Positions 1-64,000 of a DNA stretch of 64,000 bases are shown one piece after another. Each line of letters begins with the position of its first letter. Position 1 is the first letter of the stretch. Source of the DNA: Prolixibacteraceae bacterium (GTDB taxonomy: Bacteria; Bacteroidota; Bacteroidia; Bacteroidales; Prolixibacteraceae). The notes below the pieces were generated by a model. That model had not been told where the DNA came from, searched no databases, and was given only the letters and a program-made list of their open reading frames with translations. The DNA is taken from contig CP082230.1 of the NCBI GenBank assembly GCA_019856515.1, positions 3,782,001-3,846,000 on the forward strand, read 5' to 3'. A program made the translations under genes and the position numbers.

Positions 1-2
1 AA

Positions 3-1736
3 GCCACAAAAACTAATTCGACACTTAATGCGTCGTTAACGTATCAGCTTTCTAAGAAGATTACACTTTCTGTTTCTGGTGGTTATTTGATGAATAATTC
101 AAACAACTATGGTTTTGACAATAAGTACACTTATGCTGGTAAAGGTGTAGAGAAAGGAAGTGCTTCAAATACATACAGTAATAATTGGCAGAATACAAAC
201 ATGATTGCTTATGCTGATAATTTTGGCGATCACAGTTTGAATATTACCTTAGTTAATGAACAAAGTGGAAACAAGAGTAATAGCAACTCATTTGTAGCTA
301 ATGACTTCTTCTTGAACCGTGGATATTATGACTTGAATTATGCTTCTCAAGCTACTAGTTATCGTTCAAATTTCTCGAATAACTCTTCTATGATGTCATT
401 TCTTTCTCGTGTAAACTACAATTACAAAGGAAAGTATCTTTTTACAGGGTCGATTCGTGCGGATGGTTCATCAAAGTTTGCAAAGAATCATAAATGGGGG
501 TACTTCCCTAGTGCTTCTTTTGCTTGGAGAATTTCGGAAGAAGGATTCTTATCTGATTCAGAATTCATCGATAATTTGAAGTTTCGTGTAGGTTATGGAC
601 AAACGGGTAGTTCTGCAACAAATCCTTATAGATCTAGATCTTTGATGGGACCTGGAGGAAACTACTCTTTGGATGGTTCTGAGAAATATGTTGGTTCTAC
701 GGTAAAATATGCTGATAGTCCTAACCTTTCATGGGAAACAACTTCTCAAACTAACGTAGGAATTGATTTATCTGTTAAGGAAGGTATGTTTAATATTACT
801 GCAGATTACTATTATAAAAAGACAACAGATATTCTTCTTTACATCAACACTGCTTATGTGTCAGGTTTTGGAACTGAGCTTAAGAATGTAGGTTCTTTAC
901 AAAACCAAGGAGTCGATCTTTCTTTGGGGGTCAATCTAGGTAAAAGGGATTTTAAATATAACGGTACAATTACTGCAACACGTAATATTCAGAAGGTTTT
1001 GGATCTTAATGGAGCTACAGAACTGCCTTTTATGGGAGCATCTGGTCTTGTGTCAAAAGTAATATTAGATAGACCTGTCGGAGAATTCTATGGATATAAT
1101 TACTTAGGCGTATGGAAAACAAGCCAAGCAGAAGAAGCAAAGAAATTTGGTGCTAAGCCTGGTGATCCACACTTTGCCGATACAAATAAAGATGGCGTGA
1201 TTAATATCTCTGATAAAACAATTATTGGAAATGCAACTCCTGATTGGTATCTAGGATTCTCTAATAGCTTCAGTTATAAGAATCTAGATATGTCAATGAT
1301 GTTCACTGCAACATTAGGTCAAGATGTTTTTAACTATCTAGATGCTAAGATAATGGGGGTTGCTAATACAGATCCTGTAAGTACAAAAATCTTAGATCGC
1401 TGGACTCCAGAAAATGAAAATAGTGATATTCCTGCATTTAGTACAACAAGTCGTACTAAAGACCAAGCTCTTTCTTCAAGATTTGTAGAAGATGGGTCAT
1501 TCTTAAGACTTAAGAACATTACATTAGGATATACACTACCTGTAAAGGCAGTTAAGAGCATCGGAATTTCTAAACTTAGAGTATACGGTTCAGTTCAAAA
1601 TGTGTTCACAATCACCAACTACAGTGGCTATGATCCAGAAGTGAGTAGCAGCACTTCAGATATGATGCCAGGTTATGATATAGCTCCATATCCAACAGCA
1701 AGAGTTTGGAACTTAGGAGTTAATATCAGTTTTTAA
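3..1736 (+). CDS. SusC-family TonB-dependent outer-membrane receptor, C-terminal part
   Basis: The reading frame is open from the window edge, so the start and the CarboxypepD/plug domains lie outside. The visible ~577 residues are the C-terminal beta-barrel of a SusC/RagA-type receptor, rich in alternating aromatic/polar strands, with a Ca-binding-like DTNKDGVINISD stretch before the last strands and a terminal strand ending in VNISF. SusC proteins import oligomeric nutrients across the outer membrane with energy from TonB. susD follows 39 bases downstream in the same direction, which supports a SusCD pair. No glycoside hydrolase or sulfatase lies next to the pair inside the window, so the substrate cannot be named. 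The first ATG in frame (87) is internal, not the start. Confidence 0.93.
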   Translation, partial: ATKTNSTLNASLTYQLSKKITLSVSGGYLMNNSNNYGFDNKYTYAGKGVEKGSASNTYSNNWQNTNMIAYADNFGDHSLNITLVNEQSGNKSNSNSFVANDFFLNRGYYDLNYASQATSYRSNFSNNSSMMSFLSRVNYNYKGKYLFTGSIRADGSSKFAKNHKWGYFPSASFAWRISEEGFLSDSEFIDNLKFRVGYGQTGSSATNPYRSRSLMGPGGNYSLDGSEKYVGSTVKYADSPNLSWETTSQTNVGIDLSVKEGMFNITADYYYKKTTDILLYINTAYVSGFGTELKNVGSLQNQGVDLSLGVNLGKRDFKYNGTITATRNIQKVLDLNGATELPFMGASGLVSKVILDRPVGEFYGYNYLGVWKTSQAEEAKKFGAKPGDPHFADTNKDGVINISDKTIIGNATPDWYLGFSNSFSYKNLDMSMMFTATLGQDVFNYLDAKIMGVANTDPVSTKILDRWTPENENSDIPAFSTTSRTKDQALSSRFVEDGSFLRLKNITLGYTLPVKAVKSIGISKLRVYGSVQNVFTITNYSGYDPEVSSSTSDMMPGYDIAPYPTARVWNLGVNISF

Positions 1737-1775
1737 GAATGATGATATTGTTAGAACAATAAAAAGTTGTAAGTA

Positions 1776-3299
1776 ATGAAAAAAAAGATATTATCTCTAG
1801 CTTTAGGAGTATGCTTTTTAGGCGGAGGATTCAGTAGTTGTGATATGTTAGAAGAAGATACATCTCTTGTGATGTTAACTGAAACATATTTCCAAAGTGA
1901 GAATGAATTAGTTGGCGCAATAACACCTATCTATAACTATATCTTTAAAGATGACACTCGTTTTGGTGGGATTAGTGGTAGAGGTTTTTCTTTAAACTGT
2001 GGAGATCCAGCTTTAACTTCAATCAGAGGTTTAAACAAACAGCGTATGTTGGAATTTGATGATTTCAATGTGTCTGCTAATAATGATGATGTTACTGCTG
2101 TATGGAAAGCGATGTATCGTGCCATTGGAGCAGCAAACAGTATTATAAGTAATAAAGCGAAGATTGAGAATATCGCAATGAATAAGGATAAAAAAGCTAT
2201 ATACCTTGCGGAAACACATTTCCTAAGAGCTCTAGCTTATTATAATATCGTTAGTTATTGGGGTAAAGGGGTAATTGTAGAAAAATTGCTCAATGGAGAG
2301 GAAGCAAAGCTTGTAAAGATGTCTACTGCGGAGGAGATGTATGCTTTCATTCTTAAGGATATTGATGAAGCGATGGGCCTTCCTGCAACAAGAGATGAGA
2401 TGGGACGTGCAAATCTTGATGCAGTTCGTATGTTACAAGCATATGTATATATGAATATGGCTGGATATCCTTTAAATAAAGGAGCTGAATACTATCAGAA
2501 AGCAGCAGATACTGCAGCTGAAGTTATTACTTCTGGACAGCACTCATTATATACAGATTTTTCTGACCTTTGGAAATTTGATCGTCGTTTAGATGGCAAA
2601 GAGCATATCTTCTGTTTTTATGGAAACTATAATTTAGGTCGTGATCTTGGATCATATGGAGGTAAAGGTTTTCGTGGTACAGAAGAAGGTGGCTGGAAGG
2701 ATTATATGGTAGAGACAGCTTTCTATAATAATTTTCCTAATGATAACCGAAAAGCTTATACTATTTATGATGTGATCAAGCACGATAAAAAAGGAAAACC
2801 TCTTCCTGTTGCAAAGCAAAAGTCTTGCTTAGATGGCAAAGAGGGGCATGTTTGGATTGGTAAATATCGTGACCTTGGCGGTTCTCCATGGAAAGATGTC
2901 ACTACAAATACAATTTATCCAATCTTCCGTTATGCAGATGCACTATTGATTGTTGCTGAGGCGGACAATTTGGCTAATGGTGGACCTACTGCAAGAGCAT
3001 ATGATGCATTGCGTCAAGTTCAACATCGTGCATATGATGGTTCTGCTTCAGCTGCAAATATTATTGCTGATGGTGCAGATCAATCGACTTTCGATACAAC
3101 TGTATTGAATGAACGTATGTGGGAGTTTGCTTTCGAAAACAAAACATGGATTACCATGGTACGTCGTCAGAAAGTAGCAGAATTTAATAAAGATCATGCA
3201 GGTGAAGATCCTACTTTCACTGCTGCAAGTATTACGGAGGTAGATTATTTCTTCCCTATTCCAGAACATGAAACATTGATTAATGGCAACTTGAAGTAG
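1776..3299 (+). CDS. SusD/RagB-family nutrient-binding outer-membrane lipoprotein
   Basis: This 507-aa protein starts with a lipoprotein signal peptide (KKK, hydrophobic core, lipobox GFSSC with Cys22). SusD proteins form a lid over the SusC barrel at the cell surface and bind the glycan or peptide to be imported. The N-terminal TPR-like helices (ETHFLRALAYYNIVSYWGKG region) and the C-terminal features typical of SusD (IYPIFRYADALLIVAEADN, then NERMWEFAFENKTWITMVRR, and a late YFFPIPEHE motif) are all recognisable and the length is normal. It lies directly after susC and ends with a strong terminator, so the two probably form the end of one transcription unit. The ligand is unknown. Confidence 0.95.
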   Translation: MKKKILSLALGVCFLGGGFSSCDMLEEDTSLVMLTETYFQSENELVGAITPIYNYIFKDDTRFGGISGRGFSLNCGDPALTSIRGLNKQRMLEFDDFNVSANNDDVTAVWKAMYRAIGAANSIISNKAKIENIAMNKDKKAIYLAETHFLRALAYYNIVSYWGKGVIVEKLLNGEEAKLVKMSTAEEMYAFILKDIDEAMGLPATRDEMGRANLDAVRMLQAYVYMNMAGYPLNKGAEYYQKAADTAAEVITSGQHSLYTDFSDLWKFDRRLDGKEHIFCFYGNYNLGRDLGSYGGKGFRGTEEGGWKDYMVETAFYNNFPNDNRKAYTIYDVIKHDKKGKPLPVAKQKSCLDGKEGHVWIGKYRDLGGSPWKDVTTNTIYPIFRYADALLIVAEADNLANGGPTARAYDALRQVQHRAYDGSASAANIIADGADQSTFDTTVLNERMWEFAFENKTWITMVRRQKVAEFNKDHAGEDPTFTAASITEVDYFFPIPEHETLINGNLK

Positions 3300-3332
3300 A
3301 CTTAATCATTATGTTGTGAATATATGTATTAG

Positions 3333-3366
3333 AAGGATACAGCCCACGGGTTGTATCCTTTTTTTT
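3333..3366 (+). terminator. Rho-independent terminator after susD
   Basis: Two 13-base arms (3333-3345 and 3348-3360) pair with one G-U pair around a very tight loop, followed by an unbroken run of T to 3366. It ends the susCD transcript. The group II intron begins one or two bases after the T run, which is the known insertion preference of group IIC introns. Confidence 0.9.
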
Positions 3367-3777
3367 GGTGTGCCATGCATGTAAATTAACTAATCGGTGC
3401 AAGTCCGTAGTGGCGGTTTGTAGAGCCAACCACCTAGCAGACGGCAAGGGTGCTTATCGTGAGGTATAACCTGAAGGAAGCCTTATGCAAAACTCTGATC
3501 CGAGGTATACGAATCTCATTAGGCGGTATATAACTGGATAAGCTTGCCAAACAAAGTAAAGTCCGAATTCTACACGGAGTTAATACCGTAGATGTGGCGG
3601 ATAGATGGAGTGAAAGTTAATTTCCTTACCATGGGAGATCTCACAGATGGATACAATGTATTTTCCCTGTCCATTCAAAAAAAGTTAACTGTGAGAAGTC
3701 AGCCGAGGTCATAGTACTGTACCCACTTTACAGGAAGGACTGAATCTTAAATCATTCATAATACAGACTGTTACCTA

Positions 3778-4005
3778 ATGAAGGGATCAATGCAGAAAAT
3801 ATCGGAAGATAGCTACTTAAGTGAAGGTAGAGCGGAACTCGAGAATAACTCAAGAGCGCACACTTTCAAAGGGATAACTGAAGCCATTATGGAAACGAAC
3901 ATTACAACAGATAATTTATTAGAATGTGTCCTAGAATCAGATAACCTAGGTAAGGCTTATTTACAGGTTTATCGTAATAAAGGAGTCATGGAGTTGATAA
4001 GATGA
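3778..4005 (+). CDS. N-terminal fragment of the group II intron reverse transcriptase (frame-disrupted)
   Basis: These 75 residues (…LLECVLESDNLGKAYLQVYRNKGVM) are the standard N-terminal RT0/RT1 region of group II intron maturases. In intact family members the segment continues as NKG…GVDKM… . Here the GVDKM residues are encoded in the next frame (immediately before 4002), so one base is missing near 3985-3992 and the ORF runs into TGA at 4003-4005. That stop overlaps the ATG of the main ORF as ATGA. A translation-coupled restart is conceivable, but loss of one G is the simplest reading. A sequencing or assembly error is also possible. Confidence 0.75.
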   Translation: MKGSMQKISEDSYLSEGRAELENNSRAHTFKGITEAIMETNITTDNLLECVLESDNLGKAYLQVYRNKGVMELIR

Positions 4006-5171
4006 AAGTGGAATCATTAAAAGATTATCTCAGATTTCATCGAAAAGTTTTAATAACAGAACTACGAGAAGGGAAGTACCTTCCCAATCCTGTACGACGA
4101 GTCGAAATACCCAAAGAGCCAGGTAAAACACGCCCTTTAGGTATTCCTACTGTCGTGGATCGTGTTATTCAACAAGCCATTTCACAAGTTCTTAGTCCTA
4201 TTTATGAGGAACAGTTTTCCAATTATAGCTTTGGATTCCGTCCTAATAAAGGAGCACATACAGCTATTATAGCCTGTAGCCAAACGATCACAGCAGGTTA
4301 TCATTATGCTATCGATATGGATATGGAAAGATTTTTCGATACCGTAAATCATAGCAAGTTGATAGAGATCTTATCACGAACGATAAAAGATGGTCGATTA
4401 GTTTCCTTAATCCATAAATATCTAAGAGCCGGAGTTGTTGTTGAAGAGCAGTTTCAAGAAACAGAAACAGGAGTTCCTCAAGGAGGACCATTAAGTCCAT
4501 TGCTAAGCAACATTATGCTGAATGAATTAGACCATGAACTCACAAGACGAGGACATGAGTTTGTTCGTTATGCAGATGATATTGTGATCTTATGTAAAAG
4601 CAAGCGAGGAGCTACACGCACGATGAATTCTACAATTCGTTTTATAGAAGATACTCTATTCTTAAAAGTGAATCGAGATAAAACAGAAGTGGTGCGCTAC
4701 AATCAGATTAAGTTTCTTGGTTACAGTTTTTACAAAACAAAAGGTGCCGTTCGTTTTCGATTGTCGAAAAAGACACAACGGAAAGTGAAGCGCTCTTTGG
4801 AAGGAATTGTAGCACGGAAGAATAGTATTGGTTACGATGAAATCAAATCCAAGCTTAAAAGTTATATTCAAGGATGGGTAACCTATTATCGATTGGCAGA
4901 TATGAAATCATTTCTGAAACAAGTAGATGAATGGCTAAGACGACGTATCCGTATGGTAATATGGAAATGTTGGAAAAGAGTAAGAACGAAGATGAAGAAT
5001 TTAATGAAACTCGGAGTTTCGAAGCACAAAGCGTATGAATATGCAAATACGAGGAAAAAGTATTGGCGCATTTCAAAGAGTCCAATTCTACAAACGACTA
5101 TAACGAATAAGAATTTGGAGAAGGCAGGCTATATTACGCTAAGTGATTATTATCAGAAAGTAAAGTCGTGA
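4002..5171 (+). CDS. ltrA: Group II intron reverse transcriptase/maturase (main part)
   Basis: The 389 residues carry the reverse transcriptase core: PVRRVEIPK and RPLGIPTVVDRVIQQA (RT1-RT2), SFGFRPNKGAH, GVPQGGPLSPLLSNIMLNELD, and the catalytic YADD at about residue 190. A maturase (X/GIIM) domain follows, with YIQGWVTYYRLAD and KYWRISKSPIL near the C terminus. There is no HNH endonuclease domain, as in bacterial class C. The protein splices its host intron RNA and copies it into DNA during retrohoming. The missing N-terminal piece is in 3778-4005 in another frame, so the protein as encoded lacks RT0 unless frameshifting or reinitiation occurs. Activity of this copy is therefore doubtful. 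Confidence 0.92.
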   Translation: MKVESLKDYLRFHRKVLITELREGKYLPNPVRRVEIPKEPGKTRPLGIPTVVDRVIQQAISQVLSPIYEEQFSNYSFGFRPNKGAHTAIIACSQTITAGYHYAIDMDMERFFDTVNHSKLIEILSRTIKDGRLVSLIHKYLRAGVVVEEQFQETETGVPQGGPLSPLLSNIMLNELDHELTRRGHEFVRYADDIVILCKSKRGATRTMNSTIRFIEDTLFLKVNRDKTEVVRYNQIKFLGYSFYKTKGAVRFRLSKKTQRKVKRSLEGIVARKNSIGYDEIKSKLKSYIQGWVTYYRLADMKSFLKQVDEWLRRRIRMVIWKCWKRVRTKMKNLMKLGVSKHKAYEYANTRKKYWRISKSPILQTTITNKNLEKAGYITLSDYYQKVKS

Positions 5172-5465
5172 TTTAGGGAGTCGCCGTATACGAGACCCGT
5201 ACGTACGGTGGTGTGGGAGGTGTACTGGAAGATAAAATATCTTCCAGCCATCTACCCGATTATCAATATGTTGATAACTGCTACAAGTCCTCCGTTTTTA
5301 TTTCAGTTTAGAGATACGGATAGATGTCGTTTGATATCCTATAGTTATGATTGGTTTATTATAGAGAACTCATCTTAATGTATTTCCCCATGTCTCATTT
5401 TGTTAATATCGAGAAGTGAGATTAAAAAAATAAGAGTTAGATAGGTTATGAGCTAAGGAAAACTA

Positions 5466-5473
5466 TATCTTTG
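5466..5473 (+). promoter_or_regulatory. Putative Bacteroidetes promoter -7 element (TATCTTTG) of the first riboswitch operon
   Basis: TATCTTTG matches the TAnnTTTG -7 consensus and lies about 10 bases before the cobalamin riboswitch. No clean -33 TTTG is seen at the expected 21-base distance, so the call rests on the -7 element and the position. Confidence 0.5.
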
Positions 5474-5482
5474 CTTTGTTAT

Positions 5483-5706
5483 AAGGTGGTAAGTTTTTCT
5501 ACTCTAGTGATCTTACTGAAAAGGGAATCTGGTGTAAGTCCAGAACAGTCCTCGCTACTGTAATCCATTTATTTATGCATTTATACTACGTACCACTCCG
5601 CTGAAGGTGGGGGAAGGTTAATACCAATTCTATTTCGTAGGAATTAAGATGTTATTTCAACATAGAATTGGTTTAGATGTTATGGAGAGTCAGGAGACCT
5701 GCCTTA
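5483..5706 (+). promoter_or_regulatory. Cobalamin riboswitch (first copy)
   Basis: The leader shows the conserved blocks of the adenosylcobalamin riboswitch in order: GGGAATCTGGTGTAAGTCCAG, the CNGTCCTCGCTACTGTAA core, GGTGGGGGAAGG, and the B12 box AGTCAGGAGACCTGCC just before the gene. Between GGGAAGG and the B12 box it carries an unusually long peripheral arm closed by ACCAATTCTAT and ATAGAATTGGT (5623-5673). In this family ligand binding represses the downstream genes, here the importer operon from 5768 to at least 8978. Confidence 0.95.
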
Positions 5707-5767
5707 TATTAATTCTACACATGTTGTGTTCGAGGGGGAAATACGGTGTGTCAATAATAATTTATTT

Positions 5768-6910
5768 ATGATGAGACGGTTCTTTCCATTGATATGGATT
5801 ACACTTGCAGCTACTGTATTAATGTTTACAAGTTGTGGTGGAGTGAAAACAAAAAATCAGTATGCTTCACAAGATAGTTTGGCACTCTCATATGCCAATA
5901 ACTTTAAAGTGGTGAAGGATGCGCGAGGTTATGATTGTCACGTGGTGACACAAAAGAAAGATAAGAAGGTTGATGATCATTTTCGTTTGACTTTTAGAGA
6001 TAGTATTTCAGATGTCTCTATGTCATCTTCAGAGATGGAAATTCCGATTCCTTGTAAACGAATCATCTGCCTGTCTTCGACACAACTTACTTACTTTTTT
6101 GCTTTAGACTATATTGATCCTATTGTGGGTACCAATAGTAGTCGTCGACTTTTCCATAAAGGGATGACACAGCGTATCAATAGTGGTAAAGTGAAACGTG
6201 TTGGTAAGCAAGGAAATTTTAACTTAGAGTTAATTGCATCATTGCAACCAGATGTCATCTTTGTCTCTCCATTTAAGAGAGGTGGTTATGCTTCTTTAAA
6301 ACAACTTGGTATCCCATTGATTCCTATGGCTGCATATAGTGAAGAGACACCATTAGGACGTGCTGAATGGGTGAAATTTATTTCGCTATTTATTGGAAAA
6401 GAGAAGGAGGCAACTGTTCAGTTTGATCAGATAGCGAAGGAGTATAATCGTTTGACCCAGTTAACCAAAGAGGTGAAAGAGCGCCCAACAGTCTTCTCTG
6501 GAAAGTTGCGTTCAGGTATATGGTATGTTCCTGGTGGCAATAGTTTTTATGCCCACTATTTCAGAGATGCTGGAGCCGAATACGTTTTCAAGGATCAATA
6601 TACTGGTGCACGACCACTTGACTTCGAGACGGTATATGCAAAATGTTTGGATGCAGATTATTGGAGACTACTTCTTCCAGAACCTGTTGGTTATAATCGA
6701 CAGATGTTAATTAAAGAGGATGAGCGTTATGGGGATTTTGATGCCTTTAATAGGGATCATGTATTTATGTGTAATATACGTTCAAAGCCTTTCTATGAAG
6801 AGAATGCGATGAAACCACATATTGTTCTGTCCGATTATATACATATCTTCCATCCAGAACTAATCCCTGAGTATAAACCATATTTTTATGAACCGTTACC
6901 AAATGAATAG
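5768..6910 (+). CDS. btuF: Periplasmic corrinoid-binding protein of an ABC importer (BtuF-like lipoprotein)
   Basis: A PeripBP_2/BtuF-type solute-binding protein of about 380 aa. I chose ATG 5768 because it begins a lipoprotein signal peptide with lipobox FTSC (Cys23); the longer GTG frame from 5726 adds residues before the signal and runs from the riboswitch. The domain shows the family landmarks CKRIICLSSTQLTYFFALDYIDPIVG, a linker, then LELIASLQPDVIFVSPFKRGG and later GARPLDFETVYAK. It delivers corrinoid to the membrane permease encoded next; the coding regions overlap by several bases. Assignment to B12 rather than iron-siderophore uptake rests mainly on the cobalamin riboswitch and the nearby BtuB-like receptor. 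Confidence 0.88.
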   Translation: MMRRFFPLIWITLAATVLMFTSCGGVKTKNQYASQDSLALSYANNFKVVKDARGYDCHVVTQKKDKKVDDHFRLTFRDSISDVSMSSSEMEIPIPCKRIICLSSTQLTYFFALDYIDPIVGTNSSRRLFHKGMTQRINSGKVKRVGKQGNFNLELIASLQPDVIFVSPFKRGGYASLKQLGIPLIPMAAYSEETPLGRAEWVKFISLFIGKEKEATVQFDQIAKEYNRLTQLTKEVKERPTVFSGKLRSGIWYVPGGNSFYAHYFRDAGAEYVFKDQYTGARPLDFETVYAKCLDADYWRLLLPEPVGYNRQMLIKEDERYGDFDAFNRDHVFMCNIRSKPFYEENAMKPHIVLSDYIHIFHPELIPEYKPYFYEPLPNE

Positions 6911-7943
6911 TCGTCGTGTCTCTTTGGGTACGGTGATAATAATCATCGGCACATTGGTGTTGATGACTTTGCTCTTTATTGCCAACCTAGTTTATGGATC
7001 AATATCTATACCGGTGGATCAGGTTGGAAAAGCATTGTTCGGTTTACCTGTAGATAAGAAGGTGTGGGAGCTGATTGTGATAAAAACCCGTTTGCCTCAA
7101 ACGATGGTGGCAATGGGGGCAGGCATGGGACTTGGTATTTCTGGTCTTCTGATGCAGACAATGTTTCGTAACCCTTTGGCTGGACCATCTGTATTAGGGA
7201 TATCATCAGGGGCAAGTCTTGGTGTGGCACTGGTGATATTGGTTGCGGATCAGTGTTTCGAAATTGTATTTTCTACAGTTGGCTTTTGGGGCGATTTTGC
7301 TGTGATATTGGCATCTTTATTAGGTGCTTTTGTTGTGCTTTTCACGGTGTTGTATGTGTCCAAACATCTCGAAGGAACCTTGGGTGTTCTTATTATGGGT
7401 GTGATGTTTGGATACCTTACCAATGCAGTGGTAAGTGTGTTGAAATTCTATAGTACGGAAGAGAGTATTCAGAGTTATGTGATGTGGGGATTGGGAAGTT
7501 TTTCTCGATTGAACTTAACTCAAGCTACTCGTTTCTGTATAGGTATGGTGGTTGGGTCTTTCTCTACACTGTTTTTTAGTAAATCGTTAGATCTACTTTC
7601 GCTAGGAGATCGTTATGCACAAAACTTGGGCTTAAATGTAGATAGAACTAGAAGGGCCATCATCTTCTTGGCGGGAGTACTTACAGCAGTAGTTACTGCT
7701 TTTTGTGGTCCAGTGATCTTTGTTGGAGTAGCTGTTCCACACATCTCTAAGTTGATCTTAAGAACTAGTCGACATACGCTATTGATTGCGGAGTGTTGTT
7801 TGATGGGGGGACTAGTGACGTTATTTTGTTGTTTGATCTCTCGAATGCCTGGAAGTGAGTCGACTCTACCGATCAACTCCGTGACGGCTTTTATTGGCGC
7901 ACCGATTATCATCTCTATTATTTGGAAAAAAAGAAGAATGTAA
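6888..7943 (+). CDS. btuC: FecCD/BtuC-type ABC importer permease
   Basis: A 351-aa hydrophobic protein of the FecCD family with about ten membrane segments. Family signatures are RLPQTMVAMGAGMGLGISGLLMQTMFRNPLAGPSVLG near residue 65 (inner permease motif), GVMFGYLTNAVVSVL, and FCGPVIFVGVAVPHISK in the C-terminal half, which contains the ATPase-coupling loop. ATG 6888 overlaps the btuF end by 23 bases; ATG 6903 (overlap 8) is equally possible. It should form the inner-membrane channel for cobalamin with the ATPase encoded three bases downstream. Confidence 0.92.
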   Translation: MNRYQMNSRRVSLGTVIIIIGTLVLMTLLFIANLVYGSISIPVDQVGKALFGLPVDKKVWELIVIKTRLPQTMVAMGAGMGLGISGLLMQTMFRNPLAGPSVLGISSGASLGVALVILVADQCFEIVFSTVGFWGDFAVILASLLGAFVVLFTVLYVSKHLEGTLGVLIMGVMFGYLTNAVVSVLKFYSTEESIQSYVMWGLGSFSRLNLTQATRFCIGMVVGSFSTLFFSKSLDLLSLGDRYAQNLGLNVDRTRRAIIFLAGVLTAVVTAFCGPVIFVGVAVPHISKLILRTSRHTLLIAECCLMGGLVTLFCCLISRMPGSESTLPINSVTAFIGAPIIISIIWKKRRM

Positions 7944-7946
7944 GAT

Positions 7947-8978
7947 ATGGATCATGATAGACAATTAGGACCTGTTTTATCCTTTCGTGATTTGGATGTA
8001 GGCTATCAGAGTGGCAAACGCAAGAAGGTGGTTGCCGCTGGACTTCAAGGAACATTGAAAAGAGGAGTGCTTACTTCATTGATTGGTAGTAATGGTACAG
8101 GGAAGAGTACGTTACTAAGAACATTGGCTGGTTTTCAACCCATGTTGTCAGGTGAGGTTTATTATCACGAAGAGCCTTTGCGTGGTATCTCTTCTCAACG
8201 TCTTTCACGATGTGTGTCTGTGGTATTAACAGATAGGGTGGAAGTGCCTAATGCTACAGTATATGAAATTGCTTCCTTAGGTCGGAGTCCCTATCATGGT
8301 CGATGGAACCGTTTGGACCATCAGGATCATCAAATTATTGATGAGGCGTTGATTCAATGTGGAATTGCTCATAAAAGAGAAGACCTGTTGTCTTCTCTAA
8401 GTGATGGGGAGCGACAGAAGGTATTTATTGCGAAAGCTTTGATTCAACAGACCGATTTAATTATATTGGATGAACCTGCTGCTTTCTTGGATTTTACTGC
8501 ACGTATCGAGGTGATGAAGTTGCTTCGAGATATTGCAATCAGTCGAAATATCTCCATTTTACTCTCTTCACATGACTTGGATCTAGCCCTACAACTATCC
8601 GATCAGGTGTGGCTTTTTTATCCCGAAGGACCTTTGGTGGAAGGAAGTCCTGAAGATCTGTTATGGCGTGGTAACTTCAATGAGATATTCCAGTCGGACC
8701 ATTTGAAGTATGATAAGCTACGAGGTAAGTATGAAGTGCATTATGAGACTAAGGAGATCCTAGATGTTGTGGTACCGAAAGAGATTTGTGCGCTATTGAT
8801 TAGTGCGTTTAAGCGTGAAAGAGTTGCACTAAGAGAAGTGGAGTCCATAGACGTGGAAGGTGTTTTATGGGAACAAGATCGTTTCTCTGTTGTTATCCAT
8901 GGGAAGGAGATATTTGAATGTTCTTCCATTGCAACACTTGTCGATTATTATAAATCGCACTACTCAAATAGAAAATGA
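7947..8978 (+). CDS. btuD: ABC importer ATPase, BtuD/FecE-like, with C-terminal extension
   Basis: The 343-aa protein has an ABC ATPase domain: Walker A GSNGTGKST at about residues 47-55, a signature LSDGE at about 151-155 (a D replaces the usual first G), Walker B LIILDEP, and an H-loop SSHD. It would power the BtuC-like permease. Residues after about 255 form an extra ~90-aa segment that is not part of a minimal FecE/BtuD ATPase (typically ~250-260 aa). It carries no motif I recognise. The gene starts three bases after btuC and closes the btuFCD-like operon; a hairpin lies in the gap that follows. Confidence 0.9.
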   Translation: MDHDRQLGPVLSFRDLDVGYQSGKRKKVVAAGLQGTLKRGVLTSLIGSNGTGKSTLLRTLAGFQPMLSGEVYYHEEPLRGISSQRLSRCVSVVLTDRVEVPNATVYEIASLGRSPYHGRWNRLDHQDHQIIDEALIQCGIAHKREDLLSSLSDGERQKVFIAKALIQQTDLIILDEPAAFLDFTARIEVMKLLRDIAISRNISILLSSHDLDLALQLSDQVWLFYPEGPLVEGSPEDLLWRGNFNEIFQSDHLKYDKLRGKYEVHYETKEILDVVVPKEICALLISAFKRERVALREVESIDVEGVLWEQDRFSVVIHGKEIFECSSIATLVDYYKSHYSNRK

Positions 8979-8987
8979 ATAATAACA

Positions 8988-9023
8988 ATTTAACTTTTAA
9001 ATGAGTCATTTCAAAGTTAAATT
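8988..9023 (+). other. Inverted repeat between the importer and ABC-2 genes
   Basis: Eleven-base perfect arms (AATTTAACTTT at 8988-8998 and its complement at 9013-9023) flank a 14-base loop. No T tract follows, so it may be an attenuating hairpin or a protein site rather than a terminator. Downstream genes could still be read from the riboswitch promoter. Confidence 0.45.
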
Positions 9024-9045
9024 GGTGTAAAATAGATATTCAATC

Positions 9046-9879
9046 ATGATTTCATTTCAACATGTAACCAAGAAGTATGGAGACTTTGTCGCCGTAAATG
9101 ATTTTAATCTAGATATACCGAAAGGTCAGTTCTTAGGTCTTATCGGACCCAATGGTGCAGGAAAAACGACGCTTATACAGATGTTTACAGGTCTTTTGTT
9201 GCCTACCCAAGGGCAAATCTTTGTAGAAGAACAGAAGGTAGAGCGACAGAATGTAGAGGTGAGGCGTTTGATTGGTGTGGTTCCCCAACATAATAACCTG
9301 GATAAGGACTTAACGGTCTATCAGAATATGGTTTTTGCGGCAAAATTGTTTGGGGTAAATGGTAAAGGGAGCGAGGAACGTATTGATTATCTTCTTGAAT
9401 TGATGGGGCTAAAAGACTTTACATCGCGTATTGCCCGCCGATTATCTGGTGGAATGGCGCGTAAATTGATGATTGCCCGAGCTTTGATTCATAATCCAGA
9501 GGTGTTGGTGCTCGATGAACCTACCACCGGTGTAGACCTAATCTCTCGACGTAAAATATGGGAGATTCTTCAAGTGATGCGTAAAGAGGGTAAAACAATC
9601 CTACTCACATCCCACTATATCGAGGAGGTGGAAGCCCTATCTGATCGTATAGTATTGATTAAGAATGGAGAGGCTGTGGTTACGGGGAGTAGTCAAGAGT
9701 TAAAAGACGCTGTAGGATCTACTACCGTTAGTTTTAGCGAAACAGATACCACTGTTGCGTATCGTTTTTTTGATACTAGAGAAGAGGCGGAAGCCTTCGC
9801 AAAGACGTTGAATGTAGATCATTCTGTGAAGGTGTTAACATTAGAAGATGTATTCTATCATTTTAGTAAAGACAAATAG
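9046..9879 (+). CDS. ABC-2-type exporter ATP-binding protein
   Basis: A 277-aa ATPase with Walker A GPNGAGKTT (residues 34-42), signature LSGGM (133-137), Walker B VLVLDEPTTGVD (about 154-165) and H-loop TSHYIEE. The sequence type (QHNNLDKDLTVYQNM, DEPTTGVDLISRRKIW) is that of NodI/DrrA-like ATPases that pair with ABC-2 permeases. Such a permease is encoded five bases downstream. The substrate is not known; the position between two cobalamin riboswitch units suggests, but does not show, a link to corrinoid or metal handling. Confidence 0.93.
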   Translation: MISFQHVTKKYGDFVAVNDFNLDIPKGQFLGLIGPNGAGKTTLIQMFTGLLLPTQGQIFVEEQKVERQNVEVRRLIGVVPQHNNLDKDLTVYQNMVFAAKLFGVNGKGSEERIDYLLELMGLKDFTSRIARRLSGGMARKLMIARALIHNPEVLVLDEPTTGVDLISRRKIWEILQVMRKEGKTILLTSHYIEEVEALSDRIVLIKNGEAVVTGSSQELKDAVGSTTVSFSETDTTVAYRFFDTREEAEAFAKTLNVDHSVKVLTLEDVFYHFSKDK

Positions 9880-9884
9880 AGATT

Positions 9885-10622
9885 ATGGAGATTAGAACCA
9901 TTTTATGGAGAGAGTTTATCTTCTTTAAGAATAATTTATTTAGAATTACTTCGTCGGCTATCATGAGCCCATTTCTTTATTTTATTGCTTTTGGCTGGGG
10001 ACTCGGCCAAGGAGTGGTGGTAGAGGGGCATCCATATAACCAATATATTGTACCTGGTATTATTGCACTTTCATCAATGGGAACAAGCTTTAATGCTGTC
10101 TCCATTAGGATCCTTGTATCCAAACTTCATGAACGTAGTTTTGAATTCTATATGACAGCCCCTGTGCGCCTTTTTTTACTCACACTAGGTAATATAATTG
10201 CAGGGGCATTACGAGGCCTCTATGCGGCTCTATTGATTCTTATCGTAACCTTTTTGTTTGGTATTCAAGTCGACCTATCTATTTCACTTCTATTGGTTAC
10301 GTTTCTTAACTGTTTACTGTTTGCCTCCTTTGGCTATATTGCTGCCATGGTGGTGAATACGCATTATGATATGAATCGGTTTACAACCTTTTTGATCACT
10401 CCCATGACTTTTTTGTGTGGCACATTCTTTTCATTAGATAATATGCCTTATTTATTAGAAGTCTTGATAAAAATACTGCCTTTAACTCATGCTTCTATTG
10501 CCATTCGTGCGTTGATGCTAGATGGACAGATGATATGGTCTTCTGTGGCTGTGTTATTTCTGTATTTTGTTGGTTTACTGTGGGTTGGTGTATGGGTGAG
10601 CCGAAGAGAATTGGGTGCTTGA
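9885..10622 (+). CDS. ABC-2-type exporter permease (NodJ/DrrB-like)
   Basis: A 245-aa membrane protein with about six predicted segments and the ABC-2 signature area around VTFLFGIQVDLSISLLLVTFLNCLLFASFGYIAAMVV followed by FLITPMTFLCGTFFSLDNMP, typical of the ABC2_membrane family. With the ATPase encoded immediately upstream it should form a small two-gene exporter (homodimers of each). No binding protein or membrane-fusion gene accompanies it. Substrate unknown; the gene order places it inside the B12 locus. Confidence 0.92.
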   Translation: MEIRTILWREFIFFKNNLFRITSSAIMSPFLYFIAFGWGLGQGVVVEGHPYNQYIVPGIIALSSMGTSFNAVSIRILVSKLHERSFEFYMTAPVRLFLLTLGNIIAGALRGLYAALLILIVTFLFGIQVDLSISLLLVTFLNCLLFASFGYIAAMVVNTHYDMNRFTTFLITPMTFLCGTFFSLDNMPYLLEVLIKILPLTHASIAIRALMLDGQMIWSSVAVLFLYFVGLLWVGVWVSRRELGA

Positions 10623-10688
10623 TTATTATTGGTTAATATAATATAAGACAATCAAGTCTTAATATGTGTTAAATAAAACCGTCGTTTA

Positions 10689-10721
10689 TTTGTTTGTTCT
10701 TTTAAAAAACCTATATCTTTG
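10689..10721 (+). promoter_or_regulatory. Promoter of the btuB leader (TTTG - 21 nt - TATCTTTG)
   Basis: A -33 TTTG (10689-10692) and -7 TATCTTTG (10714-10721) are separated by 21 bases, the same spacing as in the two rRNA promoters of this window. It lies just before the second cobalamin riboswitch. Confidence 0.65.
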
Positions 10722-10727
10722 TGTTCG

Positions 10728-10898
10728 AATTTGGTAGTCGTAGTATACATTACTATGACGAGAGGGAACTCGGTGTGAATCCGAGGCTGTACCCGCAGCT
10801 GTAATACTCTAAAAAGTTTATCGTAACTACCGCCACTGTAATCAAGGATTATGGGAAGGCACGATAAATGAGTTGAGCCAGAAGACCTGCCAGAGGAT
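10728..10898 (+). promoter_or_regulatory. Cobalamin riboswitch (second copy) upstream of btuB
   Basis: Conserved blocks: GAGGGAACTCGGTGTGAATCCGAGGCTGTACCCGCAGCTGTAA (split here as 10750-10803), the CCGCCACTG segment, ATGGGAAGGC, and the B12 box GAGCCAGAAGACCTGCC (10873-10889). It is the standard compact form without the long side arm of the first copy. About 150 bases separate it from the receptor start. Confidence 0.96.
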
Positions 10899-11049
10899 AG
10901 ATACATAGCATATACTTTCGGGATTAAAAGTCAAATTGTGCACACCACAGTCATAGAGCGTTTCATTGTAAGTAAACCGCTCGGATTGTTATGAGCTTTT
11001 TCACGTCAGTACATGTATTGTTTATGATTTTAATATTATAAAAACGAAC

Positions 11050-13293
11050 ATGTCTAAAATTATTAACTTACTCTTTTTCCTTCTTGTAGGAATGGGAGTT
11101 GTATGTGCCCAGCGTACATATCGAGTTAGAGGAATTGTGGTAGACCATGATAATGGTACACCTGTTTCATCCGCTTCTGTACAAATCAAAGAGACCAAAA
11201 TCGGTACAATTACAGACCTTAATGGGAAGTTCTCAATAGAGGTTCCTAGAGAAGGTGATGCTCATGTTGAGATCAGTTACATGGGATACAAAACTTTAGT
11301 TGTTTCTATTGTTGCGAGTCTGAGTAATGACGCTCATCGTTTTGTTCTAGAAAGATCAAGTGAATCTTTGGACGAGATAGTGGTTACAGGAACAGGAACA
11401 GCGCACAGCTTGAAGCGTGTGCCTGTTCGTACAGAGCTTATTTCTGGAAAACAGATAGAACAAATGGGCGCTGCGAATATCGAAGAGATCCTAGCGATGG
11501 TTAACCCATCGATGTCATTCTCTCCTAATGCGATGGGCTCTTTCATGAAGATCAATGGTTTAGGAAACGACTATATTCTAATTCTTGTTGATGGTAAAAG
11601 GATGTATGGTGACATGGGAGGTAACAGTGACCTAAATCGAATACCTCTTTCGAATATTAAACAGATTGAGATCGTAAAAGGAGCTTCTTCATCTCTATAT
11701 GGTTCGGAAGCTATAGCTGGAGTGATAAACATCATTACCAAGACGCCAAAAAATGGGATCTCTGCTAGTAACGATACCTACCTGGGTGCCTATGGACAGT
11801 TTAGACAAAACAATCAAGTATCTTATAAAGCAAAGGGATGGTCAACTTCTTCTACGGTGAGTTATAAGACATCGGACGGTTGGCAACTGAGTAGTGTTGA
11901 GAAGCCCTCTAGGAAGATGATTCGTAAGGGGCAAAAAGATCCTGTACCAACTTTAGCAAAGGCTTCTAATGAATATCAGGATCGTTCTTTCATCCAATCT
12001 TTACGATTTACGCCAAACGATAAATTTTCTCTTGGAGCTACAGGAACTATTTTTGATAAAGAGGTTATTTACCCTGTTGCATACAAGAGCTATAACTCAT
12101 ACTTTACTGATGCTAACTTGTCAATTGATGGAGCTTATACTTTTTCTGAGAAGGCTAAGATATCCTTTGAGGGTTATTACGATAATTATAAATACAAGTA
12201 TCTGTATAATCAGAAGTATAATATTGCTTATAATGAGAATGGGATACAGCATCAGAAGACTTTCTATTCTGGAGATGAACAGCTTAATACGAATCAAATT
12301 CTTCGTACAGCTAAGTTAAATGGTGTTTTTGTCCTACCACTAAACAATACGTTGAGTGTAGGTGCAGAGCATATGTATGAGTTTCTAGAGGCACCTTTTC
12401 GATTCAAAGGAAATGATGTAAATGCAACGACTACATCTGCTTATGCACAGGATGAGTGGAGTACTAAGTATGTCACATTAGTGGCAGGGGTAAGGTATGT
12501 AAATCATGAAGCATTTGGTTCCATGTTTACACCTAAAGTGTCTGCGATGGTTGGAAACAGTTGGATTAAACTTCGCTCTTCTTTAGGTCAAGGATTTAAG
12601 GCACCGACACTAAAAGAGTTATACTACTACTATGAAAAAGAGGGTATGGGATCGCATTATCTATATCTTGGTAATAAAGACTTGAAACCCCAAGAAAGCA
12701 CATACTATGATATTTCATTAGAGTTAGATTTCAATAAATTAAACTTCTCAGTATCTGCATATCATAATAAGGTGAACAATATGATAGCTTACAAAGTCAT
12801 ACCTACACCTGTTAGCGCTGAAGAAATGGGGGTTAAAATCACCAAACAGCAGGTAAATATCGATGAAGCCTTGACCGAAGGTGTTGATGTGGCAATGGAT
12901 TGGAGAATATGTTCTTTTTTGCAATTCAATGCTGGATATAGTTATGTGGATGCAAAAGATGTAGAGACAGATAAAGTTTTAGATGGGGTCAGTGAGCATA
13001 AAGCCAATACGCAATTGTCTTGGTTACATCAAACAAAACATATTGGTTTTCGATATATAATTCAAGGTAAAGGGCAGTCAAAACGATTCTATGGAAAAGA
13101 GGAGGTCGACGGTTTTATGCTTTGGAACTTTATAGCCAATCATAGTTTTACGATCAATAATTTTAAGTTTAATGCAAAGGTCGGTGTGGATAATTTATTC
13201 GACTATATGGATGATAAACCTTATGGTTACCATTATAGTACATTGAGTCCAGGTCGTACATTCTTTGCAGGACTCCAAATCTACTTTAACTAG
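11050..13293 (+). CDS. btuB: BtuB-like TonB-dependent corrinoid receptor
   Basis: A 747-aa outer-membrane receptor with a signal peptide ending near AQ (residues 20-21), a CarboxypepD_reg-like domain (about 23-110, RGIVVDHDNGTPVSSASVQI…), a TonB-box-like SLDEIVVTGTG, a plug domain (about 115-230, KRVPVRTELISGKQIEQMG, VDGKRMYGDMGG, GASSSLYGSEAIAGVINIITK) and a beta-barrel ending in a terminal F/Y strand (FFAGLQIYFN). Control by a cobalamin riboswitch identifies corrinoids as the likely cargo. It precedes two exported chelatase genes, so the transcript may continue into them; the gap to the first is 172 bases with weak hairpins but no clear terminator. Confidence 0.9.
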   Translation: MSKIINLLFFLLVGMGVVCAQRTYRVRGIVVDHDNGTPVSSASVQIKETKIGTITDLNGKFSIEVPREGDAHVEISYMGYKTLVVSIVASLSNDAHRFVLERSSESLDEIVVTGTGTAHSLKRVPVRTELISGKQIEQMGAANIEEILAMVNPSMSFSPNAMGSFMKINGLGNDYILILVDGKRMYGDMGGNSDLNRIPLSNIKQIEIVKGASSSLYGSEAIAGVINIITKTPKNGISASNDTYLGAYGQFRQNNQVSYKAKGWSTSSTVSYKTSDGWQLSSVEKPSRKMIRKGQKDPVPTLAKASNEYQDRSFIQSLRFTPNDKFSLGATGTIFDKEVIYPVAYKSYNSYFTDANLSIDGAYTFSEKAKISFEGYYDNYKYKYLYNQKYNIAYNENGIQHQKTFYSGDEQLNTNQILRTAKLNGVFVLPLNNTLSVGAEHMYEFLEAPFRFKGNDVNATTTSAYAQDEWSTKYVTLVAGVRYVNHEAFGSMFTPKVSAMVGNSWIKLRSSLGQGFKAPTLKELYYYYEKEGMGSHYLYLGNKDLKPQESTYYDISLELDFNKLNFSVSAYHNKVNNMIAYKVIPTPVSAEEMGVKITKQQVNIDEALTEGVDVAMDWRICSFLQFNAGYSYVDAKDVETDKVLDGVSEHKANTQLSWLHQTKHIGFRYIIQGKGQSKRFYGKEEVDGFMLWNFIANHSFTINNFKFNAKVGVDNLFDYMDDKPYGYHYSTLSPGRTFFAGLQIYFN

Positions 13294-13465
13294 TAGAACT
13301 TATCGTTGGAGATATACCTAAATACCATTTGAGGATTTAAGCTGTTTCTAATAGCTCGAATATGATTTGTTTCCTGAAACAAGATTCTTCAATATGAATC
13401 TTAGACAGATAATTACGTTTAAATGAATATGTTTGTTTCATCAAATTGGTATAAATAATAAAGTT

Positions 13466-14371
13466 ATGATTTTGAAAAGTGTCAGAAGTGTAGTGGTTGT
13501 TTTGATGATGTTCATTGGATTCACTTCATGTGTCTCTAATGGAACAAAAGCAACAAGTAAGGATAGTAAAGAGGCCATCCTATTGGTGACTTTTGGTTCT
13601 TCATATAAAGGTCCTGAAGCTACTTTTAAGAATATTGAGGAAGAGTTTGTGAAGGCTTATCCTGATGTTGAAATTCAGTGGGCTTTTACTTCACGAATTA
13701 TTCGAAAGATTCTTCATAAAAGAGGGGTCGGTCCGTACAAAGGAGTAAATGCTCCTGAGGATGCTTTATTAAAACTTAAAAAAGAGGGATATCAACGAAT
13801 AGCAGTTCAGTCATTACATATTATTCCAGGAACAGAGTATAACGACTTAAAAGGGAAAGTGGAAGCTTTTCAACAAGCGAATCCTCAGTTGACTTTGTCT
13901 CTTGGAACACCACTAATGGATACAGATAAGGATATGAATCAATTGGCTGATATCTTGGTTCATAAGTTTGATAAGAATGACCAAACAGTGGTGATGATGG
14001 GACATGGAACTGTGCATGCAGCCAACGATAGGTATGTGAGAATTGGAAATATTTTTAGGAAAGAGCATCCAAGTTTTATTGTAGGTACAGTAGAAGCAAA
14101 ACCAGATATAGAGAATGTAGTAGAAGAGGTGGCTAAACTCTCTTCGAAAAACATACTGCTTATGCCATTAATGAGCGTTGCAGGCGATCATGCAACCAAT
14201 GATATGGCAGGAGATGAAGAAGATAGTTGGAAAACAGTTCTTGAGAAAAATAATTATGCTGTTTCTCCTCTATTACAAGGTCTTTGCGATTACGATGAAG
14301 TGGTCGATATTTTTGTACAACACCTTAAAGCATCTATGAAAGATGACCAAAAAAAGTGTTGCCATCATTAG
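13466..14371 (+). CDS. cbiK: Exported CbiK-type cobaltochelatase/tetrapyrrole-binding lipoprotein, copy 1
   Basis: A class II chelatase of the CbiK (anaerobic sirohydrochlorin cobaltochelatase) family, about 301 aa. The family core is clear: ILLVTFGSSYKGPEATF at the start, SLHIIPGTEYNDL (metal-site His), VVMMGHGT (second His) and LMSVAGDHATNDMAGD. Unlike cytoplasmic CbiK it begins with a lipoprotein signal, lipobox FTSC with Cys22, if ATG 13466 is the start; a TTG frame from 13433 is less likely. It should therefore act in the periplasm or at the outer membrane. It ends in KKCCHH, a possible extra metal-binding tail. Its role may be metal insertion, tetrapyrrole trafficking or metal scavenging rather than B12 synthesis, for which no other cob/cbi gene is present. 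Confidence 0.88.
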   Translation: MILKSVRSVVVVLMMFIGFTSCVSNGTKATSKDSKEAILLVTFGSSYKGPEATFKNIEEEFVKAYPDVEIQWAFTSRIIRKILHKRGVGPYKGVNAPEDALLKLKKEGYQRIAVQSLHIIPGTEYNDLKGKVEAFQQANPQLTLSLGTPLMDTDKDMNQLADILVHKFDKNDQTVVMMGHGTVHAANDRYVRIGNIFRKEHPSFIVGTVEAKPDIENVVEEVAKLSSKNILLMPLMSVAGDHATNDMAGDEEDSWKTVLEKNNYAVSPLLQGLCDYDEVVDIFVQHLKASMKDDQKKCCHH

Positions 14372-14436
14372 CTAAAAGGTGTCAAATCTTTCCTAACGAG
14401 ATATGATAATCTTTTAAATTAAATACCTAAAGAAAA

Positions 14437-15363
14437 ATGAAGACAGTTTTAAAAAGTGTTATGATCTTTTCCCTTATCTTAGGGATATTTACATCGTGTT
14501 CAAAAGATGATGATAATGTAGTTGTAGAGAAGAAAAATGCAGATAAAACAGCTATCCTACTGGCTAGTTTTGGTTCTTCTTATAAAGGCCCAGAAGCTAC
14601 TTTAATGAATATCAAAGAGGAAGTGGCAAAAGCAAATCCTGATGCGGAGATTCGCTGGGCATTTACTTCTTACATCATTCGTAATATTCTTATTAAGAGA
14701 GAAAATAGTCCATTTAAGAATGTTGATTCTCCAGAGGAGGCTTTAACGAAGCTTATCAAGGAGGGATATAGTAAGATTGCAGTACAGTCACTTCATCTTA
14801 TTCCTGGTTTGGAATACAACGATGTGAAAAAACTTGTTGATGACCTTGATGCCAAACACAAGAATGTAAAGATTACATTGGGAACACCTTTGATGAATAC
14901 AGACGAGGATATGAAAGAGCTTGTTGAAATAATGGTTGGATTAGACGATCTAAAAGGAAAAACAGTTCTAATGATGGGGCATGGTTCAACACATGCGGCT
15001 AACGATCGTTACACTAGAGTCGGAGATTTCTTCAAGGCAAAAGATCCTAAATTTATTGTGGGTACTGTAGAGGCAAAACCTGATGTTATTGATGTAATCA
15101 CAAAACTTGAAGCATTAAAACTTCAAGATAAGAATATTACGCTTATTCCCTTAATGTCTGTAGCAGGAGATCACGCCTCTAATGATATGGCAGGAGATGA
15201 TAAATATAGTTGGAAGCCCCAATTGGAAAAAGCTGGCTATACAGTAAATCTTGTTCGCAAAAAAGATGTTAAAGATGAGCCTCTTAAGGGGCTTGGAGAT
15301 TATGATAGTGTTGTTGCTATCTGGGTTAAACACCTTAATGCTGTAGTAAAAGCATTGAAATAA
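14437..15363 (+). CDS. cbiK: Exported CbiK-type cobaltochelatase/tetrapyrrole-binding lipoprotein, copy 2
   Basis: A 308-aa paralogue of the preceding gene, 65 bases downstream. It has its own lipoprotein signal (IFTSC, Cys21) and keeps the same landmarks: AILLASFGSSYKGPEATL, SLHLIPGLEYNDV, VLMMGHGSTHAANDRY and LMSVAGDHASNDMAGD, so both predicted metal-ligand histidines are retained. It lacks the Cys/His tail of copy 1. Retention of the catalytic residues in both copies argues against one being a decayed duplicate. A terminator follows. Confidence 0.88.
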   Translation: MKTVLKSVMIFSLILGIFTSCSKDDDNVVVEKKNADKTAILLASFGSSYKGPEATLMNIKEEVAKANPDAEIRWAFTSYIIRNILIKRENSPFKNVDSPEEALTKLIKEGYSKIAVQSLHLIPGLEYNDVKKLVDDLDAKHKNVKITLGTPLMNTDEDMKELVEIMVGLDDLKGKTVLMMGHGSTHAANDRYTRVGDFFKAKDPKFIVGTVEAKPDVIDVITKLEALKLQDKNITLIPLMSVAGDHASNDMAGDDKYSWKPQLEKAGYTVNLVRKKDVKDEPLKGLGDYDSVVAIWVKHLNAVVKALK

Positions 15364-15389
15364 TAATATTTTGTGAATTGAATGTTATA

Positions 15390-15437
15390 GAAAGGAGAAG
15401 ATGAACTCATTAAATATAGGGTTATCTTCTTCTTTCT
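15390..15437 (+). terminator. Terminator after the second cbiK
   Basis: Arms 15390-15406 and 15421-15436 (GAAAGgAGAAGAT… against …ATCTTCTTCTTTC) pair with one G-U and one bulge around a 14-base AT-rich loop. There is only a short T-rich tail after it. It separates the chelatase genes from the propeller-like lipoprotein genes. Confidence 0.6.
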
Positions 15438-15558
15438 TAGTATATAGATGTAAAAATTGTTAATCTTGAGTAATTAGTGTTTTTGTTGTGGATGTATTTG
15501 CAGAGAACAATAATTATGATTTTATATTTATAGTCTGAATATAAAACTCTTAATTCAT

Positions 15559-16590
15559 ATGATCCCCAGTAAACTACCTCGAAGCCTTGTTGTATTAATA
15601 AAAATGATAATATGTTATTCTGTATTTCTCATTCTATCTACATCCTGTGCTAATACTCCTAATCTTGAGGGTTACAATTTAAACAATCTTATCATTGAAA
15701 GTATCTTACTAGATGAAGATTTTATTCAGATTGACTTTGCTGATAATGACTACGGGGCTGGCATTACGGATGATGGTCTCTATATAACTGAAGATGGTGG
15801 TTTATCTTGGATAAAACGATTGGATAGTGCTGAATTGAAACAGGTGAAGTGTTTTAATGATAGAAAATTATTGGTCTATGCATATCCTGAAGCACCTAAA
15901 AGAAGTGGGTATGTCTATACTTCAAATGATGGAGAAACTTTTCGTATTATCAAACAAGCTTTTGAGACTCTTAGTACTTTTATTGACATAAAACTCTTCA
16001 ATCATGGAGTAGGATTCTTGCAAACGAAAGAAGGAATATCCTATCATACTGATGATGCTGGGGTACATTGGAAAAAGATAGATTATTTACAGGGAGTATC
16101 AATTATTTCTATGGTATCTCGATTAAATGGAGAATTGTTGGTTGGCAGTCCCTCAAAGGGGGTTATACTTCTAAGTATGGATCGTGGCGTTAATTGGAAG
16201 CATATCAATACCCCCTTTAAAGAAGCCCATTTAATCACTTATGCAACTGATGGATACGATATCCTGTTCGAAGAAACACAGTCACATCAGGTTATGAGTA
16301 CAACTGATTTTACTGAATTCGAAGTATTTGATGATATGAGTAAGATAAAAGTTAAACATATTGCTACAAAGTCTGATGGTACTTATGCAGTCTTTGGTGT
16401 TTTTTATCTTCCATATCATATCACACCTTTTGGTCGGCTAACTTTCTCAAGGGATAGAGGAGATTCTTGGACCGATGCGAATGGTCATTTTTTTGATGTA
16501 GGTCATAACCATGGAATTATAGATGCTGAGGATAATATAATTATATCTCATATTATTAGTGCCAATCAACTATATCGAATTACTTACTAA
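15559..16590 (+). CDS. Asp-box (BNR) beta-propeller-like lipoprotein, copy 1
   Basis: A 343-aa predicted lipoprotein (hydrophobic signal, lipobox STSC, Cys30; an alternative start is ATG at residue 16). It contains at least five S/T-x-D-x-G-x-x-W Asp-box motifs, for example TEDGGLSW, SNDGETF, TDDAGVHW, SMDRGVNW and SRDRGDSW, spread along the chain as in sialidase/Ycf48-like propellers. No sialidase catalytic arginine triad or tyrosine is apparent, so binding rather than catalysis is likelier. It is followed by a paralogue. Closeness to the B12 locus invites comparison with surface propeller proteins such as BtuG, but the sequence does not prove a corrinoid role. Confidence 0.8.
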   Translation: MIPSKLPRSLVVLIKMIICYSVFLILSTSCANTPNLEGYNLNNLIIESILLDEDFIQIDFADNDYGAGITDDGLYITEDGGLSWIKRLDSAELKQVKCFNDRKLLVYAYPEAPKRSGYVYTSNDGETFRIIKQAFETLSTFIDIKLFNHGVGFLQTKEGISYHTDDAGVHWKKIDYLQGVSIISMVSRLNGELLVGSPSKGVILLSMDRGVNWKHINTPFKEAHLITYATDGYDILFEETQSHQVMSTTDFTEFEVFDDMSKIKVKHIATKSDGTYAVFGVFYLPYHITPFGRLTFSRDRGDSWTDANGHFFDVGHNHGIIDAEDNIIISHIISANQLYRITY

Positions 16591-16792
16591 CCTACATTTG
16601 ATTAATAAAGCAGTGAAATATATAGGATCTGTTTCTAGAGATTAAGTAATTATTATGATTATCATGTGGACAAGGTCATGTTTAGATATCTGATATTTAT
16701 TGATGTATTTTTATAATACAACTATATCAGTGTTATTTATTACAATCTATAGGCTGATTGGTTTAAATTAATGTAATCTAAAAAAAAGTCTT

Positions 16793-17848
16793 ATGAAAAG
16801 AAAGATCCCTATCCACTCTACAAAGAGGATTGTTTATGTGCTATCTACGCTATGGTTTATGAGTTGTACCCAGAATGAGAATATAAAGCAGTATGATTTG
16901 TATAACTTCAAGGTGGAAACAATCGATGCAAATATTTCATTATATCGTGTTGATTTTTCAGATAAAGATCATGGTTTTGGAGTCCGAGAAGATGGTCTCT
17001 ATAAAACGGAAGATGGAGGCAAGATCTGGAATAAGATATATGATAGTAAGGGACTTATATATATCAAATGTTTTGATGAACATAACTGTGTTATAATTGC
17101 AGAGAAGAATGGAAAAGGTTACTTGTTAGTTTATAAAAATGGTAAGGTAATAACACCCAATATGGGTGGCTTGAATGTGAAATTCAGCTTTGATACGATA
17201 AATCTTTTTGACATGATGAACCTTTTTAATGGAGATATAGGTTTTATAAAAACAGACACTAAATCGGTCTTCCGAACGGTTGATGGTGGTTTAACGTGGA
17301 AAAAAATAGAGGGGTTAAGTATCGATAAAAGACAGAATTTTTATCGTAAAGAGAATGGTGATTTTATCGTGATTGGAAAATATAATAAAGAAGATTATGG
17401 TTTTTTAATTAGTAATGATGATGGCCATAGTTGGCTTAAAAAAGGTGAGACACTCGAGCACTACACTGAAATTCAAAATGTAATTGGGAATGAAATTATC
17501 TTTCATGATAGATATAAAAATAAAGTAATGGAAACTTTGGATTATCAATATTTTGAATCTTATGAGAATATTGATCATGTTGTACCTACTGATATTGGGC
17601 ATAATACAGATGGAACACGTGTCATGTTTGGATACTACTACGTGAAATTCCCTGATGGAATTGTACCTGAAATTCCCGTTACGAGACTTTGTATTTACTT
17701 GTCAGCCGATCATGGAAAACATTGGGTTCAGAAAACCTACGGTGAGACTGTCCCTCTTCCAATTTCTCTTAATATGGTGCATGTAGAGCATGGTATGGTT
17801 CTATCACATGATATAAATAGCAGTAAAATTGATCGTATTACATTTTAG
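16793..17848 (+). CDS. Asp-box (BNR) beta-propeller-like lipoprotein, copy 2
   Basis: A 351-aa paralogue of the upstream gene (similar opening YNLNNLIIES / YDLYNFKVET, then VDFSDKDHGFGVREDGLYKTEDGG). The signal peptide ends at FMSC (Cys25). Asp-box motifs include TEDGGKIW, TVDGGLTW, SNDDGHSW and SADHGKHW. It probably sits at the outer membrane. Function unknown. Its own terminator hairpin was split by the IS66-type element at 17877. Confidence 0.8.
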   Translation: MKRKIPIHSTKRIVYVLSTLWFMSCTQNENIKQYDLYNFKVETIDANISLYRVDFSDKDHGFGVREDGLYKTEDGGKIWNKIYDSKGLIYIKCFDEHNCVIIAEKNGKGYLLVYKNGKVITPNMGGLNVKFSFDTINLFDMMNLFNGDIGFIKTDTKSVFRTVDGGLTWKKIEGLSIDKRQNFYRKENGDFIVIGKYNKEDYGFLISNDDGHSWLKKGETLEHYTEIQNVIGNEIIFHDRYKNKVMETLDYQYFESYENIDHVVPTDIGHNTDGTRVMFGYYYVKFPDGIVPEIPVTRLCIYLSADHGKHWVQKTYGETVPLPISLNMVHVEHGMVLSHDINSSKIDRITF

Positions 17849-17876
17849 ATAAACATATAGCTCAAAGAGATTCTTT

Positions 17877-19535
17877 GTAACTACTCAGGTAGTATTATAG
17901 TTTAGTTTTTATTAAATTTTAAATAATGGTTCAAAAAGATATAGTCCAAAGTTGTCTATTCCCAGCTTACAGCAACATTATTGCATGATAGCCAATATGC
18001 GATCATGTTCAGAACACTCTTTCCTTGTTTCTTTAATGTGTCGGTTATAGATCGCAACATGGCATACCTCTGCGCCCCTTCTTCTGTGCGATATCCCTTA
18101 GACACATTCTGTTTTACCTTGATATTACGCATTGCTCTTTCCGAAGCATTATTATCAAACGGGACTTCATAATGATTTAAGAAAGTAAATACACTATCTA
18201 TTTTTTTCATTAATCGTTTCCGTAATGTTCTGATTTCATCGAGTTGATTATCGTAGGTGTCGATCTTCAGAAGTTCTATTAATCTGGTTTTAAATGAAGC
18301 ATTTTTGTCTAGAGGGAAATCACTCTCTTCGGATTCCCGTTTTAATTTCATCGATGCAGTAAAAAGGTCTAAAATATCTTGTGCCCAGTTGTTGGTGGTC
18401 TGTTCTTTGATATAGATCAATTCACGCTGTAAATGTGCTAAGCATAGCTGATAATGTTTGGCTGGAGTTTTCAGTTGTGAAGCATAGCAGTCACTTACTA
18501 AAGTCGCCTTAGTAAATCCATCTTTGAAATTTTCTTCCACAACTTTATATCCTCTAGATCTGTGAGCTCTAATAAAAGTTAGTTCATAATTTTGCCAAAC
18601 CCACATCCATCCTTTACTGCCATCTATTTTACAACCTGTTTCATCAGATCCAACTATATTGGCATCTTCAATAGATTGACGTAGTGATTCATATAGAGGA
18701 GTGAATACCTTTTCTGCATGTTTTAAAATATTGTCAATAGTTCCATCTCCTATTTTATATGAAGTCAGCTCTTCTACTAGCGTACTAATACGATTTAAAG
18801 GGATATAGTGCTCTATATGCAGACTAAGAATTAGCGAACGTATGTTGGGACCATATTGAACTGGTGCATTAACATTGGATGGCATAGCTCCTTTATGGAT
18901 TTGTCCACAACTGCATCTATTCTCATAAAGACGATGCTCAATACATATAGGGTCAATAACAGGGGGGATATCAAAAACTTGACGCTTGCATAGCAACTTA
19001 GCATCCTCAGGATTCAATGTGTTTCCACAACTACACTTACCTAAAGGATGATGAGATTCGATATCGGTCGGTGTGGCATCTTGAAATAAAGTCATGCCTT
19101 TATGACCAAGTTGACCTCCTGATTTTTTATTAGATTTCTTGCGAAGAGATTGATTCTTCTTTACTGTCGATAAATCTCTAGATGGAGGAAAACTGCTATT
19201 ACCACTATTTTTCTTACTACGTGATAGTTGATCTTCAAGAGTCTTAACCTTAGCATGAAGCATCGCATTTTCTTCTGACAAAGCTCTTACCTCCGACATA
19301 ACAATGTCTAATTTTGCCAGTAAAGATTGTACTTGCTCTTTTAATGCCTTATTTTCTTTTTCTAAACGATCAACTTTGTTCATGCCTGCAAAGATCTATT
19401 CATATGGTCAAAATAGAAAAGATAACAACTAAAAGTAATCAACAAATACATTGTTATCTATCAACATTGTACATTAAATCAACGTGTTTGAAGTTTTTGT
19501 CGATTAAAACCTATCTGAAGAACCTGAGTAGTTAC
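17877..19535 (-). mobile_element. Complete IS66-family insertion sequence (single-transposase type)
   Basis: The element is 1659 bases long. Perfect 14-base terminal inverted repeats, GTAACTACTCAGGT at 17877-17890 and its complement at 19522-19535, are flanked by the 8-base direct repeat GATTCTTT (17869-17876 and 19536-19543), the target duplication length of IS66 elements. It encodes only the large TnpC transposase, as in the ISBst12-like subgroup, with no tnpA/tnpB. Intact ends and duplication suggest a fairly recent insertion. Confidence 0.95.
17956..19383 (-). CDS. tnpC: IS66-family transposase (TnpC)
   Basis: A 475-aa transposase. It has an N-terminal leucine-zipper coiled coil (residues 1-60), a basic region (LSRSKKNSGNSSFPPSRD), an IS66 zinc-finger area with paired Cys (CSCGN and RCSCGQ near 120-165), and a DDE catalytic domain with VGSDETG, LVSDCYASQ and the glutamate in FDNNASERAMRNIKVK. 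All three catalytic residues are present and the length is normal, so it is probably functional. It is transcribed opposite to all neighbours. Confidence 0.95.
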   Translation of the reverse strand: MNKVDRLEKENKALKEQVQSLLAKLDIVMSEVRALSEENAMLHAKVKTLEDQLSRSKKNSGNSSFPPSRDLSTVKKNQSLRKKSNKKSGGQLGHKGMTLFQDATPTDIESHHPLGKCSCGNTLNPEDAKLLCKRQVFDIPPVIDPICIEHRLYENRCSCGQIHKGAMPSNVNAPVQYGPNIRSLILSLHIEHYIPLNRISTLVEELTSYKIGDGTIDNILKHAEKVFTPLYESLRQSIEDANIVGSDETGCKIDGSKGWMWVWQNYELTFIRAHRSRGYKVVEENFKDGFTKATLVSDCYASQLKTPAKHYQLCLAHLQRELIYIKEQTTNNWAQDILDLFTASMKLKRESEESDFPLDKNASFKTRLIELLKIDTYDNQLDEIRTLRKRLMKKIDSVFTFLNHYEVPFDNNASERAMRNIKVKQNVSKGYRTEEGAQRYAMLRSITDTLKKQGKSVLNMIAYWLSCNNVAVSWE

Positions 19536-19691
19536 GATTCTTTTTCTTTGAGCTACATGGTGTTTATTTCTTACCATGATAATACAAACCCTTGAAAGGT
19601 ACATTCATCATAATTGACGGTATTATTTTCCTTGTGCAATAATTGTTTATGATTATGTCTCATAAAGAGCCAATAATTATCATATTATAAT

Positions 19692-19699
19692 TATTTTTG
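19692..19699 (+). promoter_or_regulatory. Putative promoter -7 element (TATTTTTG) for the macroglobulin-pbpC operon
   Basis: TATTTTTG fits TAnnTTTG and lies about 50 bases before the preferred ATG at 19751. A matching -33 box is not obvious. Confidence 0.45.
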
Positions 19700-19750
19700 C
19701 AGTCACCTATATTAAAATTATATAAATCATACATTATTAAGAGATTGTTT

Positions 19751-22700
19751 ATGAATAGTTCTCGTTTCCCTTGGCTATTAACCAACTTGATAGCCATAAT
19801 GATTTTTATTCAAGGATGTAACTTAACATCAGGGGGTAAGGATCAAAATAATAAAGAAGTGTCAAGCCTTATATCGATGACTTCAAATCATGGTGTAAGT
19901 GTAAAAGGCCCTATCTTGATCGAATTTACTGAAGTAATCACGGATGTATCTATCGACATTGACGATATATTAGATTTCTCTCCTAGTTTTGAGTATACAT
20001 CAAAGTGGATTGGAAATCAGCAACTAATAATTACCCCTACAGAGAAGTTAAAGAGTGGGACAAAATATGAAGTGGAGGTAGATCTGCCTGAACTTTATCC
20101 GACCAAAGAAGGAATTGATGATTATAGCTTCAATTTCAAAACTATTGTTCCAAATTTCACTGTTGTAATTGGAAGTTTAGAATCTAATTTTGATGATCCA
20201 ACAAAGATGAGTTGTAAAGGATCAATAAAATTTAATGATGTTGTGGATGCAGATAAAGCGAAAGCTGCCCTATCTGTAGAATCTGATAAGAAATATAAAA
20301 TTGAATGGACCTCTGTTGGCTCTACGTTCTTCTACAAAGTGGATAACATAACAAGAAAGGATAAACCCTTCAATGTCACTTTTAAATGGAATGGTAAAGA
20401 GTTAGATATTGATAGGACGGGTAAGAAGACGTTGACGGTTCCTGCTATGGGGGATTTTAAATATCAAGCGATTCGCGTCACTTCCTCTACTTCTCCTGTA
20501 ATCACGGTCTCTTTTTCTGAACCTTTAAATACCAAACAAAATCTTAAAGGATTGTTTCGTATCAGTGGATGTAAATTAGGGGCGACCATTAGTGGAAATA
20601 AAGTTATCTTATATCCAGATAGCCCTTTATCGGGAGAGCAAGTTCTAAACATATCTTCATCTTTAAAGAGTAGTAAAGGAAAGAAGTTAGGTACATCGTT
20701 TACTAAATCGATCTACTTTACCTCTGTGGAACCAGAACTAACTTTCGAAGGGGAAGGTAATATTGTTCCTAATGCAAGTGGATTTATTATCCCATTTAGT
20801 GCCGTGAACCTAGATGCAGTAGACATTCGTATCGTTAGAATTTTCCAAAATAATATTCCTTTCTTTTTACAACAGCATAATATAACTTCATCAAGCTCCT
20901 CTCCTCGAAGATATGGACGTATTGTGTATAGCGAAAAGATGAAGCTCGAAGGAAATGTAGTAAACGAAAAGAGTGCATATGCAATCAATATTCCTGAAAT
21001 CATTGATGTCAAACCTAACGAAATTTATCAGGTTACTGTTGGAATGCGACCTACTTACTCTACATATCCATGTAAGACCTTAGCAGAGCTTAGAAGTATG
21101 AAGCTTAAAGAGCCTAAAGACAATGGTTTTTGGGATAATGATGACGTATGGGGAGAAGAGGATTATTATCAAGCGAATAATCTATATGATTGGCGTAAAA
21201 GAGACGATGCTTCTAATGCAGCTTACTATAGCAGTTCAAGGTCAATATCAAGGTATGTGATTAGCTCTAATATTGGTTTGATTGCGAAGAAAGAAGAAGG
21301 GAATGTATATCATATTGCAGCCAGTGATCTAATTTCTTCGGCTCCTATGGATGGGGTAAAGATCTCACTATTAAACTTCCAAAATCAAGTGGTTGCAGAA
21401 CAGACTACCGATAAGGATGGTTTTGCAAAGCTAAAGACATTAACTCCTGCAATCTTGGTGCTAGCTCAAAAAGGAGATGATTGGGGATTCTTGAAGTTGG
21501 GTTCTAATGAGCAAATGATAAGTGACTTTGATGTTTCTGGTACTGTTAACAAGAATCAGATTACTGCCTATACTTATGGCGAACGTGATGTTTGGAGACC
21601 AGGTGATTCCATCTTCGTGTCTACCATTATCAAGGATCCGAAAAAACATTTGGGTGATAGCTATCCTGTAGTCTATGAGCTTTATGACACCAAAGGGGTG
21701 TTGAAAGACAAAAAAGTCATGATGAAGAAGGAGAGCATGGTGGCTTACCGAACGGCGACCAAGCAAGTTGATCCAACAGGAAACTGGACCCTAAAGGTGA
21801 AGTTTGGCGGCTTGACATTCAATAAAGTATTACGAATCGAAACCTTTCGTCCCAATAGAATGAAGATTAAATGGGTGGATGAACCCGAAAGTCTTGAAGT
21901 GGGAAAGATATCCAAAGAGATATTCAATACGAAGTGGTTACATGGTCTTCCCGCAAAATCAAAAAGGATGACTGTGGATGCTCGCGTACGAAGAAAGAAG
22001 ATTAAGATCAAGGGATATGCCGGCTATTCATTCCAAAATGAAGTTTCCACTTTACGTTCATCATATCGTAATATCTGGGACGGTAAAACGGATGACAAAG
22101 GGAATGCCAATGTCGCACTTACGCTTAGTAAAGAGAACATAAAAGAGCCTTTGGTTGCTTTGGATCTTGAAACTAGAGTATATGAAGATGGTGGAACTTT
22201 TAGTACCTCAGAATTCTCGAAGGATTATTATCCATTCAAAAATTTTGTGGGAATGCGAATTTCTGGAACCAAAAGTTATGGGTCTTACTATGATACAGAG
22301 AAAAATATTAATTGTGATCTGGTCGTATTAAAGCCAAACTTGGCAAAAGGATTCTCTTTGATTAAATATCAAGTATACAAAGTAGACTACTCATGGTGGT
22401 GGGATGCCTCTTCAGTATCTTCTTTAGCTCGTTATGTGGATGGTCGCAGATACAGCGCATATAAAAGTGGTAATCTTAATTCAAAAGATGGTAAGGCATC
22501 TTTTGCTTTCCAAGTACGTGATCGTGATTGGGGACGTTATCTTATCGTAGTAAAATTACCAGATGGTAATACAGTCACTAAGGTTATTTTCTGTGATTGG
22601 CCAGGCAATAGTAAAAAAGATGGAGGAGCAGAAAACCTTTTGAACCTTAACTTGAAGAAAGAGCGTGTGGTTAAAGGGGAGAACATCGAACTCTTATTTC

Positions 22701-25213
22701 CTAGTGAAAAAGGAGGCCATGCCTTGATCTCGATCGAAAAAGGAGCGGAGGTTGTAAAACAGATATGGGTAAAAACAGAGGATAATCAAACAACAGTATC
22801 TATTCCTACGGAGGGAGTGATGGCTCCAAATGTCTATCTATATGTAACATATATACAACCTTATCAAGTTACACAGAATGATCATCCTATTCGTCTATAT
22901 GGCATACAACGAGTGAAAGTGGAGGATCCTGAAACCCACTTGAAGCCTGTGATTCAATGTAAAGATGAAGTAAGAGCGAAACGTAAAATTAAGGTTGAAG
23001 TTAGTGAGGGAAGTGGACAACCAATGGACTATACTTTGGCTATTGTTGATGAAGGACTACTCGGAATTACTAACTTCAAAACACCTGCACCTTGGACCTA
23101 TTTCTATCGTGAAGAGGCATTGCGTGTTTCTACATGGGATATATATAATGACATACTAGGGATGTACTCTGGTCGATTGGGCAAATTGGTTCCTGTTGGA
23201 GGAGATGGTATGCTTGATGATCCTTCTCATAAGAAAGCAAAGAGATTTAAGCCTGTGGTAATGTATGCGGGACCTTTCCATTTGAATGCAGGAGATAAAG
23301 AGACACATGAGTTTCCGCTTCCTTCATACTCCGGTGAAGTTCGTGTAATGGTAGTGGCATCAAATGAGCGCAGTTATGGTTCAACAGAAAAACCTGTTAA
23401 GGTCGTTGATCCATTGATGATCTTGGCAGATGCACCTCGTACTCTAGATCTAGAGGAGACATTTAAACTTCCTGTTTCGATCTTTGCAAATAAAGAGATG
23501 GATGACGATGTGGAAGTTTCAGTTAACGTAAGTGGAACTGTTGCTCTCGTTGGTGAGGCCAAGCAATCTGTTTCAATGGGCGACGAACAAGAGAAAGATG
23601 CATACTTTAATCTAAAGACATCTAAAGTTACTGGTCCTGCCACAATAGTGGTATCTGCCAAAAGTGGGAGTTACTCTGCTTCATATAAAATTGATATCCA
23701 TGTGGACAACTCCAATCCTATTCAGTATAAGGTGGTCTCAAAGAAATTAGAGCCTGGAGAGAGTTATACATATGATGCGGTAATTAAAGCCAATGAGATT
23801 GGCAAAAGTCTGTCGATAAACGCTTCCACTATGATCGCCTGTAATATGGATCAGAGAATGGAGCAGTTGATTGTTTATCCTCATGGATGTCTAGAGCAAA
23901 CAACCTCAAGTGTGTTCCCTCAATTATTGATGCTTAAGGATAAAAATATCGATTCGAATAAGCGTCAAACAATGGAGGATAATGTACAACGTGGACTGAG
24001 ACGATTACTGCTTTTCCAAAAGTCCGATGGTTCATTCTCATATTGGCCAGGAGGACATTACTCTTCTGAATGGGCATCTTGTTATGCTGGTCACTTTATG
24101 GTGATGGCTAAAAAAGCAGGATATTTTATTCCGGGAGATATGTTGACAAATTGGATAAGCTATCAAATGTCTCTTGCAAACAGATGGAGTCTTGATGACA
24201 ATGATGTCGTTCAATCTTATCGTCTGTTTGTCTTGGTTATGGCTGGTGAAGCTCCTCTGGGTGCAATGAACCGAATGAGAGAAGGTGATGAGCTTATTAC
24301 CAATAGTGCAACCCCATGGCTTCTGTCGGCAGCTTATGCGCAACTTGGACGTAAAGAAACAGCTGAGTCTTTAATAGACCTAAGAGATCTTTCATACCCT
24401 TCTTACGAAAAAGGATGGTCTTCTAGCTCTTTTGGATCTAAGGACAGAGATAAAGCAATTCGATTGATGACTTTAGATATATTAGGTAAGAGAGATATTG
24501 CATTCACTTTGGCTAAAGATCTTGCAAAGAAACTTAGTTCTGATGTATGGATGAGTACTCAGACTACTTGTTTTGCTCTCATTGCAATGCATGGCTTTAT
24601 GTCTGAGCAGAATGATGATGCAAATATCACAACTTTGACCTCTTCTATCGATGGGGATAAGACTTCATCTCAAGTTACTCCTGTCGTTTCTTCAGTTTAC
24701 GATAATGAATTTAAAAAGACGACCTCTATAGAGATTGAAAACAAAGGCAACAAAGCAGCTTATATTACAATAAACCAATCTTATCAACGTTCTGATGCTT
24801 TTGTTAAACCATCCTCTAATATATTGACTATTAATCCAATCCTTTTTGATGAAAAGAAGCATATCGTAAAGGACTCTGTTTTGGTACAGGGAAAGGATTA
24901 TAAGTTGACTGTATCTGTTCGAAATCAAAGTAACTGGGACCTTGAAGAGATCGCATTAACTATTCCTCTTCCTTCTGGGGTTGAAATATTGAATAGAAAG
25001 AGCGCGCTGCCTGAATACATAAACTACCAAGAGGTGAGAGATAGCGAAGTGTATTCATATTTCGATCTAGATGACAAAGAATCCGTTGAGGTGGAGATTA
25101 CATTTAATGCAAGCTATACTGGCGTCTACAAGTGGCCTGCAATATCTGTGGAAGCAATGTATAACCATCAGATTCATGCTAACAGTGCAGCTAAGGTTAT
25201 CGAAATTAAATAA
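19751..25213 (+). CDS. Bacterial alpha-2-macroglobulin lipoprotein with thioester motif
   Basis: A very large periplasmic protein of about 1820 aa (start at ATG 19751, giving lipobox FIQGC with Cys23; the TTG frame from 19697 is longer but spoils the signal). Macroglobulin (MG) domains fill the first ~750 residues, followed by the A2M bait/ANA-like part, the A2M family segment (VRVMVVASNERSYGSTEKPVKV, residues ~1195-1220) and a thioester domain with GCLEQTTS, Cys1380 and Gln1383 forming the reactive bond. Such proteins trap proteases covalently near the inner membrane or cell wall. It lies 13 bases before pbpC, the conserved pairing seen in many Gram-negative bacteria, where it is thought to protect a breached envelope. 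Confidence 0.94.
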   Translation: MNSSRFPWLLTNLIAIMIFIQGCNLTSGGKDQNNKEVSSLISMTSNHGVSVKGPILIEFTEVITDVSIDIDDILDFSPSFEYTSKWIGNQQLIITPTEKLKSGTKYEVEVDLPELYPTKEGIDDYSFNFKTIVPNFTVVIGSLESNFDDPTKMSCKGSIKFNDVVDADKAKAALSVESDKKYKIEWTSVGSTFFYKVDNITRKDKPFNVTFKWNGKELDIDRTGKKTLTVPAMGDFKYQAIRVTSSTSPVITVSFSEPLNTKQNLKGLFRISGCKLGATISGNKVILYPDSPLSGEQVLNISSSLKSSKGKKLGTSFTKSIYFTSVEPELTFEGEGNIVPNASGFIIPFSAVNLDAVDIRIVRIFQNNIPFFLQQHNITSSSSSPRRYGRIVYSEKMKLEGNVVNEKSAYAINIPEIIDVKPNEIYQVTVGMRPTYSTYPCKTLAELRSMKLKEPKDNGFWDNDDVWGEEDYYQANNLYDWRKRDDASNAAYYSSSRSISRYVISSNIGLIAKKEEGNVYHIAASDLISSAPMDGVKISLLNFQNQVVAEQTTDKDGFAKLKTLTPAILVLAQKGDDWGFLKLGSNEQMISDFDVSGTVNKNQITAYTYGERDVWRPGDSIFVSTIIKDPKKHLGDSYPVVYELYDTKGVLKDKKVMMKKESMVAYRTATKQVDPTGNWTLKVKFGGLTFNKVLRIETFRPNRMKIKWVDEPESLEVGKISKEIFNTKWLHGLPAKSKRMTVDARVRRKKIKIKGYAGYSFQNEVSTLRSSYRNIWDGKTDDKGNANVALTLSKENIKEPLVALDLETRVYEDGGTFSTSEFSKDYYPFKNFVGMRISGTKSYGSYYDTEKNINCDLVVLKPNLAKGFSLIKYQVYKVDYSWWWDASSVSSLARYVDGRRYSAYKSGNLNSKDGKASFAFQVRDRDWGRYLIVVKLPDGNTVTKVIFCDWPGNSKKDGGAENLLNLNLKKERVVKGENIELLFPSEKGGHALISIEKGAEVVKQIWVKTEDNQTTVSIPTEGVMAPNVYLYVTYIQPYQVTQNDHPIRLYGIQRVKVEDPETHLKPVIQCKDEVRAKRKIKVEVSEGSGQPMDYTLAIVDEGLLGITNFKTPAPWTYFYREEALRVSTWDIYNDILGMYSGRLGKLVPVGGDGMLDDPSHKKAKRFKPVVMYAGPFHLNAGDKETHEFPLPSYSGEVRVMVVASNERSYGSTEKPVKVVDPLMILADAPRTLDLEETFKLPVSIFANKEMDDDVEVSVNVSGTVALVGEAKQSVSMGDEQEKDAYFNLKTSKVTGPATIVVSAKSGSYSASYKIDIHVDNSNPIQYKVVSKKLEPGESYTYDAVIKANEIGKSLSINASTMIACNMDQRMEQLIVYPHGCLEQTTSSVFPQLLMLKDKNIDSNKRQTMEDNVQRGLRRLLLFQKSDGSFSYWPGGHYSSEWASCYAGHFMVMAKKAGYFIPGDMLTNWISYQMSLANRWSLDDNDVVQSYRLFVLVMAGEAPLGAMNRMREGDELITNSATPWLLSAAYAQLGRKETAESLIDLRDLSYPSYEKGWSSSSFGSKDRDKAIRLMTLDILGKRDIAFTLAKDLAKKLSSDVWMSTQTTCFALIAMHGFMSEQNDDANITTLTSSIDGDKTSSQVTPVVSSVYDNEFKKTTSIEIENKGNKAAYITINQSYQRSDAFVKPSSNILTINPILFDEKKHIVKDSVLVQGKDYKLTVSVRNQSNWDLEEIALTIPLPSGVEILNRKSALPEYINYQEVRDSEVYSYFDLDDKESVEVEITFNASYTGVYKWPAISVEAMYNHQIHANSAAKVIEIK

Positions 25214-25226
25214 TGTTATATAGGAG

Positions 25227-27539
25227 ATGAGACTACAGGTGAAATGTTCTAAAAGAGTCAAGAGATGGATCTCCATCTTGTTTATTGGTTTAACTATTTG
25301 GATAATCTTACCAGTAGTTTCGTTTCATACACCAAAATCTACTGTCCTTTTTGGGCGAAATGATGAACTTATCGGCGCGACGCTTGCACAAGATCAGCAG
25401 TGGCGTTTCCCCGATAACCATCATATTGGTGATAAGTTTAAAGAAGCATTGATAACATGCGAAGATGAGAACTTCTATCACCATATAGGTGTTGATTTTA
25501 AATCTACGGTAAGAGCGATATACCTGAACATGAAATATGGAAAGGTCGTGAGTGGTGCTAGTACCCTTACGATGCAGGTATCTCGTATGGCGCTAGGGAA
25601 TAGATCTCGTAATATATGGAATAAGTTCTACGAGTCCGTGTTGGCAATAAAACTAGATATACTTCATTCCAAGGAGCATATCATTCGTATGTATGCTAAC
25701 AATGCTCCTTATGGTGGAAATATCGTAGGGATAGAAGCTGCCTCATGGCGATATTTTGGATGTGCCTCTACTAAGCTCACTTGGGCTGAATCAGCAACCC
25801 TGGCTGTGCTTCCAAATGCTCCTGCCGTTATCTACCCTGGGCGCAATAACAAGTTATTAAAACAGAAGAGAGATAGACTGCTAAAGAAATTGTATGCTAA
25901 AGGAAAGATGGATAAGCAGTCCTACGAACTTTCTCTATTAGAACGTATACCATCTTCAATACGCCCTTTTCCCAAGAAATTTATGCATGCCCTTCAATGG
26001 ACAAAAAGAATCTCTCCCGGTAATGCAACACACACTTCTCTAGATATAAATCTACAAAATAGAATTCAATCAATTGTTTCGAACTACTCTGTAAAGTATC
26101 GTGCCAATGGCATATATAATATTGGGGTGTTGGTGATGTCTGTCGAAACAGGAGAGGTGATCTCTTATATTGGCAATGTGGATTGGGATGACCCAAATCA
26201 AGGTGCTGTGGATATGGTGCAGGCCAAGAGAAGTTCGGGGAGTCTTCTAAAGCCTTTCCTTTATGCTGCCATGCAAGATGCATCATATATTACCCCCTAC
26301 ACCATTATTCCTGATTATCCTATCTTCATGAATGGATATGCTCCAAAAAACTTCGACCATAAGTTTAGAGGTGCTGTAGCGGCCAATCAGGCGTTAAGTG
26401 AATCTTTAAATGTTCCTTCCGTATTTATGTTGAGATCCTACTCAACCCCACGTTTCTTGTCGTTGTTAAAACACCTTGGGATGTCCTCCTTTTCTCGTTC
26501 AGCCGACTACTATGGGCTCTCGTTGATACTGGGTGGGGGCGAATCGAGTCTGTGGCAAATGGTTGGTGCTTATGCATCCATGGCAAGGGCTTTAGAAACA
26601 AGTCGCAAAGAAGCTGTATTCTCTCCAAATATTATTAAAGGAGGTACACTATATAAACGACAAGATATGCCATTAAGCAAAGCGGCTATATGGAATACCT
26701 TCAAGGCACTGCAAACGGTCAATAGGCCGATGAATGAAGTCGGATGGAAGTACCTTGATTCTTATGAGCCATTGGCTTGGAAGACGGGGACGAGTTATGG
26801 TTTTAAAGATGCATGGGCCATTGGAACAAATCCTAAATATGCCATTGGTGTATGGGTCGGAAATGCTACTGGAGAGGGGCGCCCTGCTTGTACAGGCGTA
26901 TTGGCTGCAGCACCTCTACTATTCGACATCTACCATCTACTACCCAAAGCACAATGGTTCCAAACCCCGTCAAGAGATCTTGAAGAACTTGCCGTGTGTC
27001 ACGAAAGTGGCTTTAGAGCATCCAAACGTTGCGCTAGAATAGATACCATCCTTGTTGGAAAACAAGTCTTTGAAACGGAACCCTGCCCATATCATCAAGA
27101 CGTGATGTTAGACGAGACAGAATCTTTTAGAGTAAATAGCTCTAACTACCCGATCTCAAAGATGGTGAAAAAGAAGTGGTTTATTCTTCCGCCACAAATG
27201 GCCTACTACTATAAGAAATACCATGCAGATTATGTGGTCGTCCCTCCACGTCTGTCTGAAGGCAAATGGAACACCGAAAATACTATTGGCATTATATATC
27301 CTTCTAAAGGTATCGCGATAACCGTTCCTAGAGATTTCAATGGTAAACCTACTGAAGTAATCTTAAGAGCTACATCAAGCCATGAAGATGAAGTGCTCTA
27401 TTGGTTCTTAGATGGCGAAAATATTGGAATGACTGAAATAATTCATCAAGTGGCTATCTCTCCAGAAATGGGAAGCCATCGATTAGTGATCCAAGATGAT
27501 AAAGGAAATGAAGCATCTGTAAAATTTACGGTGAATTAA
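25227..27539 (+). CDS. pbpC: Penicillin-binding protein 1C (bifunctional peptidoglycan synthase)
   Basis: A 770-aa inner-membrane protein with one N-terminal anchor (residues ~12-32). The glycosyltransferase (GT51) domain shows EDENFYHHIGVD, with catalytic Glu79, and SGASTLTMQVSRM. The transpeptidase domain has SLLK (Ser339, Lys342), SxN as SLN, and KTGTS at about 519. The C-terminal ~90 residues match the BiPBP_C domain typical of PBP1C. All active-site residues are present. It polymerises and may cross-link peptidoglycan; pairing with macroglobulin suggests envelope repair. Confidence 0.96.
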   Translation: MRLQVKCSKRVKRWISILFIGLTIWIILPVVSFHTPKSTVLFGRNDELIGATLAQDQQWRFPDNHHIGDKFKEALITCEDENFYHHIGVDFKSTVRAIYLNMKYGKVVSGASTLTMQVSRMALGNRSRNIWNKFYESVLAIKLDILHSKEHIIRMYANNAPYGGNIVGIEAASWRYFGCASTKLTWAESATLAVLPNAPAVIYPGRNNKLLKQKRDRLLKKLYAKGKMDKQSYELSLLERIPSSIRPFPKKFMHALQWTKRISPGNATHTSLDINLQNRIQSIVSNYSVKYRANGIYNIGVLVMSVETGEVISYIGNVDWDDPNQGAVDMVQAKRSSGSLLKPFLYAAMQDASYITPYTIIPDYPIFMNGYAPKNFDHKFRGAVAANQALSESLNVPSVFMLRSYSTPRFLSLLKHLGMSSFSRSADYYGLSLILGGGESSLWQMVGAYASMARALETSRKEAVFSPNIIKGGTLYKRQDMPLSKAAIWNTFKALQTVNRPMNEVGWKYLDSYEPLAWKTGTSYGFKDAWAIGTNPKYAIGVWVGNATGEGRPACTGVLAAAPLLFDIYHLLPKAQWFQTPSRDLEELAVCHESGFRASKRCARIDTILVGKQVFETEPCPYHQDVMLDETESFRVNSSNYPISKMVKKKWFILPPQMAYYYKKYHADYVVVPPRLSEGKWNTENTIGIIYPSKGIAITVPRDFNGKPTEVILRATSSHEDEVLYWFLDGENIGMTEIIHQVAISPEMGSHRLVIQDDKGNEASVKFTVN

Positions 27540-27705
27540 TTCAACATATCTAGTCTTCAATGTCATACACAGATCCCTATGGTTTAATAAGATCTTTTGT
27601 CTCTTGAGCTTCTAGTCCAACAGTATTGAATACACCTTGTCTATTGCAAGGCAAGAGTGTATGCTCTGATTTTCCAATGGAGTTAGATAATATCTAAATA
27701 TAAAC

Positions 27706-27742
27706 AAAGCCGGACACGCTGGGAGCGTATTCGGCTTTTCTT
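27706..27742 (+). terminator. Terminator downstream of pbpC
   Basis: Arms AAAGCCGGACACGCT (27706-27720) and its near-complement to 27738 enclose a GGG loop and end in TTTT. It lies about 165 bases after pbpC and probably ends that operon. Confidence 0.75.
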
Positions 27743-28441
27743 GTTGCTGAGAAATGCTTGAACATGTTTGTTAAAGCTTTTCTTGGTTATCGTATAATAA
27801 GCCTATAGCTTATTTGATTATCAAAAATTGAAAGGGTAATGATTTGAATAAAGGTCCTAATTAGTAAGGATTCTTCCATGAAAATAACGATAGAAGAACT
27901 ATGCAGTGTCTCTCTGTATTTATCTTCTGCTAATGTATATCATTTCAAATGATTTCCAAAATCTTTTCAATATATAGACATATAATTTCAATAATATGAT
28001 AGATCGATAGTATTAATGAGGTGCTGTATTATACCATACGATTTGAAAATTAGGGCTAAATGAGTGTGTCAACCCTCTAGCTTAAGAGTGTGTTTGTTGC
28101 CATTAATTCTCTAGTTTTCAGGTCTAAATAAATAGATTCTTTGTTTCGATCCATATATTGACAACATGCACTGAAGATGCTACAATTTCTAGCCCAGTGC
28201 GGAGCACTGCGGATAGATGAAAAACAGAGTAGGTGCTGTAAGTATGCTCCTTTTCATTTCATTGACCATCGTAAATCATAAAAGATGGTCGAACCTACAG
28301 CCTTCCACTTCTGAAATCATCATCAATCTAGGCTTAAAAGAATAGGTCATAAAATGATATACTTTCAGAGTGTAATATGTCACCTTCTCTTTTAACATGA
28401 AAATTTAAGGGATATTACGATTCTAAGAATGAGCATTAGTG
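27743..28441. other. Non-coding gap between converging genes
   Basis: About 700 bases without a convincing reading frame. Two compact inverted repeats stand out: CAGTGC/GCACTG with a 3-base loop near 28195-28209, and GACCATC/GATGGTC near 28264-28290. These could belong to an RNA or simply be relics. I recognise nothing else. Confidence 0.4.
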
Positions 28442-29578
28442 CTATCTCTTATTTATTTCGTTTAATTCATGCTCCGTGATAATTTCTTGAAGAATAAGGT
28501 ATTCACTTATGATAAGAATCGTCATATTTCTGTCTAACCCCTGTAAGAATAGACGTATCTTATCAATACATTCGCTTTTTTGACTCCGCTCATTGATAAT
28601 GGAGATAAAAGAGAGTTCGTTTCTTTGGGAGATAACCCTTATCTTTTCGATATCAAGTGATTCATACTGATGTAGAAGTGACAATAACTCCTCTGCAATC
28701 TCTCTCTTTTCATGTGTCTGATACAGTTCTTCAAAGAATTGATAGGTCTTATTATCCAATGGTGACTCTTCTATCCATGGTGTATCATCATACCCTTCAT
28801 CGAAATCGGAGGCATCCCATAGAAAATCTTTTCTTATGGATTTGGCCTTTTGCCACTGCGTCATCAAAGCTACTGATTGTTCTTGTTCGTGTTCTCCTAT
28901 ATTCTGTAGAAAAACAAGGATATCTAATGCCAACATACCTTCATCGGTATATTTAAATTTATCTCTAATAAGTTGCAGTAGCTTCGTTGAGGGAACAGAT
29001 TCTTTGCCGACATAATAGTGGTCCATAATGATAACTAGAGGAGGAAGAAACCCATCATCTAGAATTTCAAATATTGGAAAAAAATGAGGTTCAATATCTT
29101 CCACAATAAACTCAATCTGTAGATCTTGTATGATCTCGAAGGAGAGTATCACCATGGGAACCTTGATTGCCTCTTTTTGCTTTATCTCAAGGAGCTTTAC
29201 TGCAAAGGAGAGTAGCAACTGATGTAACTGGTGCTCTCTCGATAGATACTTCTCCTTAATCGATAGAGTGGTTAAATGCTCGTTGTAGGGCAGATAGTGA
29301 TGAAGGAATACAGGTAATTGCTCTAAGGTATGTAACACACGATAGAGGTTGGGAATATCACTAGAGCGCTCTAGATACCAGCAACCAAAGTGAATATGTG
29401 CTTTTAACTCCGAAAGCATATTCAAGACAAGGTCTGTTCCTACCAATATATATATCGAGTTGAGACTCTCAATATATTCAGAGATATACCTATTCGCTTC
29501 TCGTGTTGGAGCTTCTAAAATCTTCTCTTTTAACGTTTCGTACTCTTTATCAATAGTACTATGGTGATCGTATATCAT
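28442..29578 (-). CDS. Hypothetical protein, 378 aa, leucine/glutamate-rich
   Basis: I do not recognise a family. The protein has no signal peptide or membrane segment and appears largely alpha-helical with many Leu, Glu and Ile residues, for instance LHQLLLSFAVKLLEIKQKEAIKVP, a central hydrophobic stretch (LPPLVIIMDHYYVG) and an acidic patch (DASDFDEGYDDTPW). Helical-repeat or regulatory adaptor folds are possible. It is divergent from the pseudouridine synthase gene, with 75 bases between starts, and converges on pbpC. Codon use and AT content look like the neighbours. Confidence 0.75.
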   Translation of the reverse strand: MIYDHHSTIDKEYETLKEKILEAPTREANRYISEYIESLNSIYILVGTDLVLNMLSELKAHIHFGCWYLERSSDIPNLYRVLHTLEQLPVFLHHYLPYNEHLTTLSIKEKYLSREHQLHQLLLSFAVKLLEIKQKEAIKVPMVILSFEIIQDLQIEFIVEDIEPHFFPIFEILDDGFLPPLVIIMDHYYVGKESVPSTKLLQLIRDKFKYTDEGMLALDILVFLQNIGEHEQEQSVALMTQWQKAKSIRKDFLWDASDFDEGYDDTPWIEESPLDNKTYQFFEELYQTHEKREIAEELLSLLHQYESLDIEKIRVISQRNELSFISIINERSQKSECIDKIRLFLQGLDRNMTILIISEYLILQEIITEHELNEINKR

Positions 29579-29616
29579 TTCTTCACAGTTTAATCCGATG
29601 ACTCCCTCTTATTTAT

Positions 29617-29624
29617 TATTTTTG
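29617..29624 (+). promoter_or_regulatory. Putative promoter -7 element (TATTTTTG) for the pseudouridine synthase gene
   Basis: Matches TAnnTTTG about 30 bases before the ATG at 29654; no clear -33 box was found. Confidence 0.4.
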
Positions 29625-29653
29625 TAGCCTCATATTCAAACAGTGATGCTATC

Positions 29654-30556
29654 ATGCAAAATAAACTAGAAGTGGTCTCGATTCATATCGTTCCCCATAT
29701 TACAGAGGATATACGTTTATATAACTATTTAAAGGGTGTTTTTGTTGAGTTACCTTCATCAAAAAGTATTAAAAAGACACTAGCCAAAGGATGGATACAT
29801 ATAGATGGGCGTAGAGCTTCTTCTGGTGATTGGGTTAAGGAGGGAATGCAAATATCACTTTATCAACAAATAGAGACTCTGTTAAAGCCTTATGATATAG
29901 AGGTTAAGATAGTTTATGAAGATGATTGGATGGCTATTGTTGATAAACCTGCAGGCATCACTACAAGTGGAAATCGTTTCGATACACTAGAGAATGCACT
30001 TCAAGGAAAGTTAATCCATAGTGAGCAGCCAGATGCATACGTAAATCCACGAGCCATTCACCGTTTAGATAAAGCAACTTCTGGTTTGGTCATTATCGCC
30101 AAAACAAAGAGAACGCGAATGCTACTTGGTCAGATGCTAGAAGAACGAAGGATAACTAAGAAATATCAAGCCTTAATTATGGGAGATATTGATGTTGAGG
30201 GGGAGATCAAGCTACCTATCGATGGACTGTGTGCATGCTCTAAATACCGTAAAATAGATGTGGTGCCTTCTCTACGTTCTGAGAAACTGACACTCGTAGA
30301 GCTTTCTCCCATAACTGGTCGTACCCATCAGTTGCGTATTCATATGTCGCTAAGAGATACACCAATATTAGGTGATACTCTATATGGCGTGGAAGGAAAG
30401 ATACTAAAGCATAAGGGATTATTCCTATGTGCTTTTTCATTAGACCTCATTCATCCCATGACACAATGCTCTCTGCATGTCGAAATACCTCTCCCTCATA
30501 AATTCTATAAACGAATGTCTATAGAAAAACAACAAGCTGAGAAGTATCTTGATTGA
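29654..30556 (+). CDS. RluA-family pseudouridine synthase
   Basis: A 300-aa enzyme converting uridine to pseudouridine in rRNA or tRNA. The RluA catalytic motif HRLDKATSG is present, with the nucleophile Asp139, followed by the IIAKTKRTRMLLGQMLEERRITKKYQAL segment and the late GRTHQLRIHMSLRDTPILGDTLYG motif, all diagnostic of the RluC/RluD group. An N-terminal S4-like region (SSKSIKKTLAKGWIHIDGR, residues ~32-55) may bind RNA. Which site it modifies cannot be told from sequence alone. It overlaps no neighbour and appears to be a single-gene unit. Confidence 0.92.
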   Translation: MQNKLEVVSIHIVPHITEDIRLYNYLKGVFVELPSSKSIKKTLAKGWIHIDGRRASSGDWVKEGMQISLYQQIETLLKPYDIEVKIVYEDDWMAIVDKPAGITTSGNRFDTLENALQGKLIHSEQPDAYVNPRAIHRLDKATSGLVIIAKTKRTRMLLGQMLEERRITKKYQALIMGDIDVEGEIKLPIDGLCACSKYRKIDVVPSLRSEKLTLVELSPITGRTHQLRIHMSLRDTPILGDTLYGVEGKILKHKGLFLCAFSLDLIHPMTQCSLHVEIPLPHKFYKRMSIEKQQAEKYLD

Positions 30557-30836
30557 TACAATATACAATCCTAAGGTTAATGAAACTTTTCATAAATATG
30601 AAGATGAAGAGATGATAAAAACACGGGTGGCCTGTCAATTGACGAGAATTATTAAATCTAATATCCAATTTTCAAACATATTATTATCTCTGTCAGTATA
30701 TGCTGGGTTTAACATAACTGAAGGATGTTGTGCCACTTAAATCATATCATCTGTTTTTAGCATTAACCTTATCATAAAAACCTAATAGTTAAGGAAAAAA
30801 TATACTGTTTCGCTAAAATTATACAATATGAAATCG

Positions 30837-30844
30837 TAATTTTG
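30837..30844 (+). promoter_or_regulatory. Putative promoter -7 element (TAATTTTG) for the ClC channel gene
   Basis: TAATTTTG fits TAnnTTTG and ends only eight bases before the ATG at 30853, implying a very short or absent leader. No -33 box is evident. Confidence 0.4.
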
Positions 30845-30852
30845 CCCCCGTT

Positions 30853-32628
30853 ATGAAAAAAATGAATGCAATATTAAAGAAGATTGAGAAGTGGAGAATG
30901 GATACAATATCAGAACGCAAATTCATTCTACTTCTTAGTTTAGTTGTCGGGGCCTTGAGTGGCTTGGCTGCCATTACCCTTAAAAACCTAATTCATTTCA
31001 CCATTCACCATTTGACAGGAAACTTCAGTGTTGATGATGTAAGCTATCAATACTTAGCCTATCCAATGATCGGGATTTTAATCACTGTCCTTCTAATTAA
31101 ATATGTCATTAAAGAAGATCTAGGACATGGGGTCTCTAAGATCCTTTATGCTTTCTCAAAGAAGAATAGTAAGATCTCAAAACATAATATGTACTCTTCG
31201 ATGGTCACTAGTACCATCACCATCGGTTTCGGAGGTTCTGTTGGTGCTGAGGCTCCCGTAGCACTTACGGGCGCTGCGATTGGATCCAATCTTGCCCAGT
31301 TCTTTCGTTTAAACTATCGTGCGATTACCCTACTGGCTGGTTGTGGATCTTCTGCTGCTATCGCCGGAATCTTTAATGCGCCACTCGCTGGTCTCCTTTT
31401 TACGATAGAGGTACTAATGATCGACTTAACAATGTCCTCGTTGCTACCCCTGTTAATTTCAGCGGTGACTGCAACCACCACCTCCTACTTCTTGATGGGG
31501 GATAGCTATCACTTTAGATTTAGTCTCCATGAGTCTTTCGATGTGAACAATCTACACTGGGTAATTATTCTAGGTGTTTTATGTGGTCTTATATCAGTTT
31601 ACTTCACGCGTGTGATGAGATGGGTCGAGGGACATTTCAAAAAACAAAAGAGTTTCATACATAGAGTAATTATCGGTGGCGTAGGTTTAGGTCTATTAAT
31701 TTTCCTTTTCCCATCTTTATGGGGTGAAGGATATGTCTCTATCAATCAGATTCTAAATGGGAACTACACAGATGTGTTAAATAATTCTGTTTTCTTCTCT
31801 TTCAAGAACAACCAAACGATACTTATTCTTGTTTTTATTGCCATATTAGCATTCAAAGTATTTGCTACTGCAATCACAACGGGTGCAGGTGGTGTTGGGG
31901 GTATTTTTGCTCCTACGCTATTTATGGGATGCTTTGCAGGATTTATTTTTTCATCAATAATAAACCAAGGAAGTCCTGAGTTGGCAACCGAAAATTATGC
32001 TTTATATGGAATGGCTGGTGTCATGGCTGGTGTTATGTTTGCTCCAATGACCGCAGTATTCCTAATTGCTGAAATTACTGGAGGATATACGCTGTTTGTT
32101 CCGCTTCTGATCTCTTCCGCTTGTTCTTATTTGACGATATTAGCTTTTGAGAAACACTCGTTATACCATTCTCACTTGGCCGAAAGAGGTGAGCTTTTAA
32201 CACACAATAAGGATAAGACAGTTCTAACATTGATGAAGCTTAGAAGAGTGATTGAAACCGATCTCATTACTGTCGACGAGGATGCTTGTCTCGGTGATTT
32301 GGTTAAATTGATCTCTAAAAGTAAAAGAAATATATTCCCTGTGATCGATAAGGATAATAATTTTAGAGGCGTGGTCCTTCTTGATAATATCCGTAGTATC
32401 ATGTTCAACAAGGAGATGTATCATAAAACTTACGTCACAGATTTGATGGTTATGCCACCTGAAATGGTACACCCTGACGAAAGTATGGAAAAAGTTATGA
32501 AAAAATTTAAATCTTCGGGGGCATGGAACTTACCGGTCGTGGAGAATAGAAAATATATTGGTTTTATCTCGAAAGCAACTATCTTTAGTGCTTATAGAAG
32601 TGTTTTAGTTCACTTCTCCGATGAATAA
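30853..32628 (+). CDS. ClC-family chloride channel/transporter with C-terminal CBS pair
   Basis: A 591-aa membrane protein. The ClC selectivity motifs are visible: GSVGAEAP (with the gating Glu), the GIFNAPLAGLLFTIEV segment, and GAGGVGGIFAPTLFMG (GxFxP). About ten or more membrane helices occupy residues 20-430. The cytoplasmic C-terminal ~130 residues contain two CBS repeats (ITVDEDACLGDLVKLI…NIFPVID, and VTDLMVMPPEMVHPDESMEKVMKKF…NLPVVE), which usually sense adenine nucleotides. The gating Glu is compatible with either a channel or a Cl-/H+ exchanger. Confidence 0.95.
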   Translation: MKKMNAILKKIEKWRMDTISERKFILLLSLVVGALSGLAAITLKNLIHFTIHHLTGNFSVDDVSYQYLAYPMIGILITVLLIKYVIKEDLGHGVSKILYAFSKKNSKISKHNMYSSMVTSTITIGFGGSVGAEAPVALTGAAIGSNLAQFFRLNYRAITLLAGCGSSAAIAGIFNAPLAGLLFTIEVLMIDLTMSSLLPLLISAVTATTTSYFLMGDSYHFRFSLHESFDVNNLHWVIILGVLCGLISVYFTRVMRWVEGHFKKQKSFIHRVIIGGVGLGLLIFLFPSLWGEGYVSINQILNGNYTDVLNNSVFFSFKNNQTILILVFIAILAFKVFATAITTGAGGVGGIFAPTLFMGCFAGFIFSSIINQGSPELATENYALYGMAGVMAGVMFAPMTAVFLIAEITGGYTLFVPLLISSACSYLTILAFEKHSLYHSHLAERGELLTHNKDKTVLTLMKLRRVIETDLITVDEDACLGDLVKLISKSKRNIFPVIDKDNNFRGVVLLDNIRSIMFNKEMYHKTYVTDLMVMPPEMVHPDESMEKVMKKFKSSGAWNLPVVENRKYIGFISKATIFSAYRSVLVHFSDE

Positions 32629-32691
32629 AGCTTTTTCAATTCCAAAAACCAAAGTTCATTATTTATTTTTTAACCTTATCGAATTATTACC

Positions 32692-33972
32692 ATGGTAAAA
32701 GATACGCAAGTTTTCGATCTTATCGAGCAAGAAGACAAGAGACAACTGGAAGGTATTGAGCTGATCGCTTCAGAAAACTTTGTTTCTGATCAAGTGATGG
32801 AAGCAGCAGGTTCTTGTTTGACAAATAAATATGCCGAAGGATATCCTGGACACCGTTATTATGGTGGATGTCAAGTAGTAGATCAAGTGGAGCAACTTGC
32901 TATTGATCGCCTTTGTGAACTTTATGGCGCAACATATGCTAATGTTCAGCCTCACTCAGGTGCACAAGCTAATATGGCGGTGCTTCTTACTTGCTTGAAA
33001 CCCGGAGATAAATTTATGGGCCTTGACTTAGCGCATGGTGGACACCTTTCGCACGGTTCCCCTGTGAATAGCTCAGGATTGCTTTATAAGCCTGTGGCTT
33101 ACACAGTAGAGGAGTCTACTGGAATGATCGATTACGATAAAATGGAAGCAATAGCACTTACTGAAAAGCCAAAGCTGATCATTGGTGGTGCATCTGCTTA
33201 CTCTAGAGAGTGGGATTATGCTCGTATGAGAGAGATCGCGGATAAAGTTGGAGCTCTTTTTATGGTAGATATGGCACATACTGCCGGACTTATCGCTGCT
33301 GGTATCTTGGACAACCCTGTTCCTCATGCCCACATCGTAACGTCTACTACTCATAAAACATTACGTGGACCTAGAGGTGGTATCATCATTATGGGAGAAG
33401 ATTTTGTAAACCCTTGGGGGGTGAAAACACCTAAAGGCGTGGAGAAAATGATGTCTGCAATGTTGAATACTTCTGTATTCCCTGGTATTCAAGGGGGTCC
33501 TCTTGAACATGTGATTGCGGCCAAAGCAGTTGCTTTCGGTGAAGCCCTAAAACCAGAATACAAAGACTACCAAGCTCAGGTGAAGAAGAATGCTTCGGTG
33601 ATGGCTGAAGCTTTCGTAAACAAAGGATACAAAGTGATCTCTGATGGTACAGATAACCACCTAATGTTGATCGACCTTCGTACGAAATTCCCTGATATCA
33701 CAGGTAAGAAAGTCGAGAATATATTGGTGAAAGCGGATATCACAATCAATAAGAATATGGTGCCTTTCGATTCTCGTTCTCCTTTCTCTACTTCAGGTCT
33801 TCGTGTAGGTACGCCTGCAATCACAACTCGTGGATTGAAAGAAGAGCATATGGCTCCTATTGTTGATCTTATTGACGAGGTGATCTCAAATATCGAAAAT
33901 GAAGAGGTGATTGCCTCTGTGAAGAAAAGAGTAAACGAAATGATGTCTTCTCTACCTAAATTTGCTTGGTAA
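32692..33972 (+). CDS. glyA: Serine hydroxymethyltransferase
   Basis: A 426-aa pyridoxal-phosphate enzyme making glycine and methylene-tetrahydrofolate from serine. Family landmarks are [36 protein letters not shown], the PLP lysine in [14 protein letters not shown] (Lys at about 222), and [20 protein letters not shown]. Length and motif order are fully normal. It is convergent with the fucosidase gene, from which it is separated by a bidirectional terminator. Confidence 0.98.
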
Positions 33973-34010
33973 TACCAAATAATTTAGGTTCTAGATCATC
34001 TTAATACGAT

Positions 34011-34063
34011 AAAAAAAATCTCCTTAAGCTAAATAACACATTTAGCTTAATGGAGATTTTTTT
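34011..34063. terminator. Bidirectional terminator after glyA
   Basis: A 20+ base-pair hairpin (AAAAAATCTCC-TTAAGCTAAA against its complement with one bulged A) with a 7-9 base loop. It has A-tract and T-tract ends, so it can serve glyA on the + strand and, less directly, transcripts from the opposite side. Confidence 0.88.
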
Positions 34064-34226
34064 ATGCCCAGATGTATGTACCACAAGATAGGATATACGA
34101 GAAACACCCAACGTCAGGCTCCTTGTGCGAACCGTCTGTCAGGCGTTAATCTCTATTAATCTAAAATCCAATAATATAAGGGCTTTTTTGATTTGGTGCC
34201 CTTACCCAAGAGTATGAAAAATAATA

Positions 34227-35828
34227 CTAACTTCTATCGTAATTAACTAATTTCCCTTTTGGTACAATCTTGAATGAATATTGTGCTTTACAAGGCTTGT
34301 TATTAGGGAACTTAATCTCTAAACCTTTTGAGCTTCTTGTCCACTCTATCTTCTCTTTTGAGCCTAATAGCTCTACTCTTGCAATACCTTTCTTTGCAAA
34401 TTTCTCTCCCTTTGCTAGCTCTGGAAGAACCAACGTGCCATGGTCTTTCCATGTAGTGGTAATTGCATATACTGCGCTGTTATCTTTTTTACGTGTGTAG
34501 CGAACTTCGTTTTTACCATAATTGTGATAATCCCAGAATAGTAAGTTTCTGCTCTCTTTCATCTTGATCAACTGTGTGTCACCATGACCCGCAGTTCTCC
34601 ATTTACGGGTAGCATAAATGGCTTCACCATTAACTTTCAACCATGCACCCATTCCTTTCATGATATCTTGTTCTGCTTTGGCAATCGAACCATCTCCTTT
34701 AGGTGTAAGAGATATCAAGTAAATACCACCTCTACTTACCAAATCCACAAGGATATTTATGTGGTAGTCTGCACCAAAGCGATATTTCTTATTCTCTACC
34801 CAACACCATGGATAACCAATTGCTCTGTCCGAAAGAAAATAACCCGATGGATTTGGTTCCATGTCTCTGTTACCTTCGTAACAACGAATACCTACTCCTT
34901 TAGGGAAATTCCACTGCTTGCGACCTCCTGGTAGTTTGTTGGCAACCAAATGCCCTTTTTTGCTGTATTGATTCTCTAGGATATTCAATACAGAATCTTC
35001 ATTCAATACACCATCTCTTGGGTTTAATCCATCAAACCAGATGAAATCAGGATCATACTTGTCCTCTACTTCTCTTACTTTTGCAGCCCACTCTTTACCA
35101 AACTCCTCTGGTTGTACATAAAGTTTTGACTGAAATAGATCTTTATATTCAGGATTGAAGATAGGATTCCACTTCTTCTCCTCTTCTGTATATTTACCAG
35201 ACTTAAGAATCCAATCATATGTCCTTGCATGGTGAAATGTAGCTGCGAGTTTCATACCTCTTTTTCTTACTTCCGTCGCTATTTCACCATATATATCTTT
35301 TTTAGGCCCCATGTTCTTAGCATTCCATCTGGTCTGTTTACTATCCCACATACAGAAACCATCATGGTGTACAAGGCAAATACCCCCAAACTTACAACCT
35401 GCATCTGCCATCAATTGTGCCCACTCTCCAGCATCAAATTTAGGTGCCTTGAAATCGTTGATGATATCGATATATGTGTAATCTTTTAGGCTACCATACT
35501 TCTCTATATGGTGCTCTTTCGATTTACGATCATCTGGCTTGCGCGTGTTTTGTGCTTCATAAATACGCTTCACATAATCAGGACCAGCATATGCCGCCTC
35601 TGAATATGGTCCCCAGTGTGTATAACAACCAAATTTTGCATCTAAGAACCACTCTGGAATATCTTCTTTCTTAAGTTCTAGCCAACGGTTATTTATTTCA
35701 CCTTTCCAATCATTTCCTCCAACACCCTTAACCTTATGTGTAGGTAAGTTTTGAGGATTTTGAGCATTTACTACTGTTCCTGTAAATACAAGAATCAATA
35801 ACAATGCAACATGTCTCATAGTATTCAT
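34227..35828 (-). CDS. Secreted alpha-L-fucosidase, glycoside hydrolase family 29
   Basis: A 533-aa enzyme that releases terminal L-fucose from glycans. It has a signal peptide (hydrophobic core, cleavage near VNAQ, residue ~22). GH29 landmarks are WFLDAKFGCYTHWGPYSEAAY, FGGICLVHHDGFCMWDSKQTRWNA and FIWFDGLNP, the last holding the nucleophile Asp. The C-terminal ~90 residues form the usual beta-sandwich. No SusCD pair or sulfatase lies beside it, so it is an isolated glycan-degrading gene. It is transcribed leftward, convergent with glyA. Confidence 0.95.
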   Translation of the reverse strand: MNTMRHVALLLILVFTGTVVNAQNPQNLPTHKVKGVGGNDWKGEINNRWLELKKEDIPEWFLDAKFGCYTHWGPYSEAAYAGPDYVKRIYEAQNTRKPDDRKSKEHHIEKYGSLKDYTYIDIINDFKAPKFDAGEWAQLMADAGCKFGGICLVHHDGFCMWDSKQTRWNAKNMGPKKDIYGEIATEVRKRGMKLAATFHHARTYDWILKSGKYTEEEKKWNPIFNPEYKDLFQSKLYVQPEEFGKEWAAKVREVEDKYDPDFIWFDGLNPRDGVLNEDSVLNILENQYSKKGHLVANKLPGGRKQWNFPKGVGIRCYEGNRDMEPNPSGYFLSDRAIGYPWCWVENKKYRFGADYHINILVDLVSRGGIYLISLTPKGDGSIAKAEQDIMKGMGAWLKVNGEAIYATRKWRTAGHGDTQLIKMKESRNLLFWDYHNYGKNEVRYTRKKDNSAVYAITTTWKDHGTLVLPELAKGEKFAKKGIARVELLGSKEKIEWTRSSKGLEIKFPNNKPCKAQYSFKIVPKGKLVNYDRS

Positions 35829-36102
35829 ATCTCTCTAGTCTTTATCTATTAACTGATCGCAATTTGAGGAATACTCTAGACAACTGATATTTATGAATGC
35901 ACTTTTAATAAGACTTTTGTAACAACAACAAATATGGGATGTTGTTCGTGATATTTGTGGGGGTGAACCGAATGTTTTCTGTTAATTATGTATACAATTT
36001 ATAGTAATGGAATGTTGATACATATAAGAGAAAACATTATTTAGTCTCTCTCATGGATATCTTTCAAATACAACGTCTTATATTTTTGTCGTTATGCCTT
36101 AC
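35829..36102. other. Non-coding gap upstream of the fucosidase gene
   Basis: AT-rich sequence without a supported gene. It should contain the fucosidase promoter on the minus strand, but no clear TAnnTTTG box in that direction was recognised. Confidence 0.4.
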
Positions 36103-36462
36103 TTTTGCCAACTATATGATGGAGTCATCCATAACGTATTATGACTCGATATAGGTTGTGTCGTAAATTTAGATCTAAATCGAAAGGTTAAACCAGGTCG
36201 TAGTATCATACCATCAGCATTAATTCCTATTTCGCTTCGATCAAAGTTCTTCAAATACCCTAGTGGAGTAGACTTTATGTTATAGTAATTAATGAAGTGT
36301 TCCCATATTAAGATCTATTTGCATCATTAAAAGAGATCTCAAGGATTATATTGGCAGGTAGAACCTATTTAAAACACTCCATCTGTATTTGCTGCAATAA
36401 TGCGCTGAAAGTCGGGCCTATCTCATTTAACCTACTATGATGTGGATATAGTGAATATATCT
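36103..36462 (-). pseudogene. Probable decayed remnant of a protein gene
   Basis: Read on the minus strand, consecutive frames give protein-like text broken by in-frame stops and one frame change: a piece with LYPHHSRLNEIGPTFSALLQ then IQMECFK and a stop, then VLPANIILEISFNDANRS and a stop, then in another frame STPLGYLKNFDRSEIGINAD and MILRPGLTFRFRSKF ending at a TAA near 36103. The last piece resembles a terminal membrane-barrel strand. I see no intact start. The family is unknown and the call rests on subjective coding character. Confidence 0.3.
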
Positions 36463-36729
36463 ATAATGTCGTCTGCCTCCAATCTAGATATATGACATAG
36501 ATGCTTTTTCGTTAGATAGAATACATCTTATCACTCTTTCAAAAATGACCTTGCGTGAAAATAAAAACAGTATATTTAAAATCACCACTAAAAATAACCC
36601 AGACAGAGTTTAATTTACACGACCTCTTCTTGACTTTGTCGTGGGATGTAACTTATCTCCTCTCACAATAAAAAACCGTTATTTTCCACCTTCTCTCCAT
36701 CGATTCCCTACTTAACTATGCCTTAAAAG

Positions 36730-36949
36730 CTACCAACCTCAGACTTAATCCATCCCTAATCCGTCGTTAACCCGTCCCTAGTACGTCCTTTGTCCATGGT
36801 TTAGCCATGATTCGTCCATGGTTCAGCCATCGAAACCCCCGAAATCGATGGACAAACCATGGACGAATCATGGCTAAACCATGGACAAAGGACGGATTAA
36901 GTATATATTAAGGACGGATTAACGACGGATTAGGTGCGAGGTTGGTTAG
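36730..36949. repeat. Large inverted repeat built of 11-base tandem units
   Basis: The two arms (36730-36833 and 36845-36949) enclose an 11-base loop. The central 49 bases of each arm match in 46 positions. Each arm divides into eight consecutive degenerate 11-mers (left 36745-36832, right 36846-36933), for example ttcgtccatgg, tttgtccatgg, ggacggattaa and cgacggattag. One extra unit (gtatatattaa, 36901-36911) occurs on the right. The outer parts (ACCAACCTC / GAGGTTGGT) also pair. No terminator T tract or ORF is associated. Confidence 0.9.
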
Positions 36950-37240
36950 GGGGAGGTGTGATTTTGGTTGCTGTTGTTCCTGGGTTGGTGTATTTGTCGT
37001 GCTGATTTTAGGGAGTGGTTGATGTGGTGTGTTTGAAATTTGATTCTGGTGTTTTTTCTCTTTGAATGGGGTTATATATATAACGGATGCATTTTTTGAG
37101 ATGGGAGAGGAGTGTGGTGTGGATAGGATATGGGGTGTTGTGTGTTTTGTTTGAAAAAAGTTTTGGGCGTAACAGGTTGGTCGTAAGGGGCTGGGGGTGG
37201 AGGTCTGTTTTTTTCTAAGAAAAAACATGTTATTTTATTT
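36950..37240. other. Strongly G+T-skewed tract
   Basis: The + strand is dominated by G and T with few C, right after the inverted repeat. The only long frames are proline/threonine-rich minus-strand shadows created by the skew. I find no gene, promoter or RNA signature in it. The rRNA promoters begin some 240 bases further on. Confidence 0.6.
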
Positions 37241-37478
37241 GGAATAGTGGGTGAAAATGATGTTTCTTTGCATCGCATTTGAGAACAAATGCACACGTTC
37301 TACCGACATATTTACAGTGAACTGAATATTATCCCTTCCGCTGTGTGGCTCCATTGATTCTAGCGAGATGAGAAAGAGAGGACATAAGAAGCTGATAGAA
37401 AAACAGGGCATGATTAGAGGTAGGTAGGACATTGAAATTTTGACTAGAATATAAGGTGAAAAAATATTTCACTTTTCA

Positions 37479-37511
37479 TTTGGATCTTTCAAATGAAATG
37501 AGTTATCTTTG
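37479..37511 (+). promoter_or_regulatory. rRNA operon promoter P1 (TTTG - 21 nt - TATCTTTG)
   Basis: TTTG at 37479-37482 and TATCTTTG at 37504-37511, separated by 21 bases, fit the Bacteroidetes consensus. They lie about 260 bases before the 16S gene. Confidence 0.75.
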
Positions 37512-37584
37512 CAGCCACGTTCTAGAAAAAAGCGGAGAGTGTTTTTTAAGTCTCAATTAAGTTGAGAAATTATTTAAGAAAACA

Positions 37585-37617
37585 TTTGGAGTTTAAAGAT
37601 AAAATCGTTTATCTTTG
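37585..37617 (+). promoter_or_regulatory. rRNA operon promoter P2 (TTTG - 21 nt - TATCTTTG)
   Basis: TTTG at 37585-37588 and TATCTTTG at 37610-37617 with the same 21-base spacing as P1, giving tandem promoters 106 bases apart. Both lie outside the duplicated unit, so only the first operon has them. Confidence 0.75.
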
Positions 37618-37668
37618 CAACCGCAAAAACATCGGCGCAACGGCGACGATGGATGAATAAGATACAAA

Positions 37669-37680
37669 GTTCTTTGAAGA
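37669..37680 (+). promoter_or_regulatory. boxA-like antitermination sequence, leader of operon 1
   Basis: GTTCTTTGAAGA resembles boxA of rRNA leaders and a related GTTCTTTGACAT occurs in the 16S-23S spacer (39663-39674). It marks the exact left edge of the duplicated unit. Confidence 0.5.
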
Positions 37681-37770
37681 TATTTTTTGATAATGACAAG
37701 TACAAAAAAGCAACCGTCAATCTAATAGATTTTTGAGTTTTTGTTGAGCTAAATTAATTAACTTTTTATA

Positions 37771-39295
<1,525 letters not shown>

Positions 39296-39431
39296 GGAGC
39301 CGACATTAACGGTAAAGAAAATCGACGAGATTAGGTTGTTTTTTCTTGTCATATCAAAAAACCTTATATACCCACATAACCAAAGTGGATAGCGTTAGGC
39401 TGAAAAACTAAGGTGGTTATGTTTTAAACAT

Positions 39432-39505
39432 AGTCCCGTAGCTCAGCTGGTTAGAGCGCTACACTGATAATGTAGAGGTCCCCAGTTCAAGTCTGGGCGG
39501 GACTA
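39432..39505 (+). tRNA. tRNA-Ile (GAT), operon 1
   Basis: Acceptor AGTCCCG/CGGGACT, D arm GCTCAGCTGGTTAGAGC, anticodon arm CTACA-CTGATAA-TGTAG with anticodon GAT, T arm CCCAGTTCAAGTCTGGG, discriminator A. No CCA is encoded. It sits in the 16S-23S spacer. Confidence 0.98.
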
Positions 39506-39533
39506 CAATCGTAATATTATTTATACGAGGTTA

Positions 39534-39610
<77 letters not shown>

Positions 39611-39662
39611 CACATTTATATTGATTTAGTTAGATTTAATTTGATTAGATCGGTGTATATAA

Positions 39663-39674
39663 GTTCTTTGACAT
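39663..39674 (+). promoter_or_regulatory. boxA-like sequence in the 16S-23S spacer, operon 1
   Basis: GTTCTTTGACAT, related to the leader boxA-like site, lies 70-80 bases before 23S, where a second antitermination signal is common. Confidence 0.45.
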
Positions 39675-39743
39675 TCTGGAAAAAAGTAATCTGTAAAAGA
39701 ATACAACAGATATCGAGATTAACATTAAAGGTTAATTATAATA

Positions 39744-42620
<2,877 letters not shown>

Positions 42621-42749
42621 AGAACAAAAGATTAGTTGTATTTAGATTACTTTTTCCAGGAGCATGTCAAAAAGATATATTGAACTATGTATGCTGATAA
42701 TGTTAGATTATAACATTTAAGTCAGATATAAATAACCGTATTTAGAATT

Positions 42750-42862
<113 letters not shown>

Positions 42863-42869
42863 GTAAAAG

Positions 42870-42895
42870 ATCAATTCACTAGAGTTGATTTTTTT
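42870..42895 (+). terminator. Terminator of rRNA operon 1
   Basis: ATCAATTC and GAGTTGAT pair (one G-U) around ACTA, followed by seven T. It ends just 11 bases before the second duplicated unit. Confidence 0.85.
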
Positions 42896-42906
42896 ATGAA
42901 CTAAAC

Positions 42907-42918
42907 GTTCTTTGAAGA
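42907..42918 (+). promoter_or_regulatory. boxA-like antitermination sequence, leader of operon 2
   Basis: GTTCTTTGAAGA begins the second copy, directly behind the operon 1 terminator. No TAnnTTTG promoter was found between them. Confidence 0.5.
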
Positions 42919-43008
42919 TTTTTTTTGATAATGACAAGTACAAAAAAGCAACCGTCAATCTAATAGATTTTTGAGTTTTTGTTGAGCTAAATTAATTAAC
43001 TTTTTATA

Positions 43009-44533
<1,525 letters not shown>

Positions 44534-44669
44534 GGAGCCGACATTAACGGTAAAGAAAATCGACGAGATTAGGTTGTTTTTTCTTGTCATATCAAAAAAC
44601 CTTATATACCCACATAACCAAAGTGGATAGCGTTAGGCTGAAAAACTAAGGTGGTTATGTTTTAAACAT

Positions 44670-44743
44670 AGTCCCGTAGCTCAGCTGGTTAGAGCGCTAC
44701 ACTGATAATGTAGAGGTCCCCAGTTCAAGTCTGGGCGGGACTA
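44670..44743 (+). tRNA. tRNA-Ile (GAT), operon 2
   Basis: Identical in sequence to the operon 1 copy: anticodon GAT, no encoded CCA. Confidence 0.98.
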
Positions 44744-44771
44744 CAATCGTAATATTATTTATACGAGGTTA

Positions 44772-44848
<77 letters not shown>

Positions 44849-44900
44849 CACATTTATATTGATTTAGTTAGATTTAATTTGATTAGATCGGTGTATATAA

Positions 44901-44912
44901 GTTCTTTGACAT
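44901..44912 (+). promoter_or_regulatory. boxA-like sequence in the 16S-23S spacer, operon 2
   Basis: GTTCTTTGACAT, the second-copy equivalent of the site at 39663. Confidence 0.45.
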
Positions 44913-44981
44913 TCTGGAAAAAAGTAATCTGTAAAAGAATACAACAGATATCGAGATTAACATTAAAGGTTAATTATAATA

Positions 44982-47858
<2,877 letters not shown>

Positions 47859-47987
47859 AGAACAAAAGATTAGTTGTATTTAGATTACTTTTTCCAGGAG
47901 CATGTCAAAAAGATATATTGAACTATGTATGCTGATAATGTTAGATTATAACATTTAAGTCAGATATAAATAACCGTATTTAGAATT

Positions 47988-48100
<113 letters not shown>

Positions 48101-48105
48101 CAGAG

Positions 48106-48137
48106 AACCGATTCTTATTAAAGAGTCGGTTTTTTTG
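48106..48137 (+). terminator. Terminator of rRNA operon 2
   Basis: AACCGATTCT and AGAGTCGGTT pair around a 6-base loop, followed by a T run and then GCGTCTATA. The flanking motif recurs twice more downstream. Confidence 0.88.
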
Positions 48138-48162
48138 CGTCTATACTTTTATTATCGATATG

Positions 48163-48204
48163 AACTGATTCTATTAAGGTCAGTTTTTTGCGTCTATATT
48201 TTTT
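48163..48204 (+). repeat. Degenerate second copy of the terminator-GCGTCTATA unit
   Basis: AACTGA…TCAGTT hairpin, T run and GCGTCTATA, a diverged copy of 48106-48145. A further truncated copy (CAGAGAACCGATTCT then TTGCGTCTATG) follows the decayed 5S at 48341-48370. Confidence 0.7.
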
Positions 48205-48205
48205 T

Positions 48206-48340
48206 AGGTAATATGCTGTGTCTCCATTATGGGAAGAGTAACCTCTTCCCGACATCATTTCCCTTTGGGAACAGATAAGTTAAGCCCTACCGCGCTGAGG
48301 CTACTGCAGATATGGACGAGAGTAGATCGTCGCCATTTTA
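48206..48340 (+). pseudogene. Decayed 5S rRNA copy
   Basis: Long pieces of the 5S gene remain, such as CCTCTTCCC, GATAAGTTAAGCCCTACCGCGC and ACTGCAGATATGG, followed by a TCGTCGCCATTTTA 3' end. Inserted bases in the middle and many substitutions (GGTACT becomes GCTACT, TGGGAGAG becomes TGGACGAG) break the fold. It keeps the downstream CAGAGAACCGATTCT flank of operon 2, so it derives from an older duplicate of that end. Confidence 0.85.
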
Positions 48341-48372
48341 CAGAGAACCGATTCTTTGCGTCTATGCTTTTA

Positions 48373-48834
48373 TAAAATACATTCTAATGTTGCTAATAGT
48401 GTTATTTTTGAAAGTGTTATAACTAGGTATTTATCATTATAATTTTATCCATAATGATGTTAAAGTTTCACTATTGATACTATACTAATTTATGAGGTAA
48501 GAAGATATTATCCTATCCACAATAATAGCTAGTTTCTTTTAAGTCAATTGATCAAATACTTTTCATATTCATTTTATTGCTATATATTTGTCATAAAGTG
48601 TTCATCTTCTTACTTTACTTGAATTTTTGAGTAAAGTAAGAATTGTCGGTTATCATTTTATTTAAGCAACAGTAAAGCTAGTAAGTTATATTTGTGACTT
48701 AAGTGGCGAAGCTGTGTCATATTATCAGTTTAAATAAATGAAAATTACTATCTTCATAGTATTTAAAGTAAGTGTATTAATTTAACTGCACATACACCTA
48801 AAACTGAATTTCTTACCAAGTGAAAAACAGCAAA
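48373..48834. other. Intergenic region upstream of the polysaccharide locus
   Basis: AT-rich, no gene seen. A perfect 11-base inverted repeat (48609-48619 / 48630-48640, CTTACTTTACT) with a 10-base loop stands alone without a T tract and could be an operator or a leader hairpin of the locus. A promoter box for the next gene was not identified with confidence. Confidence 0.45.
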
Positions 48835-50271
48835 ATGAATAAAAAATCTAGTTATACTATTGCGTGCATTGGTGCTGGTTACGTTGGAGGCCCAACAATG
48901 TCTGTTATTGCCAAGCATTGTCCTGAGATTAATGTAGAAGTTGTTGATATCAATCAATTGCGCATCAATGCATGGAATGATTCTGATTTAACAAAACTTC
49001 CTGTGTATGAGCCAGGTTTAGATGATGTGGTTAGTATTGCTAGAGGGCGAAACTTGTTTTTTTCTACAGATGTCAAAGGTGCAATTGAAAGAGCAGATAT
49101 AATATTTATATCTGTAAATACTCCAACAAAAGTCTATGGTGAAGGGAAAGGCATGGCTGCTGATTTGAAGTATGTCGAGTTATGTACAAGACAAATCGCT
49201 AAGTATGCAAATGATGATAAAATAGTCGTTGAGAAATCGACACTTCCTGTTCGAACAGCTGAAAGTATTAAACGAATTTTAGAGTCAGAAGATTCTAATC
49301 ATAAATTCACTGTTTTGTCTAATCCAGAATTTTTAGCGGAAGGAACAGCTATTCGTGATTTAGAGCATGCAGATAGAGTATTAATTGGCTCTGATAATAC
49401 TGATTTTGGTAAACAAGCAATGGATAAGCTTGCTTCTATATATGAGCATTGGTTACCTTCAGGCAAGGTTCTTAAAACGAATGTTTGGTCTTCTGAGTTG
49501 TCAAAACTTACTGCTAATGCTATGTTGGCACAACGAGTAAGTTCAATTAATGCAATATCAGCTCTGTGTGAACAAACTGGAGCTGATATTTCAGAAATAT
49601 CCCATGCTATTGGTACAGACTCAAGAATTGGGTCTAAATTTTTGCAGGCTTCTGTTGGTTTTGGTGGTTCGTGCTTTCAAAAAGATATTTTAAATCTAAC
49701 TTATCTTTGTCGTTATTTTAATTTACCAGAAGTTGCTGATTATTGGGAACAGGTTATTAAGATGAATGATTACCAGAAGCAACGTTTTGCTCAGAATATC
49801 ATAAAGACTCTTTTTAATACTGTCTCTGGGAAAAAAATTGCATTTTTAGGTTGGGCTTTTAAGAAAGATACAAATGATACAAGAGAGTCTGCAGCGATTT
49901 ATGTAGCGGATAAACTCTTACAAGATAGAGCTGAAATTCATATATATGATCCAAAAGTAAGTGGAGAGCAGATGATTCAGGACCTTCTATACTTGCAGAA
50001 CCATCGATTTGTTAATAAAGAAAGGTTTGAGTCCCTTACAGAAGATGAAATTCGTAGCCTTGTGTTTGTATATGATGATGCATATGCTGTAATGAAATGT
50101 TCTCATGCTATTGCTATATTAACGGAATGGGATGAATTTAAGACATATGAATGGGAGCAAGTTTATGCAGATATGTATAAACCTGCTTTTGTATTTGATG
50201 GTCGAAATATTTTAGACAGAGACCATATGACAAGTGTTGGATTTAAGTATGAAGGCATAGGTAATAAATAG
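48835..50271 (+). CDS. ugd: UDP-glucose 6-dehydrogenase
   Basis: A 478-aa NAD-dependent enzyme that oxidises UDP-glucose twice to UDP-glucuronate. It shows the Rossmann GAGYVGGP motif, the VEKSTLPV and [11 protein letters not shown] segments, and the catalytic Cys in [11 protein letters not shown], followed by a C-terminal UDP-binding domain ([16 protein letters not shown]). The form resembles the longer, animal-like Ugd type. I take ATG 48835; a GTG at 48820 adds five residues. The epimerase gene follows after two bases, so the two are cotranscribed as the sugar-nucleotide start of the locus. Confidence 0.95.
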
Positions 50272-50273
50272 TT

Positions 50274-51293
50274 ATGAGAAAAATATTAGTTACTGGTGCA
50301 GCTGGGTTTATCGGGTTCCATTTAGTTGAGAAATTTTGTCAAGAGGATAATGTTCAAGTATATGGTATTGATAATATTAATGACTATTACGATGTTCGTT
50401 TAAAGTATGCAAGGCTTAAAGAATCTGGCTTTGTAGAGGATAATGTATCTGAATATGGTTTAGAAGTCATTAGTAATAAATACGATCATTATCGTTTTCA
50501 AAGATTAGATATAACAGATTTATCGAACTTAGAAGCTTTATTTCGAAAAGAACAATTTACACATGTTGTGAATCTTGCAGCCCAAGCAGGTGTTCGTTAT
50601 TCTATTGAGAATCCTCATGCATATGTTCAGAGTAATTTAGTGGGATTTGTCAACATTCTAGAATGTTGTCGTCACAATAAAATTAAACATCTTTTGTATG
50701 CATCAAGCTCGTCAGTTTATGGTGGAAATAAGAAAGTGCCATTTTCTGAAGAAGATAGGGTTGACCGCCCTGTAAGTTTATATGCGGCTACGAAAAAAAG
50801 CAATGAGTTAATGGCTCATACTTATTCGCATCTATACAATCTAAAGACTACAGGTCTTCGTTTTTTTACTGTATATGGACCATGGGGACGTCCTGATATG
50901 GCTCCAATGCTTTTTGCAAAAGCAATAATGAATGGTGAGCCTATCAAGGTGTTTAATAATGGTAATATGGAACGTGATTTTACCTATATCGATGATATTA
51001 TTGAAGGAGTATTTTCTCTCATTATGAAAGAAGTTAATATTGTAGAGGAGTATTCTATATTTAATATTGGGAATTCATCTCCTGTGAAACTTATGGACTT
51101 CATCGAAACCCTAGAAAAAGAGCTTGGGCTAGATTCGAAAAAGGTATTCCTTCCTATGCAAGATGGTGATGTTGAGAAGACATTTGCTAATGTACAGGAT
51201 CTTAATACTGTTGTGAGTTATGTACCCAAAATTGATCTTGTGGTTGGTGTTGAGAAGTTTATAGAATGGTATAAAATAATTACTTACATTTAG
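50274..51293 (+). CDS. UDP-glucuronate 4-epimerase-like SDR enzyme
   Basis: A 339-aa extended short-chain dehydrogenase with GAAGFIGFHL (NAD binding), the SSSSVYGG and YAATKKSNE active-site motifs (YxxxK) and GPWGRPDMAPMLFAKAI, the latter typical of UDP-glucuronate 4-epimerases (CapI/LspL/GAE group). It would turn the product of Ugd into UDP-galacturonate. Placement directly after ugd supports this over plain UDP-glucose epimerase. About 160 bases without a gene follow. Confidence 0.9.
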   Translation: MRKILVTGAAGFIGFHLVEKFCQEDNVQVYGIDNINDYYDVRLKYARLKESGFVEDNVSEYGLEVISNKYDHYRFQRLDITDLSNLEALFRKEQFTHVVNLAAQAGVRYSIENPHAYVQSNLVGFVNILECCRHNKIKHLLYASSSSVYGGNKKVPFSEEDRVDRPVSLYAATKKSNELMAHTYSHLYNLKTTGLRFFTVYGPWGRPDMAPMLFAKAIMNGEPIKVFNNGNMERDFTYIDDIIEGVFSLIMKEVNIVEEYSIFNIGNSSPVKLMDFIETLEKELGLDSKKVFLPMQDGDVEKTFANVQDLNTVVSYVPKIDLVVGVEKFIEWYKIITYI

Positions 51294-51453
51294 ACTAAAT
51301 TAATGACAAATGCAATTAAAGTCCAGTGATAAACTAATTTGCATCGTTAGCTAATGTTGAGTATTTTCATAATGATGAGTCAATCTAGTTTTTTATCTAT
51401 ATGTGTAATTTGGAATAATTACTTATCGTTATGTATGTTAATTTACAAATAAT

Positions 51454-52185
51454 ATGATTAGGATCAACTCTCGTAAGTATAAGAATATATATTGGTTCAA
51501 AGAAGTGTTGGATATTAAGGATATTTTAGGTTTTACCGAAATATATCAGTACCAAGGAGTATGTAATATAAGTTCATCTTTCTTTAAGAGAAAAGAATTT
51601 CATACTCTAAAGACTGACTTGACCTTATCAGAAGATGAAATATTTGCCTCTTTTAGAAAGAAAGTTCGTTATGAAGTTCGTCGCTCGGAAAAGGATAATT
51701 TCGAGTTTCATCAATTAAATAATTATTCTATAGATGATTTCATTGATTTCTATAATGTCTTTGCTGAAGAAAAAAATCTTCTAAAATTAAATAGATCTAG
51801 CTTTAATGGAATGGAAGATAACTTGCATTTCTTCTATGTAAAGGATGATGGTCTTGATAAACCTATGATTCTAAGAGTTTTTTTGGTGGATAGGTCAAGT
51901 ATGGTCACTAGATTCTTATATGAAGCGTCCTGTCCTTCAAATGAAATTGAAGATCGAAATATTCATGGTCGATCTTCAAAGTTTCTTCATTGGGAATCTA
52001 TTAAGTATTTTAAAAAGCACAATTTTAATATTTATGATTGGGGTGGGATAGCCTTAAAAGATGATCCTATAACAAATGGAATAGATAATTTTAAGCGTTC
52101 TTTTGGAGGAGTTCAATTTGATGAATTGCATTTAATTAGTTTTCCTCTGTTCATTATTACTAGTATAATTAGAATCTTTAGATGA
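51454..52185 (+). CDS. FemAB/GNAT-like acyltransferase of the polysaccharide locus
   Basis: A 243-aa protein with the DEIFASFRKKVRYEVRRSEK and IDDFIDFYNVFAEEKN pattern common to FemAB-like/BioF2-like aminoacyl or acyl transferases of the GNAT superfold. The NIHGRSSKFLHWESIKYFKKHNFNIYDWGG segment is also typical. Members modify cell-wall or polysaccharide amino groups, but the specific reaction is not predictable. Its stop overlaps the next start as ATGA, so the two are cotranslated. Confidence 0.72.
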   Translation: MIRINSRKYKNIYWFKEVLDIKDILGFTEIYQYQGVCNISSSFFKRKEFHTLKTDLTLSEDEIFASFRKKVRYEVRRSEKDNFEFHQLNNYSIDDFIDFYNVFAEEKNLLKLNRSSFNGMEDNLHFFYVKDDGLDKPMILRVFLVDRSSMVTRFLYEASCPSNEIEDRNIHGRSSKFLHWESIKYFKKHNFNIYDWGGIALKDDPITNGIDNFKRSFGGVQFDELHLISFPLFIITSIIRIFR

Positions 52186-53111
52186 AAAATATAATTATAA
52201 CAATTGACACCGAATGTGACAAGAGTGTTGATTGGTCAAACTCTGAACCTATTTCGTTTTTTGGAATTCATGTTGGAGTTAAGACACGACTTCAGCCTTT
52301 ATTTGAAAAATATAATATTAAGCCTGTATATTTTATTTCGTATGAAGTAATGTGTAACAGAGAGAGCGTTGATTACTTTAAAGATTTGCATCAGAGAAAT
52401 AAATGTGAGCTTGGGACACATTTACACTTTGAATATATTAATGCTAAATTTGAAAATATACAAGGAAAGCATTGTGATGGTATTCAATCAGAATTATCAT
52501 TAGATGATGAACGTATTTACTTAGATATTTTAACAGATAAGTTTAAGGAATGTTTTGAATTTTCTCCCGTATCATTTCGGGCAGGTAGATTTGGCATAAG
52601 CAAGAATACTGCATCATTACTTTCTGATTTAGGTTATAAGATAGATTCTTCAATAACTCCTGGAATTCATTGGAAATATGATTCGAACAATGATTATTTA
52701 GATTTTACAGGCTGTTCGCGAGATTTATATTTTGTTGATGAAGAGAAAGGGCTAAAGTTTGAGGGGAATTCGAAATTGTTAGAGGTGCCAATTACAACAA
52801 TACCAAAGAAGAGCTTTAAAAATCTACTTAAGAGATTAATAGGGAGAGGGTTGGATATAGATTGGTTACGTCCAATGATTATCTCTACTGAAGATGCATA
52901 TAATTTAATTAATAATGATTTAAAGAATACTTTGCCTTTGGTTGTTATGTTCCATAATATGGAAGTTGTGCCTAAACTCTCACCATATGTTACAAGTGAG
53001 AGTGAATCATTGAGTTATCTCAGTTTTTTGGAAAAATTGTTCATAAAGTGCAAAAAACATAACATTAAGTCAGTTACATTTAATGAATTTTATGATGAGT
53101 TTAAGAAGTAA
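52182..53111 (+). CDS. Polysaccharide deacetylase-like (NodB-fold) protein
   Basis: A 309-aa protein without a signal peptide. The NodB-type metal-binding pieces are visible: TIDTECD near the N terminus (catalytic/metal Asp), ELGTHLHFE (metal His pair) and SFRAGRFGIS. A late LVVMFHNMEV could be the last histidine motif. It may remove N-acetyl groups from the repeat unit or a lipid-linked sugar. It overlaps its upstream neighbour by four bases and the next gene by up to 29. Confidence 0.82.
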   Translation: MKNIIITIDTECDKSVDWSNSEPISFFGIHVGVKTRLQPLFEKYNIKPVYFISYEVMCNRESVDYFKDLHQRNKCELGTHLHFEYINAKFENIQGKHCDGIQSELSLDDERIYLDILTDKFKECFEFSPVSFRAGRFGISKNTASLLSDLGYKIDSSITPGIHWKYDSNNDYLDFTGCSRDLYFVDEEKGLKFEGNSKLLEVPITTIPKKSFKNLLKRLIGRGLDIDWLRPMIISTEDAYNLINNDLKNTLPLVVMFHNMEVVPKLSPYVTSESESLSYLSFLEKLFIKCKKHNIKSVTFNEFYDEFKK

Positions 53112-54027
53112 TGTGCCAATAGTTCTTTCATTTGATGATCAGATGGCTCTTCCTGCGGGAGTATGTATAACTTCACTACTAGATTGTGCAAAAGTCAATA
53201 CTATATATGATATTTATATATTGTGTAATGATAATTTGAGTGATGTATCAAGAAAATATTTGTTGAGATTATGTGATGTATATGATCGTCTAACTATTAA
53301 TTTTGTTGATTGTGGAGATCAGTTTAAGGCTTCTTTCGAAGTTCGTGATATATCTGTTGCAGCGTATTATCGTCTACTTATTCCATCTTTATTACCTCAG
53401 CTTAATAAAGCTATATATTCCGATGTTGATGTGATCTTTCGAGATGATCTGTCTGAATTGTATCATACGATTGATTTAGAAAACAATTATTTGGCAGGAG
53501 TTAAAGCTGCATTTCTATCATCAGAGAATTTAGCGTATTTGGATAGGTTAGGACTTGATCATTATTCTTATATTAATTCAGGTTTCCTTGTTTTCAATTG
53601 TAGCTTAATTAGACATGACTGTATTGAAAATCAATTTCTTGAGTTTTCAAAAAAAGATTTAAATTTTCAAGATCAAGATATTGTAAATCTAGTTTGTAAA
53701 GACCGTATCAGATATATTTCCCCTCGGTATACTTTTGTCCAAAGTAATTATATGAATTCTTTTGATATAGATATGCTATCTCCTATCTATAGTAAGTCAG
53801 AGATCGAAGAAGCTAGAAATATTGGAATTGTGCATTACAATGGACCAAAACCTTGGAATGAATTATGCCCAAGATATGATATTTGGTGGAATTGTTATCG
53901 AAACTCGATCTACTATGATGAAAAGGACGCTATTAATATGGAGATGAAAATATTAAATAATAAAAAAGCTATTGATAATTTGCTTATTAAGTTAATCCGA
54001 AGAGTAATCACTTACTTTAACAGATGA
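53083..54027 (+). CDS. Family 8 glycosyltransferase
   Basis: A 314-aa retaining glycosyltransferase of the LgtC/GT8 type. Evidence is the DxD motif in AIYSDVDVIFRDDLSELY, YINSGFLVFNCSLIR, QDQDIVNLV and the HYNGPKPWNE motif near the C terminus. The start could be 53083 or the ATGs at 53092/53095, all inside the end of the preceding gene. It adds a galactose- or glucose-like sugar from a nucleotide donor in the cytoplasm. Confidence 0.93.
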   Translation: MNFMMSLRSNVPIVLSFDDQMALPAGVCITSLLDCAKVNTIYDIYILCNDNLSDVSRKYLLRLCDVYDRLTINFVDCGDQFKASFEVRDISVAAYYRLLIPSLLPQLNKAIYSDVDVIFRDDLSELYHTIDLENNYLAGVKAAFLSSENLAYLDRLGLDHYSYINSGFLVFNCSLIRHDCIENQFLEFSKKDLNFQDQDIVNLVCKDRIRYISPRYTFVQSNYMNSFDIDMLSPIYSKSEIEEARNIGIVHYNGPKPWNELCPRYDIWWNCYRNSIYYDEKDAINMEMKILNNKKAIDNLLIKLIRRVITYFNR

Positions 54028-55289
54028 TTTTAAAGTTTCGAAATATTTCAGAGGAATTCAGGTCTATTGTAAAGAATTTTTCATACTTAAGTATCCTCCA
54101 GGTTGTGAATATGTTGCTACCAATGTTGTTGTATGGATATTTATTACGAGTTTTAGGTAACGAGCTGTTCGGTAAAATAATCTATATTAGATCAATAGTT
54201 TTTATTTTTGGATCTTTAGTCAAATATGGATTTGATCCGTATGGTGCAAGAGAAGTTGCTTATCATAGAGATAATATTGATCAAGTTTATGAAATAACAG
54301 TTTCAATTATAACAGGAAAGTTATTCTTAGGCATTATCGCAACCATATTGTATTATTGTTTTGTTACATATTTTTGTCCTAATGAATGGAGCTCTTTATA
54401 CTGGTTGTCATTTTTAATGATTTTTCAAGATCTTTTCTTTCCTAGATGGTTTTATATGGGAATCGAAGATATGAAGTACATTACTTATATAATGGGAGGT
54501 TTAAAGATCGTAACTACATGTTTGATTTTTTTTACAGTAAGCATAAAATCTGATTATTTATATATCCCATTAATTAATGGGGTAGGCGCATTTATTTCAG
54601 GATTATTTTCCTGTCTTTTGGTATTTCATAAATTAAATAAGAGCTATCAATTTCCTAGTTTCAACCTTGTGAAAGTTCATCTGGTAAAATCTGCGAGTAT
54701 CTTTCTTTCTGAGGTAATGATTGTTGCAAGAGATAATTTTAACGTTGTGTTTATTGGTATGATGTTAAGTTCCTCTGATGTAACTTTCTATGATTTGTGT
54801 AATAAATTAATTAATCTGTCAAAGGTTCCATTTTCAATGTTTAATGATGCTATTTACCCTACTTTGGTTCACTCAAGATCACAAAATAAGTTTTGGTTTT
54901 ATTTCAAATGGGGAATAATTGCAATGCTGTTGGTTGTATTGGTCTTAAACTTATTTTCACACCAAGTTATATCGTTATTTTTAGGGGATCATTCTTCGGA
55001 AATCATTAATCTGTTGCATCTGAATAGTTTAATTATCCCTTTTAATATATTTTCAATGATGCTAGGCACTTTTTTATTAGTCTTTGGATATTATAATAAA
55101 TATTCGATTAGTGTGGTTTCATCAGTTCTGGTTTATTTGTTTGGATTGTTATTATGTGTAATAAAGGTTATGCCGACAACACTTATTTCAATTGTAATGA
55201 TTTCAATTTCTGCAAGTGTTTTTGAAATGATTGTGAGGGCGTTTTTTGTGAGAAATAAACCTAAGTTGGTGAATAAGACTCGTTTGTAA
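54024..55289 (+). CDS. Wzx-type oligosaccharide flippase
   Basis: A 421-aa polytopic protein with about twelve membrane segments and the polysaccharide-biosynthesis (MATE/MVF-like) family opening YLSILQVVNMLLPMLLYGYL, YGFDPYGAREVAYHRDN, and PTLVHSRSQNKFW in the middle. It would flip undecaprenyl-linked repeat units across the inner membrane. Its start overlaps the GT8 stop by four bases. Confidence 0.9.
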   Translation: MILKFRNISEEFRSIVKNFSYLSILQVVNMLLPMLLYGYLLRVLGNELFGKIIYIRSIVFIFGSLVKYGFDPYGAREVAYHRDNIDQVYEITVSIITGKLFLGIIATILYYCFVTYFCPNEWSSLYWLSFLMIFQDLFFPRWFYMGIEDMKYITYIMGGLKIVTTCLIFFTVSIKSDYLYIPLINGVGAFISGLFSCLLVFHKLNKSYQFPSFNLVKVHLVKSASIFLSEVMIVARDNFNVVFIGMMLSSSDVTFYDLCNKLINLSKVPFSMFNDAIYPTLVHSRSQNKFWFYFKWGIIAMLLVVLVLNLFSHQVISLFLGDHSSEIINLLHLNSLIIPFNIFSMMLGTFLLVFGYYNKYSISVVSSVLVYLFGLLLCVIKVMPTTLISIVMISISASVFEMIVRAFFVRNKPKLVNKTRL

Positions 55290-55732
55290 TCTTTGATAAT
55301 TTATTGTCATTTATTCTTTAATCCTTTTATTCAAAGGCTCTATCTATAATCTTGTAGATGAATGGATCGTTACTTATCCAAGTAATAGCGATATGACTAA
55401 ATAATTACTCTTCTAAATATTACATATGAGCTTAATGTCTTTTTTATAGAGAAATGCATCCTATTGTATGACTATGTTTCCATTTTTTTCAATATATGTT
55501 TAAACGATGGTTTGTTCATTCAGTTTACTCCAATTGATCAATTAATTATAATGTATTTGTGGCTGAAATGTACTTGTTGGCTAATACTTTATAATTTAGA
55601 GTGAAGGACATTTTTTTTAATATTATTGACATTAATACGTAGATTTTTTTGAATTATCATTCAAAAGTAGATTTTATTGTATCAATAAGATTATATCAGT
55701 ATTATTTATGAATAGTTAAATGCAATTAATTG
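55290..55732. other. AT-rich intergenic gap in the polysaccharide locus
   Basis: About 440 bases. I see no frame, RNA or repeat; the composition is very AT-rich. It may hold a promoter for the acyltransferase. Confidence 0.4.
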
Positions 55733-56275
55733 ATGATTAAACAAATAATAATTTCATCTTCGATAATGAGACTTATTGCTTATTACTTTTTGGGAGCAAT
55801 AAGATATGCTCGATTTCTAGGTGTTATAATTGGAGATCATTGTCGGATTTATATTCGAGATTGGGGTTCAGAGCCATTTTTAATTGAAATAGGCAATAAT
55901 GTTACTGTTACTGCAGGTGTAAGAATATTAACTCATGATGGTTCGACATGGTTATTTCGTGATAATGATGGCAGAAGGTATCTGTATAATAAAGTGACCA
56001 TTGGTAATAATGTATTTATTGGATGTAATTCGATTGTTCTTCCAGGCGTTACAATTGGAGACAATGTTGTTGTTGCTGCGGGTTCAGTAGTTGTAAAGTC
56101 AATCCCTTCTGGTAAAATTGTCGGTGGTAATCCAGCTAAGATTATTGGAGACTATAATGAATATAAAAGACGATGTTTAAATAGTTATTCCAAAGAAGCA
56201 GATCTAAATCTTAATCTGAGTAGAAATGAACAGATTATTTCAATATTAGATTTATCACAAAAAAAATCCTTATAA
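55733..56275 (+). CDS. Left-handed beta-helix acyltransferase (hexapeptide repeat)
   Basis: A 180-aa protein with hexapeptide repeats (VTIGNNVFIGCNSIVLPGVT then IGDNVVVAAGSVV) and the GGNPAKIIG signature of serine/sugar O-acetyltransferases of the CysE/NodL/WbbJ group. It probably acetylates a sugar in the repeat unit. ATG 55733 is preferred over the TTG at 55730. It stands alone between two long gaps. Confidence 0.9.
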   Translation: MIKQIIISSSIMRLIAYYFLGAIRYARFLGVIIGDHCRIYIRDWGSEPFLIEIGNNVTVTAGVRILTHDGSTWLFRDNDGRRYLYNKVTIGNNVFIGCNSIVLPGVTIGDNVVVAAGSVVVKSIPSGKIVGGNPAKIIGDYNEYKRRCLNSYSKEADLNLNLSRNEQIISILDLSQKKSL

Positions 56276-56674
56276 ATTGAATATTATCTATAATAACCGA
56301 TATATACAAATTTATTGTATTGTAACATCAATCTAGTATTGTTAAAATTGTAAGAAATATCAGATTTAATTTTAAATAAGAATCAATACTTCATCTAGTT
56401 ATGTCCAATTGTCATAGTCATTAATTAAAAAACTATGATTCATATTTGATGATATATTTATTGAATGGCATTTATTGTATTTGATAAATAGTTTCATTTT
56501 AAAATGAATTGATAATTGAGTTATTTGATGTGTGTGTCTTACTAATTAAATATGTGTAGAGTTAACTTACTTTATTTAATTAGTAAATGCTGTATTTGCA
56601 ACTAGACAAATTATTTTGTCCTAGTATATGTGGTTTGTTTAACTGTTTGAATTCCATAAATACTATTTAAGAAA
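56276..56674. other. AT-rich intergenic gap before the Wzz gene
   Basis: About 400 bases with no coding frame or recognisable element. Confidence 0.4.
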
Positions 56675-57748
56675 ATGATAAAAGATAATACTGAAGAAGA
56701 AATTGACTTGATTTATTTAATAAAGTATCTTTTTAGAAAAAGACTTCGACTTTTGATGATAACATTAATTTCTTCATTTATAGGTTTAATTATAGGAGTT
56801 GTTACTCCTGTTGAATACCAGGCAAGTACTGTGTTTATAGCTCAAGAGAATGGAAGTCAATCTGGTATGGGTGGATTATCTGGATTGGCTGCAATGGCTG
56901 GTGTTAATATTGGCGCATCAAATAGGGTTCAATCTCTTCCCCCAATTTTGTATCCTGAAATAGTTTTAAGTGTGCCTTTTCAAAAGGAATTAATGAACAC
57001 TTTTGTAACATATGGAGAGGATTCAATAACTTTATATGATTATTATACCATATATAAGGAAGAATCATCGCTGCATATTTTATCTAAGTATTCTATAGGT
57101 TTACCTTTTACAATTATCAATAGTTTAAAAGGCCCGCCCAAAAAACACTTAGACGTTAATTATAATAAACGATTTATTTCACTTTCAGCGAATGAAAGAA
57201 GCATTGTTAATCAAATTAATTCATCCATTTCACTCACTATTGATGATGAGACTAAATCAGTTAAAATATCTTCAAATTTTCCAACTGCATTAATGGCTGC
57301 GGAAGTTGGTATGAATTATTTTTTATTGCTTCAGAGATTTGTTACTAGATTTAAAATCGAAAAGGCAACAGAACAATATACTTTTGTTAAAGAAAGGTAT
57401 CTTGAGCAAAGGGAACTGGTTGAGAAATGTCGCAAAGAGATTGCAGTATTTAAAGACAAAAATAGAAACTTTAGTACTGCTGAATCTCAAATTACGTTGC
57501 AGAAACTAACAAATGATTTTAATGTGATTTTTTCGGTCTATACTGAGCTTGCAAAACAGTTAGAGCAGGCTAATCTGCAAGTAAAACAAGATACTCCCGT
57601 TTTCACTATTTTGCAGCCAATTAGTGTCCCTTCAAATAAAAATAAGCCAAGAATGATACTATATATACTATTTACTGCGATTTTTAGTTCTATGATTGCT
57701 ATCGTTTACTATTCAGTACAATATTCATTTATGAAGCAAAGTCAGTAA
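56675..57748 (+). CDS. Wzz-type polysaccharide chain-length regulator
   Basis: A 357-aa protein with the Wzz topology: a short cytoplasmic N terminus (EEEIDLIYLIKYLFRKR), TM1 at about 26-46, a long periplasmic domain containing a coiled coil (about 225-290), and TM2 near 325-345 preceded by a proline-rich stretch (PSNKNKPRM). A Gly/Met-rich GSQSGMGGLSGLAAMAGVN insert follows the first TM. There is no tyrosine-kinase domain. It should set the length of the polymer made by the Wzy-like protein encoded downstream. Confidence 0.88.
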   Translation: MIKDNTEEEIDLIYLIKYLFRKRLRLLMITLISSFIGLIIGVVTPVEYQASTVFIAQENGSQSGMGGLSGLAAMAGVNIGASNRVQSLPPILYPEIVLSVPFQKELMNTFVTYGEDSITLYDYYTIYKEESSLHILSKYSIGLPFTIINSLKGPPKKHLDVNYNKRFISLSANERSIVNQINSSISLTIDDETKSVKISSNFPTALMAAEVGMNYFLLLQRFVTRFKIEKATEQYTFVKERYLEQRELVEKCRKEIAVFKDKNRNFSTAESQITLQKLTNDFNVIFSVYTELAKQLEQANLQVKQDTPVFTILQPISVPSNKNKPRMILYILFTAIFSSMIAIVYYSVQYSFMKQSQ

Positions 57749-58282
57749 TGTGCTTTTCTTTTCTTTCACCAATAAACGATTAGTGTGAAATTTACTGCTT
57801 TATTAAATAACTAAACAACTTTGCTGTTAAGTGCTAGGGTTCTAAATGTTTAACTGTCTTATTTCTTGTTCGGGATTTATATTGACTATATATGTTCGTA
57901 ATACTTGTCTTTTTTTGTTGAATGTGAAATTATGTTATATTTTAGGTAGTATATAAATATGAGTTACCAGTGTTTGTGACTTGAATGGTTACTAAACCTT
58001 TACTATTTTTAATGTCATATTTAAGTACTCGTTAATTTTTTTACTAGGGACAGCGTAATTGACAAATATTAGGGTATTTGAATTATAGTATTTTTTTAGA
58101 AGTATCTATTAAGGTTAATAAATACTAACATTGATCATTATACTTTCCAGAATTTAATTATCTCAGTTCACAAGGGGTAATCGTATGAATAATCAAATTA
58201 TCAGAAGAATTTATTTTTATTTCAGCAATGATAGATTATTCTTTTAAATCCTCATATTACAGGTGTAAGTATGATAATGTCA
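57749..58282. other. AT-rich intergenic gap before the IS3-family element
   Basis: About 530 bases without a supported gene, repeat or RNA. It may have contained the promoter of the genes now behind the IS. Confidence 0.4.
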
Positions 58283-58342
58283 TGGAATGTCTACTTTTGA
58301 GGTAACAAAAAAAATCTATGCTTTTCTTAACTTAGCAGAGTT

Positions 58343-58612
58343 ATGAAATATGATATTGAATTTAAAGAGATGGTTGTATCCTTAGTGCAATCAGGTCAAA
58401 GTGTTACCAAAGTAGCGAAAGATTATAAGGTAAGTCCTATAACGCTTAGAAGCTGGTTAAAGAAAGCCGCTAGTATTGAAGGTTTAGCAGGAAAAAAAAC
58501 GTTTACAGCAGAAGAGCAAGAGATAAAACTTCTAAAGAAGGCATTAAAAAATGCAGAATTAGAGCGTGATATATTAAAAAAAGCGGTGAGCATTTTCTCC
58601 AAGAAAGACTGA
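58343..58612 (+). CDS. IS3-family OrfA (helix-turn-helix)
   Basis: An 89-aa protein with a HTH (SVTKVAKDYKVSPITLRSWLKKA) and a leucine-zipper C terminus (EIKLLKKALKNAELERDILKKAVSIF). It binds the IS ends. The run TTAAAAAAAGCG (A7 at 58576-58582) is an IS3-type slippery site; a -1 shift there stays open through 58621 and would give the OrfAB transposase with the linker LKKSGEHFLQERLNKY. Confidence 0.92.
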   Translation: MKYDIEFKEMVVSLVQSGQSVTKVAKDYKVSPITLRSWLKKAASIEGLAGKKTFTAEEQEIKLLKKALKNAELERDILKKAVSIFSKKD

Positions 58613-58620
58613 ATAAGTAT

Positions 58621-59505
58621 TTGTTTATAAGGGATCATCGAAGTTTCTATTCAGTTGGGAAAATGTGTGAACTTCTTCGTATTAGTAGGAAGTCTTTTTA
58701 TCAGTGGGTGAATAAAGATTATAGTTCAAAGCACCAATCTATTCAAAGGACATTGACCATAAAAGAAGAAATACAAAGGATTTATGATCAAAGCAAAGGT
58801 AGGTATGGAAGTTGTCGAATTCGCATAACATTGAGACGTTCTGACATCTATTTGTCAAGGAGTTATGTCGCACGTCTTATGAATAGAATGGGATTAAAAA
58901 GTATCTTAAAAAAGAAGTTTAAAGCAACAACAGACTCTAGTCACGACTATCCAATTGCTCCAAATCTTCTAAATCGAGAATTTCGTGTAGAGGAACTAGG
59001 AAGTAAGTGGGTCTCAGATATCACATACATTAATGTTTTAAACTGATGGGCATACCTTACAACTGTAATTGATCTAGCGGATAGACAAGTGATTGGATGG
59101 GCTATAAGTGAAGATATGACTACAGAGAATACCGTTTTGAAAGCATGGACGAATGCTCGCAATAACAGAGATATACAAAAAGGGTTTATTTTTCATTCAG
59201 ACCGTGGTTCTCAATATGCAAGTAACTTATTTAGGAATATTTTCATAAAGCACCGTGATGTAAAGCAGAGCATGAGTCGAAAAGGTAACTGTTGGGACAA
59301 TGCTGTAGCAGAAAGTTTCTTTAAATCGATCAAATATGAGTGCGTAAATCATATTAGATTTGACAATATGAAACAGCTACGTCAAACTATTAATCAATAC
59401 ATCTATTGGTATAACAATGATAGAGTGCATTCAGCTTTGGACTATAAGACTCCATTCGAAAAGGAGATGGAATTAAGAAATATAAACTTGAAAAGTGTAG
59501 CTTAA
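58621..59505 (+). pseudogene. IS3-family OrfB transposase, interrupted by a stop codon
   Basis: Two segments in one frame, 58621-59043 and 59047-59505, form a normal rve-type integrase domain: HTH_21-like GRYGSCRIRITLRR, SDITYI with the first catalytic Asp, TTVIDLADRQVIGWAIS, HSDRGSQYAS with the second Asp, and NAVAESFFKSIKYE with the Glu. A single TGA where Gly is normally found (before WAYLTT, 59044-59046) breaks it. The change is one base from GGA. Confidence 0.9.
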
Positions 59506-59565
59506 AAATTGCAACCTTTTTAGTTGCTATTCCATTATGATATTTATTTTAAAATAATATTAAGT

Positions 59566-60636
59566 TTGAAAAAAATTCTATTTATTGTCCCCAAGTTAGA
59601 TGGTGGTGGTGCTGAACGTTTTATTATAAACCTATGTTCTTCGATCGACAGTGATCAATTTGAGTGTAAGCTATTAGTTCTCTCTAGTGATGGTGATTTT
59701 ATTGAAAATGCAAAGAATTTAAAGATAGATGTAATACTTGGAAATTCGGTGAGAGTTAGAGAAAGTCTTATCGATGTTATATCTTTTATTTCAAAGATAA
59801 AGCCAGATATTGTATTTTCGACATTAAGCCATTTTAATTTATTGGTTGGTTTTATATCTATTCTTTTTCCAAAAATTAAATTTATTGCCCGAGAAACCAA
59901 TATTGTGAGTAAAGAGAATAGAAGAGGAGTATTTTTTGACTTTTTGTATAGACTATCATATTCTCTTTTTGACAAAATAATAGTTCAGAGTGATGATATG
60001 TATAATGATTTTGTGACGACATATCATATCCCCCAAAAGGATGTTGAAAAAATAAATAATCCGATTGACATCAAAAAAATAGAGGATTATAGGGATTTTT
60101 CAAGATCAATTCAATTTGATTCTAGTAAAATTAATCTTATAACGGTTGGACGTCTTTCATATCAAAAAGGATATGATCTCTTGTTACATTCTTTTGCAAA
60201 ATTTAGTAATATAGAACGGTATCATCTATATATTATAGGAAAAGGAGACAATCTTAATGATTTGGAGCACCTTTCGAAAGAACTCAATTGTGATAATCAT
60301 GTCTCTTTTTTAGGTTTTATTAATCCTCCTTATCCATTGATTATGGATGCTGATTTTTTTATTTCTAGTTCACGTTATGAAGGTTTCCCTAATGTAGTTT
60401 TAGAATCACTTTCTTGTGGGACCCCCGTTATTTCAAATAACTATAAAGGTGGAATTACTGAAATAATTAATAATTCAAATGGTAGGATTATTGACATTAC
60501 AAATAGTATTCATTTTCAGAATAGCGTGGATGGTTCTATTCGGAATCTAAAAAAAGATGATATTGTAAGTTCTGTTAATAAGTTTGATTCCAGTGTGATT
60601 ATAGAAAAATACATGAATCTTTTTAAAACTGTTTAA
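59566..60636 (+). CDS. Family 4 glycosyltransferase, start affected by the IS
   Basis: A ~356-aa GT-B protein with the N-terminal GGGAERFIINL motif and the C-terminal VGRLSYQKGYDLLLHSF and SSSRYEGFPNVVLESLSCGTPVI (E-x7-E) motifs. No ATG precedes the conserved KKILFIVPKLDGGG start; a TTG at 59566 is the best candidate, 31 bases after the IS end. A longer frame from a TTG at 59524 begins inside the IS. The insertion may have replaced the native start region or promoter. The next gene overlaps by one base. Confidence 0.88.
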   Translation: MKKILFIVPKLDGGGAERFIINLCSSIDSDQFECKLLVLSSDGDFIENAKNLKIDVILGNSVRVRESLIDVISFISKIKPDIVFSTLSHFNLLVGFISILFPKIKFIARETNIVSKENRRGVFFDFLYRLSYSLFDKIIVQSDDMYNDFVTTYHIPQKDVEKINNPIDIKKIEDYRDFSRSIQFDSSKINLITVGRLSYQKGYDLLLHSFAKFSNIERYHLYIIGKGDNLNDLEHLSKELNCDNHVSFLGFINPPYPLIMDADFFISSSRYEGFPNVVLESLSCGTPVISNNYKGGITEIINNSNGRIIDITNSIHFQNSVDGSIRNLKKDDIVSSVNKFDSSVIIEKYMNLFKTV

Positions 60637-61670
60637 TGCTTGTAACACAATTTACACTTTTTATATATTTTACAATATGTGTTTTTTTTGTGATTGTATT
60701 GAATCAAGTCAAAGAAAAACAACGGAATATCATATTTGCTGGATTAACAATTTTGAGTATTCTTATGGTCACTTTTAGGGGTGAACTTGGTGCAGATACA
60801 GCCACTTATATTTCTTTTGTTAGGCATATTGAATGGTGGAATACGAAAAGATATTTGTTGATATTTGAACCATTTTTTATATACTTTGTGTTATTAGCCA
60901 AGACTTTGGTTAATGATCACATTTTTGTTTTTTTTTTAGCTGCATCTCTTAGTATTATATTAAAATCATACTCTATTGCCAAATACTCTCCCTATCAGCT
61001 CTTGTCTTTCATTATTTTCTTATCTAGTTACTTTTTGTCTTTAGAATTTAATCAGATGCGACAAGGTATCTCTGTTGGCTTTTTTGTATTTTCGATAGAG
61101 TTCTTGTTTAAGAAAGAGTATATTAAATATTATCTAATATTATTGACAGGTTGTTTTTTCCATAGTTCTTTATTGTTATGTTTGCTTGTGCCATTTGTGC
61201 CTCGTACATCTAATTATAAAATTATAATATTATCAGTCTTAACTTGTTTTATTTTTGTTTTTTTATCTCTACCGCTCTCTAGTATTATTAAGTTTATTTC
61301 TCCTTTTGCTCCTAGCATGGTAGGTGATAAATTGTTGTATTATATTTTGTCTGAATATGCTATAAAAGTTGGTTTCTCAGTTGTTCAATTATGGTATATC
61401 ATAATTGTTCTTTTAGGGTGTTACTATATTCGTTTTGTTAATAGTACAAAATATGAGTTCTATTTTAATTTGTTTGTGGTTGGGGTATGTTTGAATTTTA
61501 TTTTTAATAGTGTTTCTGTCTTGCTAAGATTGAGTTATCCATTATTATTGTTAGAGATCTTTATACCTCCTTTTATTATTAAGAATTCTAAAAATAAAGT
61601 ATTATTGACTATTCTTTTTGTAATTTTCTATACGTTTAGATTTATTAATTTATTAAAAGGTTTTAAATGA
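60636..61670 (+). CDS. EpsG/Wzy-like polysaccharide polymerase
   Basis: A 344-aa protein with about ten membrane segments and the EpsG-family features FRGELGADTATYISFVRHI near residue 50, a central EFNQMRQGISVGFFVFSIEFLF motif and GCFFHSSLLLCLLVP. Such proteins polymerise lipid-linked repeat units in the periplasm. It overlaps its upstream neighbour by one base and the next by four. Confidence 0.85.
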   Translation: MLVTQFTLFIYFTICVFFVIVLNQVKEKQRNIIFAGLTILSILMVTFRGELGADTATYISFVRHIEWWNTKRYLLIFEPFFIYFVLLAKTLVNDHIFVFFLAASLSIILKSYSIAKYSPYQLLSFIIFLSSYFLSLEFNQMRQGISVGFFVFSIEFLFKKEYIKYYLILLTGCFFHSSLLLCLLVPFVPRTSNYKIIILSVLTCFIFVFLSLPLSSIIKFISPFAPSMVGDKLLYYILSEYAIKVGFSVVQLWYIIIVLLGCYYIRFVNSTKYEFYFNLFVVGVCLNFIFNSVSVLLRLSYPLLLLEIFIPPFIIKNSKNKVLLTILFVIFYTFRFINLLKGFK

Positions 61671-62776
61671 AGGTATTGCATATATTCCCTACATGTAAGA
61701 TTGGAGGAGCACCACTGTGTGTCTTAAGATTAATAAAAAATTCACGAGACAAGAATATACATGTTATTTGTTATAATGCTGATAACGAGCTTTTTGGTGA
61801 GTTTGAGAAGTACTCGACCATTCATAATATCGATGTGTCTAGGTTTAGTATTTCTTCATTGACCTCTGTGTTTCTTCTCTTTAAGAAGTTGAAACCAGAT
61901 GTAATTCATTGTCACGGTAAAGGAGGAGCGTTGTATACTTTCTTTTTATCAATCTTCAAGCTAATATACTCGTTTAAAATATTCTATACTTTACATGGTT
62001 TCCATTTAAAGTATAAAGGTGTTAAGCTCAAATTATTCTTATTATTTGAACGTGTCTTTTCTAAAATATATGACCAATCTATTTCTGTATCTGCTTCAGA
62101 ACAAGTGAATTTTATTAAATATACTAAAGTTAATTCAGATAAGAATACAGTAATTCATAATGGGATCGAACTCGATGATTGTGTTAGATCTAATTATGAT
62201 GATATTTTAAAAGAAGTTGAGCATTATTCATATAATGCAGTTACACTTTCTAGGATAAGTCCAGAAAAAGATTTAATCCGTATGATTAGGGCATTTGATA
62301 GTGCAAATCTATCTAATGTTGCTCTCCATATTATTGGAGGTAGCTTTAGGGATACAAATTATCAGCTTAATGTTGAAAAAATAATTAATGAATTAAATAT
62401 ATCGAATGTTTTTCTTTGGGGTGATATTCCCAAAGCATCGTCTATTCTACAGTATTTTGATTTTTATATATCAACTTCTCTTTTTGAAGGGTTGCCAACT
62501 TCTATTATTGAAGCTCAAATGTCTAAATTATTGGTAGTTGCCACTGATTGTATTGGAAATATTGACCTTGTAGAAGATGGTATATCTGGTATTCTTGTGA
62601 AAGTTGGTGATACTGATTCTATTTCTGAAGGTATACGATACGCTTTTAGTAAACTTAATACCATTCACCATAGAAGAATCGTCGATAATGCTTCTCATAA
62701 GTCCGAATTATATTCGATCACCAATCATGTAAATAACATTAATAATTTGTATGAAAATAAAAATAAAGATTATTGA
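61667..62776 (+). CDS. Family 4 glycosyltransferase
   Basis: A 369-aa GT-B protein: FPTCKIGGAPLCVLRL near the start, VIHCHGKGGALYTFFLSIFK, TLSRISPEKDLIRMIRAF and the E-x7-E segment STSLFEGLPTSIIEAQMSKL. It overlaps the polymerase gene by ATGA. It adds one sugar to the lipid-linked unit; donor and linkage unknown. Confidence 0.92.
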   Translation: MKVLHIFPTCKIGGAPLCVLRLIKNSRDKNIHVICYNADNELFGEFEKYSTIHNIDVSRFSISSLTSVFLLFKKLKPDVIHCHGKGGALYTFFLSIFKLIYSFKIFYTLHGFHLKYKGVKLKLFLLFERVFSKIYDQSISVSASEQVNFIKYTKVNSDKNTVIHNGIELDDCVRSNYDDILKEVEHYSYNAVTLSRISPEKDLIRMIRAFDSANLSNVALHIIGGSFRDTNYQLNVEKIINELNISNVFLWGDIPKASSILQYFDFYISTSLFEGLPTSIIEAQMSKLLVVATDCIGNIDLVEDGISGILVKVGDTDSISEGIRYAFSKLNTIHHRRIVDNASHKSELYSITNHVNNINNLYENKNKDY

Positions 62777-62778
62777 CC

Positions 62779-63879
62779 ATGAGTGACAAAGTTCTACAAG
62801 TTAATAAATATTATTCGCCTGATATTGGTGGGGTTGAGACTGTTGTTAAGCAATATTCGGAATTTTTACATGAGAATAAATTTGAAGTTTGTATTCTTTG
62901 TGTAAACAAAGATTTTACTCTTAAAACAAAGATTGAAGTTATTGATGGAATAAATGTGGTTAGATGCGCTTCATTGGGGACATATTTTTCAATGCCTATA
63001 TCATTCATTTTTTACTATTACTACATAAAGTTAGCCTTACGAAGTTCATTAATACATTTTCATGAACCTTTTCCTTTAGCAAGTGTCACATCACTCTTTA
63101 GTTTAATTGGACTTTTTCGAAAAAAAAAGATTATTGTAACTTGGCATAGTGACATAATTAAGCAAAAAATACTTAAAGGTTTTGTTGAGTTCTTCCAATC
63201 TTTATTATTAAGGAGAGCTGATGTTATTACAACAACTTCACCTAATATGATTAAGTTCTCTAAATTGTTGCAAGATTACTCATATAAGGTCAAGGTACTT
63301 CCGCTAAGTATTGAGGTCAAGGATACTATCACAGAAGATGATTCCTATATTCTCTATTTGGGAAGATTGTCCTATTATAAAGGAATAGATATTTTATTAA
63401 AAGCATATGATAAGTCAGTAACTAGTCTAAAGTTAGTGATTGTAGGTGATGGTGAATCTTCTATCGTCGATTTGGTGAATGAATATAGAGAGCAGTTTCC
63501 TGATAAAATTATTTTTAAAAATTTTTTCGTAACAGAAGAGGAAAAATGGGAAATGATTAAGAACTGTTCTTTTTTTGTCTTTCCATCTGTACAGCCAAGT
63601 GAAGCATTTGGCATTATTCAACTTGAAGCAATGATTTGTTCAAAGCCAGTAATCAATACTAATCTACCAACAGGAGTTCCATTTGTTTCGTTGGATAAGA
63701 TTACTGGGATAACTGTCGAACCAAATAATGTTGATGAATTATCTAAGGCAATCGATAAATTGTCTTTTGATATAGATTACCGGATTAAATTGGGGAATAA
63801 TGCTTGTGAAAGGGTTAAAACCGTATTTTCTGATCACATAGTTCTAGATTCTCTCTTAAAAATATATAACAACAAATGA
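62779..63879 (+). CDS. Family 4 glycosyltransferase
   Basis: A 366-aa GT-B protein beginning DKVLQVNKYYSPDIGGVETVVKQ, with the C-terminal YLGRLSYYKGIDILLKAY and E-x7-E segment SEAFGIIQLEAMICSKPVINTN. ATG 62779 is preferred to the TTG at 62773; it lies two bases after the previous stop. The last four bases overlap the start of the following gene (ATGA). Confidence 0.92.
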   Translation: MSDKVLQVNKYYSPDIGGVETVVKQYSEFLHENKFEVCILCVNKDFTLKTKIEVIDGINVVRCASLGTYFSMPISFIFYYYYIKLALRSSLIHFHEPFPLASVTSLFSLIGLFRKKKIIVTWHSDIIKQKILKGFVEFFQSLLLRRADVITTTSPNMIKFSKLLQDYSYKVKVLPLSIEVKDTITEDDSYILYLGRLSYYKGIDILLKAYDKSVTSLKLVIVGDGESSIVDLVNEYREQFPDKIIFKNFFVTEEEKWEMIKNCSFFVFPSVQPSEAFGIIQLEAMICSKPVINTNLPTGVPFVSLDKITGITVEPNNVDELSKAIDKLSFDIDYRIKLGNNACERVKTVFSDHIVLDSLLKIYNNK

Positions 63880-64000
63880 ATATTCAGCTAATTGGAGCTT
63901 CTGGCTTTGTCGGTTCGAGATTTCTAGACACATATCGAAATGAGTTCTCTGTCTACAATTTAGATAAGAACCCAAGTCGCCATCATAGTGATATAACAAG
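63876..64000 (+). CDS. NAD-dependent epimerase/dehydratase-like gene, 5' end only
   Basis: The first ~41 codons (MNIQLIGASGFVGSRFLD…) form the beta-alpha Rossmann start with a GASGFVG nucleotide-binding motif, as in sugar-nucleotide epimerases and dehydratases. The start overlaps the preceding stop by ATGA, so the operon continues beyond the window. Confidence 0.78.
   Translation, partial: MNIQLIGASGFVGSRFLDTYRNEFSVYNLDKNPSRHHSDIT

Follow-up and report, generated by a model that had tools for sequence, protein, structure and literature searches.

Genus-wide divergent arrays of 11-base repeats in Prolixibacteraceae as candidate sites of local outward DNA synthesis

We analysed a window of 64,000 nucleotides (GCA_019856515.1, contig CP082230.1, positions 3,782,001 to 3,846,000) from the 5.19-Mb single-contig genome of a Prolixibacteraceae bacterium, here called G000. 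The long inverted repeat of this window is formed by two divergent arrays of 11-base units and is one of 38 copies of an intergenic element on the G000 chromosome. The same family is present in the other genomes of the genus, the draft G001, the closed G002 and G003. In G000 and G001, the DNA on both sides of the copies carries a strong leading-strand-like asymmetry over about 10 kb. By its genomic signature the element is origin-like, and it is not an origin of the DnaA type. Our preferred reading, to which we give a probability of roughly 0.45, is that the elements are genus-wide sites where replication starts locally, or as a back-up, and runs outward, besides the main origin. The asymmetry is an evolutionary record, and it is from this record that we infer initiation at the elements.

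The inverted repeat had been predicted from the window sequence alone. The arms at 36732-36833 and 36845-36946 flank an 11-base loop and are paired at 84 of 102 positions. Of the central 49 positions, 46 are paired, which is precisely the figure originally claimed; in five 3-mer-block shuffles of the window, no 49-base inverted repeat had more than 28-30 paired positions. The strict 11-base register is equally clear. Over 34 G000 copies (four of the five near-identical rRNA-linked copies were left out of this statistic), the match rate at lag 11 is 0.55-0.59 within the arms versus about 0.24 at other lags; farther than about 110-120 bp from the centre, on either side, it is close to that of other lags (z 0.2 to 2.5). 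The blocks follow each other consecutively as predicted, but their number had been put at eight per arm and we counted nine, the outer ones being degenerate. Read outward from the loop, the inner four blocks are CCATGGACAAA-like and the outer, more degenerate ones GGACGGATTAA-like. An additional 11-mer had been assigned to the right arm: it corresponds to an 11-base unit of this arm that is bulged out in the minimum-energy fold. The coordinates of these features are collected in Table 1.

Table 1. Features of the element and its surroundings in the window.
Feature	Position	Strand	Description
Left arm	36734..36832	-	Nine 11-base blocks outward; innermost CGATGGCTGAA, CCATGGACGAA, TCATGGCTAAA, CCATGGACAAA; outer GGACGGATTAA-like, degenerate
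Central loop	36833..36845		AAACCCCCGAAAT in the window copy; AAT to AAAACCCCTAAAT in relatives
Core AATCGATGGACAAACCATG	36843..36861	+	Degenerate-core pattern; 37/38 G000 copies mismatch-free
Right arm	36846..36944	+	Nine 11-base blocks outward; better conserved arm across the family
Gap holding the element	35829..37769		From alpha-L-fucosidase gene end (35828) to 16S rRNA start (37770)
Left flank	26800..36730		+ strand GC skew -0.195 at 34-36 kb
Right flank	36950..46800		G-rich on + strand; taken up mostly by two rRNA operons in tandem, directed away from the element

We searched the genome and its relatives for the element, as the original prediction had proposed. In G000, the core pattern with up to two mismatches allowed recovered only the 38 places, one of them with a single mismatch, and a backwards control of the pattern gave no match. 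The family has at least 19 copies in G001 (19 places confirmed among 32 first-look candidates), 39 in G002, of which 38 have at most one core mismatch, and 61 in G003, where 40 core matches were used for gene context and skew and the other 21 were counted by core alone; in G002 and G003, two-mismatch cores were covered only among the matches listed. None of 37 genomes of other genera (21 of the same family, 16 of the same order) contained a member of the family. The exact G000 core had no match in a wider contig scan, from which the window's own genome was possibly excluded. With a looser core pattern the same scan returned 49 stretches: 45 in the MAG Prolixibacteraceae McBI.27, which is G003, one in Prolixibacteraceae AH-541-J21, which points to G001, and three in MAGs labelled Marinifilaceae McD1.32 and Vallitalea McD1.14. 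The element-bearing contigs of the latter two MAGs (JAOARN010000021, JAOARN010000105, JAOARM010000030) are short and are perhaps mis-binned or from a further species of the genus. Three contigs of the G001 draft (C106, C114 and C144) end inside or near an element, which suggests that short-read assemblies may under-count the family.

Copies are alike within one species, while loop and units differ between species. The outer arms are of two types, A and B, in G000 and of other types in the other species; only the centre is constant. Past the centre we found no flanking DNA common to all copies, and the small repeats near some of them are separate families. The original prediction had named two outcomes that would refute it, and neither was observed: the outer ends vary between copies, unlike those of a mobile element, and relatives keep the 11-base register instead of showing scattered matches. 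Conservation concerns the outward-facing units of each array, more so in the right arm than in the left. This anatomy fits what would be expected for two divergent protein-binding arrays with units about one helical turn apart. Together with the variable outer ends and the 38 separate places, it would argue against an insertion sequence end, a terminator or a CRISPR. Type A (GGACGGATTAA) copies are located at 2.65-4.84 Mb of G000, except one at 0.76 Mb (clustering P 0.004), and type B copies elsewhere and interspersed with type A.

The strand asymmetry around the elements was analysed at the 20 of 38 G000 loci with 20-kb surroundings. The raw GC skew of the + strand, averaged out to 9-10 kb, is close to -0.12 left of the copies and +0.08 right of them, and it jumps by about 0.46 at the element centre. 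Four-fold degenerate sites were then chosen to take out codon and gene-direction effects. Over the 253 genes that lie no farther than 10.5 kb from a copy, the skew at these sites passes from C-rich on the left to G-rich on the right with a side coefficient of 0.198 +/- 0.013, which is 0.26, 0.21, 0.157 and 0.156 in successive distance bins. The chromosome-arm (leading/lagging) effect far from elements is smaller, 0.122. The AT skew near the elements shifts in the same direction as on the leading strand. The right-minus-left difference is positive at each of the 20 loci and ranges from 0.16 to 0.68, compared with a mean of 0.02-0.04 and a maximum of 0.087 over 3,000 draws at element-free gaps of control stretches; six-kb loci with enough sites (31 of 38) are positive in 29 cases. 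The size of the flip at the 20 loci does not change with how far they lie from the main origin or from the next element. Sides upstream and downstream of the main fork deviate to about the same extent, as do the two chromosome arms. Inversions and one-sided fork stalling were rejected as its source, since both sides deviate in both arms.

We also counted words around the same loci, leaving aside 800 bp on either side of the centre. Among 4- to 6-mers, the strongest outward bias is that of leading-strand words, so a Chi- or KOPS-like polar motif is disfavoured as the sole source of the skew. Some 8-mers are more outward-biased than in controls (25:1 versus 7:5 for one of them), and a contribution from such words is possible. 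At 10-60 kb from the elements, the side effect is near 0 (44 genes, mostly from the window), and beyond it is inconsistent. Forks from the elements, if real, would therefore not normally run far, and these values do not support a full multi-origin model, in which the skew reverts midway between neighbouring elements. The strand-corrected skew of the whole chromosome reveals one main origin at about 3.0-3.3 Mb and one terminus at about 0.8 Mb. DnaA boxes, searched with a consensus pattern, are not enriched: one strict box was found in 37 kb of element flanks and two in 54 kb of control gaps, and a loose pattern gave 7 and 15 matches, respectively. The element flanks thus lack the DnaA-box cluster of a DnaA-type oriC.

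The copy of the window itself is a poor test of the flip, because its right side is taken up by rRNA genes and its left side is mixed: the five genes within 8 kb there have 4-fold values of -0.10, +0.42, -0.11, -0.10 and +0.13. The rRNA stretch was left out of the gene statistics, and the fit of the side coefficient used window bases 1-37000. The rRNA operons of the chromosome read away from the main origin.

The same analysis was carried out in the relatives. In G001, the side coefficient at 4-fold sites is 0.149 +/- 0.018 and 14 of 14 loci are positive (15 of the 19 places entered the test and 14 passed the site minimum). The flip of G003 is weaker (0.075 +/- 0.019; 25 of the 35 loci positive that passed the minimum among 40). 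When its copies were oriented, the effect was seen on the left only (-0.126 +/- 0.027 versus 0.024 +/- 0.026 on the right), the chromosome arm being uncontrolled in this comparison. In G002 the flip at 4-fold sites is absent, with a coefficient of 0.003 +/- 0.019 and 17 positive loci among the 32 of 39 that passed the minimum, and the AT shift is of opposite sign (+0.043 +/- 0.015); a clear leading-strand-like AT shift is seen only in G000. The asymmetry switch of leading-strand sign that marks an origin is therefore observed in G000 and G001, is weaker and one-sided in G003 and is missing in G002. The elements of G002 are the most regular of all, and this genome is the strongest evidence against local initiation. 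Oriented analyses of 38 of its 39 copies (one lacks a recognised anchor) showed that the left arm is more degenerate in G002. This degeneracy may matter for the missing flip, or the asymmetry may not be the main function of the element.

In the local-initiation reading, a cognate protein would load on the two divergent 11-base arrays around the fixed core and would open the centre between them. DNA synthesis would start at this centre and run outward in both directions for about 10-20 kb. Such starts would have to be frequent enough to outweigh the imprint of the main fork near the element, and each element would have to reside at its site for a long time for the asymmetry to build up as a record of outward synthesis. 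The conserved core, the strict 11-base register, the minimum spacing and the positions shared between species also count in favour of this reading. The wider claim is that dozens of spaced, DnaA-box-poor, iteron-like sites per chromosome start bidirectional synthesis and, within about 10 kb to either side, outweigh the imprint of the main origin, so that the chromosome would be a multi-origin or an origin-plus-local-origins one; we put it forward tentatively, with less confidence than the local reading. Bacterial chromosomes are taught as having a single origin. A dispersed element with conserved positions, found dozens of times per chromosome at the centre of an origin-like asymmetry, would be one of two things: a multi-origin system in bacteria, or a chromosome element of a new kind with a strong effect on mutation nearby. 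A literature search, thin in its coverage of subscription journals, returned no description of this element family or of a local origin-like skew at dispersed bacterial repeats.

Elements may either cause the flips or settle at pre-existing ones. One G000 site that has no element, at a position where G001 has one, still flips, which leaves room for placement at older flips on the basis of this single case. At the two G001 sites lacking an element that G000 has, the skew is 0.102 +/- 0.064, a value that carries no weight here because G001 has an element of its own within a few kb.

Two known kinds of origin resemble the element. In archaea with multi-origin chromosomes, origins carry inverted arrays of origin-recognition boxes. 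The likeness lies in the inverted arrays of short sites around a centre, the presence of several per chromosome, the local change of skew and the bidirectional outward asymmetry. Here, however, the chromosome is bacterial and has one main origin by skew, the sites number 38-61, the units are 11 bp and the effect extends over about 10-20 kb. In the iteron origins of plasmids and phages, direct repeats at helical-turn spacing constitute the initiator-binding array. Direct repeats in helical register are likewise found in the G000 arms, but here they are dispersed on a chromosome, form two divergent arrays of an 11-bp unit and have no known linked rep gene. In both comparisons, an initiator bound to the arrays of the element is putative.

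The elements of G002, which have no asymmetry, make chromosome anchoring the main rival. A nucleoid or SMC/gyrase-type protein on the arrays would set domain borders, and the skew would be a side effect of topology or repair. We consider this explanation unlikely overall, although it has the placement of the copies on its side. They sit in unusually long gaps between longer genes: the median gap holding a copy is 1010 bp in G000, 1075 bp in G002 and 794 bp in G003, whereas control gaps in 20 stretches of G000 have medians of 81 bp (tandem), 132 bp (convergent) and 372 bp (divergent), the ORF length cut-offs differing slightly between element and control gaps. A flanking gene was not found for 1, 4 and 4 copies in G000, G002 and G003, respectively. 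Several arrays are overlapped by short ORFs (about 70-150 aa) to which no meaning could be assigned; in the window, a 106-aa ORF on the - strand (36908-37228), for which no Pfam match was found, extends into the right arm.

Even or minimum spacing is a further point for an anchor. The copies avoid one another: the minimum gap is 27.6 kb in G000 (P 2e-4), 24.5 kb in G002 (P 1.5e-4) and 15.9 kb among the 35 within-contig gaps of G003 (0 of 50,000 simulations). In G002 the spacing is near even, with a coefficient of variation of 0.43 against 0.96 +/- 0.14 at random (0 of 200,000 simulations), and in G000 and G003 it is uneven overall (0.80, P 0.11; 0.77, P 0.15). Positions are conserved at the kb scale with local shifts, as an anchor would also predict. 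By synteny, 13 of the 19 G001 elements examined have a G000 element no more than about 6 kb away, where about 1.7 would be expected by chance (38 x 12 kb of 5187 kb); two others fall in G000 control stretches without an element and four are unmatched in the DNA compared. Six of the 13 shared elements are shifted by about 1-6 kb, for example across one gene. When three shared sites were aligned, units and loop were largely replaced at two, and at one the loop was kept and the outer part differed; a fourth lies within a block that is 98% identical overall. Few positions are common to G000 and the more distant G002 and G003. Against the anchor stands the two-sided leading-strand-like bias, which over about 10 kb is stronger than the bias produced by the main origin and for which anchoring offers no simple reason.

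Less likely still is a selfish palindromic repeat, MITE- or REP-like and without host function, that would break at forks after hairpin extrusion, with misdirected outward repair writing the skew. The high copy number of the palindrome and its strong fold as single-stranded RNA would agree with this, as would the other small repeat families in the same gaps and the SbcD and RecG genes, which all four genomes carry; as neither gene is missing, its loss was rejected as a cause of the asymmetry. Normal two-ended break repair sends forks inward and would give a skew of the opposite sign. No decayed copy was found among the G000 core matches with up to two mismatches; copies with stronger decay would escape both the pattern and the similarity search. 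The constancy of the core, the minimum spacing and the retained positions make break and repair at a selfish palindrome less likely, and the absence of co-variation between arms also speaks against it. The mobile-element gene search in G000 covered Y1 transposases and found only two genes, at 4.67-4.68 Mb, none beside a copy; the nearest copies are at 4.63 and 4.76 Mb. In two pairs of sites occupied in G000 and empty in G001, the gap sequences are too diverged for a target-site duplication to be read.

REP and MITE kinds each fail a defining feature in our tests. The constant terminal inverted repeats of a MITE are lacking, the outer ends varying between copies and the centre alone being constant. 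REP sequences are described as 20-40 bp with GTAG/CGTC tags, located mostly between unidirectional and convergent genes and possibly moved by RAYTs (PMC3733652). Like REP/BIME, the elements are dispersed extragenic palindromic repeats, but they are arrays of 11-mers of about 200 bp, also occur between divergent genes (13 of 38 G000 copies) and have no Y1 transposase adjacent. The BrickBuilt MITE of Porphyromonas gingivalis is always intergenic, has 19 copies in one strain, tandem 23-nt units and a limited host range; its single direct array has small inverted ends and acts as a promoter (PMC4596501). The two families share their occurrence in Bacteroidota, the intergenic location, the tandem short units (23 nt is about two 11-mers) and the limited host range; the single direct array of BrickBuilt differs from the two divergent 11-mer arrays, minimal spacing and local skew flip found here.

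It is improbable that the element is merely placed or kept at pre-existing divergent gene borders, with the skew arising from transcription and gene orientation. Genes around the element do read away from it more often than towards it (129 of 207 beyond the nearest; far from elements, 112 of 243 genes are co-oriented with the main fork), a bias that we also count in favour of local initiation. In G002, a weak raw skew difference of 0.06-0.10 vanishes at 4-fold sites, as this explanation predicts for that genome, and is what gene orientation would give. Near G000 elements, however, the gene-strand coefficient is about 0 at 4-fold sites, divergent element-free gaps reach at most 0.054, and the raw flip persists on average at the nine loci where both neighbours read towards the element. 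For G000 the explanation is thus refuted by the controls, unless transcription is unusual there, for example very strong outward non-coding transcription.

The original prediction had offered two readings of the repeat, a helix-phased protein array, which we favour, and an RNA or DNA hairpin. The arms of a copy were compared with those of other copies, dropping four of the five rRNA-linked G000 copies and keeping 38 of 39 G002 copies (one lacks a recognised anchor). With a fixed loop, own-arm and cross-copy complementarity were equal in all 12 bins (G000 types A and B, and G003; P 0.23 to 1.0). With a freely chosen loop, G000 had a small own-arm excess that was confined to the innermost 22 bases (P 0.02 and 0.002), while G002 and G003 showed none. 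Pairing is therefore not mainly what selection keeps, despite the strong fold. A long functional RNA hairpin, in which each A-form turn would hold one 11-mer, was thus rejected and has very little chance of being correct: the fold of the element strand as single-stranded RNA is strong (-137.8 kcal/mol, z -19.6) and 11 bp is one turn of an A-form helix, but the arms of a copy do not co-vary, Rfam at a relaxed threshold gave no family at gathering score in 36000-37790 (the matches listed, all below it, were mostly microRNA hairpins), and spacing and skew are left unexplained.

Several further observations were made around the copies. The 13 16S genes of G000 form seven clusters at 2.67-4.07 Mb, that of the window starting at 37770. 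Five clusters consist of two or three operons in tandem, and each of them is preceded by an element about 0.78-0.94 kb before its first 16S gene; the two single operons have no such upstream element. In the window, an alpha-L-fucosidase gene (Pfam; 34227-35828) lies between the serine hydroxymethyltransferase gene and the element; in G001, about 0.3 kb separates the serine hydroxymethyltransferase gene from the element, which leaves no room for an alpha-L-fucosidase gene between them. Loci L063 and L156 share about 5 kb at 98-99% identity, and L231 and L172 about 1.9 kb at 97%, in both cases between two species. Most other compared stretches are 65-90% identical, which suggests recent transfer of these two. 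Further dispersed repeats of about 75-155 bp are found near several elements (L032, L061, window positions about 36590-36620 and other flanks), and one of them holds AGACAGAGTT. At 4.84 Mb of G000 (L065), several repeats of about 130 bp lie in both orientations over about 2 kb, possibly as a cassette-like array.
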